64,000 nt of DNA, from NCBI GenBank assembly GCA_032622095.1, contig CP136065.1:39993503-40057502 (forward strand), read 5' to 3'. Origin of the DNA: Siphonodentalium dalli. Taxonomy: Eukaryota; Mollusca; Scaphopoda; Gadilida; Siphonodentaliidae. This document shows positions 1 to 64,000 of the stretch, in pieces. A model generated the notes under the pieces. The model was not told the DNA's origin and made no database searches. It saw nothing but the letters and a program-made list of their open reading frames with translations. The translations under genes and the position numbers were made by a program. Within the stretch, counting starts at the first letter, position 1. Every line of letters starts with the position of its first letter.

Positions 1-1643
1 CGTCGACATGCATACATGGTGCGTTTCGTTGTAGTTTTTTGGTACGACAGGGATGTCCATGCGGGAACACGACATGCATACATGGTGCGGTTCGTGGTAG
101 TTTTTGGTAGGACAGGGATGTCCAGGTGAGAACACGACGTCGACATGCATACATGGTGCGTTTCGTTGTAGTTTTTTGGTACGACAGGGATGTCCAGGCG
201 GGAACATGACATGCATACATGGTGCGGTTCGTTGTAGTTTTTGGTAGGACAGGGATGTCCAGGTGAGAACACGACGTCGACATGCATACATGGTGCGTTT
301 CGTTGTAGTTTTTTGGTACGACAGGGATGTCCAGGCGGGAACACGACATGCATACATGGTGCGGTTCGTGGTAGTTTTTGGTAGGACAGGGATGTCCAGG
401 TGAGAACACGACGTCGACATGCATACATGGTGCGTTTCGTTGTAGTTTTTTGGTACGACAGGGATGTCCATGCGGGAACACGACATGCATACATGGTGCG
501 GTTCGTGGTAGTTTTTGGTAGGACAGGGATGTCCAGGTGAGAACACGACGTCGACATGCATACATGGTGCGTTTCGTTGTAGTTTTTTGGTACGACAGGG
601 ATGTCCAGGTGAGAACACGACGTCGACATGCATACATGGTGCGTTTCGTTGTAGTTTTTTGGTACGACAGGGATGTCCAGGTGAGAACACGACGTCGACA
701 TGCATACATGGTGCGTTTCGTTGTAGTTTTTTGGTACGACAGGGATGTCCAGGCGGGAACACGACATGCATACATGGTGCGGTTCGTGGTAGTTTTTGGT
801 AGGACAGGGATGTCCAGGTGAGAACACGACGTCGACATGCATACATGGTGCGTTTCGTTGTAGTTTTTTGGTACGACAGGGATGTCCATGCGGGAACACG
901 ACATGCATACATGGTGCGGTTCGTGGTAGTTTTTGGTAGGACAGGGATGTCCAGGTGAGAACACGACGTCGACATGCATACATGGTGCGTTTCGTTGTAG
1001 TTTTTTGGTACGACAGGGATGTCCAGGTGAGAACACGACGTCGACATGCATACATGGTGCGTTTCGTTGTAGTTTTTTGGTACGACAGGGATGTCCAGGT
1101 GAGAACACGACGTCGACATGCATACATGGTGCGTTTCGTTGTAGTTTTTTGGTACGACAGGGATGTCCAGGCGGGAACACGACATGCATACATGGTGCGG
1201 TTCGTGGTAGTTTTTGGTACGACAGGGATGTCCAGGTGAGAACACGACGTCGACATGCATACATGGTGCGTTTCGTTGTAGTTTTTGGTAGGACAGGGAT
1301 GTCCAGGTGAGAACACGACGTCGACATGCATACATGGTGCGTTTCGTTGTAGTTTTTGGTACGACAGGGATGTCCATGCGGGAATACGACGTCGACATGC
1401 ATACATGGTGCGTTTCGTTGTAGTTTTTGGTACGACAGGGATGTCCAGGCGGGAACACGACATGCATATATACATGGTGCGTTTCGTGGTAGTTTTTGGT
1501 ACGGCAGGGATGTCCAGGCGAGAACACGACGTCGACATGCATACATGGTGCGTTTCGTTGTAGTTTTTGGTACGACAGGGATGTCCAGGCGGGAACACGA
1601 CATGCATACATGGTGCGTTTCGTGGTAGTTTTTGGTACGGCAG
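1..1643. repeat. Minisatellite, 66/71/72-bp units with a 418-bp higher-order repeat
   Basis: About 24 head-to-tail units, each carrying ACATGCATACATGGTGCG. Spacings between that word are 66, 71 or 72 bp. The long form (A) has a GACGTCGACATG start, GTTTCGTTG and a six-T run. The short form (B) has GCGGTTCGTGG and a five-T run. Unit starts at 417, 483, 554, 626, 698 and 764 recur at 835, 901 and onward, so A-B-A-A-A-B repeats with an exact 418-bp period (417 to 835 to 1253). Units after 1253 are more mixed. The array decays at about 1643. Open frames across it are repeat translations, not genes. It may continue left of the window. Confidence 0.97.
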
Positions 1644-1860
1644 GTATCTTCAGTTTGAATTTCCATCTGCAGCAAAATTCACAACGCTGGGACATTTCAT
1701 TTTCACCAGTGGTTCTCCGTTAATCTCTTCCATTTTCAAATTTCCAACTGAATATCCATTGAAGAAAAATTAAATATTAAGGTTAAAGAAATTCCATTTG
1801 CACTCATTCTGCTGGAATTTTCCGCCTGGTGCAAGTCTGATTTTAGTGTGCCTGTCATGT

Positions 1861-1952
1861 GCAGAATGAGGTTCCCATAGGGTGAATTAGTGACGCTACA
1901 CCGCATAGCGGGCTAGCACCACCAAATTCATCCTCTGGGGACCTCATTCTGC
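1861..1952. repeat. Foldback repeat, copy 1
   Basis: An imperfect inverted repeat. GCAGAATGAGGTTCCCATAG at the left end pairs with the CTGGGGACCTCATTCTGC end, and the inner arms carry GGTGAATTAGTG and its near-complement. The loop is rich in GCTAGC-like words. An extra CTCATTCTGC lies upstream at about 1803. It is probably a small palindromic MITE; no clear target duplication was seen. Confidence 0.7.
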
Positions 1953-2148
1953 ATGGCCCCATATGCTATGGGAGTTCTATTGAAGTTTCCAAATGGTGAA
2001 TATTGTGATGTACACCCATTGGGAACCTCGATTATGCAATATATCGTCTGCCAATTTTGGGATATAGAGAAACTAAAACAGAAATAGAATCCTAAGTTTC
2101 TCTAGAAATTTTATAATAAAGAAACAATCCAGAGAAGATGAGGCCTAA

Positions 2149-2241
2149 GCAGAATGAGGTCCACAGAGGGTGAATTTAGTGATGCTAGCCCACTATGCGG
2201 GATTGCGTCACTAAATTCACCATCTGGGGACCCCATTCTGC
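2149..2241. repeat. Foldback repeat, copy 2
   Basis: Same family as 1861-1952. GCAGAATGAGGTCCACAGAG at the left pairs with CTGGGGACCCCATTCTGC at the right, and GTGAATTTAGTGA pairs with TCACTAAATTCAC. Two copies within 400 bp suggest local duplication or repeated insertion. Confidence 0.72.
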
Positions 2242-3024
2242 AAATGACAGACACGCTATAATCGGGCTTGGTCTGGTTCCTCAAACTTCCCAACTGTTGG
2301 CAATTTCCAACCTAACATGTCCTACGATTGGATATGTCCAACTGATTGCCATTTTGTTCCTAAATGTGATAAAAAGTATAGGAAAATAATCCACATTTGA
2401 TCTAAGCACTACAAATTCCACACTAAATATTGGTTAGAATATCAAGAACAAACTCAGCCTATTATTTAGGGTAAATCTCCAACTAATGTTGTGTCAGGCA
2501 TGACATTTCCAACTTTCGAAAAAAATTGGCTAACGTTGTGCTGGGGAGAGAAACCCACCTATATACAAACCCCTCCACCAGTCGCCACGCCCTAGCATGT
2601 CCTTCATAGTTATAGCATATCACGTATTACGTTCCTGTTAGTCCTGCGCAGTTACTCGCTTGGAAATATCATGGATGACGTGAACTGTGTTAATATCGAG
2701 GGGACCCTGCTGATCAGACAGAATATTTTCATTAACTCGTCGTTTAATGTTGCCATTTACTGATCCTCCCTGGGGTGACCTAAACGCAACAACCGTCCAG
2801 AAAAATTAGCCTGTAAAACAGGCTGAGGCGACCGCAGGGTCTTAAAGCGACATTTTGTGTTCAAAGTTAACGTTAGGAGCATAATGTTTGCTCCGTGTAT
2901 TTCGGTGCATTGCATATATAATGCGACACTACCAGTGCGTTCTGCAGAAGATTGTGTGTATGTATATATCAACACATGCAGCAGGCTAATTTATGTGAAA
3001 TGATAACATTTCCGAGTTGATGGC

Positions 3025-3925
3025 TTAACCCTTTACCCAACAAACCGGCCAAAACCGGCCAAATAAAGCTTCAACAGCCTAAAATATCTTGGGTCTGTCT
3101 CAATAAAACCATACAAATATGGATATCATTGGAACCGGCTCTTTGACCACATTGTGATAGTTATAGTTATACCCTGTGCCAATGCATTCTCTTATATATG
3201 CGAGTCGACCATAGGTCGCCTCGCATATATAAGAGAATGCATTGGCCTAAAAAAAAAATCTTTTTTTAACACTTTTTACCATTTTGTCTTACATTCTTTA
3301 ACAATTTTATAATTTTTAATGTGTTAAAGGCACGTGAGGCCTTAGTTGTCGAAAATATTCATATTTGTTCCAATCACCGTAAACAGAAAAAACAGTAAAA
3401 CGCATACAGTTTCGTTCATATATACCATGACCATCGCGTAAACAGCATGTTATCATAAAGATTTACTATATTTAACCTAAGCAAGAGCCTGATTGTGTTA
3501 CAGAAGACAACACAATGCTGCTGGCTAATCACACACAAATGGCATAAACGCTCTTTATTCGTTCCATATCAGGAATTCACCCACAAAGAACGCTCTTTAT
3601 GTTAACCATCATAATATAAACAAACACCAGAAAAGTAACTTTTTAGGCTTTTGTTTACATAACAATGGTCAAAAATATGACAATAACATACTGTTTATGC
3701 GATATTTCTTATGTGTATTCGGACAAAGTCTGTCTATATTTTGTTGTTCTTTCTGTTTGTGGCGGTTTTTGACGGGTGGAAATATTTTCACAGCATACCC
3801 ACCGCCAAGGCCAACCGTACCTTTAAGCCAATGCATTCTCTTATATATGCGAGGCGACCTATGGTCGACTCGCATATATAAGAGAATGCATTGGCACAGG
3901 GCCCTTCTGTTGGGTAAAGGGTTAA
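3025..3925. mobile_element. piggyBac-like MITE, family A copy 1 (interrupted)
   Basis: Ends are TTAACCCTTTACCCAACA on the left and TGTTGGGTAAAGGGTTAA on the right, so there is a TTAA target site on both sides and the terminal repeat begins CCCTTT, as in piggyBac-type elements. It contains two 67-bp hairpin modules (3179-3245 and 3828-3894) in opposite orientation, each preceded on the outer side by CCCTGTG. The left arm also carries the subterminal block with AAACCGGCCAAAACCGGCC. No transposase is present, so it is non-autonomous. A family B element (3324-3826) sits inside it at an internal TTAA. Family assignment by TIR is inference. Confidence 0.88.
3324..3826. mobile_element. TTAA-flanked MITE, family B copy 1, nested in family A
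   Basis: TTAA direct copies at 3324-3327 and 3823-3826 bound a 503-bp element. Its inverted ends read TTAAAGGCACGTGAGGCCTT and (reverse complement of the right end) TTAAAGGTACGGTTGGCCTT. Family A copies near 12,690, 36,720 and 37,556 keep the uninterrupted site ...AATGTGTTAAGCCAATGC, or its reverse complement, which proves that this is an insertion with TTAA duplication. The interior repeats AACGCTCTTTAT and a GTAAACAG-rich stretch. No protein is encoded. Confidence 0.88.
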
Positions 3926-6091
3926 ACAGACATGGTTCATTTGAGTCTCTAACTTGGAATGAGCAGTAAGATATATCGATAAATACACTAACAACGACTT
4001 ACAAGATTTATATATACTCTTCAAGAATTGAACAAGTCATAAAACATTTTAAAGGGACTGAAGTCCTTCGAAGTGGGTTTATGCAATTATCAACAAGTTA
4101 ATGAAAATTTAGATTGACTTTGTTCTTATTGTCATCATTAACAACTCTCCTATAATGAAATTTTGGATATAAAAAACATGCATTATATGTAAATATTACT
4201 ATGGAAACGGAAATGCCGACAAAAGGCCAATTGTCCAATAAATAATAAGATACCAAAGTTTGATCGAAATATTACGGCAAACATTGGAAAAGGTCAAAGC
4301 TTTCAAAAATATTCTGAATATCATATTCAGACTAAACTTACTATACAATTCGCAATGTGTGTTGACAAATCACTTTAACAGCTTTGTTTGCATAACAGTG
4401 TTTTCAACACGCGTTTATTGGAGAACTATCTATAGTGAATATAAGAACAAAGTTTATCTATTTCTCCATGTTGTCTTAGTGGTAATGTTTTACAGACTTT
4501 TATATTTTTTTTGCGCACTGCGAGTGCCTTTGGTCCCTTTAAGACGATTTAAATGTTTCGCACAAAAATGATACAGTCTTCATTTTATTATGCAGGAATC
4601 GACTAACAAGGAACTTCTGCATGTTACATGACAAAAGTCGGGACCTGATTTTTCTAAATCCTATGAGTATATTTGTGTCAATTAAAGTGCTCATTATAAA
4701 AGTTTTCATCGTAATTATCGATCTATTTTCATCCCCCGGAACAACGCGATATAACAACGCGATCATAATTACAAGCTTCATGTCATTACGAGGATATAAT
4801 TACAAATCTCTTATCAATCTTTGAACTCCAGTAACTCTCCCATTCCAAACTACGTTCCCAACTATGTACTGCTACTTAATTTATGGACATTGTGGAATAA
4901 TGAACTCTCGGATTTTTGTTGCGTTTTGAACATTTGTTGACACACGAGATAATCCATGTTTGTACGTACACACCCGGCAGCTGGACACATCGGTAAACTC
5001 ACGTTCTGCTAGCATTTCCCATCGATCTCGCTGGCCCTCGAGACCTTATCCGATGCTAAATGGCTGATTTAATACAATCTCAATCGTTATGTCACATAAA
5101 GTAATCAAAAGGTAATAGTCTGTTTAAATATGAGTATCCCGCACGCAATAATTCCATGGTCGCCGTACGCTACAGAATATGACAGTCGGCGCTCGCTATT
5201 CATCAAACTATGTCGATTCCGGCTGAAGATTTATTATCAGATTGAGCAATGTAGGATGATAAAAAATACCGCTTTCTGCTGATGACCGTGAGCAGAACGA
5301 GCACAGGGCGATGGTAAATATCATTACTCGATGCAAAATGCAATGATTTTTCTGATTTTTGTTCTGTTTGGGATTAGTTATTATGTACAACATTGTGCGT
5401 GCGCTATATATAAAATGCTATCCGAGGCGGTGATTATAGGGCCCAACACATGCATGCCATGTTACGTTGTTTGTTGAAGCAACAACGACATGCAATATTT
5501 ACATACACATGCAAGTTTGTTATAGTTTGCAGCTACGTTTCTGTTCTGGGCGGCCCTAATAAGATATATAGCGTCTTGTGACAGCGGAACAGTTCACATC
5601 AGTATACTAGAATACATACTTTTAGACAACACGCGCAATAGTGGGGCTGTATACATACTATGGGAGATGCAAGATGGTGCCATGAAATCAGTTTCACTAT
5701 TTCACGATGAGGCCATATTGACACGCCAACTAGGCTTTGTGGAAAGAACATCGTATTTCTTTTCATTTTACTAGCATCAAGTTGTCCTATTCTAAAATAC
5801 ACCGATATAATATGTGAATTTCAGAACACGATTGTATAATCCCTAAGACCATATTGAGATTCGCTGATGTAATTTTCTTTCAAAACTTGCATCGGGACTT
5901 TAGTTACCTGCTACGACTAATGTATTCAGCCACGTACAGCAGGACACGGCTAAACGAAAGTGCAAAATCCATAACCACCAAAGACTATAACACGCTAGAG
6001 TAAATCCTGAAGATATCCCACAGCCGGATGTAGGAAGTTGGCATATTTAGCACCTCTATCTGTTTATATGGTTCCGTTACCAAATGAATCT
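3926..6091. other. No recognisable feature
   Basis: AT-rich single-copy-looking DNA. Open frames are short, and none shows a family motif or convincing splice context. Confidence 0.5.
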
Positions 6092-6298
6092 GATTGGAGA
6101 TATTAGAAGAAGACACATACGAGACGCGGGATGAGGGTATAAATCAGCAGTTTATTGTCTGAATTAACACTGGCTGTGAGCGATTTATTTCGTGCCGATT
6201 TATCAGCGGCTTAATTCTTGTAATAAACAGAATCTCATTTCCGCTGATAGTAATTCTTGTGGCTCAAGACGACATTCTTCATTCATAATATCTCCAAT
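6092..6298. mobile_element. Possible small TIR element
   Basis: ATTGGAGATATTAGAAGAAG at the left end is mirrored by the reverse complement of the right end, ATTGGAGATATTATGAATGA, which gives about 13 matching terminal bases around a ~207-bp body. No other copy is in the window and no target duplication is clear, so the call is tentative. Confidence 0.35.
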
Positions 6299-6660
6299 GT
6301 GTGATTGAAAGTACTGTTATTATGTCCCTTTGTCTGCGGAAACGATAATTCCGCTGGAGTCCATGTTCATACCCAGCACTTACAGCCAACCATCCTGGCA
6401 TTGCCGGACCGAACGCTGTCCGCATGTTATGAATCAATGGCGTATAGCCACGGTTCTAGTTGTACAGCCAAAGTGAAAGATACATTTTATGGGACCAATG
6501 CATAGCATACATATATACATGTGCCGCAGGAGGGGTGTGACTAGACATAGCTATATTAACCCTTACTTCCCAGAATGGCAAGAGTCTCCCTGCAATAACA
6601 TGACGCGCATCCCGGACCTCCATATGCATGTCGCCCTCGTACAAATAAGAACTACAGACA

Positions 6661-7870
6661 TGTACATATAGCGGAACTATACCGTCGACTATATATAGTC
6701 ACGAGGAACCAAGGGTGAATCGTTCACCGAAGTTCAATCCTCGAAATGCCGAGATTTGCCGAATATGCATGTTTGCCGCCGAATATGTATGTGTGGTCGC
6801 GACCCAAGTCTGTGTATGATCCGGGCTGGTCCGGGCGGTGTTTAGTTACACAATGCAGCAGTAACGGCAACACGTCTTGGTGGAGGGGGGTTCGTTCTAA
6901 AGAGGAAGATTAAAAAAATATATTGCAAACATTTTGTCAACATTTTATCACACTAGGTTCATGCCACTGTGTAGGAACTGTTACATGTACATATAGCGGA
7001 ACTATACCGTCGACTATATATAGTCACGATGAACCAAGGGTGAATCGTTCACCGAAGTTCAATCCTCGAAATGCCGACATCGCCGAATATGTTTGCCGCG
7101 AATGAAGCTAACAGCCCGACCTGCCCATGCATGTGATGTCCAGGGGGTGATTTTAGTGACCAGAACAGTGCGGGGTCATGGAAACCTCGCACGTACGGAT
7201 GTGAGGTCGCAGCAACACAGAAGTGCCGCTATTACCCCCATAACTTGCCAGCATTGCCGCTACATTTATTTGTGCATTTATGAGTTCTTAGCGCACTGCT
7301 CTTGCCACTAAAATCACCCATTTTCACCAAACACCACATGGGCTGTCCGAGTTGGTCCGGACTGATAGCTTCATTCGCGGCAAACATGTTCGGCGGCATT
7401 ACTGGGGTTAATTGCCAAGCTTCGGTGGACGATTCGCCATTGTCTCCTCGTGAATGTAGTCGACGGTAGTCCCGCTTCATATATATTTGGAGTTCTTGGT
7501 GGTACGGAGGCGACACGGGGGTCCGAGATGCGCGTCATTTTATTGTTGACACACTATTGCAATTCTGGTACATGTAGATTAGAGGCTAATAACGGCACCT
7601 ATGTGTGGTCGCGACCCAAGTCTGTGTATGATCCGGGCTGGTCCGGGCGGTGTTTAGTTACACAATGCAGCAGTAACGGCAACACGTCTTGGTGGATGGG
7701 GTTTCTTTCTAAAGAGGAAGATAAAAAAAATATATTGCAAACATTTTGTCAACATTTTATCACACTAGGTTCATGCCACTGTGTAGGAACTGTTACACCG
7801 GAAGTCGTTCTATCGCCGGTATTGTGATGGTTCTTGCCTGAGTTGTTACGGTTCCTGATGATTGAAAATA
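6661..7870. repeat. Shuffled block of direct repeats with diverged satellite relics
   Basis: Two direct repeat pairs are interleaved. 6661-6785 resembles 6986-7103 (TGTACATATAGCGGAACTAT and onward). 6788-6985 is nearly identical to 7600-7796, beginning TATGTGTGGTCGCGACC. Between them, 7050-7260 is a diverged forward subunit of the satellite at 53-58 kb (GAAGCTAACAGCCCG, then CATGGAAACC, then AGAAGTGCCGC). 7330-7520 is a diverged reverse-strand piece (CGGCATTACTGGGGTTAATTG). TCCGGGCTGGTCCGGGCGGT also matches, inverted, the left edge of that array at 53,333. Open frames here are non-genic. Confidence 0.8.
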
Positions 7871-9118
7871 ATCGTTTTTGTGACAAAATCACGCATAATT
7901 ATAGATATCTTGAATATATTATACTTTCCTGAATGAATAGAGGCTGCATACGTGCCGTGTTATCGCACCCTGAACGCTAGACCACAATTAACTCGGTATT
8001 AGCGAGTTAACGCGTAAATATCAACATGTTATCACTGAAAATAAAGCCACATGGACGCAATTTCTTTGTTTTTTTGTGGCGTATAAAATATGAAACGCAT
8101 TCTGAAGACAAACACTGACTATAAAGTATACCCGTGTTATTCTTTTGTAAAATAGCTGAGAAAGTATCCCGATAGGGGTTGATAATTGAGAGCTGTGACC
8201 TCGTAATCAATCCGGGTGCGTGTTACGGTTCTATTTCAAACAAATCATGGCTGTGACGGTTCTGTACATGAGATTTATTCGAACGATTTCTGCACTTCGG
8301 TCCGAAAATCGTGTATCTGACATTTTAAACCAGATAATGACTGCAGCTTATGTAATTTGCATAATAGAACAGGTATATTAAAAAATAACACAACACATAC
8401 CTAATACGGGAGGTTAAGTGACATTAATAGGCAGAAATAAAATATTGAAAGTCCCGATGAGTATAGTATCATAATCATGCCCGCATATATAAATACTTGG
8501 GAATCTTGAAACCAGTCTAGATGATTTTCAGGTTCAGATATCCGCATTTTCTCACTGGATCCATGTATCCTCAGTTTCTCCCCCGGTTTGCATGGTGGCC
8601 AATCAAAGGTTACTGATCAATTAACTTCAGAATGGCATACAATCTAGAGCAATACTGTGTCATGCAGTTGGGAAAAACCAAAGGCCAGGCCTTGTGCATG
8701 AGTTTGATCTGTTCCAAGGGGATGGTGCGGTTGGAAATTCCAAGGTGGACGCCCCAACATTGGAGACCCTCACGTCCATGCTCACTTGACACGTTATCAG
8801 CGAGGAATAATAATGTGCCTTATAATAGCCAGGTTCAGACACCCATAACACTGATTTCTAATGATTCATTTGTATGAATGTTTAGCTAATAATTCAAACA
8901 ACCTGTTACTGCATGTTGAATTTAATAGGTGCGCATTCCTACAAATGAATCAATAGGATTCAAGTCGCTGCTCATTACAGCACATTTAGTCACCAAAGGA
9001 TTAACATCCATATAATAATATTTGTAACTGTAGGATTCTTTGCTTTTGTATACCTTCTATTAAAAAATCAGAGATCCATAGTCAATCTAAAATATGATTG
9101 AGTGAAACGTTATCGTGC
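7871..9118. other. Non-coding stretch with one dispersed repeat
   Basis: Nothing gene-like seen. 8630-8775 is a copy of a dispersed repeat shared with 18,095-18,290 (see that entry). Confidence 0.5.
8630..8775. repeat. Dispersed repeat H, copy 1
   Basis: Shares ATACAATCTAG, TTGGGAAAAACCAAAG and GCGGTTGGAAATTCCAAGGT, in the same order, with 18,095-18,290. It contains the short palindrome TTGGAAATTCCAA. The origin is unknown, possibly a transposon fragment. Confidence 0.6.
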
Positions 9119-9119
9119 T

Positions 9120-9848
9120 TAGTGTTCGGTATTCGACGGATTTCGGTATTCGAATATTCGGTTCGAATAACGAGCGAATATTCGAATAGTATTCGAATAT
9201 TTAGATAAATTATAAAATTATATAGATAACATATTTTGGAACCAATTTATTGTTTAATGAAATAGCATATTTATCCATGCACATGCTATACGCAAAAAAG
9301 AGAGAAAAACAAGTCTTTTGGCTTAATAGCAAAAGTTTATGAAGTTCAAGTAGTAATGTCCCGTGCATGGTTCCACAAGTTGGTCGTAGTGCCACAATAA
9401 CTAAGAACATGATCTGGATTGAGCTTGCAGGTTGCCTTTTTAGTTTTGGCATCCAACGTGAAGTGAGTCCATATATCTGATTTCTTCGAATTTGACGCCA
9501 TATTATACACACAAGTGACAACGCGCAAACAAAACAAAACGATGCCTTATAGGTCCGCTTCCTGTGACCACATGCAAGCACGGTCTGGTTTACACCTAGC
9601 CAATAAAATTATTTCGACGTCATGACGCCAATCAAATCAAAACGTTACAGTTACGTCATATTAATTCGTTTATGGTCAGTGGAAAATAGACTATGATTTT
9701 AACAGACCCTCAGACTAATAACAAACCAGGAAACAATTACCCGGAGATTATTCTCGAATATTCGAATAGTCAAATAATTATTCGAATATTCGAATATTTA
9801 TTTTTACGAGCGAATATTCGAATATTCGAATATTCGGACCGAACACTG
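9120..9848 (-). mobile_element. hAT-like element with a BED-finger remnant
   Basis: The ends are imperfect inverted repeats. The left end reads (T)AGTGTTCGGTATTCG and the reverse complement of the right end reads CAGTGTTCGGTCCGAATATT. The CAGTG start is typical of hAT termini. Both subterminal regions are packed with the palindrome CGAATATTCG. Flanks ATCGTGCT (left) and ATTCGTGCT (right) could be a decayed 8-bp target duplication. The inside encodes a minus-strand BED-type finger fragment (9346-9501) but no catalytic domain, so it is a deletion derivative. Confidence 0.72.
9346..9501 (-). pseudogene. BED zinc-finger fragment of a hAT-type transposase
   Basis: A 51-residue frame starting MASNSKKSDIWTHF. 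The layout is that of the BED finger that opens hAT transposases and ZBED proteins: aromatic residues in S-D-I-W-x-H-F, an A-T-C-K-L segment, then T-T-T-N-L-W-N-H. The second Cys of the usual C-x2-C pair appears replaced (C-K-L-N), so metal binding may be lost. A stop follows directly and no dimerisation or DDE-like region is present. I take it as a broken first exon carried by the surrounding element. An ATG 36 bases further upstream in the same frame is less likely. Confidence 0.6.
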
Positions 9849-10136
9849 ATTCGTGCTTGTATATGCTTTAATAGCTGCATATTCTAGAATTCTATAATTT
9901 AATCTAGATAATCAGCATCCAGCAAGTGGATGCCCGACATAAACTTCATAAACTGCGTAATCAGAACATTGTATGGGTGTCAACGAACTTTTAACGTCTT
10001 ATTTTTGGCTTTTTGTTGAGTAAAATACGTCTACGAAAATAGACAACACTAGCCGATGTGCTCGTCTTCGTCCGGGCTATTTAGGGATTTATTTGTAATC
10101 GTCTCCGCCTGGACAAACTATTGTTCGATCGGCCCG

Positions 10137-10480
10137 GAAACAGGTCTATATGAGCGAATATGGTCAAGGTCAAGGACAAGGTCGCACGTGAAATTGGACC
10201 CACCCATATTGTTCCCGGGATCAAAGTAGGCCTACATTATACCAAATTTGAATCGGATCGGTCGAGGTCCAGAAACATGCCTATATGAGAGTATATGAGC
10301 GAGGTCAAGGTCAAGAACACGGTCGCAAGTGAAATTGGACCCGCCCATATTGTTCCCCGGATCAAAGTAGGCCTACACAACAAATTTGAGTCGGATCGGT
10401 AGAGCAGTTTTTCGAGTCTATAACACAAATACATACATACAGACAGAAGTTCCAAAACACATAATAGATCAAATACAAGA
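10137..10480. repeat. Dispersed repeat G, two tandem copies
   Basis: Two ~170-bp copies: TATATGAGCGAATATGGTCAAGG at about 10,148 and again at about 10,295, each followed by GTGAAATTGGACCC, CCATATTGTTCCC and ATCAAAGTAGGCCTACA. The right part, with CGAGTCTATAACACA and ACAGACAGAAGTTCCAAAA, recurs at 21,035-21,225. GGTCAAGGTCAAGG runs give internal low complexity. Probably the tail of an unidentified transposon. Confidence 0.7.
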
Positions 10481-12597
10481 CAGATAACTCTATATATCCC
10501 GTCTACGCTCGCGCTTTTCGAAATCCAGCGCTATGAAATTTCACTATTGTTAACCGGCTATTGACTCATGGAAATGTTGGGCCTGCAAAACGCGTTATTT
10601 TTCAAACTAACTGGCGACTTTGTGAATTTTGATAGGCGTAACACATGTTATTGAATAAGCATAGACAGGCAATGTAATTCATCGCAATTAATGACAAGTG
10701 GTACAAATTTCAACTTAATGCATAGTTTGTTGTGTTTATCTTTGTAAATTGGCAGTTTGAACCATGTACCATGGCAAATATTAGCCTTAATTTTACCCGT
10801 ATAGAACGATTAAATGTAGGAGAGAACCGACTCGATCAGGAGAGAACCCAAACAATTATCAAAATTCGTGGTTTTTGTCGTTGTTATGACTCGCACAATG
10901 AAAGTTTCGTTATTAACACGCTCATTGGTGCCACAGATTGTGATGGGATTGAACATAACTAATCGAATTATCACCTAGATGCCTCAAAATTGCGTTTTAA
11001 CTGTCAAAAAGTCGCGAAAATGTATAATTACGATCATCAGGAACCGTCACAAATCAGTCAAGAACCATCACAAACCGGCGATATAACGATGTCCGATGTA
11101 ACAGTTCCTACACAGTGGTTCATGCACACAGCTACGGGGTGCAGTTTATGCTATTGTGTGGTCGGAAGTGGTATTTTGCGAGATAAAAAAGGTATTGGTT
11201 AAGTAATTTTGTGTAGTGACTGGGAAGTATAAACAAATTGAATTAGTAGCGTCCCTTGCATATGCATGCTCTATTTTTTCTAATATTGGTACATGTATGT
11301 ACATCGCCGTGCTTCATAGGCTACAACATCGACTTCATATGTGACAGGTAGTTCAGTGTTCCAAGGGTTAGTTCAATGTCAAAGGGTTAACACAGACAAT
11401 CAATCAGTCATTCCCGGATGGCCGATATGAGTGCAAGAGAAGTCACCAGATTAGCAAAATGTCAGTCGATGAAATATATCGCTAATTTGGGTTCAATTCT
11501 GCTGGTTAAATCGAGTGCACTATTTGTCATGCTCAAGTGAGCTGCCACCTTGACCTCGTAGTAACTCCTTGTCAGAGAATTGAGGATCTTTCGTGAAAGA
11601 GAATACTTTCTTGTTACCTTGCATCACTCGCCAGACTATACCAGGCAGTTTTAGTCTATATATGAGTTGATTTTTCATTGAATATGAATTACGAATCGTG
11701 TTTTATTGATGTTGCTGAAAAATTGTCATACACGATCCAATTGAAACGCAGTTAAAGTCTCGATTTATGAAGGTACAGTGTACAGTGAATTTCTTTCCTT
11801 TATAATCGTTGATTAGCATAATAAATACTATGCTACATGTTTTCCGTTAATGGACCTCAGTCAATTTTCAAGCAGTGGCAACATTCATCACCGCATAATT
11901 CGCTTATATAGCCACAGGGTGGCGACTTTCAAACTGCATTTGTAAAAATTTATGAATGTCATAAATCTACAAGATCCTAGTCATGCTCAATTACTAATAT
12001 GAACTGATCAGAACACTCCAGATATGTGCCATGGATAATATTCTTTTGATGTTGTCAAAAGCTTCAAACCAAAATATGCGAATAAACGAAATAGCATTCC
12101 AGCTACAAAAAGTCAAAGTTACTCATGATATTAAAAAGATCGGTTCGTCGCATATAAGTTTCCGTGCTCACGATTGAGTTTTCAGTTTCGAAATAATTTG
12201 TTGTGGGATCGCCCAAAATATATTTTACACGTTTATTTGACAGAAAATAATGGTGCGCGCGCATGCACTGCACATGTATAGCCCGTTGACTCCAGTGTCG
12301 CGTTAATCATGTGCGCCGTTTTGCTGCTATGATGAATTGAATTTTAAAGTCCATACTCATTGCATTGATTGTTTCTTCCCACACTCATCACACAAAGTGG
12401 CTTATCTTGCTCGTAAATTGTAACATGTGTGACAGTGTCACATCGAACGTGGTGGCAGCGTTGCTTTGCTAAATCAAGACTCTTCATGCGATTGAGAATA
12501 ATATACGAAACGTAGCTAGAACACACGCGGTGCACCATTATCTCGTATGTATAGTTATCTTTAAATACGTAAAACAGAAATTGTATCACCCGCTGCA
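10481..12597. other. Mostly featureless; one inverted repeat fragment
   Basis: About 11,035-11,125 is a diverged inverted copy of 7780-7870 (CCACTGTGTAGGAACTGTTAC, read on the minus strand). Open frames around 10,732-11,202 are short and unrecognised. I see nothing else. Confidence 0.5.
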
Positions 12598-12987
12598 TTA
12601 ACCCTTTACCCAACAGAATGGCCCTGTGCCAATGCATTCTCTTATATATGCGAGTCGACCATAGGTCGCCTCGCATATATAAGAGAATGCATTGGCTTAA
12701 CACATTAAAAATTAAAAAATTGTTAAAGAATGTAAGAAAAAATGGTAAAAAAAGATTTTGTTTAGGCCAATGCATTCTCTTATATATGCGAGGCGACCTA
12801 TGGTCGACTCGCATATATAAGAGAATGCATTGGCACAGGGTATAACTGTAACTATCACAATGTGGTCAAGGAGCCGGTTCCAATGATATCCATATTTGTA
12901 TGGTTCTATTGAGACAGACCGAAGATATTTTAGGCTGTTGAAGCTTTATTTGGCCGGTTTTGGCCGGTTTGTTGGATAAAGGGTTAA
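12598..12987. mobile_element. piggyBac-like MITE, family A copy 2 (complete, uninterrupted)
   Basis: A 390-bp reference copy. TTAACCCTTTACCCAACA is at the left, GTTGGATAAAGGGTTAA at the right, with TTAA at both edges. Two 67-bp hairpins (12,629-12,695 and 12,767-12,833) face each other as reverse complements around a ~70-bp A-rich spacer. The right shoulder carries the CCGGTTTTGGCCGG block. The spacer preserves GGCTTAACACATT, the empty site used by family B in copy 1. It encodes no protein. Confidence 0.9.
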
Positions 12988-13945
12988 ATATTCTCGTATT
13001 ATGTCGGTTCAGCGACAAAATATATTGTCAATGAACTGTCAACTGATGTAGAAGCTTCGCCAATGCTGGACGACTTGCGCAACAATATATATACCGTATC
13101 GTATTATCTTGAAACGAAATATATACATGTATAGCTGTGCGGCATTGTTTAAATGTATAATACTGGTGGTGTGCGTTAATAGTGAAATAGCATTGCATGA
13201 AGCTTGAATATACATGTATATAGAAATGATATTTTCTCTATGTGGATTACGCTACTGGATTCTGCGGTTGTTGGTATACATGTACAATACCAGTGAAAAG
13301 AAGTGACATATTAAGCGCGCTATCTTCGCGCCCAACATGGCAATCATATTGCAAGTGGAAACGCTTATAAGCGCGCCGCTTGCGATATTATTTCAATATT
13401 TTGCACTTAATATCGCAAAATATTCGCGCTTAATATTGCGATATTTTGCGCTCAAAATTGGGACATTTAAAGCAAATTATTGCTTCTTCTATATTGTTTA
13501 TTGCATAAATAGAGACAATGGTAATGTATACCAACACCCGCAGAATCCAAAAACAGTGCAGGTAATATATTTATCAGTTAATATCTGGTCCTTAATAATG
13601 TATTTCACTGTAGGTGAAGGTCATACGCTCCAATATATTTTATATATGCCTAATAATATGTTTTTATGTGTAAGCAATATTTGCTAAGTGGGTGTCTGAC
13701 CAGGTAACACGTTGTCCGAGACGTAGTGAACACCAAACCTGGCACACCAGAATGACAAAAACAAGTCAAAGTGAGATGCCGGCAGGTAGACCAGAGGCCT
13801 TTTGGAAAAGTCAAATGAGGATAAGAGCAAAAAACGGCTTAAAACATATTTGTCAAAAGAATCGTTCACGCAATACTGCTGGACACAAAACACACAGGCT
13901 ATGTTGCAATGTCTCCTTACACACACTATGCTTGGCAATATTTTA
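12988..13945. other. Non-coding; short GCGC/AATATT repeats
   Basis: At about 13,312-13,455 related words alternate (TTAAGCGCGC, ATTTTGCACTTAATATCGC, ATTCGCGCTTAATATTGCG, ATATTTTGCGC), giving a degenerate ~24-bp repeat with local dyad symmetry. The rest of the stretch shows nothing recognisable. Confidence 0.45.
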
Positions 13946-14250
13946 AGTTCCCGTCCCGATGACTCAGTAAGTAAGGCACATGGTACTAAATGGAGGGGAC
14001 CTCGATGACCCAGTCAGCAAGGCGCACGAACTCCCACGCGGAAACCCCGATGTCCCAGTCATCAACGTGTATGACCCTCTTACGGGTTGGATCCCGGTGC
14101 CTCAACCGGTAAGGTGCATGGTATTCTCATGGAAGGACCCGGTGATATAATTAGTAAGTCGTATACAATCTTATGGAGGGGACCTCGGTATCCAATATTA
14201 CTACGGAGGCGGCCCCGGTGCTTCAACCAGCAAGGCGCATGGCCATAAAC
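13946..14250. repeat. Degenerate tandem repeat, roughly 55-bp unit
   Basis: Recurring words CCCGATGACTCAGTAAGTAAGG, CTCGATGACCCAGTCAGCAAGG, CCGGTGCCTCAACCGGTAAGG and CCGGTGCTTCAACCAGCAAGG are spaced about 50-60 bp apart, usually followed by CATGGT and GGAGGGGACC. Units are strongly diverged and GC-richer than their surroundings. I could not link it to a known element. Confidence 0.6.
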
Positions 14251-15839
14251 CTTAAATTCTTATCTGGTACCCAACATAAATCAGTTTGTGGTGTATCTAT
14301 GACACAAAGTTTTGTCAGCCACCAAGTAATGTAATTATATATATATTTATAATATCAAATAACATATATGTAGTGGGGTTGTATATAGTCCAAAGGAACC
14401 CCGAAACTCAACACTAGGATGTGATACTAACATAAGATAATAAATTGTTTGTATATTATATTAATAAATGTGTTAAAGTCTATATATATTAATAATGCCA
14501 TATAGGCAGTGTGCTTGTTAAAAATAATAACCGGTAGTAGAGTTCCTCAAAGTAGTAACAGGTAGACTAGTTTATAGAATTTATAGTTAATAAGTGATGG
14601 AAAAGTCTAGTTTATAACTATGCCCTTGTTGTTATCGGGTGGTATCTGAATCCAACGAGATCGCATCGCGCGTATAAATTCTTACATTTTAAATATTTCC
14701 GCGCTATCATATATGCGAATTTACATATTAAATATTGGTATACACAAATTATGGCATCCAGGTGAGACATAAAAATCTTTTGCGGAAAACAGACGAACAC
14801 GGACGGACGGGCGGACTGAACAAACGGCAGACACGGAATGTCGGCCACAAAACGTTATCCGACATTATATTAAATATGTATTAGCGACTTTTATGTGTCA
14901 AGGAGTTGATTGTATGCGCGGCTGGAGCTGGATCGTAGGACTCCGCAATATTTATAACAACCAACGCTATCCAAATACATGCATACGCACGTGTTTATAT
15001 GCTTGACACTCTGGTTTCGGAGCCCCCGTCTTTGTATAAATATGTAAACCATAATATTTATATACTTATTAAAAGATACCAACACTGAAAAATTTAAATT
15101 ATCGAATTATCCACACTATCGTGACAGGTTATTTCGTTTACTTGATCAAGGGAGGTCCCGTTGTTTGATCATCGGCAACCATAAGTCCGTATTAAAATAA
15201 CTAATAAATAAACAAATCCTCATGCAACACAGCAGCCCCGGGTCAAAGGCCAAACATGCAGCAAGCATCCACACATCACACGACAACATGTCCATCTTAC
15301 ACTTGTCATGATAATTGATAAATAGGGCTGTTGTTAGTAAGTAATTGAATTACAAACCTATACACATGACATGGTGAACGCTCTTTACGTGGAGTATATA
15401 ACAGTTATGTATATATATGGTACATCGGTTGGAATTGTGTTCAAAGTTCCCATGCATACAATTTGTTATCGTGATAGCAGACAAAAACGCGGGCCATCCC
15501 ACATACATGTATACAATCAACATCCATACGTTAAATGGTTTGTTGGTTAACGGGTCCTGTTTCTAAAATGGTGTTGACATGTGGAACTATGTAAAGATGT
15601 CATATTTACTGTATTTGAGTGTTTATTTTTATAGTGTTTATTTTTTGACTTATCGTACTATAGCTTGATAACACAGAAGGAATCAATTGTTTGGAAAATG
15701 TTTACTAAGTCCGTTCCGAAATCATATTTTTGTACCGAAAGTTGGTCCTATAAAAAAATGTTTGGCCACAGCAGCTCATCAGGTACACCTCTGGTCTATA
15801 ACAGATATAAAGGAATCTGTTATTTCATATATGGTTTCG
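14251..15839. other. No recognisable feature
   Basis: AT-rich DNA with a few TA runs (14,337-14,350). ORFs are short and unremarkable. Confidence 0.5.
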
Positions 15840-15991
15840 GGAGTTAATGCACGATATATTTTATATATGCCTAATAATATGATCTTGATGACGTTACCAT
15901 TTCTGACTATAGTTTTCTTGTATATACATGTACCTTGTATTATGTAACATCAATATATCGATGAATAGAAAATAAATTGAATTGAATTGAA
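15840..15991 (+). mobile_element. Probable non-LTR retrotransposon 3' end
   Basis: The segment ends AATAAATTGAATTGAATTGA, a short ATTGA tandem tail of the kind seen at the 3' ends of CR1/L2-type LINEs. A related word, ATATATTTTATATATGCCTA, is shared with 13,636, which hints at a second 3'-UTR fragment there. No reverse transcriptase coding was found, so this is a truncated copy at best. Confidence 0.4.
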
Positions 15992-18094
15992 GCAAATCAT
16001 CTAACCCGCATCCCATATCCGATGTACGAAAGGATGGCCTAGCGGATCCCAGTAAAAATGATCACAGCGAAACATGCACTTGCTTCCAAATATTTCTGTT
16101 GTATCGACAACGATATTCTGTACTGAAAGCGGTGGTTGTTAACATAACAAGAATTCCACTTTAATGTGTACTCCGACACGCTCCGAATGTTATTAAATAT
16201 AAGAAATGGCGTCCGCGGTGTTCTGCATGATTCTAGTCTTGAGACACTATACAGACAAACGCGAGTTAATATGGTAACCCAACCTCGCCACTCGTGTTTC
16301 GAGACAATTAGCTAGCGGAATTAATAACCACTTTGGATCCTCAGAATAATTTCATATTTTACCAGAAGGGATTACCCAAACATTAACATCAAACAGACGC
16401 TGTTTGCTGTGGCATTGTGGCCATTTCGTTCCACTGAACAAGGAACAACATTCAATTTAATATTATCGAGTTTGTCGATAAACTTACAACCCAGACGTGC
16501 GCATCCTTTTGTGGCTGACATGGCCGTCTTAATCCCCAGCTCAAATATGCCTGTAATTAGTTCTGGGGCATAATTTGTGAACGGTATACTTGTTTGTAAG
16601 GTTATTTTGGACATTGGTTGCACTTAATTTTATCCGCATGCATATACACGACGAAAGAATCGGCTAGATGTATAGCGCCACCGACATGCGCACCAATATC
16701 TTGAAATTACAGAACTTCTGCGAGAATCAATTTGGTACATCATGAAATGGTTAAAACATTCCCCAAAACCAGTATGTCACGAATGTTCTTACAAAATAGA
16801 GTAGCGGTCAGATGCTCGTAGCCCGTTTATATATAACCATGGGTATATGCCAGATTTAACCGTACAAAAAAAACCACCGTACTTTTGACCGTGTATTTAT
16901 CCATGGTGTGTGTGCCGACATGTGGTTGTCCGTGCCAGGTGTTATTGCTTTGAAAGGTAATCATGTTCGACTGGTGTTGTTAGATTGGTAATGAGATTAG
17001 CGGTTTCTATGCCTTGTCTGATCATATTTACTGTTTGAACTTTGTCTGAAATAGACGCACTTCTTATACTAGAATTTGCGCAACAAGAGCGCATGCAGGG
17101 AAATCGCACATCGAGTTGGTTTAAGGGTTTTTAGAAAAAGTATTTATTTGAGATAGAGAGGCCGACAGAACGATACCATATATATACTATATGCGACTGC
17201 ATCCAATTTGGGTTGATTGGGATGTCTTTAGTGTAGTTTTGTGGTTATGAGAGCTCATCATTTCCCCCTGATTTATGCTCCATATGTGGTCTTCTCCTTT
17301 AAAATTTCTATATGATTTCAAACAGGGGTTGGCGCCACGATGTCCCCGACGCAGGGGCTATACGATTCCCCGACAGGGGGGGGCGGGCTTTAGCTATCGG
17401 GTTGACCATTGCAGATCTCACTGACGGGGGTGGCTATCACTCCCTGACGGGGGTGGGGATGTAGCCCCCCCGACTCCTTCCCGGGTGCCACGCAACATGA
17501 TTTAGAATCGATGATTTCTCATCTTCAGTGAATGCAAGACCGCGTTCTTAGCATGGGGTGCATGCCAAGCAGGGACGTTTCGACAGGGGTGGTTATACTG
17601 GGGTCTTACCCCCACTCCCGAACTGTAGTCAAACCTAATGCAACATTAATTTGGAAAATTCACACCAAAATGAGGTTGAAATTGTTCTCGTTCAAACAAT
17701 ATCTTAGTGACGAATTTGTTGTTTTTAGACCAACATTTGCATATTTCCCTTTCAAAATGGCCATCAGTTGGTAATTTTCAAACCTGAGGGTGAGTGTCAG
17801 GTTAAACATTTCCCCGAATTGAAAAGCTTGAGGTAAGTCTAGATGCTAGGATTGTCAAATTTTCATGTTTAGATTTTCAAAATGTTCTCACATCGGGCCT
17901 AACCATCGGCCGATCCGTGTGTTCTGTGCCCTTTCCAGTAGTTACTTGCTAATTAATTTAAGAAAAATTAAATCGGGGTGTAAATTTGTCAGGCGTTATA
18001 CTACAAGATGCTAGGATTTGTTAATCTCATAACAGGCCGAACCATCCTCTTCAGCCCCGCATGGCCAGTGGCAACAAGACTACTGGTCCATTTA
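15992..18094. other. No convincing gene; G-rich patch
   Basis: Around 17,330-17,480 and 17,580-17,630 there are repeated GACAGGGG, GACGGGGGTGG and CCCCCGACT words, a short G-rich patch with possible quadruplex runs. A minus-strand frame at 16,480-16,620 ends near a GTAAGT but has no good acceptor. Nothing else recognised. Confidence 0.45.
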
Positions 18095-18290
18095 GAATAG
18101 GCTACAATCTAGTAGTCTGTCTGTGAGGGAACAATTGGGAAAAATCAAAGCACCGGGGGGGGGGGGGTGTGCAAATTGAATTACGCAAACTTGTGAGTTT
18201 GTTGTGGTTCAATTGGGTGGGGTGCAGTTGGAAATTCCAAGGTGGAGACCACCCCAACTAAAACCCACTAGCCAAGTCCCGAGTGCCCAA
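18095..18290. repeat. Dispersed repeat H, copy 2
   Basis: Matches 8630-8775 (TACAATCTAG, TTGGGAAAAATCAAAG, GTTGGAAATTCCAAGGTGGA), but is interrupted by a 13-base G run at 18,155-18,167. Confidence 0.6.
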
Positions 18291-19452
18291 ATATCCCAGA
18301 CTCAACCAGGGGTGCCCCTTGCGACTTATAGTTTCTGCTTTCGGCATAGGCATATTTGTTTTCTAACCGAGAATACACTGCACCGGCAGCAATTTATTGA
18401 CCATACTCTGAATGAAAACGTTTCCGTGACGATCACACGGTAACGTCGTGCTGCAAGTAAGACGATAATTGTGTTGTAGAAATGATACGGAAGACCGATT
18501 GTCAAAAGCCGCAACATCAAAATACACAGGGCAAGGCTTATCGATCCAAACTGTGGAGTGTGTTTTCATTGTGTATTTCTCGCATATACCCATGGTTATA
18601 TATAAACGGGCTACGAGCATCTCACCGCTAATGTTTATAATCAGTCAGGATATGTTTGGTCCACGAACGTTTATACATAAATGCATCTGATGAAATCTAA
18701 TTTTTATTCAACATTCTGTTTGTGTTTGTTTGTTTCGAAAAGTTTATCAAATTTATAATAAAAGGCAACACGCTCGGCTACACGTCCCCCGCCAAGGGTT
18801 TTTATTTTTGGCCGATATGTTAGAATAACCAGAACTACAATCTAGATATTTACAGGAGAAATTGTTGGCACAATGCCAAATGAAATTACCCTCTTTCGAG
18901 AAAAACTGGTTTTTAATCATAGAAGCTCTTAAAAAAACGTCAGAAGCAAACAAACCATGATGTATCAAAATATCGTTCCCACCGAAACCCAACTTTTATC
19001 TATCAAACTCACAAGTATTGGCCAGAGGAATAAGTGCTGAGGAACCGTCGATTTGATCCACCAGGAAAGGGAATAAACTTATCTCTACATTAATCAGGAT
19101 CATCTTTTTGCTAATTTTTTACAATATATACATATAAAATATATATATATATATACATTTAATTTTGATCAATAAAAACTAGTGAATTATAAATATAAAA
19201 TGGAAACATTAGAAATGATTGGACCGGACCAAAATTCAATCTGTAAATGAAAATAATCATCGAACAATGAATCAATTAGTCCTAAATTTGAAAGCTATCT
19301 GATAACTAGAACTTGAGCTATCGCCCGTACAACAAAATTATCAGCGAAAAGGTGGCAAAAAGTCGGTCAGAAATGGTTGGACCGAACCCAAATTTCGAAC
19401 TTGACCATCATGCAACTTTCTGAATGCGCCTTTTTTTGTGGAAAAAAAATGT
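18291..19452. other. No recognisable feature
   Basis: AT-rich. A TA-rich tract lies at 19,120-19,160. No gene or transposon motif was seen. Confidence 0.5.
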
Positions 19453-20655
19453 GTTTCAATAGGCTTATAAGAAGGGCCTGTGTTTCAATAGGCTTATAAG
19501 AATGGCCTGTGTTTCAATAGGCTTATAAGAAGGGCCAGTGTTTCAATAGGCTTATAAGAAGGGCCTGTGTTTCAATAGGCTTATAAGAAGGGCCTGTGTT
19601 TCAATAGGCTTATAAGAATGGCCTGTTCAATAGGCTTATAAGAAGGGCCTGTTCAATAGGCTTATAAGAAGGGTCTGTTCAATAGGCTTATAATAAGGGC
19701 CTGTTCAATAGGCTTATAAGAAGGGCTTCAATGGGCTTATAAGAAGGGCCTGTTCAATAGGCTTATAAGAAGGGCTTCAATCGGCTTATAAGAAGGGCTT
19801 CAATAGGCTTATAAGAAGGGCCTGTTCAATAGGCTAATAAGAAGGGCTTCAATAGGCTTATAAGAAGGGCCTGTTCAATAAGCTTATAAGAAGGGCCTGT
19901 TCAATAGGCTTATAAGAAGGGCTTCAATAGGCTTATAAGAAGGGCCTGTTCAATAGGCGTATAAGAAGGGCCTGTTCAATAGGCTTATAAGAAGGGCCTG
20001 TTCAATAGGCTTATAAGAAGGGCCTGTTCAATAGGCTTATAAGAAGGGCCTGTTCAATAGGCTTATAAAAAGGGCCTGTTCAATAGGCTTATAAGAAGGG
20101 CCTGTTCAATATGCTTATAAGAAGGGCCTGTTCAATAGGCTTATAAGAAGTGTTTCAATAGTATTATAAGAAGGGCCTGTTCAATAGGCTTATAAGAAGG
20201 GCCTGTTCAATAGGCTTATAAGAAGGGCTTCAATAGGCTTATAAGAAGGGTCTGTTCAATAGGCTTATACGAAGGGCCTGTTCAATAGGCTTATAAGAAG
20301 GGCCTGTTCAATAGGCTTATAAGAAGGGCATGTTCAATAGGCTTATAAGAAGGGCCTGTTCAATAGGCTTATAAGAAGTGTTTCAATAGGCTTATAAGAA
20401 GGGCCTGTTCAATAGGCTTATAAGAAGTGTTTCAATAGGCTTATAAGAAGGGCCTGTTCAATAGGCTTATAAGAAGTGTTTCAATAGGCTTATAAGAAGG
20501 GCTTCAATAGGCTTATAAGAAGGGCCTGTTCAATAGGCTTATACGAAGTGTTTCAATAGGCTTATAAGAAGGGCCTGTTCAATAGGCTTATAAGAAGGGC
20601 CTGTTCAATAGGCTTATAAGAAGTGTTTCAATAGGCTTATAAGAAGGGCCTGTTG
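19453..20655. repeat. Minisatellite with 23-, 26- and 29-bp units
   Basis: About 47 units of CAATAGGCTTATAAGAAGGG followed by a variable link: CTT or TGTTT-type (23 bp), CCTGTT (26 bp) or CCTGTGTTT (29 bp). The first ~7 units are the 29-bp type. The rest mix 26 and 23 bp, with TGTTT units clustered at the right. Substitutions are few, so the array is young. Flanks: a poly-A patch at the left and GGCTTTTATATC at the right. Confidence 0.95.
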
Positions 20656-21961
20656 GCTTTTATATCTTCGTTATTGAAGAGTTATTAATTATTCAAATAA
20701 GAAAGAAATCGGTCCGTTTTTGCATGCACGTGTTGATAGTTGTTTCAGAGACTATAATAACACGACATGTTATGCATGGACACACTTCGTAGGCATTTAT
20801 TCCCTTTAATACCATTCAGTGCAACGTGCGCTATAAAGTTATGTAATTTTAAACGAAATCAGTAGCATTAAGATTTGTTCACTGAACAGGTAGAATGGAC
20901 TATAGTGCCCCCGGTAGTGATGATTTCCCTATGACATTCTCCAGAACATTGTGTCAATAGCCTCGTTATTATAAGAACTTGACAAAACACAGGATACTAT
21001 ATATCATCCGTCTGGGCAGAATACAAAATATGGTTCGATCGGTCCAGAAACATGACTATATGAGCGCATGTGAGCTAGGTCGAGGTCAAGGTCAAGGACA
21101 CAGTCGCACGTGAAACTCGACCCGCCGATGTTGTTCCCGGGAGTCGGATCGGTCGAGCAATTTTCGAGTCTATAACACACATATCCACAGACAGAAGTTC
21201 CAAAAATATATAATAGATTAGCAACTAGATGCTAACCGTTAGAGGCCAATTATTAATTTCCTTCCGTTTCGGCCGAGTCGGATTTTTCATCCCTCGTGAT
21301 GAAATAAACACTAAAACTCTCTCCCGGATATTTATTGTAGAAGAGAAGTATCGGACTGACCGGTATCAGCAGTAGAACCTACGACCGCGTCAGCTAGCTC
21401 CCAGTGCGATGATGGTGTCAACAATATACACCACACGACTGCGGAACAACCCCAAATAAAGGATGAAAATAGATGGTAATGAAGTGTGACATATATGTGT
21501 TCATCATCACCTATTTTTTTGGTATTCGGTATTCATCCCCTCTGTTAACTGGAATTTATTATTCACCCCCCCCCCCCCCCCAACGAAATGAACATGTATT
21601 ATGTAATCAGAATTCAAAGGGAGGGGGTAACAACATGCAGGGTTCGTGTTGTCGTGTGCCATTTGTGCAATTTGTACCCTTGGTAACACCCTCAGAAAGG
21701 ATGACTTTCACCGAGGGTCTATGTAACGTATCAATGAGGAGATAGCACAACAAAAGCGGATATGTGCTTGCTGCTATAGATCCCCGTCCCCCTATTCTAT
21801 TATACATGTACTCATGTTTTCATCATCAAAATATTATTCATCATAATTGCAATATTAATTGTGGCAAATTAATTGTTTAAACCAATGAGAACGCAGGTTC
21901 GAATCCTTCGCCATTAATTGGAATAAATTGGAATATATCCATATTACTAATAAAGTGAGTT
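20656..21961. other. Non-coding; repeat G copy and a 16-base C run
   Basis: Contains the repeat G copy (21,035-21,225) and a 16-base poly-C at 21,566-21,581. A B-box-like GGTTCGAATCC near 21,897 has no partner A box. Nothing else recognised. Confidence 0.5.
21035..21225. repeat. Dispersed repeat G, diverged single copy
   Basis: Shares GGTCCAGAAACATG, GGTCAAGGTCAAGGACAC, GAGTCGGATCGGTCGAG and ACAGACAGAAGTTCCAAAA with 10,137-10,480, same strand. The GTAGGCCTACA segment of the other copies is deleted. Confidence 0.65.
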
Positions 21962-22255
21962 GTGGTTGTTTCCATTCTTGTGGTTGGAACCATGTTCCTT
22001 TATCCGAGTGTCACGCATCTACAAGTATATGCCGTTCGCGGTATCGTCATTGTATTCAATGTGTTCTCGATGTGGAAAGATAAAAAAGTCGGACGCGGTT
22101 GCGGAATAGATCGATGCCTGTCACCGAACGTGTTGGGCCGTGGACCAAATCGCGTGAACGTGAGGAGGGCGGGAGGCCTTCTCACGGACGGATATAATCT
22201 ACACGATAGCGTCGTGCTCAATACCGCGTTCAACCTCATGCCCGAGAAAAACTAA
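21962..22255 (+). CDS. Hypothetical ORF, 97 residues (weak)
   Basis: An ATG-to-stop frame in a patch that is visibly richer in GC and CpG than its neighbours. Residues 1-35 are hydrophobic and could form one membrane segment. The rest is basic and Gly/Arg-rich, ending ...AFNLMPEKN. I recognise no family, and there is no strong splice acceptor just upstream. It could be a chance frame in a CpG-rich regulatory patch. Confidence 0.22.
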   Translation: MVVSILVVGTMFLYPSVTHLQVYAVRGIVIVFNVFSMWKDKKVGRGCGIDRCLSPNVLGRGPNRVNVRRAGGLLTDGYNLHDSVVLNTAFNLMPEKN

Positions 22256-23167
22256 TGCGAATAATCGTTAAAACCCATTCATTATTCCCCTCCCTGAATG
22301 GACCATTGTTCCCTGCTTAATAGGATAAATCGCTGCGTCGACAAAAGGAAGAATAAACTTGCAATTGCATCCCAAGATGCTATTATCTCACCGCTGAGCA
22401 CACATGAATGTTATTTTTTGTTTCTTGTCATGTAATAATTTTCTCAACATAAGACCACTTCATTGATTTCCGACAATAGCACACATCTGTACAGCGATCT
22501 GAAGTAGGATAATGTATTCATATAATCTTCTTTGCATCCTATAGTTTGTACGGAGGTTTGTGTAATACGGACTGTGTATGTGAATGATTCGTGCATCGGG
22601 AGGTTGAGGTCAGTATCTTTACTTAGTATTGTATAATCAAGCAAGGGGATGTGACGTCACTACATGTTTGGAAATTTGGTAAGTTTATCTACTTCTGCAT
22701 ATATATATATTTACACTCACAAAAGATATTCAATGATTGGAACTAAAATGCATGGCGTTGTTTGGTTGAGATGGCATCGCGCGTAGAAGCCGAGTAGAAG
22801 CAACTCGGAACATATTTCTTTATGGCTAGAACATTTGATAAATACTGTTTACTTTAGCATCAAATGTAAATATAAGAAATGGATGTTGATATGAGAATGT
22901 ATACAGTATGGATGGAGCCGATTTTGGGATGATATCAGCCGACGTGGATAGCAGGTCGCTCAAGGCAAATATATGATATATAATATATAATAACCGTCTA
23001 TAAATGTCTGCTGTGTTCATGGACTTTCACACGATGTACCCACCCTGTCACGTTAAGCTCCTACTATAACGGTTTGTGTACAACCATAACAACTACTCGA
23101 TATCGAATGTAAGTACTGAATATGAACACAATCAAGGATATGCAAGAAACACGAATAATTCATATGT
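22256..23167. other. No recognisable feature
   Basis: AT-rich, with short TA tracts near 22,700 and 22,975. No gene signal. Confidence 0.5.
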
Positions 23168-23481
23168 TTAACCTCTTCACTGCTGAATGCCGTCATGTGC
23201 TGGGCCGTTGATGTTCTGGCCATATTCCAGTGGAAATATATAACCGGAATATCACGAAAACCATAAAACTGACTAAGTGGAAAGGCTATTTTTTTATCAT
23301 TATCAATCGTGAAACACCATACACTGTTTGAAACTGCGTAATACAGTTGTTCCGATTCACCAATTACAGTTATTAAATGGTGGACTGCTAGTGCGCTGAA
23401 GTAGGTCCGTACTCAGTACGGGCGTATGGTAATAGCAGATGGCGTGACATTTTACATTTTATACAGGAGCCAAGAGGTTAA
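23168..23481. mobile_element. Possible TTAA element
   Basis: TTAACCTCTTCACTGC at the left and GAGCCAAGAGGTTAA at the right (reverse complement TTAACCTCTTGGCTC) bracket 314 bp, with TTAA at both edges. Terminal identity is only about 10 bases and there is a single copy here, so this is weaker than families A-F. Confidence 0.4.
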
Positions 23482-23590
23482 GCCTCCATGAAACACTTTT
23501 ACAACAAGCAACACAAGACTGCCACTAAAACACACACCCATATCTGACGAAATATCATAATATGTTGTATGGTACTGGAAAAGTAACACT

Positions 23591-23831
23591 TTAACCATTT
23601 ATATACTGATTGATTCTCCCAGAGTCCCATTCAGCTACAAAAATATACAATGGACTATTACTAATCTGGAGGGATGATAAAGAAATATGAGCAGGCTACA
23701 TATATTAGTGGGAAATGTTTAGAAAATAAATTCAACATACGACATATAGTCGTTTGTTGAACTTATTGTCTGAACATTTCCCAAGGGATAACTACTCCTC
23801 ATTAATGAGTATTTAGTATAGAATGCGTTAA
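23591..23831. mobile_element. piggyBac-like MITE, family F copy 1
   Basis: A 241-bp element between TTAA sites. The left end is TTAACCATTTATATACT and the reverse complement of the right end is TTAACGCATTCTATACT. The centre is a hairpin: GGGAAATGTTTAGAAAATAA pairs with TTATTGTCTGAACATTTCCC. It aligns end to end, inverted, with 34,937-35,175. No coding capacity. Confidence 0.8.
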
Positions 23832-24495
23832 GACCGTCATATTCGGTCAGTTTTACCGAACTCTTGATATACAAATGCATGATGTTACAAGTACATGGTC
23901 CGGATAACCAAGCGGTATGGTAGAGATTACGTGTCTGGGGACATTTGAATCAAGGCAATACGTTTTAAACCGGGTATTTGTGTGTGCTATTAAATTTGTA
24001 TAATGCATATAAGAATTTCCGAAAAATCGTTACCGCCAATGGTTGGCCCTTTTCATCACATGTGTCACTTCCTTAACCACACGACGCGCATATCAAATTC
24101 ATATTCGTTGGTGGGGAAATGTTCAGAAAGTAAGTTCAACATATGACATATGGTCATTTGTTGAACTTATTGTCTGAACATTTCCCAAGTGATCATTACT
24201 CATCAATGAGTATATAGTATAGAAAGGGTTAAGATATCGCCATATACGGTCAGTTATACCGAACTCTTGATATACTTTGTTACAAGTACATGGTCCGGAA
24301 TCCGGATAACCAAATGGTATGGTAGAGATTACGTGTCTGGGGACGCTTGATTCAAGGAAATACATTTTAAACAATGTGCTTGTGAGCTATTAAATTTGTA
24401 TAATACTAGTACGTATACGAATTTCCGAAAATCGGTGTCGTCATTTGTCAGCACGTTTCGTCACATTTGACACATCGTTAACCACCAGATGCATA
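23708..24495. repeat. Tandem duplication of about 400 bp
   Basis: The right half of MITE F1 plus its downstream flank (23,708-24,095) is repeated at 24,113-24,495. Shared words include GTCAGTT(T/A)TACCGAACTCTTGATATAC, TACAAGTACATGGTCCGGA and GGTAGAGATTACGTGTCTGG. The offset is about 395-403 bp. The duplication therefore post-dates insertion of the MITE. Confidence 0.82.
24113..24232. mobile_element. MITE family F, partial copy 2
   Basis: Keeps the central hairpin and the right end, ...TATAGAAAGGGTTAA. The left third is missing because it arose as part of the tandem duplication. Confidence 0.72.
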
Positions 24496-26709
24496 CCACC
24501 CACAATCTAAACAGCCGCTGGTGTGTTTGATTAGTGATTCATGTGCATTATAGTAAAATGAACGCGAAGAGCGAAATTTAGTGAGTTATTTTCCCAAGTA
24601 TATTAAATTTGCCTGAAATGGGAAACAATACTCTCTCATTCATAATGGCACCCACCACAACCACCCGAGTTTTAATAGCCAATGATGCATTCGATTAATG
24701 ATTCACATCTATTATCGCAAAAGACAAATTCTTCTAATTCGAACAATGCAATTTAGTCATTTATTGTTACGTAAAATGCAACCTCCTGTCTTTTAGAATC
24801 TATTTAGTTTTGTCAACAAAGGAATCGTGGGTCGTTCAAGTACACAACATGTAGTGTCTAATTGAAGGGCAAGCTTTAATTGAACAGCACCCGAGATAGC
24901 AACGATGCTTGTCGAATACCTTTGTTCCGCCACGCGCCCACGATTATCTTTCCAGCATAAGGGGTCTTCCTCGACCTATTGTGGCAGTCTATAGGTGACA
25001 ATTGGCCTTGTCGTGTGTTATTCTTCTAATCAAAACTCCATTCAGTGTGTTTCTGTGCGTGAGTATATTCCATGCATAGCAATTGATAGATCGAAAAGAA
25101 ACACTTGAAGCAACAGATTTGTGTGAGGGTCATACCTGTGGTCGATATAGCTGTCTCACAATAAGCCTGAGTTCTATCTTGAACCACTTAGTGTAGCGTC
25201 GATATGAACAACCATATGAGTCATTGTTTCCTAGTCCATTTCATTCAGTTCGAACATATCGATAAGGTCACGTATATGTGTGTACATGTATTTCATTTCC
25301 TGAGAAAAATACAGCACATTTTAACCACTATACCTCTACATGTGGAAACAGAACAGCATAATCTTCAATTATATCCTGATAGGATGGTTGGGATAACGAA
25401 CAAGAAACATTGGTAGAGGGCGTCAATTCGGGGAGGGTTGTCAATGAACCCTTTCTTTAGTAAATACTCATTGACGAGTAGTTCCCTTAGGCAATGTTCA
25501 GATAATAAGTTATACAAACGACCTCGTTTGTTGAACTTATTATCTGAACATTTACGGTTTATACAATCAATTCATAGAAGTGCATCAGCACTTGTATTAT
25601 CATTCGTCTTCCACCGTCTGCGGTTATTACCCCAACATACCTGCAAATGAAAATTTGACCATTCCAATATATACCTTTATAAGTGAAAGGGAGACTTCAT
25701 TCATGAAATAGGTTGTTAGTTGTCTCGACCGATATTATAACATCAATTTTATACCAACAGTGTTCGTGTTGTTTTGAAATGTAAAAAACAATGTGAACGG
25801 AGTGGTAAGAACTGTTCCATCGCGAGGCCAATTGAAAGGCCAACAGTTGGTCGAAAGCAGGAACATGTTCAAATATTTACCGAGAAAGACATACTTGAAT
25901 AGCGGTTGAAATAGTAATGCAAATGTATATCAGAATACCAATGAACCTGTACATCGCAAATACGAAAATCAACCATTATCGAAATGTATATATTACCTGA
26001 TAATGCAAGGTAGGAAACATAATTATATGTCTGTTCAAAATGTTGTTCGTGATTGGAGAGAGAAACCAACACATTGTAAAACGTTTTTGAATGTTAAGAT
26101 GGTGGACCACACTGTTCGATAACACATTTACCGAAGTTGAAAACAATTTTAGCCAACGCGAGTTATGGTCACAGTCTCGTGTTATCAAGATATTGGGTGA
26201 AAATATTGTCTTAAGACGTTCACAGAATTGTCATATATCGTACTAACATGGCAAATGTGCATTGCATTATAGACCGATAATTTCGGGGGATAAATGATCA
26301 TTAAAAGTAAAATAATGATCAAACCCAATTGTACATGCTTACAATTTGAAAAAAAATATTGCATATTCTGTATTCGAATAAAGTGTATTATATATCAGGC
26401 GTGTGATATAACTTTATTTTGGCCACATCGGCCGCCATCATTCGAAGGTAGAGACGGAGAAAACTGATTCTATATATCGTGGGCGATGTCTGATGTTGAT
26501 AAACAGTGGTCAAGGCACCGAGTGTTCAATCAATGCCACCCTGGGGCGAAATGATGGAAGTGTCCAGGCAGCCGTCCCTATACTTAATACGGATAATTTA
26601 CTCCGAGCAAAGACAAAGGAAATCACTTTATATCAATCATTAACTTCCACTTGAACTTTGAGACTCGATAAACAATGGATTAGCCTGCGAGATTTCCATA
26701 TTTCTCCAG
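24496..26709. other. Non-coding; one partial MITE F copy
   Basis: 25,444-25,557 is a partial family F copy (GAACCCTTTCTTTAGTAAAT at its left, then the hairpin GTTCAGATAATAAG / TTATTATCTGAAC); its TTAA reads TGAA. I see nothing recognisable elsewhere. Confidence 0.5.
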
Positions 26710-26870
26710 GCACCGTTCGGGAGATCGATGCATGTGACTGGTCACATATCACTCGAGTCAAATTTGTTGACGACAGATTACGGCTGGTTGTGACAATCGT
26801 TGACTCTTTGAAGTGTATAAGCGAGTGCGAGTATACTTCGTGGAGCTATATATGGGAAATGAATATTTGA
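26710..26870 (+). CDS. Candidate terminal exon (weak)
   Basis: A clean acceptor (CATATTTCTCCAG) at 26,697-26,709 opens a frame of 52 residues: TVREIDACDWSHITRVKF early, IWEMNI at the end, then a stop at 26,868-26,870. Composition is protein-like and richer in GC than its surroundings. I recognise no domain, and no partner exon was found. Confidence 0.22.
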
Positions 26871-26990
26871 GGGGAAATTGGGAGTTCAACAAAATTGAGG
26901 GTTGATTTATACTAGTGCAACAGACTGCTTTCTTGCAAGAGACGGGGCTATTGTGTTACTGTCTAACCGAGTGCGTAGTTCTGTTTTACT

Positions 26991-27416
26991 TTAACCCTTT
27001 CAGTGCCAAGGGCCGATCTCCTAATTGTTTTGTTTTTTTTTATATATTTTTTTGGGTTGAATTTATTTTGGGTATGCTTAAGCATGCTATAGTGAATTTA
27101 AAAACAAACTTGATAAAACCTTAGGGGCATGTTATAGCTCAAAACTATCACCAAGTATTCATAGTTTGATGCCCATGACAAACGTAAGATTCCCTGGCAC
27201 TAAATCTACAAAATAAGTCTGTTAAAGAATATAAGAAAAAATATTTAAATTGTAAAAAATTGTAAAAAATAATAACAAATGATGAAAAATTGTTAGGCCA
27301 ATGCATTCTCTTATATATGCGAGGCGACCTATGGTCGACTCGCATATATAAGAGAATGCTTTGGCACAGGGTATATGGGTTGATACAAAAATCGGACCTG
27401 GCACTGAAAGGGTTAA
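26991..27416. mobile_element. piggyBac-like MITE, family C copy 1
   Basis: TTAACCCTTTCAGTGCCA at the left and TGGCACTGAAAGGGTTAA at the right, TTAA at both edges, 426 bp. It has one 67-bp hairpin (27,298-27,364), the same module as in family A, followed by CACAGGG. Internal GCTTAAGCATGC at about 27,078 is the uninterrupted form of the site where family D sits in copy 2. No protein. Confidence 0.87.
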
Positions 27417-27442
27417 ACGTTGGGGTCTAGCTGTTAACGTCG

Positions 27443-27936
27443 TTAAAGGCCCACTTAATTTTCGAGTCACCGATATTATTTTGTATAGTGCCTTGATATA
27501 CGGTTTTAATAAAAAATCTACGCCATAAAATATGATTAAAATACTATAATTCATCACCATTTGAAACGTCTGTGTCTCGGAACATGCCCAATTGCCCATA
27601 GATAAATAGAAAACAACTGAAATCATAAAAATATTTCCCCATTATGGCTCCCAGAATGCAACAGAATTCAAACTAAAATTGTATTTGCAATGGAAGGGGA
27701 ATAACTCTATATCTTAAGATATATAGTTATTCCCATTCCATTGAAAATAATGAAAATTGAGCACACAGAACACAAATCCGTGTCTCAACAAAAACAACAT
27801 GTTCACAGTATATTGCACCGAATGCGTTGATAATACATTGTTTTAAAGCTTCCTCTTTCAAATGGTATACAATATAGCATATATATATATATTATATAAA
27901 ATTATCTGGGGGTTAGAAAATTAACTGGGCCTTTAA
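27443..27936. mobile_element. TTAA-flanked MITE, family E copy 1
   Basis: The left end is TTAAAGGCCCACTTAATTTT and the reverse complement of the right end is TTAAAGGCCCAGTTAATTTT; 494 bp with TTAA at both edges. The centre (27,688-27,743) is a near-perfect palindrome built on GGGGAATAACTCTATATC. A second copy, inverted, is at about 52,665-53,156. Confidence 0.85.
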
Positions 27937-28102
27937 TGTTCATATAATATACATACATAAATATTCCAAGTCATTTATTTGTCGGGATAGTCAGCAATTT
28001 GCGTGATAGTATAGAGCAAACATAATGCTAAACTCAACATTATAGCATATACATCAACATTAATATTCATTGGCCGGGTTTATATTTAAACTAATTGTTT
28101 AT

Positions 28103-29157
28103 TTAACCCCTTCAGTGCCAGGTCCGATTTTTGTATCAACCCATATACCCTGTGCCAATGCATTCTCTTATATATGCGAGTCGACCATAGGTTGCCTCGT
28201 ATATATAAGAGAATGCATTGGCCAAAAAAAAAATTCATCATTTTTATTATTTTTTACAATTTTTTACAATTTTAATATTTTTTTCTTATATTCTTTAACA
28301 TACTTATTTTGTAGGTTTAGTGCCAGGGAATCTCACGTTTTTCATGGGCATCAAAATTATTACTATGAATACTTGGTGATAGTTTTGAGTTATAACATGC
28401 CCCTAAGGTTTTATCCAGTTTGTTTTTTAAATTCGCTATAGCATGCTTAAAGGGGTACTGTACGCCATTTTCAATAAATTTCGAGTGATAACAACTATCT
28501 ATTATCGATAATATATAGAAACATAAGTAATTTGAGTCGAAGATGTATTCTGAAAAAGTTAATAGGCTATCTTAAAATTTAAAAATTTAAAAGTTAATAA
28601 TTTAATATAAATTGAATTTATGGCTGAAGCCATAAAATGGCGTAAATTAAAATACGAATTTCCGTGTACAAAACGTAATCAAATTATAATTGAGGGATAC
28701 TGGATTAGTAAACCCATTGCACACACGATCGTTTGAAACATTATGCTGATACGGGGAGAAAACTAAAGCCACTCACTGACTAGTGACGATACAATAACAT
28801 AAATGAGTATATGGGACTAGTATGCATATATAATATAACTTTTATTTGATACATTTGGTTGAAAACTGTACAAAAATCACTCGACAACAACAATTTGTAT
28901 TTTTGCATTCCGGTAAATTTGCCATCCGTAACACTACTTCGTACTCAACAGACTTTCAAATAATGGAAAAATTGTTACCTTATTCTCCGACTCAGAGACT
29001 ATAGAAACCAACAACAACATTTGGGTACAGTATCCCTTTAAGCATGCCCAAAAAAAATTCAACCCCAAAAAAAATATATAAATTTTTTTTTTAGGGCCGA
29101 TTTTACAGACCGTAAATTAGGGCCGATAAGATCGGCCCCTGGCACTGAAAGGGTTAA
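28103..29157. mobile_element. piggyBac-like MITE, family C copy 2 (interrupted)
   Basis: Inverted relative to copy 1. The left end is TTAACCCCTTCAGTGCCAGG and the right end CCTGGCACTGAAAGGGTTAA. It carries the 67-bp hairpin at 28,155-28,221 and the same A/T-rich spacer. A family D element (28,447-29,041) is inserted at the internal GCATGC|TTAA|GCATGC site. Beyond it the MITE resumes with GCATGCCCAAAAAAAATTC. Confidence 0.87.
28447..29041. mobile_element. TTAA-flanked MITE, family D, nested in family C
   Basis: TTAA copies at 28,447-28,450 and 29,038-29,041. The left terminus is AGGGGTACTGTACGCC and the reverse complement of the right is AGGGATACTGTACCCA. The body is 587 bp, AT-rich and non-coding. 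The empty site survives in family C copy 1 (27,074-27,085), so the insertion and its TTAA duplication are directly visible. Confidence 0.85.
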
Positions 29158-29535
29158 CAGAGTTATGACGACCACGGTATCTGCGGACCTAGCTTGCCAC
29201 ATGAGGGCCGTTATTATCAAATCAGCCTGTTCATATTGAACTTATTTCAAAAACATGCACGAACAAACTCATATCGCCATTTTCTTTTACGCTCTATATG
29301 AACCTAAAGTTTTCACTTTGTCCCGTGCCATAAAACATTAAAACGGAATAAGGTATAAGTCTATTATAGGCTTATTTCATAACAAAATAAGTCCATTATG
29401 AACCTATGTGAATAATTAGGTCTAATAGGAACCTATTTGCACGATGATATGTTGATCAAATCGCCTTGAACGGATAATCTTATCGTTTCTAAGCGCGAGC
29501 AGCGACCTCAGCTACTCAGACTGCTGAGTCGCGCC
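29158..29535. other. No recognisable feature
   Basis: Short AT-rich stretch with imperfect TAGGTTCATAATGG / CCTATTAGACC-type inverted words at 29,360-29,430. No gene. Confidence 0.45.
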
Positions 29536-30110
29536 GGATAAGATAAGATAAGTTTAATAGGCAAAACATCCTTATAAGGACAGTATGCAAACATATTAAT
29601 ATATAGTTGTACATTGAACAATACAATAAATGATATAATAATAGATGGTAATATATAACCATTTAAGTACAGCTGAATGTGCATAGGGTCGTCTCGTCTT
29701 CATTTATTCATTGCTTATGAGGCGAAGCTCATCGCGTGCGGAAAATAATTTTCGGATTATATGACATATTGAAGTGCATGAATTTGAAATATTGTTGGAT
29801 AGGATTTTGACAAGCTGTTCAGTTTGTGTCATGTTTTCAAAGTCTGGGAACTGTGTCTTCATAAGAGTTATTAGTTCGAGCCGCGGTGTGCGGTAAGCAC
29901 TACATTCCAAAAGAAAGTGTTTTTCATCTTCAATAGCATCATCGGAACAAAATAGACATAGTCTTTGTTCCAATGCCGTCGGTGGTTGGGTGTGGCGTCC
30001 CTTTTCAATAGCCAGTTTATGATATGACTTCAAATACATGTTGGAGAATGGGAATGGAGATATGGCGATTCTGCGACAGCTTCGAAGCCACGCAACACAT
30101 TTCTATGATA
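29536..30110 (-). mobile_element. 5'-truncated non-LTR retrotransposon (LINE)
   Basis: The minus-strand copy ends, on the plus strand, in an ATAAG tandem (about 29,538-29,552), which would be its 3' tail. It includes the C-terminal coding fragment at 29,704-30,039 and a ~165-bp 3' UTR. The frame upstream of the fragment meets a stop at about 30,100, and nothing like a reverse transcriptase core follows. Confidence 0.65.
29704..30039 (-). pseudogene. C-terminal fragment of a LINE ORF2 protein
   Basis: 111 residues. The diagnostic part is HKLAIEKGRH near the start, then R-L-C-L-F-C, IEDEKHFLLEC and Y-R-T-P-R-L. This is the C-x2-C...H...C knuckle that follows the reverse transcriptase in many animal LINEs, where it helps hold the template RNA. 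The palm and fingers of the polymerase are absent. In the same frame about 20 more residues are open upstream before a stop, so the true boundary of the element is uncertain. It is a dead 3' fragment. Confidence 0.7.
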
Positions 30111-32582
30111 AACAATTTCGACTCTCTATCACAAACAAACCTAATTCCACCGCGTCTCGAATCAAATTAATCTTTTCCGGTTATATCACTGCGCATGCTC
30201 CGGAATTACCACGGTGCCATCAAAACTTCGCCGTCAAATCGGTGTTAAATCCAATCCCGTAATATTGAGTATTATTGACACCGGGACTAACATGGTCGTA
30301 TTAAAGAAAAACAAAAGCGATTCCTCGCAACAAACGAGAGTGCAAAACGCTGTTTGTTTTATAAATCACTAAAAAGGCATTAGCCCGCGAAAGTCCCCGA
30401 GAGTCAAGGAGATTTATTTAAAGTTGGTATTAGAGTCGAGTATGATGTATCGAGCGAATTGACTTCTTTTGATCTCATTATATTTTGACTTCTACGAAAG
30501 TTTTTGCCAATAATTAAGTCTCGTGGTAGCGATATTTCAAACGAGTTCAACGCAAATGGGATTATACCGTCTTGTTGGATTGGTAGAGATAGATGTTTTG
30601 TGACGCGGCGGTGGTGGTGGAGATCACGTGATGTTCATACGTCAAACGGTATGCGCATGTGTGCAACTAAGTAGCCTGATCATAATTGATCATCGTTGGC
30701 GTAAACTCAGTACCGAGTATTCTATAACATAATTGCACTTAGTATAGAGGAGAAAAAGTTCAGTAGGCAAATTTGGACCCATGTTTTACATCAGTTTTTG
30801 TAGAGCTAACACACCAACAACAGCAATATAAGCTTTAAAACGGTCCACATAATTTGGGTATAGAGAACGACTGTGGTCGCGTCTCTATGACGTGCACCGG
30901 AAATGCGAACCGCTTAGACATCTTCATTTAACCGCCGTCTATTTATACGTTTTTGGTCATCGAAACTGAATTCGATTAACAGTTATGTTTTTGTTTTATA
31001 CACAACGATATTGCATTGGGATTTATAGGAAGTTTCCCCTCAGTTTTACAATGTACATGAATCTAAAATGGTGGTTCGCTGTTATGGATAAAATTAAGCG
31101 TCTATATAATCAAGATATTAAAACATGTATATGAACCAAATTATAATTTCCGTATATAAGTAACCACTTATCAATGGGCTGACTTATGCTCCATGAATAT
31201 TGAATATATTTCTAGTATAGGCTTTTCATTGATGAATAATACTGTTTTACCCATCCACTGAATGCAAGTCGGGCGTATATATTTCTGTTATATAAGTTGG
31301 AACAGTTCTAGTGTATTCCATATCGATCTAAATGCTTCTCTGGAACATCGGTTTGAGGATTTACACTGAAAATCGGAGTCACTCCATATTTACAAAGGCG
31401 GTTTGTGAATGGTAAACAATTATTTTGAGAGAAATATCATCAATAGTTTTCACGATAGAAAGCAATGTTCCGATCAAGAAATTGATGACGAATAAAGACA
31501 GCGATTCAATTAAGCGAGTCAAGTGAGATACAGAGGACACCTAACAGCCAGCCACGTGTTGAGTACACCAATTCTTTGATAATTCCATGCTCCCTGCTGC
31601 TCTTGTTCTCACCTATAAGGTAACCACAGGCAGCGGGTGATGCTATGAGTAACTAATGTGTTCTTCTGTATCTATATCGGTAAGCAAGCCAGACGTTAAG
31701 ACGGCTAATTAACCAGTGGTCATTATTTTAAACAAGGCGATAATGGCATTCTCAGAAATTACCATATGGCCATTACTCATCAACGGGACTGCTAATAAAA
31801 GAACCCATTTCTTAAATTAGTTGTCTGTGAATTTCCCAAGCCCATTGATAAGTTATGTTTCACGATGTATTATATTTGACGTTCTCATAGCACGGCCAAT
31901 TCCATGCACCGCTCAATCTGGGCGCTTTTTCTTAAAGATACTACAAAATAAATCACAAATAAATTCTCGTTCGGATTATCTACTGAAAAGTACTTCCAGC
32001 ACTTCGAAAGTTCTAAAATACAAGGAAATTAGCCTAAAAGCACATATATAAATGTATGCTATCATATACTATTCGGTACCCTTAGCATAATGTATTATCC
32101 GACGACGACCAGGCAGATACGAAGGGAAAACACATTCAACTATTGGAAATTGCATGCTACGTGTAAACCAACAGCGATTGTTGAACGGATGAACGGTTTC
32201 ATTTTCTTTGAAATATATATCGTATTTAGACCAATAGTCTAATATTATCCTTCACTAAGTAAAGTTTGAGACTGATACGGCCATCATCGTGCAATAGGAA
32301 ACTCGATGATCGGCAACCCGACTAAGACACTCTAGCCATGCCACTGGATTCAAGATCCGTGTAACACTGGCCGCCACACGCCAGTCGGTGGTTGGAGGCA
32401 GTATCATAGCAAGTTATAATGTCAAGTTCTCACACTTGTATCTTGTTCCTTCGTCATGAGTTGGACATGCGTTCTGCTGCATTTGATATGGATGTTGGAA
32501 AATATAGCGTCAGTGATTAAAACATGTTAAAACACTGAGCAAAGAAAGTCAACTAATGTTAGGCTACTATATATTGATCACC
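30111..32582. other. No recognisable feature
   Basis: Mostly AT-rich. At 30,185-30,200, CACTGCGCATGCTCC is a possible NRF-1-like site, with no gene attached. No coding evidence. Confidence 0.45.
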
Positions 32583-34940
32583 ACCAGGAGTCCCGGCTGC
32601 TGTGTATATATATATACAAGGGAAGGTCTGTCGTGTATCAAGACGTCATATTAACCAGGAGTCCCGGCTGCTGTGTATATATATACAAGGGAAGGTGTAT
32701 CGTGTATCAAGACGTCATATTAACCAGGAGTCCCGGCTGCTGTGTATATATATACAAGGGAAGGTCTGTCGTGTATCAAGACGTCATATTAACCAGGAGT
32801 CCCGGCTGCTGTGTATATATACAAGGGAAACTCTGTCGTGTATCAAGACGTCATATTAACCAGGAGTCCCGGCTGCTGTGTATATATACAAGGGAAGGTT
32901 TTCGTGTATCATGACGTCATATTAACCAGGAGTCCCGGCTGCTGTGTATATATACACGGGAAACTCTGTCGTGTATCAAGACGTCATATTAACCAGGAGT
33001 CCCGGCTGCTGTGTATATTTACAAGAGAAGGTATGTCGTGTATCAAGACGTCATATTAACCAGGAGTCCCGCCTGCTGTGTATATATAGCAGAGAAGGTA
33101 TGTCGTGTATCAAGACGTCATATTAACCAGGAGTCCCGCCTGCTGTGTATATATACAAGAGAAGGTATGTCGTGTATCAAGACGTCATATTAATCAGGAG
33201 TCCCGGCTGCTGTGTATATATACAAGAGAAGGTATGTCGTGTATCAAGACGTCATATTAACCAGGAGTCCCGGCTGCTGTGTATATATACAAGAGAAGGT
33301 ATGCCGTGTATCAAGACGTCATATTAACCAGGAGTCCCGGCTGCTGTGTATATATACAAGGGAATGTGTATCGTGTATCAAGACGTCATATTAACCAGGA
33401 GTCCACGGCTGCTGTGTATATATACAAAGGAAGGTATGTCGTGTATCAAGACGTCATATTAACCAGGAGTCCCGCCTGCTGTGTATATATACAAGAGAAG
33501 GTATGTCGTGTATCAAGACGTCATATTAACCAGTATTCCCGCCTGCTGTGTATATATACAAGAGAAGGTATGTCGTGTATCAAGACGTCATATTAACCAG
33601 GAGTCCACGGCTGCTGTGTATATATACAAGGGAAGGTGTATCGTGCATCAAGACGTCATATTAACCAGGAGTCCACGGCTGCTGTGTATATATACAAGGG
33701 AAGGTATGTCGTGTATCAAGACGTCATATTAACCAGGAGTCACGGCTGCTGTGTATATATACAAGGGAAGGTATGTCGTGTATCAAGACGTCATATTAAC
33801 CAGGAGTCCCGGCTGCTGTGTTTATATACAAGGGAAGGTCTGTCGTGTATCAATACGTCATATTAACCAGGAGTCCCGGCTGCTGTGTTTATATACAAGG
33901 GAAGGTATGTCGTGTGTCAAGACGTCATATTAACCAGGAGTCACGGCTGTTGTGTATATATACAAGAGAAGGTATGTCGTGTATCAAGACGTCATATTAA
34001 CCAGGAGTCCCGGCTGCTGTGTGTATATACAAGGGAAGGTCTGTCGTGTATCAAGACGTCATATTAACCCGGAGTCCCGGCTGCTGTGTATATATACAAG
34101 GGAAGGTATGTCGTGTATCAAGACGTCATATTAACCAGGAGTCCCGGCTGCTGTGTATATATACAAGGGAAGGTCTGTCGTGTATCAAGACGTCATATTA
34201 ACCAGGAGTCCCGCCTGCTGTGTATATATACAAGAGAAGGTATGTCGTGTATCAAGACGTCATATTAACCAGGAGTCCCGGCTGCTGTGTATATATACAA
34301 GAGAAGGTATGTCGTGTATCAATACGTCATATTAACCAGGAGTCCACGGCTGCTGTGTATATATACAAGGGAAGGTGTATCGTGCATCAAGACATCATAT
34401 TAACCAGTATTCCCGCCTGCTGTGTATATACAAGGGAAGGTATGTCGTGTATCAAGACGTCATATTAACCAGGAGTCCCGCCTGCTATGTATATATACAA
34501 GAGAAGGTATGTCGTGTATCAAGACGTCATATTAACCAGGAGTCCCGGCTGCTGTGTATATATACACGGGGAGATGTATCGTGTATCAAGACGTCATATT
34601 AACCAGGAGTCCACGGCTGCTGTGTATATATACAAGGGAAGGTGTATCGTTCATCAAGACGTCATATTAACCAGGAGTCACGGCTGCTGTGTATATATAC
34701 AAGGGGAGGTGTATCGTGCATCAAGACGTCATATTAACCAGGCGTCACGACTGCTGTGTATATATACAAGGGGAGGTGTATCGTGCACCAAGACGTCATA
34801 TTAACCAGGAGTCCCGGCTGCTGTGTATATATGCAAGGGAAGGTGTATCGTGCATCAAGACGTCATATTAACCAGGTGTCCCGGCTGCTGTGTATATATA
34901 TACAAGGGAAGGAGTATCGTGCATCAATACGTCATATTAA
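32583..34940. repeat. Minisatellite, 67-bp unit, about 35 copies
   Basis: Unit: ACCAGGAGTCCCGGCTGCTG, then TGTATATATACAAGGGAAGG, a short variable link, then CGTGTATCAAGACGTCATATTA. Each unit carries a TATATATA patch and the dyad GACGTC next to TCAT (CRE-like). Variation is mainly GAGTCC/GAGTCA, AGAGAA/AGGGAA and TATGTC/TGTATC. Because 67 is not a multiple of three, three frames read through in rotation and give many overlapping ~60-residue ORFs, none real. The last unit ends exactly in the TTAA of MITE F4. Confidence 0.96.
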
Positions 34941-35175
34941 CCCTTTCTCTACCAAATAGTCATTGATGAGTAGTTGATGAGTAGACCTTTTGTTGTACTT
35001 ATTTTCTATACATTTCCCACCGATGAAGATGACCCATTTTGCTCTTGTATTATCTGTTTTTTTTGCCTGTCGTCTGTTTCTGTTACATCAGCACCCCTCC
35101 AAATGAGTAATGGAATATTCCAAAGTATATTGCTATAACTGAATGGGAGAATCCATTTAGTATAGAAATGGTTAA
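34937..35175. mobile_element. piggyBac-like MITE, family F copy 4 (complete)
   Basis: 239 bp, TTAA to TTAA: TTAACCCTTTCTCTACC at the left and GTATAGAAATGGTTAA at the right. It is the inverted equivalent of 23,591-23,831, including ATTCTCCCATT and CTCATTTGGAGGGG when read on the minus strand. Its left TTAA is the CATATTAA that ends a 67-bp minisatellite unit, so it inserted into the last unit or defines the array edge. Confidence 0.82.
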
Positions 35176-35210
35176 TGTGGTCCAGTGCTGGCATAAACTG
35201 ATGGTGATAC

Positions 35211-35315
35211 CCCCGACAAGGGAGGCGTCCTGCTGTAGGTTTGCCGGCATGGACTGGCGCGATATTCTAACGAAATGGACCTTCTGTGTGGTTCCCTTTC
35301 CGGGGTCCACCACAT
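35211..35315 (-). CDS. Candidate internal exon, 35 codons (unidentified)
   Basis: Minus strand. An acceptor CCAATTATTAG precedes 35,315 and a weak donor (GGG|GTATCA) follows 35,211. The exon would be 105 nt, phase 1 at both ends. The peptide reads VVDPGKGTTQKVHFVRIS, then RQSMPANLQQDASLVG. Third codon positions are G/C-rich (GTG GTG GAC CCC), unlike the AT-rich surroundings, which is the main evidence. I cannot name the family. No neighbouring exon was found, so it may be an orphan fragment or part of a gene with long introns. Confidence 0.33.
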
Positions 35316-36327
35316 CTAATAATTGGAATGGCACAAGATTGAATTAGATTAATTTGAAAGATTGATGCTCCAAAAACAATATTCTAATGAAGACCTTTCG
35401 GGGTTGCATGCTCCTAAATGAAGTTAGATATAGTGGCGCGCATGAAAGCCGTTCAATGTGCAAATGCGCTAAGTGTCTCCCCAAATTCACCATGTCAATA
35501 GGTCAAACTATGTCTAGAAAACAAAGCAGCCAAGCTCACTATGCTAAAACACGTTACTTTGATGAATAATTGCGTTGGTAATTCCGGACATTAGTGAATG
35601 TCGAGAGCGGCGGATGTTTTTTGACCGATTCAATTATAAGTGATATCGGATTTATTGGACAATTATCGGTCCGCTTTGTAGACCAACTGAGTCATAAATT
35701 ATTTCAAATCTGACTCCACTCAACAAACCTTGGGACTGACCTTAGTTAATAAGATTCATGCCACTATCGACCCACAAAATATTCGGCCCATCAAAGACCC
35801 TCGACATTATTAATACGGTTAATCAGATTTTTGACGTAGATTGTATAATTAGTACACACAAATATGGGTTCTTATTGCTATCAATTGGTTTCTGTCGGTC
35901 CCTGTAGACACATAAACTGATACGACCGATGTGTGTGTGAGTTTGTTGATGGAATTTGAGAGCGAGCCCAACATTCCGTGACGGGCCCCCATCACTAGTA
36001 TACTGCTTATTACGGTAGACTTATTAGAAGCGACATTACTCCGGGTTATTGAATAATAACGACACATTTGTTACTTCTTGGTATGACATCAGATTGAATG
36101 TCGGCTGTATATTGGATTACGCCAGTTATCCACAGTACAGTGGTGACTTCATAACGTCTTTCAAAATTGGGTTTTCACAAATCATCCACTGGTTAAATCC
36201 ATTGTTTTCCAAGAGAATGGTCTGGTTGAAAACGACGTATAATATTCAAGGCCTGTTCAAAACTCTACATTTAACTAATACTATAACTGTTAGTTTCTCG
36301 CTTTTATGAAGTTCGTGAAATTAGATC
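35316..36327. other. No recognisable feature
   Basis: AT-rich, with short unremarkable ORFs. Confidence 0.45.
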
Positions 36328-36629
36328 TTAAAGTGGTAGTGTACACTAAATCCGACCATTTATAGGACCATCTCCTTTTATACTCAACAAAATATATGCA
36401 ACAAATGAATGAATTTGAGCCATGGATTAGGGAAATATACACTCGTGTGCTCTATGAACGATGCAAAAAACATGGTAATTATAATGACAATGAATAAAGG
36501 CTGAAGTCATAAATTCATAAATGCATTATTCCATGGCTGAAATGCATTCATTTGTTGCATATATTCTGCTGAATATAAAAGGAGATTGTCCCATAAATGG
36601 TCGGATTTTAGTATACAGAACCCATTTAA
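36328..36629. mobile_element. TTAA-flanked MITE, family I
   Basis: 302 bp. The left end contains TTAAAGTGGTAGTGTACACT, then AAATCCGACCATTTATA. The reverse complement of the right end reads TTAAATGGGTTCTGTATACT, then AAAATCCGACCATTTATG. Its right TTAA (36,626-36,629) is also the left TTAA of the next element. Confidence 0.75.
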
Positions 36630-37025
36630 CCCTTTGCACAACAGAGCGGCCCTGTGCCAATGCATTCTCTTATATATGCGAGTCGACCATATGTTGCCTC
36701 GCATATATAAGAGAATGCATTGGCTTAACACATTAAAAATTATAAAATTGTTAAAGAATGAAAGAAAAAATGGTAAAAAGTGTTAAAAAAATAATTTGTT
36801 TAGGCCAATGCATTCTCTTATATATGCGAGGCGACCTATGGTCGACTCGCATATATAAGAGAATGCATTGGCACAGGGCATAACTGTAACTATCACAATG
36901 TGGTCAAGGAGCCGGTTCCAATGATATCCATATTTGTATGGTTCTATTGAGACAGACCGAAGATATTTTAGGCTGTTGAAGCTTTATTTGGCCGGTTTTG
37001 GCCGTTTTGTTGGGTAAAGGGTTAA
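36626..37025. mobile_element. piggyBac-like MITE, family A copy 3
   Basis: TTAACCCTTTGCACAACAGA at the left and TTTGTTGGGTAAAGGGTTAA at the right; 400 bp. Hairpins at 36,657-36,723 and 36,805-36,871, in the same layout as copy 2. It keeps the GGCTTAACACATT empty site for family B. It abuts family I with a single shared TTAA. Confidence 0.88.
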
Positions 37026-37289
37026 AATACACCCAAGTATAATTACATGTATATATCTAAGTGTGTACGCATTGAGTCGAGTGATTGATAGTCGTCAAAA
37101 CGAAAGACCGGGTCCTGGTTTCTTTGGAAAAAAACGTACCAATGCACGGTATTCTTTGTTAGTTTTTGTTGTTGTGATAAAGTAAAAATATAGACCATAA
37201 TTTGTTAGTTTTTTTTAATATAGCAAAATAAAAAAGAGCGTTCGTCTCTCTGCTAGACGAGGCTGAGCGCCATGATGTATATGTCGTCT
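37026..37289. other. No recognisable feature
   Basis: Short AT-rich spacer between two family A copies. Confidence 0.45.
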
Positions 37290-37660
37290 TTAACCCTTTA
37301 CCCAACAAAACGGCCAAAACCGGCCAAATAAAGCTTCAACAGCCTAAAATATCTTCGGTCTGTCTCAATAGAACCATACAAATATGGATATCATTGGAAC
37401 CGGCTCCTTGACCACATTGTGATAGTTACAGTTATGCCCTGTGCCAATGCATTCTCTTATATATGCGAGTCGACCATAGGTCGCCTCGCATATATAAGAG
37501 AATGCATTTTTACCATTTTTTCTTACATTCTTTAACAATTTTAGAATTTTGAATGTGTTAAGCCAATGCATTCTCTTATATATGCGAGGCGACCTATGGT
37601 CGACTCGCCTATATAAGAGAATGCATTGGCACAGGGCCCTTCTGTTGGGTAAAGGGTTAA
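37290..37660. mobile_element. piggyBac-like MITE, family A copy 4 (internal deletion)
   Basis: Inverted relative to copy 2. TTAACCCTTTACCCAACA at the left, CTGTTGGGTAAAGGGTTAA at the right. Hairpin 1 (37,444-37,508) has lost its last bases and runs straight into the TTTTTACC spacer, so the poly-A part of the spacer is deleted. Hairpin 2 (37,563-37,629) is intact. GTGTTAAGCCAATGC at 37,555-37,569 is a further empty site for family B. Confidence 0.86.
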
Positions 37661-39632
37661 CTCGGATCTCCCCAGTTCAGCCACATTGTATGCGAATGAA
37701 CTCAATGAAGCTGCATGACTATGTTCATTCAAAGAGACAAGCATGGGTTGAAATCGAAGTCTATTGTTCTTGATCAATCATCAAGGTACCTCTAAAAACA
37801 TCGATGTTATTTGGAAGGAGGGATAATAGATAGGTCAATCAATGCATTAAATTCCGATATGCAGGCTTTAGATACTCTGAGTTTTTAAGCTGTTTTTATA
37901 TTTTTCTCACATACCTTACTTTAAATTCGCGCAGTACTAAATTTAGCTCAGTTTTGAATTCGCACACTTTGAATTCGGGCACCTAGCTGCGCGATTTCAA
38001 AATTGTCAACACAATTTTCGTAAAAGTCTTGGAATTATATGGAGCATATGACGGTGGACGTTTATATGCTCCAAATAATTATTCTGGTATTGAAATAGTT
38101 ATTTATCATTCAATTGATCTCGAAAGAAGTAAAAGCCACAACCACGTATAGGCAGCTGTCACGGTGTCAGTACTCAAGATTTGGGGATAAAGAGACATAC
38201 TGCATGTCGTGCCCATTAAGCCTGGAACATGTCCAGTCTATTTCTGACAATTAGTGCAACATGTTATTATGATTTGTCAATATACGTGTCGTATATATGA
38301 GTAATTATGTTGATAGTGGTCATCCGCATGTAAATGTTGGTCTATAAGCAGTCTAATTTTATATTCGATCTAACCTTTCGTAACGTTTGTAACTGATCAA
38401 CACAGTCCCCATGTTTCCCTGCGATTTGGTAGAAACACACGAGTCGTCATTTTTCGCTCACAATCGCTCTTTATTTATACCTTATCAAGTATATAGTAAC
38501 AACTAACGCTCTTTATTGTGTTCGTGTTCCCCCGGCTTATTCGATCCGTATTAACTATTTCGCTCGATGTATTGTGATCCGTGAAACAGGACAAGGATGG
38601 ATACAGCGATTATTGGAATGGACTCCAGATTGCCGTGGTGCTTTAAAACTAGTAGGCCTAATAGCCCCGCATGGGGAACAAAATAGTTTGCAAAACACAT
38701 GAAATAATTGAGATAATCATACATCGAGGTTAAATGCCTTCAGTCTAACGAGTTAAGGGGACCATAGGTAAACATTAACGACTAACATCGCGTAAAACAA
38801 CCGGGCTTATTTACAGATTGTACCTGAGTGATATGTTGCAGCTCTTCCCTATATATAACAGTTTCACAACTACTGTACATGTACCAAAGCATAAAGAGCG
38901 CCCGCCTCCATGTTACTTTACTACGCGACATCAGACGGATCATCGGTACTATACTGCATCGGGTATCGTGATAAAGACACTGACTTTTGCGGCGTCTTTC
39001 AAAATCGGACTTCCTCCATGAAGCTGGAACCCCAAATTCTGCATGTGCAATTAATCAATTTTACCACAACCATTGCTCAATAGATTTTTCGGACGTATTT
39101 TTCCATTATGTTTTAAATGTATAATGGAGTGCTCTAATATCAATTTGGATAGTGCTCTGAAAAAAACAATTGCAGGAAACATTGTTCCCATCATGCACTG
39201 ATTTATTTATAGGGAATGACAAATACTCACAATCATCATACTGAATCGTCATAAAACCAACATCAGACTTCTGGGTGCAGTTATACACACAATAGCCTGT
39301 CTGCACAATTAAGAACAATTGAATATGGGTAATCCATTATATGCATGACATGTGATGTCTTTAAGCAATACGTATTATACAAGGGCTTCCATGGGTTCAG
39401 TTTGTAAGGAGCATGGCGCATATTCGCATAAGGTAAACATAAGCCGTCCATCGATGACGAAGCTGACTCGATAAGCAAGGACTTCTGATCCACGCATAGT
39501 GAGAGCAAACTGATTCGTATATTTGGTTTTTAGGGACTTTTCCGGTGGTAGGTGATTTCTATGTGCAGTGGAGTGTTTTCCCGATGAAATTAACCATCGC
39601 GGTCTTTCCTCCCCTGTAAAACTGACAACGCC
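37661..39632. other. No recognisable gene
   Basis: AT-rich. A possible short minus-strand exon (39,231-39,300) has a GTGAGT donor but is too small to support. Nothing else seen. Confidence 0.45.
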
Positions 39633-39686
39633 GTGATATGGTCTATATCGTCTGAAATGGCCACCAAACCCAATAAACCAAACAAA
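39633..39686. repeat. 54-bp direct repeat, left copy
   Basis: Identical to 43,514-43,567 over 54 bases, beginning GTGATATGGTCTATATCGTC and ending AAACCAAACAAA. It brackets the Helitron, foldback and SINE region. Confidence 0.85.
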
Positions 39687-39845
39687 TGTTTATTGTTCAC
39701 TTCCATCAAATTTGGAGAGCATTATACAAAAGAAAAATGTACATATATAAGTATGCATGACAATATGTGAACAGAAAACAACTTGTGTGCACAGAACACT
39801 ATTGAATTAGACATTGTAAGACACGTACAATTATATAGTAAGTTA

Positions 39846-42603
39846 TCTATATCTATATTTGCGAATGTCTGTCTGTCTGTCTGTCTGTCTGTGTTCTATA
39901 GAAATTCACAGGGGACCATCTAGATGATGCCAAAGGGATCTACTAGGAGTAGCTTTTTACGAGAAAGATAATGGTCGGGGTTAGAATTTTCTAAAGTGAC
40001 GCCGTTGTTGTCAGGGGCAGAAAATGGGGAGGGGCAGAAAAAAAAATTGTCGCCGATTGCCACCAAACTTATATATAATCATCCCCATAATATGATGAAT
40101 CTAATGGCGTGGTTTAAATATGGCAAAAGTAGCGCCGTTCGCGTCAGGGGTGCCCGGAAGGGGGGGGGGGCATATTTTTTTTCTGTCGCCGATTGCCACG
40201 AAGCTTACATATAATCATCCCCATGATATGAAGAATCCAACGGTGTGGTTTAAATATGTCAAAAGTTGCGTCGTTTGAGTCAGGGATGAACGGAAGGGGA
40301 GAGGGGCACCAAAATTGATAAAATTAATTTTAGCGCCGATTTCCACCAAATTGATATATATTCTTCTTCATGATACAAGGAATCTAACTGTTCGATTTAA
40401 CAACGCCAAATTGTTGTTTTTGAATGCGAGATTGGGAGGGGGTGGGCACTAAATTTGATAATACAAGTAAGTCGCCGATTGCCACCACACTTATACAAAA
40501 TCATCCCCATGGTATGAGGAGTCTAATGCTGTGGCTTTTATCTGTCAAATGTGGCCTCATTCGAGTCAGGGTTGCATTGAAAGGGACAGGGGCACCAAAA
40601 TTGATGCACAATTTATTTTAGCGCCAATTTCCGCCAAATTGACACACGTTCTTATCCATGATACGAGGAATCTAATCGTGATTTAAAGACGCCATAGTGG
40701 TGCTGTTTGGGTGAGAGATGGAGAGGGGAGGGATTGGCACCAAATTTGATAAAATAATTGTTTAGTCGCCGATTATCACCAAACTTATAAACAATCATCT
40801 CCATGATATCAGGAGTGTAATCGTGTGGTTTAAGGATGTCACAAGTGGGGCCATTCGAGTCAGTGGTGTATAGAGATGAGAGGGACACAAAAATTTATAT
40901 CTATATTTTTAGTGCCGATTTCCACCAGATTGATACATATTCTTCTCCGTGATACGAGGAATCTTATCGTGTGGTTTAGATACACCAAATTGGTGCCCTA
41001 TGGGCGAGATATATGGGCACCTTAAATTTGATACGAATTTTATACTCGCCAATTTTCACCAATTTCATATATATGCATCTCTAATCTCTAATGAGTCTTA
41101 GTGTGTGCAGCTTGAGTCCGAAATAAGGATAGTACCAATTACCATCAAATTCAGACACGTTCTTCTCAAATGATACAAGAAATAAAATCGTGCTGTCTTT
41201 TTGTCTATCTGTGTGCGTTCTATATATAACTTCACGCTGTACAATCGAGATGGCACCAAGGCGTTCTAAGAGGGGTAACTTTTTACAAGGAAGATAATGG
41301 TGCGGGTAAAATTTTTCTAAAATGACGCTGTTGGTGGGAGGGGAAATTAAACAAAATATGGTGAAATTGTTTTGTCGCTGATTTCCACCAAACGAATACA
41401 TAATCACCTTCGCAATATGGCGTTGTTCGAGTCAGCGTTGCATCAACAATTGATTTAATAAACCAAATTCCACCAAATTCATACACATTTTTCTCTAATG
41501 ATATACCATGAATTAAATCACATTTGGTGTCCTTTGCGTCACGGATGGCGAGCGGATATGCACTATCATTGATAAGATTGCTATTCGCCGATATCCACAT
41601 ATAAGTTATATATATACAGTCACAAGGCCATCTCCATATCATGTTAAGTAGTTGGGCGTTCACATTTCACAATCCCGACATATGGTGACCAATATAAGTC
41701 ACTTGAACAATTATATCTTCTTAACTGTCATATTTATATGGAATGGCAATCAAGGCATTCACACAATGAGCTAGCAAAAAGAGCTGATAACTAGAAGAAG
41801 CATATATTTATCATTCTATTGAAGAGATACATATATTCGTGCAAACTGAGACACCTCGAACCGTCAGAGGATTGCATATATATAATAACACAATTTAGTC
41901 TGTTCCATTCAATACAGTTTCCACAAAAAGTTACAATTTGTCAAGAGATATGGAAGGCCTGTTCAAAAATAGTGGTCACAGTGTGCAGTCAAATATAGTT
42001 TCTTCGGAAAATGCAGTTAGTAGCACAAGACTTTTCAGGATCCAACCAATACTGACATCTGAAGGGTTTTAGAACAGACTCATCGACTGACATAAACAAC
42101 TCAAAATCTCGCTCTGTGCCTGGCACATGTAGCTGATATATGTGCGCGGCAACATTTCGTTTAAACTAAGAATATTTAGCCAATATATAGCACCATGAAC
42201 AGAGGAGCACCTGGAAATTTCTTTGAAACATCGGTATCTTCATGGAGATATGATAGCCATGTCTTTGTCCAACCCACTATATTGATTGATACATCTCAAT
42301 ATGTAAAACCCAATTATCACCTTTTATCGAACTAATGTGTTTATGATGTTCATGTATCATATTATAACGTCTAATGTATACGCAGTTGTAAATAAATAAA
42401 TACTTCATTATTGGTGGAACGGATTAATCGCAATAAACAGAATGGTGAGCCACTACTTATATTCCATGACTGTAATAATCATGTTGTGTGATGCTATTTG
42501 AATATACAATTTATGAGAAAATGTATAACACTTTAAGCAAGAGCATTCTCTATTCCCAACACATATCCACAGCATACTGGGCAACGCCGGGTAACCCTGC
42601 TAG
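39846..42603 (+). mobile_element. Non-autonomous Helitron
   Basis: It begins TCTATATCTATATTTGCG, followed by a (GTCT)n run, and is preceded by A. It ends GGCAACGCCGGGTAACCC, then TGCTAG, and is followed by T. A 5' TC, a 3' CTAG preceded by this GC-rich hairpin-forming word, and insertion between A and T are the hallmarks of animal Helitrons. The length is 2,758 bp. No Rep or helicase reading frame is present. The inside (39,930-41,650) is filled with diverged repeats. A second copy of the head, with TGTGTGCGTTCTATATATAA, lies at about 41,210. Confidence 0.82.
39930..41650. repeat. Diverged tandem repeats inside the Helitron
   Basis: Recurrent blocks: GTCGCCGATTGCCACCAAAC, TTATATATAATCATCCCCAT, ATGAGGAATCTAATGGTGTGG-like, GTTTAAATATG, CGAGTCAGGGTTGC and GGAGGGGCACCAAATTTGAT. 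Block spacing is about 140-170 bp, with two alternating versions (CACCAAACTTATA and CACCAAATTGATA). ORFs here are incidental. Confidence 0.75.
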
Positions 42604-42950
42604 TATGTTATATTTGCGTGCGATGGCACTTTCATTGCACTGACGATGCCATGTCACACACATATGGTTATGTTATGAAATTTCAGTGTCCAATATCGTA
42701 AATGTTTTGCAAATGTATCTATATCACATGCGTCCGGTCTAGATGTATGTACCACATTCGTTACAGTATAACTGTTACAGATATACGAAATAGATAAACA
42801 TCTCCTGCGTGTGGTATATATATTCAACTCGTAGTGTTTATATTTGTTACATGAAATTAGACTTGTGTCGCCATATTGTGCGATCATGGACAATGTATAA
42901 TTTTATATACACATGTAATATCACATGGAAATGGCCCATCCATTAATTAA

Positions 42951-43023
42951 TATGTATATATGAGGTTCGGCACAGCAGCAATGTATATAACATTGCTGCT
43001 GTGCCGAACCTCATATATACATA
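42951..43023. repeat. Perfect foldback, about 33-bp arms
   Basis: TATGAGGTTCGGCACAGCAG...AATGT, a 5-base loop ATATA, then the exact reverse complement ending CCTCATATATACATA. The arms are perfect in sequence. Such a palindrome is usually unstable, so it is probably recent. Confidence 0.9.
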
Positions 43024-43102
43024 TATATAAAGAGACCTTAAAATGTGAATATAGTGTCCTAAGTGCGACATCGGAATACAGCGCCATTCGAGCTTCCTTT
43101 TT

Positions 43103-43232
43103 TGGGGTTGCTTCGGTAGCCGTGTGGTATTGACGTCGGACTTTGAGTCGCAAGGCGCGCTCGCCGTCGGGCCGGGGTTCGTATCCCACCCAATCTAAAA
43201 AAAATTGCATTGTCTCAAAAATCAAATTTCCA
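43103..43232 (+). mobile_element. tRNA-derived SINE
   Basis: The head resembles a tRNA gene: an A-box-like TAGCCGTGTGG at 43,117-43,127 and a B box GGTTCGTATCC at 43,176-43,186, followed by CACCCAATCTAAAA and an A-run. It is not a working tRNA: the acceptor stem does not close and no CCA-adjacent pairing is evident. The downstream tail AAATTGCATTGTCTCAAAAA recurs at 59,632-59,682, which shows dispersal. RNA polymerase III would initiate from these boxes. Confidence 0.72.
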
Positions 43233-43513
43233 TTAATTAATAATTTCTTGTCCGATTTTAAATATATATCACATGCGTACATGTGGTCTAGATATATGTA
43301 CCACGATCAGTATAGTGTAACTGTTATACGGAATATATTAATATTTCCTGCGTGTAGTCTATATACTATACAACGTGCAGTGTTATAAATTCAGACTTGT
43401 GTTAATGTGCGATCAAGGATAATGTATCAATTATTATACACAGGTAATGTAATAAACGCATATAATGTCACATGGAAATGGCCCACCCAATAAACTGTTA
43501 AACCAATATAAGA

Positions 43514-43567
43514 GTGATATGGTCTATATCGTCTGAAATGGCCACCAAACCCAATAAACCAAACAAA
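43514..43567. repeat. 54-bp direct repeat, right copy
   Basis: Exact duplicate of 39,633-39,686; see that entry. Confidence 0.85.
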
Positions 43568-44206
43568 ACAATACAATAATTGCTATACATGTATTTACCG
43601 TCAATACATGTATGTTGTATGCATTTGTTTCTCGCGTACATTAGAACCCAGACCATAAACTACAACTCATCCAACCCATCAATTTCCAATAGTTTATGTC
43701 GCGTCTGCACAACACACATAGTATAAAACACTCGCATCTTGCTGCTTACTTTAAGATAGACCATGAATGGAGATATCTGATTTCTTGATTTAGAGAAGTG
43801 TGTAATTGAGACAATTTGATTAAGCTTTATATCATGCTTGAGAAACTCGGGCTTATATTGTAGAAAAACAGATCGATTCTTTGAACAGAAAACGAGACTT
43901 TATGGACAGAAAGCTCCTTTGATCTCCGGGCGTCGGAAGTATGAAGTCGTAAATGGAAGTAACGTTATTCTGATCATCAGCAATCATTGTGTAGAGAGCG
44001 ATTCCAAAAGACTTAAATAATGTCAAATGGAAATATATCAACCCTCTCAAACATGTTTGTCTGGGCCAACTGCTGGTATTGGAGTAAATAATCATGTTCT
44101 GATTACACACATATACATGTATCCAGTAACGCAGAACGGGTTGTATAAATACAATGTATATGGACGCCAATAAATACCACCAATATGTCGAGCAATCGTA
44201 CACACA
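43568..44206. other. No recognisable feature
   Basis: AT-rich; no gene signal seen. Confidence 0.4.
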
Positions 44207-44642
44207 GGTCCCCTGGTGCGACAACCCCACCGTAAGTATTAAAGTGATGTAAAACACTCCGGTAGAGTGATCAAATAGAAATGGAGAATAATATTGCTCA
44301 CAGTAGTTATTTTTACGAAGATTAATCCAAATTGACAACACAATAACCATCATTCAGATATATTAATTAAATGCAATTAATCTCTATAGCTAGCTCATTT
44401 GTGTTTGTTTATCGCCGATAGTTGCGTCCCGAATCGACATGTAAATATTTACAATTGAACGTAGTTCAAAAGATGTTTTATATGGAGTGGTATGGTCGAT
44501 TTCTTTGAAATTTTCGGCGATGTTAGTAGAATGCAAGTTGGCATAACATCTGAGCACTAACTTATAAGTTCCATGCACCCGAACAAGTCCATAATATGTC
44601 TTTAATATATACTCGTGGTGGGGTTGTCGCAGCAGGGGACCC
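44207..44642. mobile_element. TIR element with GGTCCCC ends (family K, complete copy)
   Basis: The left end is GGTCCCCTGGTGCGACAACC and the reverse complement of the right end is GGTCCCCTGCTGCGACAACC, continuing CCCACC in both; body 436 bp. Its core (about 44,241-44,605) is repeated at 48,865-49,245, 50,972-51,350 and 59,474-59,853, all in the same orientation. Those copies lack recognisable GC-rich ends. The core holds TTATCGCCGATAG and ATTTTCGGCGAT. No protein is encoded. Confidence 0.7.
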
Positions 44643-44982
44643 GTGATCGTACCTTATAATTATATTTTATTTCTGCTAATAATATAATTGTTTATTCTTA
44701 CACCATGGTACATGGGTTCATTGTATTACAAAATAAATGCAACTTATAAACAATAAAAATTAAACAACAATTTTAAGAGCACAGTGGATAATCTTTCAAA
44801 TTGAGGGCGTTTAGTGTTCAATTGACTGCATCGAGAAGCATGCCATGTTCAGATTGCCGTAATGTTGCTACCACGAGCTGCACCACATATAGTGAAAACA
44901 CGTTTCACAATAATAATGTTTAGCCGTTGAGTTATCTCGGATATCTGTCCTCAGTTCTACATGACAGTCATTCTATTCTGAT
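44643..44982. other. No recognisable feature
   Basis: AT-rich; nothing seen. Confidence 0.4.
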
Positions 44983-46050
44983 TTATCCACGGCTCACTAT
45001 CACTATTGCCAACATAAAGCCTGCCTAATAATCGTTACGTTTATTGCGTCAAGGTAGCGTTATTAGGTCAACGTAGCTTTATTAGGTTAGTACTACTTTT
45101 ATGACGTAATTTGATATGCAATTTGCGCAGGTAACTAGGTACGTCAACCGGCCTTAATGACGTCATTGTGATTTCAGAACGTTTTTATCGTGTATAATTC
45201 ACAAAAAATAATTCGTAAAATGATATATGTTTTAGCTCTAAAACATCTATAAATCATCAGAACAAGGTCTGCTTAGAATAACTGTAAAAAGGCCAACGAA
45301 CTATTTCGCTCTAAGCTGCACTTCGGTTTTCCCACGCCATGAATGCTAATTAGTTTGCTTGACCTAATAAATGGAATGGCGTCACCGAATTAACGAATGT
45401 AAAACTGCGGGAAATGACAGATTTACCTCACAAAAGGCAAGTTTTTTTGCGATGGATAAATAAAATATGTAGCTAATGTCGCTTAAACTGTTTATATCCG
45501 CTCGGGGGATTTGGCATCTATTGGACTCGGCTAATAGATGCTCAAAATCCCCCTCACGGACACAAAAACAGTTTAAGCGACGACACTAGCTACATATATT
45601 CTATAGTTATCCACCGCTCACTACCTCTATTGCCTACATAAAGCCTGCATAATAAACGTTATGTTTATTGCGTCAATGTAGCTTTATTAGGTCAACCTAG
45701 CTTTATTATGTTAGTTCCACTATCATGACGTAATTATATATGCAAATTGTGCAGGTATCTAGGGACGTCAACCGGCATAAATGACGTCATTGCTATTTGA
45801 GAATGTTTTCTTCGTCCATATTTCAATTAAGGTCGGCTTAGAATAACTGTAAAAAAGCAAACGAACTCTTTCGCTCTAAGCTACACTTCGGTTTTCCGAC
45901 GTAATGAACGAAACACTTAGAAAAGTGACAGAATACCCCCACAAAATGCAAGTTTTACGCGATGGCAGAGCCTCACCCTATAATAGATGCTCAAACCCCC
46001 CTCACGTACATAAACCGTTTAAGCGACGGCACTAGCTACATATTCTATAT
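44983..46050. repeat. Tandem duplication, offset about 620 bp, with a large foldback
   Basis: TTATCCACGGCTCACTATCA at 44,983 recurs as TTATCCACCGCTCACTACCT at about 45,607. Both copies continue with CATAAAGCCTGC, TTTATTAGGTCAAC, GACGTCAACCGGC-like and CTAAGCTRCACTTCGG. Copy 1 contains the foldback 45,465-45,597. In copy 2 only the right arm of that foldback survives. Confidence 0.8.
45465..45597. repeat. Foldback with GTCGCTTAAACTG arms
   Basis: ATATGTAGCTAATGTCGCTT...AAACTG at the left pairs with CAGTTTAAGCGACG...CTAGCTACATAT at the right. Nearer the loop GGGGATTTGGCATCTATT pairs with AATAGATGCTCAAAATCCCC. One or two mismatches per 10 bp. Confidence 0.85.
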
Positions 46051-46919
46051 ATATTATTCTCGGGATATCATCATAGAACGAGCGTCGCACAGCGACCGCA
46101 TTTATCCCGTCGCTAAAACATGACAGCTAGAGAGACACGTTTGCAGTTGTTTACCAAAACTAAGAATAGAACCAAAACAAGATCACGTGCCCGATTGGGT
46201 CAGTTGCTAAATAAAGATTTGATGGATCATGCGGATCGATACACAAATTCCATTGGTGGTATTAACATGCAGTAGTATATGATCATTAATAAGATTTAAT
46301 AAGTCAACATCTGCCTGGTAATTTATTCGCAATGTTACCAAAAACTCTCAGCAGCATCAGGGTAATATATAACCAGGGCGCTGATCGTTCTCAGTAAATC
46401 GGGAGAGCGGAACTATATCGCCGGAGGCACGTGATCAAGTCGTGAGAGGGCCAAGGTCTTTTCGCAAGATTCGAAAATTGGGGAAAGTATGTTTTTGTTT
46501 GAAATTACCCCCCCCATCCCCACCCTCCCCTTTTTTTTGTTTTTTGTTTTGTGATCCTGTGGCATTCGCTTGGCACTGACCAGCAGACATCACTAACCAG
46601 GGGGTCTAGTGTCTCGTTTCAGGTCCGGGTTCCCACGGACTCCGCTTGGTACGTGCGCTCGCGCAACAGTATGGCGATCAGACAGATTCGTAGGTTGGTG
46701 TCACCCTACTCCGTTTCACTCCATGACGTCACCAAAAACGACGTAAAACCTCGTGGCGTTCTGACATTTTTACTGTGCCGCGTTTTTGCTATGTTTATTT
46801 TAGGTGTTGTTTTCGATTATTTGTTTGTCGCCGATATCGCCATTTGTCGGGATTCCCTGTTTCTGTATTTAAAACTGGCATGCTCGTAGTGAGCCTCGAT
46901 TTCCTTTTTTTCTCCCAGG
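46051..46919. promoter_or_regulatory. GC/CpG-richer patch, possible promoter or 5' exon
   Basis: 46,380-46,860 is richer in CpG than the surroundings and contains CATGACGTCACC (CRE-like) at about 46,722. A 112-residue frame (46,551-46,889) has no recognised motif. A pyrimidine tract ending CTCCCAG at 46,919 immediately precedes the small ORF at 46,938. A promoter and non-coding first exon for that ORF is a guess. Confidence 0.25.
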
Positions 46920-46937
46920 TCAAAATACGTCAGAGTT

Positions 46938-47135
46938 ATGACAAAAATAAATCGACCTACATTTTCTCCACCAGAACTCTACATCAAAGAGTCTATAGAC
47001 TCCTTCGGGACCTACATATACTCCTTCATTTGGGTATTTTTACTTATAATTGGGAAGTTTTATCATTTTTGGTTCGTGCGAAGACCTCTTTTTATCGTGC
47101 GGGAAAAGAGAGACATTCAAAACGCGATTTCGTAA
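46938..47135 (+). CDS. Small single-pass membrane protein candidate, 65 residues
   Basis: ATG 18 bases after a strong acceptor (TTTTTTTCTCCCAG). Residues 1-23 are polar (MTKINRPTFSPPELYIKES). About residues 24-48 form an aromatic/aliphatic membrane segment (YIYSFIWVFLLIIGKFYHFW). The tail is basic (V-R-R-P, R-E-K-R-D). The basic tail after the membrane segment suggests a small integral membrane protein with the C-terminus on the cytosolic side. I recognise no family. An acceptor upstream, an open frame and protein-like composition favour a real exon; the small size and lack of a matched donor exon argue caution. Confidence 0.35.
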   Translation: MTKINRPTFSPPELYIKESIDSFGTYIYSFIWVFLLIIGKFYHFWFVRRPLFIVREKRDIQNAIS

Positions 47136-48250
47136 TTCGACACAATAGGCTGAATAGCCTAACCTTCAGCCGAGTTCCGGGTCAAATACGACGAATGACG
47201 TAACACAAAACAAAACGCATTTGTTGACACAAACACCGTTTGAAGAGTTTATTATTACATAAAATGATCGTTATTGATTAATTATTGATTAATTATTGAT
47301 ATTTATTGTTGCATATTGGCTGCTATCAATATTTACACAAATAGTATTAATTATTTCTTATAATTGCTCCTTTGGTCAACTTTGACTATCGGAAAATGAA
47401 AATGAAAATATGCCGCTGAAAAAAATGTAATCGATATTAAAGTCTCATCCTTTCGGCAACATGGAATTGGTTTTAATTACTTAAATGATTAATATAGTAA
47501 TTTGCCTTTTATCTGTGATGAAATGAGAAATGGTAATTGTCTTTTTTTGCTAACATTAAATTAAATAAAATAAATTAAGTAAAATACAGTGAAATTATTT
47601 TTTAAATTATTACATTTTTGCGCACGTTGGCATCTCTCTGAGTGCATTCTAGTTTGCTTGTGGCCATGGCGCATTGTGGGCCAAAAAAGGAAGACGCGAA
47701 GCAAGAAATGGATAACTGGACAGTGAACATCCTACCAATAATTTTACGACTACCTTTTTGATTAATAATTCATTAAATAAAGGTAGTCAATCAGGCAGAC
47801 CTGTCTTTGTTGTGTTACGACCCTGCGGGATAAATATTTATTGGGCAATGTTGTCTGCAAGGGAAAGTAACTTTGGTCCAATATATCTGGATTACCAGAT
47901 TATAAACCGCACCATCGTTGTCACAGTTGCTTTGGTAGTGGACAATGTGAATGTGGATGTATATGTCATCAAAACTACAATTTAAAAAAAATATGTTTAT
48001 TGAACGTTATTCTTCGAATTCAGATACATATATCCACATGTTACCCGAACCCTGCAACCGAGCTGTGGTCACCTGAAGTATATATATAAATACATATGGA
48101 ATTGATGGACAATTGTTTACAACTCAGCCTCGATCGCTCTCATCTCATTCAAAACAAATACTTTCAAAGTACAGTATTAGCAAGAGATATGGGATACATA
48201 GTGCGTGAGTTGTTCGGGGTCGGTATTTCATCTCCTATCTTACTCGTTAT
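47136..48250. other. No recognisable feature
   Basis: AT-rich with ATTAATTATTGATT runs at 47,275-47,310. A 31-residue frame starting MAHCGPKKEDAKQEMDNW at 47,665 is too short to support. Confidence 0.45.
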
Positions 48251-48733
48251 TTAAAGGCACGGGAGGCCTTAGTTGTCGGAAATATTCATATTTGTTCCAA
48301 TCACCGTAAACAGAAAAACACTAAAACGCATACAGTTTCCTTCGCGTAAACAGCATTGCTATCATAAAGACCTACTATATTTTACCTAAGCAAGGGCCTG
48401 ATTGTGTTACATAAGACAGCACAGTGTTACTTGCTAATCACACACAAATGATATAAACGCTCGTTATTAGTTCCATATCAGGAATTCAACAAAGAACGCT
48501 CTTTATGTTTACCATCATAATATAAACAAAACACCAGGAAAGTTACTTTTTATGCTTTTGTTTACATAACAATGGTCAAGCATATGGCAATAACATACTG
48601 TTTATGCGATATTTCTTATTTGTATACGGACAAAGTATGTCTACATTTTAATATTCTTTCTGTTTGTGGCGGTTTTTTGACCGGTGGAAATATTTTCACA
48701 GCAAACCCACCACCAAGGCCTCCCGTCGCCGAA
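48251..48733. mobile_element. MITE family B, copy 2
   Basis: TTAAAGGCACGGGAGGCCTT at the left. It matches 3324-3826 throughout (ATATTCATATTTGTTCCAAT, AACGCTCTTTATGTT, GTGGCGGTTTTT). The right end is damaged: ...AAGGCCTCCCGTCGCC without the closing CCTTTAA. Confidence 0.82.
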
Positions 48734-48864
48734 CTACATGTATATGATTCTGAAATTGATAGTCAATACAGAGACAGAAACATCTGTTTTTGTTTTATTG
48801 TTTTTTGTTCTTGATTTCATTAGCGTAGTTCAAAATGCTTATTTTTAGCTACGTACGATTGGAT

Positions 48865-49245
48865 TGATGTGAAACACTCCGGTATGGTGATCAAATAGAA
48901 ATGAAGAATAATCTTGTTCAAAGTAGCAATTTTTACAAATAGTACATCCAAATTGACAACACACACCGTCATTCTTATATATTAATTAAATCCAGTGACT
49001 CTCGATGGCGAAATGGTTTTCGTAGTTTATCGCCGATAGATGCGTCCCGAATTGATTAGTAAATATTTACAATTGAGCGTAGTTCTGACGATGTTTTCTA
49101 TGGACTGGGACGGTCGATTTGTTTCAAATTTCGGCGATGTTAGTAGAATGTTATATTCATCCAGTTGTCATATATAGCGCCTGAATGCTAACTTATCAGT
49201 TTCACGCACCGAACAAGTACATGGTATGATGATATGTCTTTAGTA
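48865..49245. repeat. Family K core, copy 2
   Basis: Begins TGATGTGAAACACTCCGGTA. Shares TTATCGCCGATAGATGCGTC and ATTTCGGCGATGTTAGTAGA with 44,241-44,605. Confidence 0.75.
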
Positions 49246-50971
49246 CCTTGTATATAATCCGCATAGAAGATGCTTCGTGTCGAGTGGATGAAAGCCGTTT
49301 ATGCTTAAATTTTGGTAGAGATCAATCATCTGGCCGATAAAACAAAATTGGCATTCGTGGAAATAATGGTTGCATCTTCAACACCCGAACTACTGGTACA
49401 TTGTACAGCTAGGAGTTTCAGATACATGTGCTTGGTTTTGGACCTGGATCATGTCTGAACGTAGGTCCCCCGATAGCTACATGTATATGCAGCTCTTTTG
49501 TAAAAGAAATGTGTCCAATTGTCCCTCGTTATTGTTTTCGTCCTTGTATTTTCTTTCGATTTTCGTTATACATGGCCATGTGTGTACACAGATGAACATT
49601 CATTCGTGAATATAGGAAATCTCTGTTTCATCTAGCGGTTAATCATCGGGAACGCAAACATGACCGCTTGACTGGACCGGAAGCAATCCGTCCCTATCAC
49701 ACCACGTGTCATTGTGTAGTGTTTAGTTAGCATCGCATACATGGTCCACGTCCTCAGAAAATATATAGGAGGTCACGTCTAAATCAATCTCCGGACATTA
49801 GGCATGTGGTTGTGCATAATGAACATGTCGATGCGTGCATGGTATAATACAATAGTTGTTTACAATTTATAATGATGTGCATGGTGATGTTTTTTTTCAA
49901 CTTGTCCTCTTCATCACGTCTTTCTTGATACTGTGCACTGTAATGAGGTGTTCGTGAGCCCATGTGATTACACTCTGATATCGACATACATGTTACTAGT
50001 TGAAACATACGTGTATTAGGGAAAACACAGTTTATTTGTCGGAAAAGTTTACTTTTCAGATGTTTGGTGGGAAGTTCAAACGGTTCAGAATCTTAAACCT
50101 AAACTTAAGATAAATACATTATAATTTGTAGACAAAACATAAGAACATGATTATTTGAGAATATTTTGAACGATAAGTTTGTTTTGTTTTCGTCAGACGA
50201 CTTAAACGTTTTTGTTTTGCATTCGCCGAAATCCACAACAAAAATAAACATGGCTTGGGGTTCGATGATAATGCCTGTTCATAATGTGAAAACACTGTTG
50301 GCCCAAAGCGAAATGCGGGCAGGTTTTAATAATATGTGTGTTTATCATAGTGTCAATTAAGGTCACTGAACGCTGATTCAATGTTCAATTTATAGAAGAT
50401 GCGTCGATGTATATCACGTAACAGCGATCTATGTACAACAAAGTATTTCAATTACACTTCAAGGTATTGCCATCGCTTTGAGATGAAAGCGCGAGTTTTG
50501 CTCGGAGAAAACAGCGAATTTATTATTGAATTATTTACAACTGTATGGATTCTAACAAAAGCTGAAAGCGTGGGGGTTTATTTCCGACATAATTCGCTTG
50601 GTTTCTAGGACGGAATATATATAATGTATGCGATGATTCCATCTCAATCGCTCATCAAATTCGTCATCACAACGTAACCATGGACATCAGTCTCGAACAC
50701 GACACAACGTAACCATGGACATCAGTCTCGAACACTATTATGGCTATAGCGATTGAATCGGCGCATAACGATATTAATTTTCTATACTGAGTATAATAAA
50801 AGCTGCACCCATGTGTAAACAGCCTGGTTTTCACTGCTGGGGTCTGACTCTTTACCAATATTCTGGTATACGGGTGAGACGTGGTTATGTACATGTATGG
50901 GGCCTTCGTTCTGGGGTTACCAACTTCACAGTTCCACGTTCTCCCCGGTCTAACTTAGACCAAGCTCTTAA
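49246..50971. other. No convincing gene; a 35-bp tandem pair
   Basis: 50,668-50,735 holds two copies of CACAACGTAACCATGGACAT...CTCGAACAC, 35 bp apart. Several short ORFs (49,370, 50,166, 50,399) show no motif. Confidence 0.45.
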
Positions 50972-51350
50972 CGTGTTGTGAAACACTCCGGTAGGGTGAT
51001 CAAATATAAATGGAGAATAATCTAGTTCAAAATAGGATTTTTTTACAAATATTATATCCAATTTGACAGCACACACCGTCATTCTTATACATTAATTAAA
51101 TGCAGTGACTCTCGATTGCGAAATCGTTTTCGTTAGTTTATCGCCGATAGATGCGTCCCGAATCGAGTAGTAAATATTTACATTTGAGCGTATAGTTCAG
51201 ACGATGATTTCTATGGAGTGGTACGGTCGATTTGCTTCAGATTTTCGGCGATATTAGTAGAATGGTACATTCCTCTAGTTGGCATAGCACCTGGATATAT
51301 ACTAACTGATCAGTTACAGACACCCGAACAAGTACATAATATGTCTTTAA
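50972..51350. repeat. Family K core, copy 3
   Basis: Begins TGTTGTGAAACACTCCGGTA. Same internal words as copy 2, including TTATCGCCGATAGATGCGTC. Confidence 0.75.
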
Positions 51351-51396
51351 ACAATTACATTTGCACTCCTGATTTCATAATGTTCCAGCTAATTCC

Positions 51397-51830
51397 CTTG
51401 TATGGTGTATATGAAGGTTCAATTTGGTGACGTCTAAGAATCAACACTATGAATACAGGACGTAAGAAATAAGAATCACATGGTCTAAAAATCACAATAT
51501 ACATCATTAAAATGTCATAGCAATGCCTATCTATAATTCCACCCGGATAAAGTGCCTTTACAACGAGTTTCCTAAAAAGTGTGCTGATGTTCTAGAAAGT
51601 GGTGCCAGGTAGTTATATTGTATATAGAGCATATTTAAGTACAAGCTCTTAAACATTCCCCTGTATGGTGTACAGGACAATTCAAAGTGGGTGAATGTTA
51701 AGAGTCTATACTTTGAATGAATTAACGTAAGATAATAAGAACCACATGAATGGTCTAAAATCACAATACACATTAAAATATCACAACAATGCCAACCTGT
51801 CTTTTTTCCCGATAAATGACAATTACACAC
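51397..51830. repeat. Local tandem duplication, offset about 255 bp
   Basis: CCCTTGTATGGTGTAT (51,397) recurs as CCCCTGTATGGTGTAC (51,658). Both are followed by AATTYAAWGTGG-like, AYGTAAGAWAATAAGAA, TGGTCTAAAAATCACAATA and CAACAATGCC-like words. Confidence 0.65.
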
Positions 51831-52423
51831 GCCCATACATTGACATACCTCACGACAATAGTTTTTTTAATGCGATTTTTACGCGTGCACAGATCGCGGT
51901 CGTACACGTGTATTAGTGTGTATTAGTGTGATCCTAATACATTTGTACATAACGACGATCGTTCTTTGATTTCATTTGAACATGCAAATGATGCAATTGT
52001 CGAAATGTTCCCGGTTAATTATAATGCGCCTTGTTCAAGATGGCGCAGATTAAACCGCGCCTATTGTGTGGGATTTGCTATCGCCTTTGATTCGCCAGAA
52101 GGCTCGATGAACGATAAACAAACACCAAAAGAGATACACGTACATGTGCAATGCTGGTGTAAATACTGGGGCGCATTTTTCACGTACCATATATAACCAT
52201 ATGTTGGGGACGCACTGATGGAAAGGGGTGTGAGCGGAGCATTTGTACAGGCGGCAGTCAAGAGGGGGGTTTGACCCCTTATTAACTTGACCCGTCACTC
52301 CACTGCCCTGCATTTATAACTTAACCTAAAAACAAATTTTTGCAGATCCCACATCAGACGGTTTTGTATTGGGTGCAGTAGGAGGTATTTTCTATATAGT
52401 TTAAAGATGTATTCGGCCCTGTG
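51831..52423. other. No recognisable feature
   Basis: AT-rich; nothing beyond short ORFs. Confidence 0.4.
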
Positions 52424-52551
52424 CCAATGCATTATCTTATAAATGCGAGTGGACCATAGGTCGCCTCGCATATATAAGAGAATGCATTGGCCTAACAATT
52501 TTTTACAATTTTAATAATTTGTTTTTGTATTCTTTAACAATTTTATAATTT
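52424..52551. mobile_element. Fragment of MITE family A/C with hairpin module
   Basis: The 67-bp hairpin (52,424-52,490), preceded by GGCCCTGTG and followed by the CAATTTTTTACAATTTTAAT spacer. Both TTAA ends are gone. The hairpin has a few substitutions (TTATCTTATAAATG), the most diverged copy in the window. Confidence 0.82.
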
Positions 52552-52664
52552 CACCCATACAGAGCCCCAGACAAACATGAGCAGACGACACTCTTCTATA
52601 TGCTTATTAAAACAATGATGATTAGCTGCTATAACAGTGTACTTTATTAATCAAGTGACAACAC

Positions 52665-53156
52665 TAATGACAGCTTTGGTTTAATAATCGAACCCCCAGA
52701 TCACATGTATAAAATATATGCCATATTATATACCATTTGAAAGTGGAAGCTCCAAAACATTGTATTATCAATTTATCCGGTGTAATCGACTGTGAACATG
52801 TTGTTTTTGTTGAGTTAGCGACGAGTTTTTGTGCTTAAGTTTCATCTGGTTTTGTTGTTCAAAGTGTACTATTTTCAATGTAGGGGGAATAACTCTATAT
52901 TTTAAAGATATAGTTATTCCCCTTCCATTGAAAAGACAATTTTAGTTTGAATTCTGTTGCATTCTGGGAGCCAAAACTGGGGTAATCTTTTAATGAACTC
53001 AACTGTTTTATATTTCTCTATGGGCATCTTCTGAGACCCAGACGTTTCCAATAGTGATGAATTATAGTATTTTAATTATATTTTATAGTTATTAAAACCG
53101 TATATAAAGGAAATATAAACAAAAATCGGTGACTCGAAAATTAAGTGGACCTTTAA
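52665..53156. mobile_element. TTAA-flanked MITE, family E copy 2 (inverted)
   Basis: The right end, CGAAAATTAAGTGGACCTTTAA, matches the left end of 27,443-27,936 in reverse. ACCCCCAGAT at the left, AACATGTTGTTTTTGTTGAG, and the central palindrome 52,876-52,930 also match. The left TTAAAGGCCC terminus has decayed, so the start is approximate. Confidence 0.78.
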
Positions 53157-53170
53157 AATACGGTTTATAC

Positions 53171-53216
53171 TAGAATAGAATAGAATAGAATAGAATAGAA
53201 TAGAATAGAATAGAAT
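53171..53216. repeat. (TAGAA)n microsatellite, about 9 copies
   Basis: Perfect pentanucleotide run just outside the family E copy. Confidence 0.97.
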
Positions 53217-53337
53217 ATTGCTGAGAAGTTCCACCTGCAAAACGACGCGATGCTACATGTATAATGTATGTTCTTTGATATTTATAATTATCTATCCGTT
53301 TATTTAATATACAGTTTCGTGCGGTGTGACTAAACAC

Positions 53338-53428
53338 CGCCCGGACCAGCCCGGACCAGCCCGGACCAGCCCGGACCAGCCCGGACAAGCCCGGACGAGC
53401 CCGGACCAGCCCGGACCAGCCCGGACCC
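53338..53428. repeat. CCCGGACCAG 10-bp expansion at the array's left edge
   Basis: Nine tandem decamers CCCGGACCAG, two with substitutions (CCCGGACAAG, CCCGGACGAG). They amplify the AGCCCGGACC motif that occurs singly or twice in ordinary satellite units. Confidence 0.95.
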
Positions 53429-56400
53429 CCCATATGGACTATATGAGTGATTGTAAGGGCAATATAAGTGCAGGGGTGTCATGGAAACCCACTCAGGGTC
53501 GCTATTAACCCTCAAAATGCCGGCATCGGCGAAAATGTTCGCCGCGAAATGAAGCTAACAGCCCGGACCGCCCCTGCTGCGTCCAGGTGGGATTTTAGTA
53601 TCCATACCTGTGCGGGGGTGTTAATGAAACCCAAATACGCACGGAGAGTGGTCAAGGTCAAACGGAAGTGCCGCTTATTAACCCCTAAACTTCCCAGATT
53701 CACCCAGAATTAAAAAATTGCGCCCCCAATAAACAAATTCACAGCCCGGACCCCCTTAATGTCCTCGTACTTCTAATAACTCCTTACATATGTGTTGTGG
53801 AACTACCCTCAACTAGACTCAAGAAGATTCAAGGGCGAGTCGCCCACGAATGCCTGGCAATTAACCCCCAAAATGCCGCCATCGCCGATTATGTTTACCC
53901 ATAACGACGCTGACAGCCCGGACCATCCAAGTCCAACCCGGACCCCCAATATGGACTATATGAGTGATTTTAATGGCAATATAAGTGCAGGGGTGTCATG
54001 GAAACCCACTCAGGGTCGCTATTAACCCTCAAAATGCCGGCATCGGCGAAAATGTTCGCCGTGAAATGAAGCTAACAGCCCGGACCGCCCCTGCTGCGTC
54101 CAGGTATGATTTTAGTATCGATTCATGTACGAGGGTGTTAATGAAACCCAAATACGCACGGAGAGTGATCAAGGTCAAACGGAAGTGCCGCTTATTAACC
54201 CCTAAACTTCTCAGATTCAGCCAGAATTAAAAAATTGCGCCCCCAATAAACAAATTCACAGCCCGGACCCCCTTAATGTCCTCGTACTTCTAATAACTCC
54301 TTTCATATGTGTTGTGGAACTACCCTCGACTACATTCACGAAGATACAAGGGCGAGTCGCCCACGAATGCCTGGCAATTAACCCCCAAAATGCCGCCATC
54401 GCCGATTATGTTTACCGATAACGACGCTGACAGCCCGGCCCATCCCAGTCCAGCCCGGACCCCCCATATGGACTATATGAGTGATTGTAAGGGCAATATA
54501 AGTGCAGGGGTGTCATGGAAACCCACTCAGGGTCGCTATTAACCCTCAAAATGCCGGCATCGGCGAAAATGTTCGCCGCGAAATGAAGCTAACAGCCCGG
54601 ACCGCCCCTGCTGCGTCCAGGTGGGATTTTAGTATCCATACCTGTGCGGGGGTGTTAATGAAACCCAAATACGCACGGAGAGTGGTCAAGGTCAAACGGA
54701 AGTGCCGCTTATTAACCCCTAAACTTCCCAGATTCAGCCAGAATTAAAAAATTGCGCCCCCAATAAACAAATTCACAGCCCGGACCCCCTTAATGTCCTC
54801 GTACTTCTAATACCTCCTTACATATGTGTTGTGGAACTACCCTCAACTAGACTCAAGAAGATTCAAGGGCGAGTCGCCCACGAATGCTTTGCAATTAACC
54901 CCCAAAATGCCGCCATCGCCGATTATGTTTACCCATAACGACGCTGACAGCCCGGACCATCCAAGTCCAGCCCGGACCCCCCATATGGACTATATGAGTG
55001 ATTTTAATGGCAATATAAGTGCAGGGGTGTCATGGAAACCCACTCAGGGTTGCTATTAACCCTCAAAATGCCGGCATCGGCGAAAATGTTCGCCGTGAAA
55101 TGAAGCTAACAGCCCGGACCGCCCCTGCTGCGTCCAGGTGTGATTTTAGTATCGATTCATGTACGAGGGTGTTAATGAAACCCAAATACGCACGGAGAGT
55201 GATCAAGGTCAAACGGAAGTGCCGCTTATTAACCCCTAAACTTCCCAGATTCAGCCAGAATTAAAAAATTGTGCCCCCAATAAACAAATTCACAACCCGG
55301 ACCCCCTTAATGTCCTCGTACTTCTAATAACTCCTTACATATGTGTTGTGGAACTACCCTCGACTACACTCACGAAGATACAAGGGCGAGTCGCCCACGA
55401 ATGCCTGGCAATTAACCCCCAAAATGCCGCCATCGCCGATTATGTTTACCCATAACGACGCTGACAGCCCGGACCATCCAAGTCCAGCCCGGACCCCTCA
55501 TATGGACTATATGAGTGATTGTAAGGCCAATATAAGTGCAGGGGTGTCATGGAAACCCACTCAGGGTCGCTATTAACCCACAAAATGCCGGCATCGGCGA
55601 AAATGTTCGCCGTGAAATGAAGCTAACAGCCGGACCGCCCCTGCTGCGTCCAGTTATGATTTTAGTATCCATACATGTGCGAGGGTGTTAATGAAACCCA
55701 AATACGCACGGAGAGTGATCAAGGTCAAACGGAAGTGCCGCTTATTAACCCCTAAACTTCTCAGATTCAGCCAGAATTAAAAAATTGCGCCCCCAATAAA
55801 CAAATTCCCAGCCCGGACCCCCTTAATGTCCTCGTACTTCTAATAACTCCTTACATATGTGTTGTGGAACTACCCTCGACTACATTCACGAAGATACAAG
55901 GGCGAGTCGCCCACGAATGCCTGGCAATTAACCCCCAAAATGCCGCCATCGCCGATTATGTTTACCCATAACGACGCTGACAGCCCGGACCATCCAAGTC
56001 CAGCCCGGACCCCCCATATGGACTATATGAGTGATTTTAATGGCAATATAAGTGCAGGTTTGTCATGGAAACCCACTCAGGGTTGCTATTAACCCTCAAA
56101 ATGCCGGCATCGGCGAAAATGTTCGCCGTGAAATGAAGCTAACAGCCCGGACCGCCCCTGCTGCGTCCAGGTATGATTTTAGTATCGATTCATGTACGAG
56201 GGTGTTAATGAAACCCAAATACGCACGGAGAGTGATCAAGGTCAAACGGAAGTGCCGCTTATTAACCCCTAAACTTCCCAGATTCAGCCATAATTAAAAA
56301 ATTGCGCCCCCAATAAACAAATTCACAGTCCGGACCCCCTTAATGTCCTCGTACTTCTAATAACTCCTTAAATTTGTGTTGTGGAACTACCCTCGACTAC

Positions 56401-57649
56401 ATTCACGAAGATACAAGGGCGAGTCGCCCACGAATGCCTGGCAATTAACCCCCAAAATGCCGCCATCGCCGATTATGTTTACCGATAACGACGCTGACAG
56501 CCCGGCCCATCCCAGTCCAGCCCGGACCCCCCATATGGACTATATGAGTGATTTTAAGGGCAATATAAGTGCAGGGGTGTCATGGAAACCCACTCAGGGT
56601 TGCTATTAACCCTCAAAATGCCGGCATCGGCGAAAATGTTCGCCGTGAAATGAAGCTAACAGCCCGGACCACCCCTGCTGCGTCCAGTTATGATTTTAGT
56701 ATCCATGCATGTGCGAGGGTGTTAATGAAACCCAAATACGCACGGAGAGTGATCAAGGTCAAACGGAAGTGCCGCTTATTAACCCCTAAACTTCTCAGAT
56801 TCAGCCAGAATTAAAAAATTGCGCCCCCAATAAACAAATTCACAGCCCGGACCCCCTTAATGTCCTCGTACTTCTAATAACTCCTTACATATGTGTTGTG
56901 GAACTACCCTCGACTACATTCACGAAGATACAAGGGCGAGTCGCCCACGAATGCCTGGCAATTAACCCCCAAAATGCCGCCATCGCCGATTATATTTACC
57001 GATAACGACGCTGACAGCCCGGCCCATCCCAGTCCAGCCCGGACCCCCCATATGGACTATATGAGTGATTGTAAGGGCAATATAAGTGCAGGGGTGTCAT
57101 GGAAACCCACTCAGGGTCGCTATTAACCCTCAAAATGCCGGCATCGGCGAACATGTTCGCCGCGAAATGAAGCTAACAGCCCGGACCGCCCCTGCTGCGT
57201 CCAGGTGGGATTTTAGTATCCATACCTGTGCGGGGGTGTTAATGAAACCCAAATACGCACGGAGAGTGGTCAAGGTCAAACGGAAGTGCCGCTTATTAAC
57301 CCCTAAACTTCCCAGATTCACCCAGAATTAAAAAATTGCGCCCCCAATAAACAAATTCACAGCCCGGACCCCCTTAATGTCCTCGTACTTCTAATAACTC
57401 CTTACATATGTGTTGTGGGACTACCCTCGACTAGACTCAAGACGATTCAAGGGCGAGTCGCCCACGAATGCCTGGCAATTAACCCCCAAAATGCCGCCAT
57501 CGCCGATTATGTTTACCGATAACGACGCTGACAGCCCGGCCCATCCCAGTCCAGCCCGGACCCCCCATATGGACTATATGAGCGATTGTAAGGCCAATAT
57601 AAGTGCAGGGGTGTCATGGAAACCCACTCAGGGTCGCTATTAACCCTCA

Positions 57650-58560
57650 AAATGCCGGCTGAAATGAAGCTAACAGCCCGGACCGCCCCTGCTGCGTCCA
57701 GGTATGATTTTAGTATCGATTCATGTACGAGGGTGTTAATGAAACCCAAATACGCACGGAGAGTGTTCAAGGTCAAACAGTAGTTGCGATATTAACCCCT
57801 AAACTTCCCAGATTCAGCTAGAATTTAAAAATTGCGCCCCCAATAAACAAATTCACAGCCCGGACCCCCTTAATGTCCTCGTATTTCTAATAACTCCTTA
57901 CATATGTGTTGTGGAACTACCCTCGACTACACTCACGAAGAACCACGGGCGAGTCGCCCACGACAGTCTGGCAATTAACCCCCAAAATACCGCCATCGCC
58001 GAATATGTTGACCGATAACGACGCTGACAACCCGGACCGCCCCTGTGGCGTCTAGGTGTGATTTTTGAGTCCTTATATGTACACGGGTGTCATGGAAACT
58101 CACAAACACACAAACTATGGTCAAGGCAAAACAGAAGTGCCGATATTAACCCCTAAACTTGCCAGATTCATTCAGAATTACCAAATCGTGCCCCAAATAA
58201 ACAAACTCACAGCCCGGACCGCTTAATCCCATTGTACTTCTAATAACTCCTTACATATGTGTTGCAGAAGTACATTTGACTGCACTCACGATGAAATAAG
58301 GGCGAGTCGCCTACGAAAGCCTGGCAATTAACCCCTAAAATCCCGCCATCGCCGAATATGTTTACCGATAACGAAGCTAACAGCGCGGACCGCCCCTACT
58401 GCGTCTAGGAGTGATTTTATTGTACGTATCTGTTCACGGGTGTCATGGAAACTCGCATACACACGGACGATGGTCACGGCCAAACTGAAGTGACGATATT
58501 AACCCCTAAACTTGCCAGATTTATTCAGAATTACAAAAATTGTGCCCCCAATAAAAGAAA
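57650..58560 (+). repeat. Diverged, two-subunit edge of the satellite array
   Basis: TTAACCCC starts at 57,792, 57,975, 58,146, 58,328 and 58,499 (spacings 183, 171, 182, 171) show alternation of the c subunit with one other subunit (X). X has the head of subunit a (CCGCCATCGCCGAATATG) joined to the tail of subunit b (GACCGCCCCT, then GAAGTGC/ GAAGTGAC). This differs from the trimer in the main array. Confidence 0.8.
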
Positions 58561-58633
58561 CGAGGGCGAGTCGCCGGCCAAAACATCGAAAGATTACCAA
58601 CATAGAAATGCGATGTGTTTGTTCGTTATAACA

Positions 58634-58639
58634 TTTATT
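58634..58639 (-). terminator. Polyadenylation signal AATAAA
   Basis: AATAAA on the minus strand about 95 nt after the stop codon of the Tpt1-like gene. This would place the transcript end near 58,615, just outside the satellite array. Confidence 0.6.
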
Positions 58640-58733
58640 GATATAATTAACATAATTAATATTTTAACATAGAAATATGCAATAGAGAATATAAAAGCGA
58701 AATAATTGAAGATCAGTAATAACAATAATCGCA

Positions 58734-58946
58734 TTACAAACAATTGACAGTTAGAATTTCTGGAATTATAGGTCCCTTTGTCATGTAGGTATGGACACCA
58801 TTTCGCCATACATTGGCCCCCATCGCGCCCAGCGCCCTTGACTGCATGAAAACAACCGCTGAGTACCCCTTCTTAATTGCTGCATCGTCTGATGCTGCCG
58901 AAAACCTCCTCATGTACACAAACTCTCTGTTTTGACAAACGAGTCC
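58734..58946 (-). CDS. Terminal exon of the Tpt1-like gene
   Basis: 213 nt including TAA. Acceptor CATTTTTGCTTTTCAG|GGA, phase 0. It starts GLVCQNREFVYMRRF, which completes the S-G-L turn, and continues DDAAIKKGYSAVVFMQSRAL and NVWRNGVHTY, ending EILTVNCL. In Tpt1 the G-x-R-H/G step before the V-V-L-x-V strand holds the fourth catalytic Arg; here the sequence is I-K-K-G. R-N-G-V matches the family's E/S-N-G-V turn. A polyadenylation signal follows at 58,634-58,639. Confidence 0.85.
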   Translation of the reverse strand, partial: GLVCQNREFVYMRRFSAASDDAAIKKGYSAVVFMQSRALGAMGANVWRNGVHTYMTKGPIIPEILTVNCL

Positions 58947-61490
58947 CTGAAAAGCAAAAATGCACAGTAAAACAACAATGTAGTTCTTTCAAAAATATCA
59001 GTAAATTGACAGTAAATGCCTTAGTGACATGTGCATGGTATGTATGATTTGTTTGCAATGCTTTTAATATATTCGGCAATTTGACTACTGAAAAATGGCT
59101 GGTTGATACACTTCCTGTAGATCTAGTCGTGGCCAGCAACTATATGACAATTGAATCTATCTCTTTAATTTGAGTAATGATAGTAATTATAAATCTGGTT
59201 ACATAATTATTTTTCACAACATATTTGACTGGAGTCTGTTGTATTGTATGTAGAGTTGGTTACTTACACTAAGGCGGATGCTACTCATATGCTTCTTGTG
59301 TGTGTAGTGCACCAGTGTCATGGTCTCGTTTAGGTCAACGTGACTCCACCCGGCAGATATGGGTTCAATCTGTAAAAGAAATGTATAATCATAATTGCCT
59401 CGTGTATGTGATGCATATATAGGCTGGTAAGCTTGACATCATGCAGAGGGGTTAAAACATTTCGAATACCAATTAAAGTGATGTGATACAATCCGGTAAG
59501 GTGCTCAAATAGAAATGGGGATTAATCTGGTTCAAAGTAGTTGTTTTACAGATATATACAACACACGTCTTATATATGTATTCTTATATATTTTTTAAAT
59601 GCAGTGGTGGAGATGAAATCGTTTTCCGAAGTACACCCACCCACAATCAAAATAAAATTGCACTGTCTCAAAAATCAAATTTGGTTCTAAATATTTACAA
59701 TTAAGCATAGTTCAGACAATGTTTTCTATGTAGTGGTACGGTCGATTTTCTTGACATTTTCGGCAAAGTAGAATGCTACAGTCCCCCAGTTGACATAGCA
59801 CCTGAGTAATAACTTATTAGTTTCACGCAGCCGAACAAGTACATAATATGTCCTTTCGTTTTCACATCGTTATATACTTCTAAGGTCGGTAACATATTAT
59901 GTATAAGCAAGTTACAGTATTGCATAACATATTATTCGTGTGATTTTAGATATGCTACCATACAATAAAAAAAGTGATTTACAGAAACCTCAAACAAAAT
60001 TAACAGAACATTGCCGCTATACACTTACTGTGACCCCGTGGCCCTGGTGGGCTCGCACGCAATCATTCACAAACTCAATGCGCGATGTGGTACCAGGATC
60101 TCTGGTCGCAGCCTCTCTCAATCGTGCCGGTGTGACGCCCAGGAAAGAAGACATTTTCCAGATTGGAACTAGTCCGTTTTCTGAAAAGAAAATAGAAGTG
60201 GATGATACTCTGCTCGCGTGCTCTATCACAATATATTTACACATGCACTGAGTGTGATTATAACTAAATCCAGCATTCCGATTGGTCGGCGCGCTCGTGA
60301 TTAGTTGCAATTAAATATCGGTGAACGCGCAAGAGGGTCAAGAGGGGAGGACCCATCGGTCCTTCCGACAATCCCGGTGTTAGCCCCCCCCCCCAAACCA
60401 ATAAACAAATCCCTTTGGTCAGAGGGTTAGAATTACATCGACGCGTCATTTATTTTGGAGAAGAACGCGTAATGTCTTGGGCGCATTTGCACAGGATTGA
60501 CTTAATAAATCAGGTTTCAATATAAAGAGCCTCATTTTGAAAAAGTATTCAGTTGGTTTCTGGTCGGGTGCTATGGGATATTTTGGGCTGGTTTTGTCAC
60601 GATACACTTTTCGATTTAAATACATTTACAAAAGTGGCTTTTTCGATAAATGTATATAAATATAAGGATTAACTGTCATGTGGACTGTTTTTATGGAGAT
60701 GTAACCGCGAGGTAAGTGATCATAACTTGTATGACCACATACTTCACGGTTACATCTCCATAAAACAGTCCACATGACCGTTAATCCTTAAATGACTACG
60801 GGTGGCATATTTGTTCAAATCGCCATCAACAGTAAGAATGTTAAAATGTGTATAGTTTTGTTCAGATGCCAAACATAATCTGCGCGTAAATATTATATTG
60901 TCATCAAGACGTACGATGATGTACGTGAACAAGAGCCTGCTCGTGATAAAGAAGTTGTGCTTCTGTTTACATAAAACAGCGCAATTCTATTGGTTAATCA
61001 CACACAATGATATAAACGCTCTTTATTATTTACATATCAGGAAAACAGTAAGAAAGAACGCTCTTTATGTTTACCATATCAAAGGTCAGGAAACGTAACG
61101 TTTTTTGCTTTTGTTTACATAACAAAGCAAACAAAATTGATAATAACATACTGTTTATGCCACATTTTTAATTGGTGTAAGAACAATGACTGTCTATATT
61201 TTATTATTCTTTATGTTTATGGCGGTTTTTGACGGAGGTGAATATTTATGTTAAAATTATGCTTCAAGTATGGGATGTACAATAAAACAAGTCGTCATCA
61301 AATCCAATTCGCGCGGGATGATTTGGCAATTGAACGGGTACTTACTAGGGACCAACTGCTTTTCCCATCTAAGGGCCCTTATCAGGGCACGTCCGATGCG
61401 GTCTAGGTCGGACGGAGCACACAACATCTCTAGAGTATGTTCGCTGTTGACGATCTCCTGTTGAATGCTCTCAGTCTCTGCGTTATAATC
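58734..61490 (-). CDS. Tpt1/KptA-like RNA 2'-phosphotransferase domain protein (four 3' exons)
   Basis: Four exons join in phase into about 203 residues: 61,490-61,346, 60,180-60,029, 59,369-59,268 and 58,946-58,734. Tpt1 enzymes remove a splice-junction 2'-phosphate from RNA using NAD+, and relatives ADP-ribosylate nucleic-acid ends. Motifs come in family order: an N-terminal helix ending A-L-R-W (residues 39-42; family A/L-L-R-H), N-G-L-V-P at 50-54 (family D-G-[FW]-V/A-P-like), V-R-A-H-Q-G-H at 90-96 (family I-R-A-x-Q-G-H), T-L-V-H-Y-T at 117-122 (family L-x-H-G-T), S-I-R-L-S-G-L, A-V-V-F, and R-N-G-V at 181-184. Length matches the family (~180-230). The His after LR is Trp, and the Arg expected before the A-V-V-F strand is Lys, so activity is uncertain. 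Further 5' exon(s) are missing from view. Confidence 0.85.
59268..59369 (-). CDS. Exon 3 of the Tpt1-like gene
   Basis: 102 nt, phase 0 to phase 0. Acceptor CATTTCTTTTACAG|ATT; donor CTTAGT|GTAAGT. It encodes 34 residues containing ETMTLVHYTHKKHMSSIRLS. This fits the Tpt1 segment L-x-H-G-T...S-I-L-x-x-G-L that opens the NAD+-binding half; the usual HGT is HYT. Confidence 0.84.
59474..59853. repeat. Family K core, copy 4, with SINE-tail patch, intronic
   Basis: Begins AGTGATGTGATACAATCCGG and ends CCGAACAAGTACATAATATG. The middle (59,632-59,682) is replaced by the SINE-tail sequence ATTGCACTGTCTCAAAAATC. It lies in the intron between exons 3 and 2 of the Tpt1-like gene. Confidence 0.72.
60029..60180 (-). 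CDS. Exon 2 of the Tpt1-like gene
   Basis: 152 nt. Acceptor TATTTTCTTTTCAG|AA; donor GTCACA|GTAAGT. Two starting bases complete a Lys codon with the previous exon. The peptide contains NGLVPIWKMSSFLGVTPARL, REAATRD and CVRAHQGHGVT. The R-A-H-Q-G-H stretch is the most diagnostic match to Tpt1, whose IRAxQGHS loop carries the third catalytic Arg; that Arg is present. Confidence 0.87.
60664..60789. repeat. Foldback in the exon 1-exon 2 intron
   Basis: AAGGATTAACTGTCATGTGG, then ACTGTTTTTATGGAGATGTAACCG, pairs with CGGTTACATCTCCATAAAACAG, then TCCACATGACCGTTAATCCTT. The arms are about 48 bp with few mismatches and a ~28-base centre. Confidence 0.88.
60929..61246. mobile_element. MITE family B, partial copy 3, intronic
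   Basis: Aligns with the middle and right of 3324-3826: AAGAGCCTG, GGTTAATCACACACAATGAT, AACGCTCTTTAT twice, GCTTTTGTTTACATAACAA and GGCGGTTTTTGACGG. Both TTAA ends are missing. Confidence 0.75.
61346..61490 (-). CDS. Exon 1 (first visible) of the Tpt1-like gene
   Basis: 145 nt. Acceptor TTTTTCTTACAG|GAT at 61,491; donor CCTA|GTAAGT at 61,345. It enters in phase 0 and leaves one base for the next codon. The peptide begins DYNAETESIQQEIVNSEHTL and ends DLDRIGRALIRALRWEKQ-LVP. The helix with R-A-L-I-R-A-L-R-W corresponds to the first helix of Tpt1, where LRH supplies two active-site residues. An acceptor here means at least one more exon upstream, towards or beyond the right-hand satellite array. 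Confidence 0.82.
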
Positions 61491-61671
61491 CTGTAAGAAA
61501 AATGGATCTGGTAAGCGGACATGTTTGGTGGACAACGAAATGGTAACGAAAGGGTAGTCACCAACAAGTACATCAAATGTTTGTTATTGTTTTTAACACT
61601 CCAATGAACTCTTATACTTTGATGGCAGTAATTGGTACAATACGGTACCAATATTAATAATAATAATACAC

Positions 61672-64000
61672 GATTTTGAGGGTTAATAGCAACCCTGAGT
61701 GGGTTTCCATGACACCCCTGCACTTATATTGCCATTAAAATCACTCATATAGTCCATATGGGGGGGTCCGGGCTGGACTTGGATGGTCCGGGCTGTCAGC
61801 GTCGTTATGGGTAAACATAATCGGCGATGGCGGCATTTTGGGGGTTAATTGACAGGCATTCGTGGGCGACTCGCCCTTGAATCTTCTTGAGTCTAGTCAA
61901 GGGTAGTTCCACAACACATATGTAAGGAGTTATTAGAAGTACGAGGACATTAAGGGGGTCCGGGCTGTAAATTTGTTTATTGGGGGCGCAATTTTTTTTA
62001 TTCTGGCTGAATCTGGGAAGTTTAGGGGTTAATAAGCGGCACTTCCGTTTGACCTTGATCACTCTCCGTGCGTATTTGGGTTTCATTATCACCCTCGTAC
62101 ATGAATCGATACTAAAATCATACCTGGACGCAGCAGGGGCGGTCCGGGCTGTTAGCTTCATTTCACGGCGAACATTTTCGCCGATGCCGGCATTTTGAGG
62201 GTTAATAGCAACCCTGAGTGGGTTTCCATGACAACCCTGCACTTATATTGCCATTAAAATCACTCATATAGTCCATATGGGGGGTCCGGGCTGGACTTGG
62301 ATGGTCCGGGCTGGTCCGGGCTGTCAGCGTCGTTATCGGTAAACATAATCGGCGATGGCGGCATTTTGGGGGTTAATTGCCAGGCATTCGTGGGCGACTC
62401 GCCCTTGAATCTTCTTGAGTCTAGTCGAGGGTAGTTCCACAACACATATGTAAGGAGTTATTATAAGTACGAGGACATTAAGGGGGTCCGGGCTGTGAAT
62501 TTGTTTATTGGGTCGCAATTTTTTAATTCTGGCTGAATCTGGGAAGTTTAGGGGTTAATAAGCGGCACTTCCGCTTGACCTTGACCACTCTCCGTGCGTA
62601 TTTGGGTTTCATTAACACCCTCGTACATGAATCGATACTAAAATCATACCTGGACGCAGCAGGGGCGGTCCGGGCTGTTAGCTTCATTTCACGGCGAACA
62701 TTTTCGCCGATGCCGGCATTTTGAGGGTTAATAGCAACCCTGAGTGGGTTTCCATGACACCCCTGCACTTATATTGCCATTAAAATCACTCATATCGTCC
62801 ATATGGGGGGTCCGGGCTGGACTTGGATGGTCCGGGCTGTCAGCGTCGTTATGGGTAAACATAATCAGCGATGGCGGCATTTTGGGGGTTAATTGCCAGG
62901 CATTCGTGGGCGACTCGCCCTTGAATCTTCTTGAGTCTAGTCGAGGGTAGTGCCACAACACATATGTAAGGAGTTATTAGAAGTACGAGGACATTAAGGG
63001 GGTCCGGGCTGTAAATTTGTTTATTGGGGGCGCAATTTTTTAATTCTGGCTGAATCTGGGAAATTTAGGGGTTAATAAGTGGCACTTCCGTTTGACCTTG
63101 ATCACTCTCCGTGCGTATTTGGGTTTCATTAACACCCTCGTACATGAATCGATACTAAAATCATACCTGGACGCAGCAGGGGCGGTCCGGGCTGTTAGCT
63201 TCATTTCACGGCTAACATTTTCGCCGATGCCGGCATTTTGAGGGTTAATAGCAACCCTGAGTGGGTTTCCATGACAACCCTGCACTTATATTGCCATTAA
63301 AATCACTCATATAGTCCATATGGGGGGGTCCGGGCTGGACTTGGATGGTCCGGGCTGTCAGCGTCGTTATGGGTAAACATAATCGGCGATGGCGGCATTT
63401 TGGGGGTTAATTGCCAGGCATTCGTGGGCGACTCGCCCTTGAATCTTCTTGAGTCTAGTCGAGGGTAGTCCCACAACACATATGTAAGGAGTTATTAGAA
63501 GTACGAGGACATTAAGGGGGTCTGGGCTGTGAATTTGTTTATTGGGGGCGCAATTTTTTAATTCTGGCTGAATCTGGGAAGTTTAGGGGTTAATAAGCGG
63601 CACTTCCGTTTGACCTTGACCACTCTCCGTGCGTATTTGGGTTTCATTAACACCCTCGTACATGAATCGATACTAAAATCACACCTGGACGCAGCAGGGG
63701 CGGTCCTGGCTGTTAGCTTCATTTCACGGCGAACATTTTCGCCGATGCCGGCATTTTGAGGGTTAATAGCAACCCTGAGTGGGTTTCCATGACACCCCTG
63801 CACTTATATTGCCATTAAAATCACTCATATAGTCCATATGGGGGGTCCGGGCTGGACTTGGATGGTCCGGGCTGTCAGCGTCGTTATGGGTAAACATAAT
63901 CGGCGATGGCGGCATTTTGGGGGTTAATTGCCAGGCATTCGTGGGCGACTCGCCCTTGAATCTTCTTGAGTCTAGTTGAGGGTAGTTCCACAACACATAT
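61672..64000 (-). repeat. 517-bp satellite array, reverse orientation (runs off the window)
   Basis: The same satellite as 53.33-58.56 kb, on the minus strand. It starts abruptly at ATTTTGAGGGTTAATAGC next to an AATAATAATA run and continues past 64,000 with a 517-518-bp period. About 4.5 units are visible. Identity to array 1 is high, so the two arrays are being kept alike or separated recently. It lies upstream of, or inside the first unseen intron of, the Tpt1-like gene. Confidence 0.96.

Follow-up and report, generated by a model that had tools for sequence, protein, structure and literature searches.

Is the spliced gene resembling Tpt1/KptA RNA 2′-phosphotransferases, which lies between two arrays of tandem repeats in the window (the whole 64,000-nt stretch of Siphonodentalium dalli DNA analysed here), a host gene? 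The first-pass annotation treated it as a stand-alone Tpt1 gene between satellite arrays. The four minus-strand exons that it proposed are confirmed, with adjoining features:

61490-61346, minus strand: exon 1, with ALRW instead of LRH; internal, of phase 0, and joined to SGNH exons in long copies of the element
60180-60029, minus strand: exon 2, with the RAHQGHG motif
59369-59268, minus strand: exon 3, with LVHYT at the HGT motif position
58946-58734, minus strand: exon 4, with QNREFVYM and RNGV, ending in a TAA stop
58639-58634, minus strand: AATAAA polyadenylation-type signal ~95 bp past the stop codon, read directly in the sequence
61491-61672, minus strand: remainder of the upstream intron, 5′ of exon 1, up to the right arm

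The exons join in frame into a product of 203 aa without a stop, so that the gene is visible only after splicing and not in any single open reading frame, as had been noted. All three introns run from GT to AG with GTAAGT donors, again as first described, and with pyrimidine-rich acceptors, and GC content is 0.465–0.546 in the exons versus 0.315–0.373 in the introns. At exon base composition the chance of 203 open codons is P ~3e-5, a value that carries no correction for the preselection of the exons by the earlier reader. Two copies elsewhere in the genome (L038 and L039) agree in exons, reading frame and splice sites; they add little independent proof of coding because they are ~99% identical to the window copy. 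The spliced RNA-repair-like (Tpt1-like) gene at this locus is confirmed as real, and its earliest in-frame Met in exon 1 is residue 22.

Homology of the product to PF01885 is significant, and curated membership is narrowly missed. The profile search that the first-pass annotation had called for returned a significant match (E 2.1e-5, residues 88-190), though at 25.1 bits against a curated cut-off of 26. NCBIfam NF002013 matches at E 1e-7 and 31.7 bits (cut-off 231), and the closest solved chain is 9ld3_A, named probable RNA 2′-phosphotransferase (E 4.8e-4). Exons 2 and 4, each scanned singly for families, give no family match. Tpt1 enzymes have an Arg-His-Arg-Arg tetrad (PMC6333775, excerpt), and all three arginines are kept in the window product (ALRW, RAHQ, QNRE). 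With the Tpt1/KptA/TRPT1 enzymes of that excerpt the product shares these three residues of the tetrad and a significant similarity at profile level. Unlike those enzymes, the product has Trp for the tetrad His, as do all five copies with a readable exon 1 (window, L038, L039, L040, L044), and HYT for the NAD-site HGT, as do all seven copies in which exon 3 can be read (window, L038-L043). It also has an altered RxHxH motif, the second His being Tyr in the window copy (EFVYM) and His (EFVHM) in each of the seven other copies read at exon 4. The claim that the exons spell the Tpt1 fold thus stands for the homology and for RAHQGH and RNGV, and is overstated given the three substitutions and the score below the PF01885 cut-off. 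The window gene is a truncated Tpt1-like gene that is probably inactive.

A host TRPT1-type gene that fell by chance between two unrelated satellite arrays, as the earlier reader saw it, would fit the genuine splice sites, the GC contrast and the PF01885 homology, yet we consider it extremely improbable. In a 19-row tree the window gene sits on a branch of 3.2-3.4 in no starred group, and the nearest rows, mouse and human TRPT1, agree with such a gene, though at 24% identity and across a long branch. The replaced tetrad His already speaks against it. One scan of viral contigs with the product found no relative that would point to a viral source, and the 64-kb window holds no tRNA and no Rfam family at gathering score.

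The sequence on either side of the gene bears most directly on its origin, and the following features define it:

53314-53321, unstranded: left target-site duplication GTTTCGTG, directly outside the left terminus
53322-53339, plus strand: left terminal motif CGGTGTGACTAAACACCG, matched at the right end
53339-53427, plus strand: decamer repeats GCCCGGACCA, outermost in the left arm
53322-58555, minus strand: left arm, a terminal inverted repeat built of ~517-bp tandem units
61673-64000, on to 65,987 (L017 1-1987), plus strand: right arm, an inverted match to the left arm
65988-65995 (G000:C5:40059490-40059497, beyond the window): right target-site duplication GTTTCGTG, directly outside the right terminus

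Tandem arrays do lie on both sides of the gene, as first reported, and consist of ~517-bp units; they are not independent satellites: the two arrays form a single inverted repeat, as the arms of a mobile DNA element. The left and right arms are inverted relative to each other with 96.4% identity over 4,299 bp, and together with a 3.1-kb core they form a foldback-type element of 12,666 bp. The right terminus carries GGGTGTGAATAAACACCG on the opposite strand, matching the left motif CGGTGTGACTAAACACCG, and the decamer repeats GCCCGGACCA are mirrored on the right side at L017 1912-1970. Within bases 53001-66500 the 8-mer GTTTCGTG occurs twice on the plus strand and never on the minus strand, both times exactly outside the element termini. 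The inverted arms, their shared end motif and the target-site duplication all argue against a host TRPT1 gene, and what look like flanking satellites can, as here, belong to a foldback element as its arms. The locus very probably represents a foldback-type Mutator-like (MULE) DNA transposon that has undergone an internal deletion and is non-autonomous, with two long arms of ~517-bp tandem units around the 3.1-kb core.

The core recurs at ~99% identity at four other loci in a DNA search that scored 40 of 14,488 first-look candidates; from the same search came divergent loci on C8 and at C5:226.6M and, on C2, a fragment of 459 bp. Two of the copies are long and have duplications of their own:

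C6:122620065-122637468: long copy C6, 17,404 bp, duplication ATATTAAT
C5:95020118-95039315: long copy C5:95M, 19,198 bp, duplication CATCCTGAC

These duplications measure 8 and 9 bp, respectively, so that all three copies examined have target-site duplications of at least 8 bp (8, 8 and 9 bp). The terminal motifs of the long copies are near-identical to those of the window element, and all three have long terminal inverted repeats with tandem repeats around a middle domain. Barring assembly errors, the inverted arms, the duplications and the multiple copies lead us to reject a stand-alone host TRPT1 between unrelated satellites; the gene travels as cargo in several copies and is not the host Tpt1 first proposed.

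Between their arms the long copies (17–19 kb) hold two genes on opposite strands, a transposase and the cargo. A 412-aa frame of the C6 copy contains the MULE transposase domain PF10551 (E 6.9e-7, 30.1 bits versus a cut-off of 27.6, spanning 37 of 99 profile positions). This gene is open in the C6 copy and interrupted in C5:95M, whose frame tracks that of C6 for 213 of 412 aa and then diverges, so the predicted autonomy of the element rests on the C6 copy. The window copy has no transposase and is therefore non-autonomous.

The long copies also hold the real 5′ exons of the cargo gene, which are SGNH-hydrolase-like and run at phase 0, in frame, into an exon 1 of the window type. There the gene has at least seven exons, and its predicted product has an SGNH-hydrolase-like part at the N-terminus and a divergent Tpt1/KptA-like part at the C-terminus, a fusion that sets it apart from Tpt1/KptA/TRPT1 as described in the excerpt of PMC6333775. 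The SGNH assignment of the 5′ half is a weak, putative one: PF13472 matches at E 0.0032 and 18.4 bits, below its cut-off of 32.9, and no solved structure matches this half at E<=1. SGNH hydrolases have Ser, Gly, Asn and His in ordered conserved blocks (PMC4021074, excerpt), and GSSH, YGKSG, GGNS and DNIH are present in order in the translated 5′ exons, with the blocks assigned by eye. Homology to the long copy ends at window position 61675, the deletion junction (L052 1-175 corresponds to window 61501-61675), and the arm begins at 61,673. Read from this junction, an internal deletion removed the transposase and the SGNH 5′ exons from the window copy and left the four Tpt1 exons. The 5′ exon sought beyond 64,000 is accordingly not there; the long copies place the 5′ exons directly upstream of exon 1, where they are deleted here, and their absence is a further point against a host TRPT1 gene.

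In the mechanism that we propose for this MULE, transposase from an intact copy would act in trans on the terminal motif and the arm repeats, and would cut and paste derivatives such as the window copy. The fusion protein of the long copies probably serves the element by binding or processing RNA ends. Translation of the window copy could begin only at Met22 of exon 1. The resulting product would lack the SGNH part and would have Trp and Tyr where His is conserved at two sites, and is therefore probably inactive.

Two roles for the cargo are compatible with the MULE explanation. The gene may be a Pack-MULE-like capture of a host gene that has no role for the element and decays after each insertion, which we rate at a little under an even chance. 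The exon-intron gene between MULE ends recalls Drosophila Ssk-FB4 (PMC8277862, excerpt), and a related element of ~68% identity shows no cargo at either of the two loci examined (L057 and L058; tblastn, 10 kb on the corresponding side), which are ~98% alike and count as one family. Decay is visible in the truncated window copy, in gaps in L040 and L044 and in a stop in L043. Against capture, however, the long copies keep the cargo beside the transposase rather than in its place, and a DNA search of the same genome, comparing L038-L044 with their flanks, found no obvious parental host gene. Alternatively, and with a probability likewise just short of one half, the cargo is an accessory gene kept by selection and predicted to act on RNA ends, be it in repair, in ADP-ribosylation or in evading the RNA surveillance of the host. 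L038 and L039 keep their frames and splice sites intact, which together with the three retained arginines and the Tpt1 domains borne by Gypsy-type elements of the same genome is consistent with such a gene, whereas Trp at the tetrad His and HYT for HGT in every readable copy argue against ordinary Tpt1 chemistry.

Substitution patterns favour the accessory gene over capture, with dN<dS across divergent copies: the pooled divergent loci L042 and L044 show changes at 12 of ~160 synonymous sites versus 14 of ~554 non-synonymous sites (Fisher p 0.0066). Adding L043 gives 21.2/228 versus 31.8/792 as counts without a significance test. Pairwise dN/dS of the near-identical copies is 0.47-0.61. Constraint on the cargo is only suggested, because each such ratio comes from 3-13 changes and L043 carries a stop.

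We then compared the element with known systems. Most foldback elements are placed in the Mutator superfamily (PMC4079207, excerpt). The Tetris foldback transposon of Drosophila virilis shares the long inverted arms of tandem units (~220 bp in Tetris) and a middle domain, and has duplications of 8-10 bp; according to the same excerpt, its middle domain apparently encodes nothing and a copy bearing a transposase was not found, whereas here the core holds a multi-exon gene and a long copy has a MULE transposase frame. A foldback element thereby gains a candidate transposase-bearing relative, of a kind that the excerpts report for neither Tetris (PMC4079207) nor FB4 (PMC8277862). With surveyed arthropod MULEs the elements share the MULE transposase, target-site duplications and ends whose first bases are G/C-rich; those MULEs are 1.4-10 kb long with TIRs of 13-1193 bp (PMC13359780, excerpt), versus 17.4-19.2 kb and arms of several kb here. 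The Pack-MULE/Pack-TIR Ssk-FB4 likewise has an intron-bearing gene between foldback/MULE ends at several loci with distinct duplications (PMC8277862, excerpt), but here the cargo is a two-part fusion found in copies that also hold the transposase gene.

SGNH-type domains also travel on mobile elements in texim with Helitrons (PMC4021074) and in Terminons (PMC6431247); the excerpts of both mention neither fusion to Tpt1 nor carriage by a MULE. Virus-borne KptA domains similarly place Tpt1/KptA on a genetic parasite rather than the host and have been explained as RNA repair, their carriers being phages, a few large DNA viruses and a few RNA-virus polyproteins (PMC9503650, excerpt), whereas here they are transposable elements. 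Among the open-licence papers listed, judged by title and start of abstract, we found no report of Tpt1/KptA/TRPT1 carried by transposable elements, and a TatD passage of PMC6962438 has no bearing on the question.

Ty3/Gypsy-type elements of this genome carry KptA+TatD frames. Direct descent of the window gene from these Gypsy-borne KptA families is unsupported by the 19-row tree, in which mouse and human TRPT1 are nearest. A single genome thus has Tpt1 domains in mobile elements of two unrelated classes. Animal tRNA ligation leaves the junction free of a 2′-phosphate, and what Tpt1 does in animals is not settled (PMC6333775, excerpt); such cargo provides a concrete setting for testing its function. 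RTCB-dependent ‘SOS splicing’ acts on transposon-bearing transcripts (PMC13247085, excerpt). As an unlikely but specific proposal, mobile elements of this animal may have recruited Tpt1/KptA at least twice (MULE SGNH-Tpt1; Ty3/Gypsy-type KptA-TatD) as an RNA-end module that shields element transcripts from host cleavage and ligation such as SOS splicing. The MULE Tpt1, with Trp for His, would then perform a changed reaction, such as binding RNA ends or ADP-ribosylating RNA while leaving the phosphate in place. For annotation, a locus such as that in the window could easily be miscalled a host TRPT1-like gene.

The four minus-strand exons reported by the first-pass annotation splice without a frame break, and their coordinates, GTAAGT donors, acceptors and 203-aa frame were all recovered.

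Exons of the Tpt1-like gene in the window
61490-61346, minus strand, exon 1 (GT-AG, joined frame)
60180-60029, minus strand, exon 2 (GT-AG, joined frame)
59369-59268, minus strand, exon 3 (GT-AG, joined frame)
58946-58734, minus strand, exon 4 (ends in TAA)

The GT-AG introns (1165, 659 and 321 bp) end in pyrimidine-rich acceptors, and GC content is 0.465-0.546 in exons versus 0.315-0.373 in introns. We regard homology of the product to Tpt1/KptA as real on the strength of profile matches: PF01885 aligns to residues 88-190 (E 2.1e-5, 25.1 bits). The assignment made earlier therefore holds as significant homology, but not at the curated PF01885 cut-off, which the joined product misses by 0.9 bits. 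NF002013 matches at E 1e-7, but with a score far under its equivalog cut-off, and the solved chain 9ld3_A, named probable RNA 2'-phosphotransferase, matches at E 4.8e-4. Exons 2 and 4, each scanned singly against family profiles, gave no match.

The arrays flanking this gene are one inverted repeat. Copies of a satellite unit lie ~517 bp apart: minus-strand copies occupy 53.4-58.6 kb, and plus-strand copies begin at 61,673 and continue beyond the window, as far as base 1,941 of the following 10 kb. Tandem arrays thus do stand on both sides, as annotated; they are not separate satellites but the arms of a single element, aligning inverted at 96.4% over 4,299 bp. The outer end of each arm carries decamer repeats and then a common terminal motif (left, CGGTGTGACTAAACACCG; right, on the reverse strand, GGGTGTGAATAAACACCG). 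Within 13.5 kb the 8-mer GTTTCGTG has two occurrences, one directly outside each element end. Two further ends with GGGCGGTGTTTAGTTACAC, at window 6836 and 7648, and array relics of decayed arm units at 7061-7497 are probably leftovers of the same element family. Three more tandem arrays occupy window 1-1644 (~72-bp unit), 19455-20654 (~26 bp) and 32583-34942 (~67 bp).

A DNA search with the core across the same assembly (2.23 Gb, 9 contigs) returned at least 57 matches, with the window plus at least four loci at 99%; these counts are lower bounds, the best 40 of 14,488 candidates having been scored.

Other copies of the core
C6:122.62M, full length, 99%
C5:95.03M, full length, 99%
C1:196.30M, two pieces, 99% and 96%
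C5:30.99M, partial, 99%
C2, fragment of 459 bp
C8:188.74-188.77M, divergent pieces
C5:226.58M, divergent piece

Many of the remaining matches come from part of intron 1 (query 254-695), a dispersed repeat with ~30 matches elsewhere at ~89-91% among the matches listed. Intron 1 also contains an imperfect hairpin (window 60660-60793, 86% over 135 bp).

The two full-length copies belong to longer elements, each with an arm at either far end, the same type of termini and its own duplication.

Elements and upstream exons
window 53322-65987, whole window element, 12,666 bp
C6:122620065-122637468, long copy, 17,404 bp, duplication ATATTAAT
C5:95020118-95039315, long copy, 19,198 bp, duplication CATCCTGAC
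L052 (long-copy region 5' of the gene) 2441-2318, 1267-1009 and 461-332, gene's strand, upstream exons

The region 5' of the gene is >99% identical between the long copies. Immediately upstream of the Tpt1-like exons, three exons encode 171 aa starting MTLTVALFGSSH and run in frame, phase 0, onto window exon 1. This half is putatively SGNH-like, given a sub-threshold match to PF13472 (E 0.0032) and the ordered motifs GSSH, YGKSG, GGNS and DNIH; solved-structure chains gave no match to it at E<=1. A 412-aa frame of the C6 copy matches the MULE transposase domain PF10551 (6.9e-7, above cut-off, 37/99 positions; 2.8e-6 with the frame joined to an upstream exon), and the C5 frame follows it for 213 aa and then diverges. 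Among the best 40 of 125 candidates scored, transposase DNA has at least three full-length matches at 99-100%, partial matches, and relatives at ~64-69%. Two loci of a related MULE family (C4:99.49M and C1:120.94M, 68% to the transposase) lack SGNH-Tpt1 cargo within the 10 kb examined on one side; a frame there resembles, by eye, an OTU-type domain. At G000:C3:26260832-26262873, a 63-bp transposase-region piece (query 2673-2735) is repeated with a period of about 60 bp, forming an array seemingly expanded out of transposase coding sequence.

Homology between the window copy and the long copy ends at window 61675 and the arm starts at 61673, which makes the window copy a derivative with an internal deletion, without the SGNH exons and transposase. 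The element has inserted with target-site duplication, multiplied and lost internal sequence. The transposase of an intact copy would mobilise window-type derivatives by way of the terminal motif and the repeats of the arms, a role parallel to that proposed for the tandem arm repeats of Galileo (PMC4079207). Precedents exist for foldback elements, MULEs, captured genes, element-borne SGNH domains and virus-borne KptA; we found no report of Tpt1 domains on transposable elements in the open-licence literature searched.

Divergence among copies suggests past constraint on the cargo. Changes were counted against the window exons, or against the C6 copy for the SGNH exons, for which L038, being part of the C6 copy, gives no comparison. 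L038 and L039 each differ by 3 changes and are free of indels; the count is 6 in L041, 8 in L042 (dN/dS 0.28), 13 plus small gaps in L040, 18 plus gaps in L044 (dN/dS 0.36) and 27 with a stop in L043 (dN/dS 0.52). In L042 and L044, picked by us as divergent loci and pooled, 12 of ~160 synonymous versus 14 of ~554 non-synonymous sites are changed (Fisher p 0.0066). The stop in L043 led us to exclude that locus from the test; adding it gives rates of 9.3% and 4.0%, respectively.

According to PMC6333775, the essential tetrad of CthTpt1 is Arg18, His19, Arg68 and Arg121, and its HGT contacts NAD. The aligned window protein (ALRW, RAHQGHG, QNREFVYM) retains the three arginines and has Trp for the tetrad His and HYT at the HGT position, so the MULE-borne protein is unlikely, judged by alignment, to catalyse the ordinary Tpt1 reaction. 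At the second His of RxH[IV]H the window copy has Tyr, and all seven other copies with exon 4 read (L038-L043, L059; L044 has no exon 4 match) have His; among the copies seen, the Tyr is thus private to the window copy.

With the best 150 of 154 candidates scored, PF01885 has at least 83 matches in the assembly; several of them share identical scores and sit in long open frames. One lies in a 15.8-kb element, G000:C1:15848760-15864594, with 509-bp LTRs identical at 509/509 positions and relatives at, for example, L001-L008. Scanned piecewise, it gave protease, RT, RNase H, integrase zinc-binding and PHD matches above cut-offs, and gag and integrase-core matches under them; from domain order we label it Ty3/Gypsy-type. 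A full KptA domain (163.3 bits) and a C-terminal TatD (125 bits) share a 1,492-aa frame of this element. Of three further KptA families, sampled at one locus apiece, all three carry TatD, two carry RT or RNase H, and the remaining one has a PNMA (gag-like) match; LTR measurement covered the first family only. Tree comparison gave no support for descent of the window gene from these families. By alignment, the tetrad is complete in the first family (L001, L025), Lys takes its third position in families B and D, and the family C rows differ, L019 having all four residues and L036 His for the first Arg.
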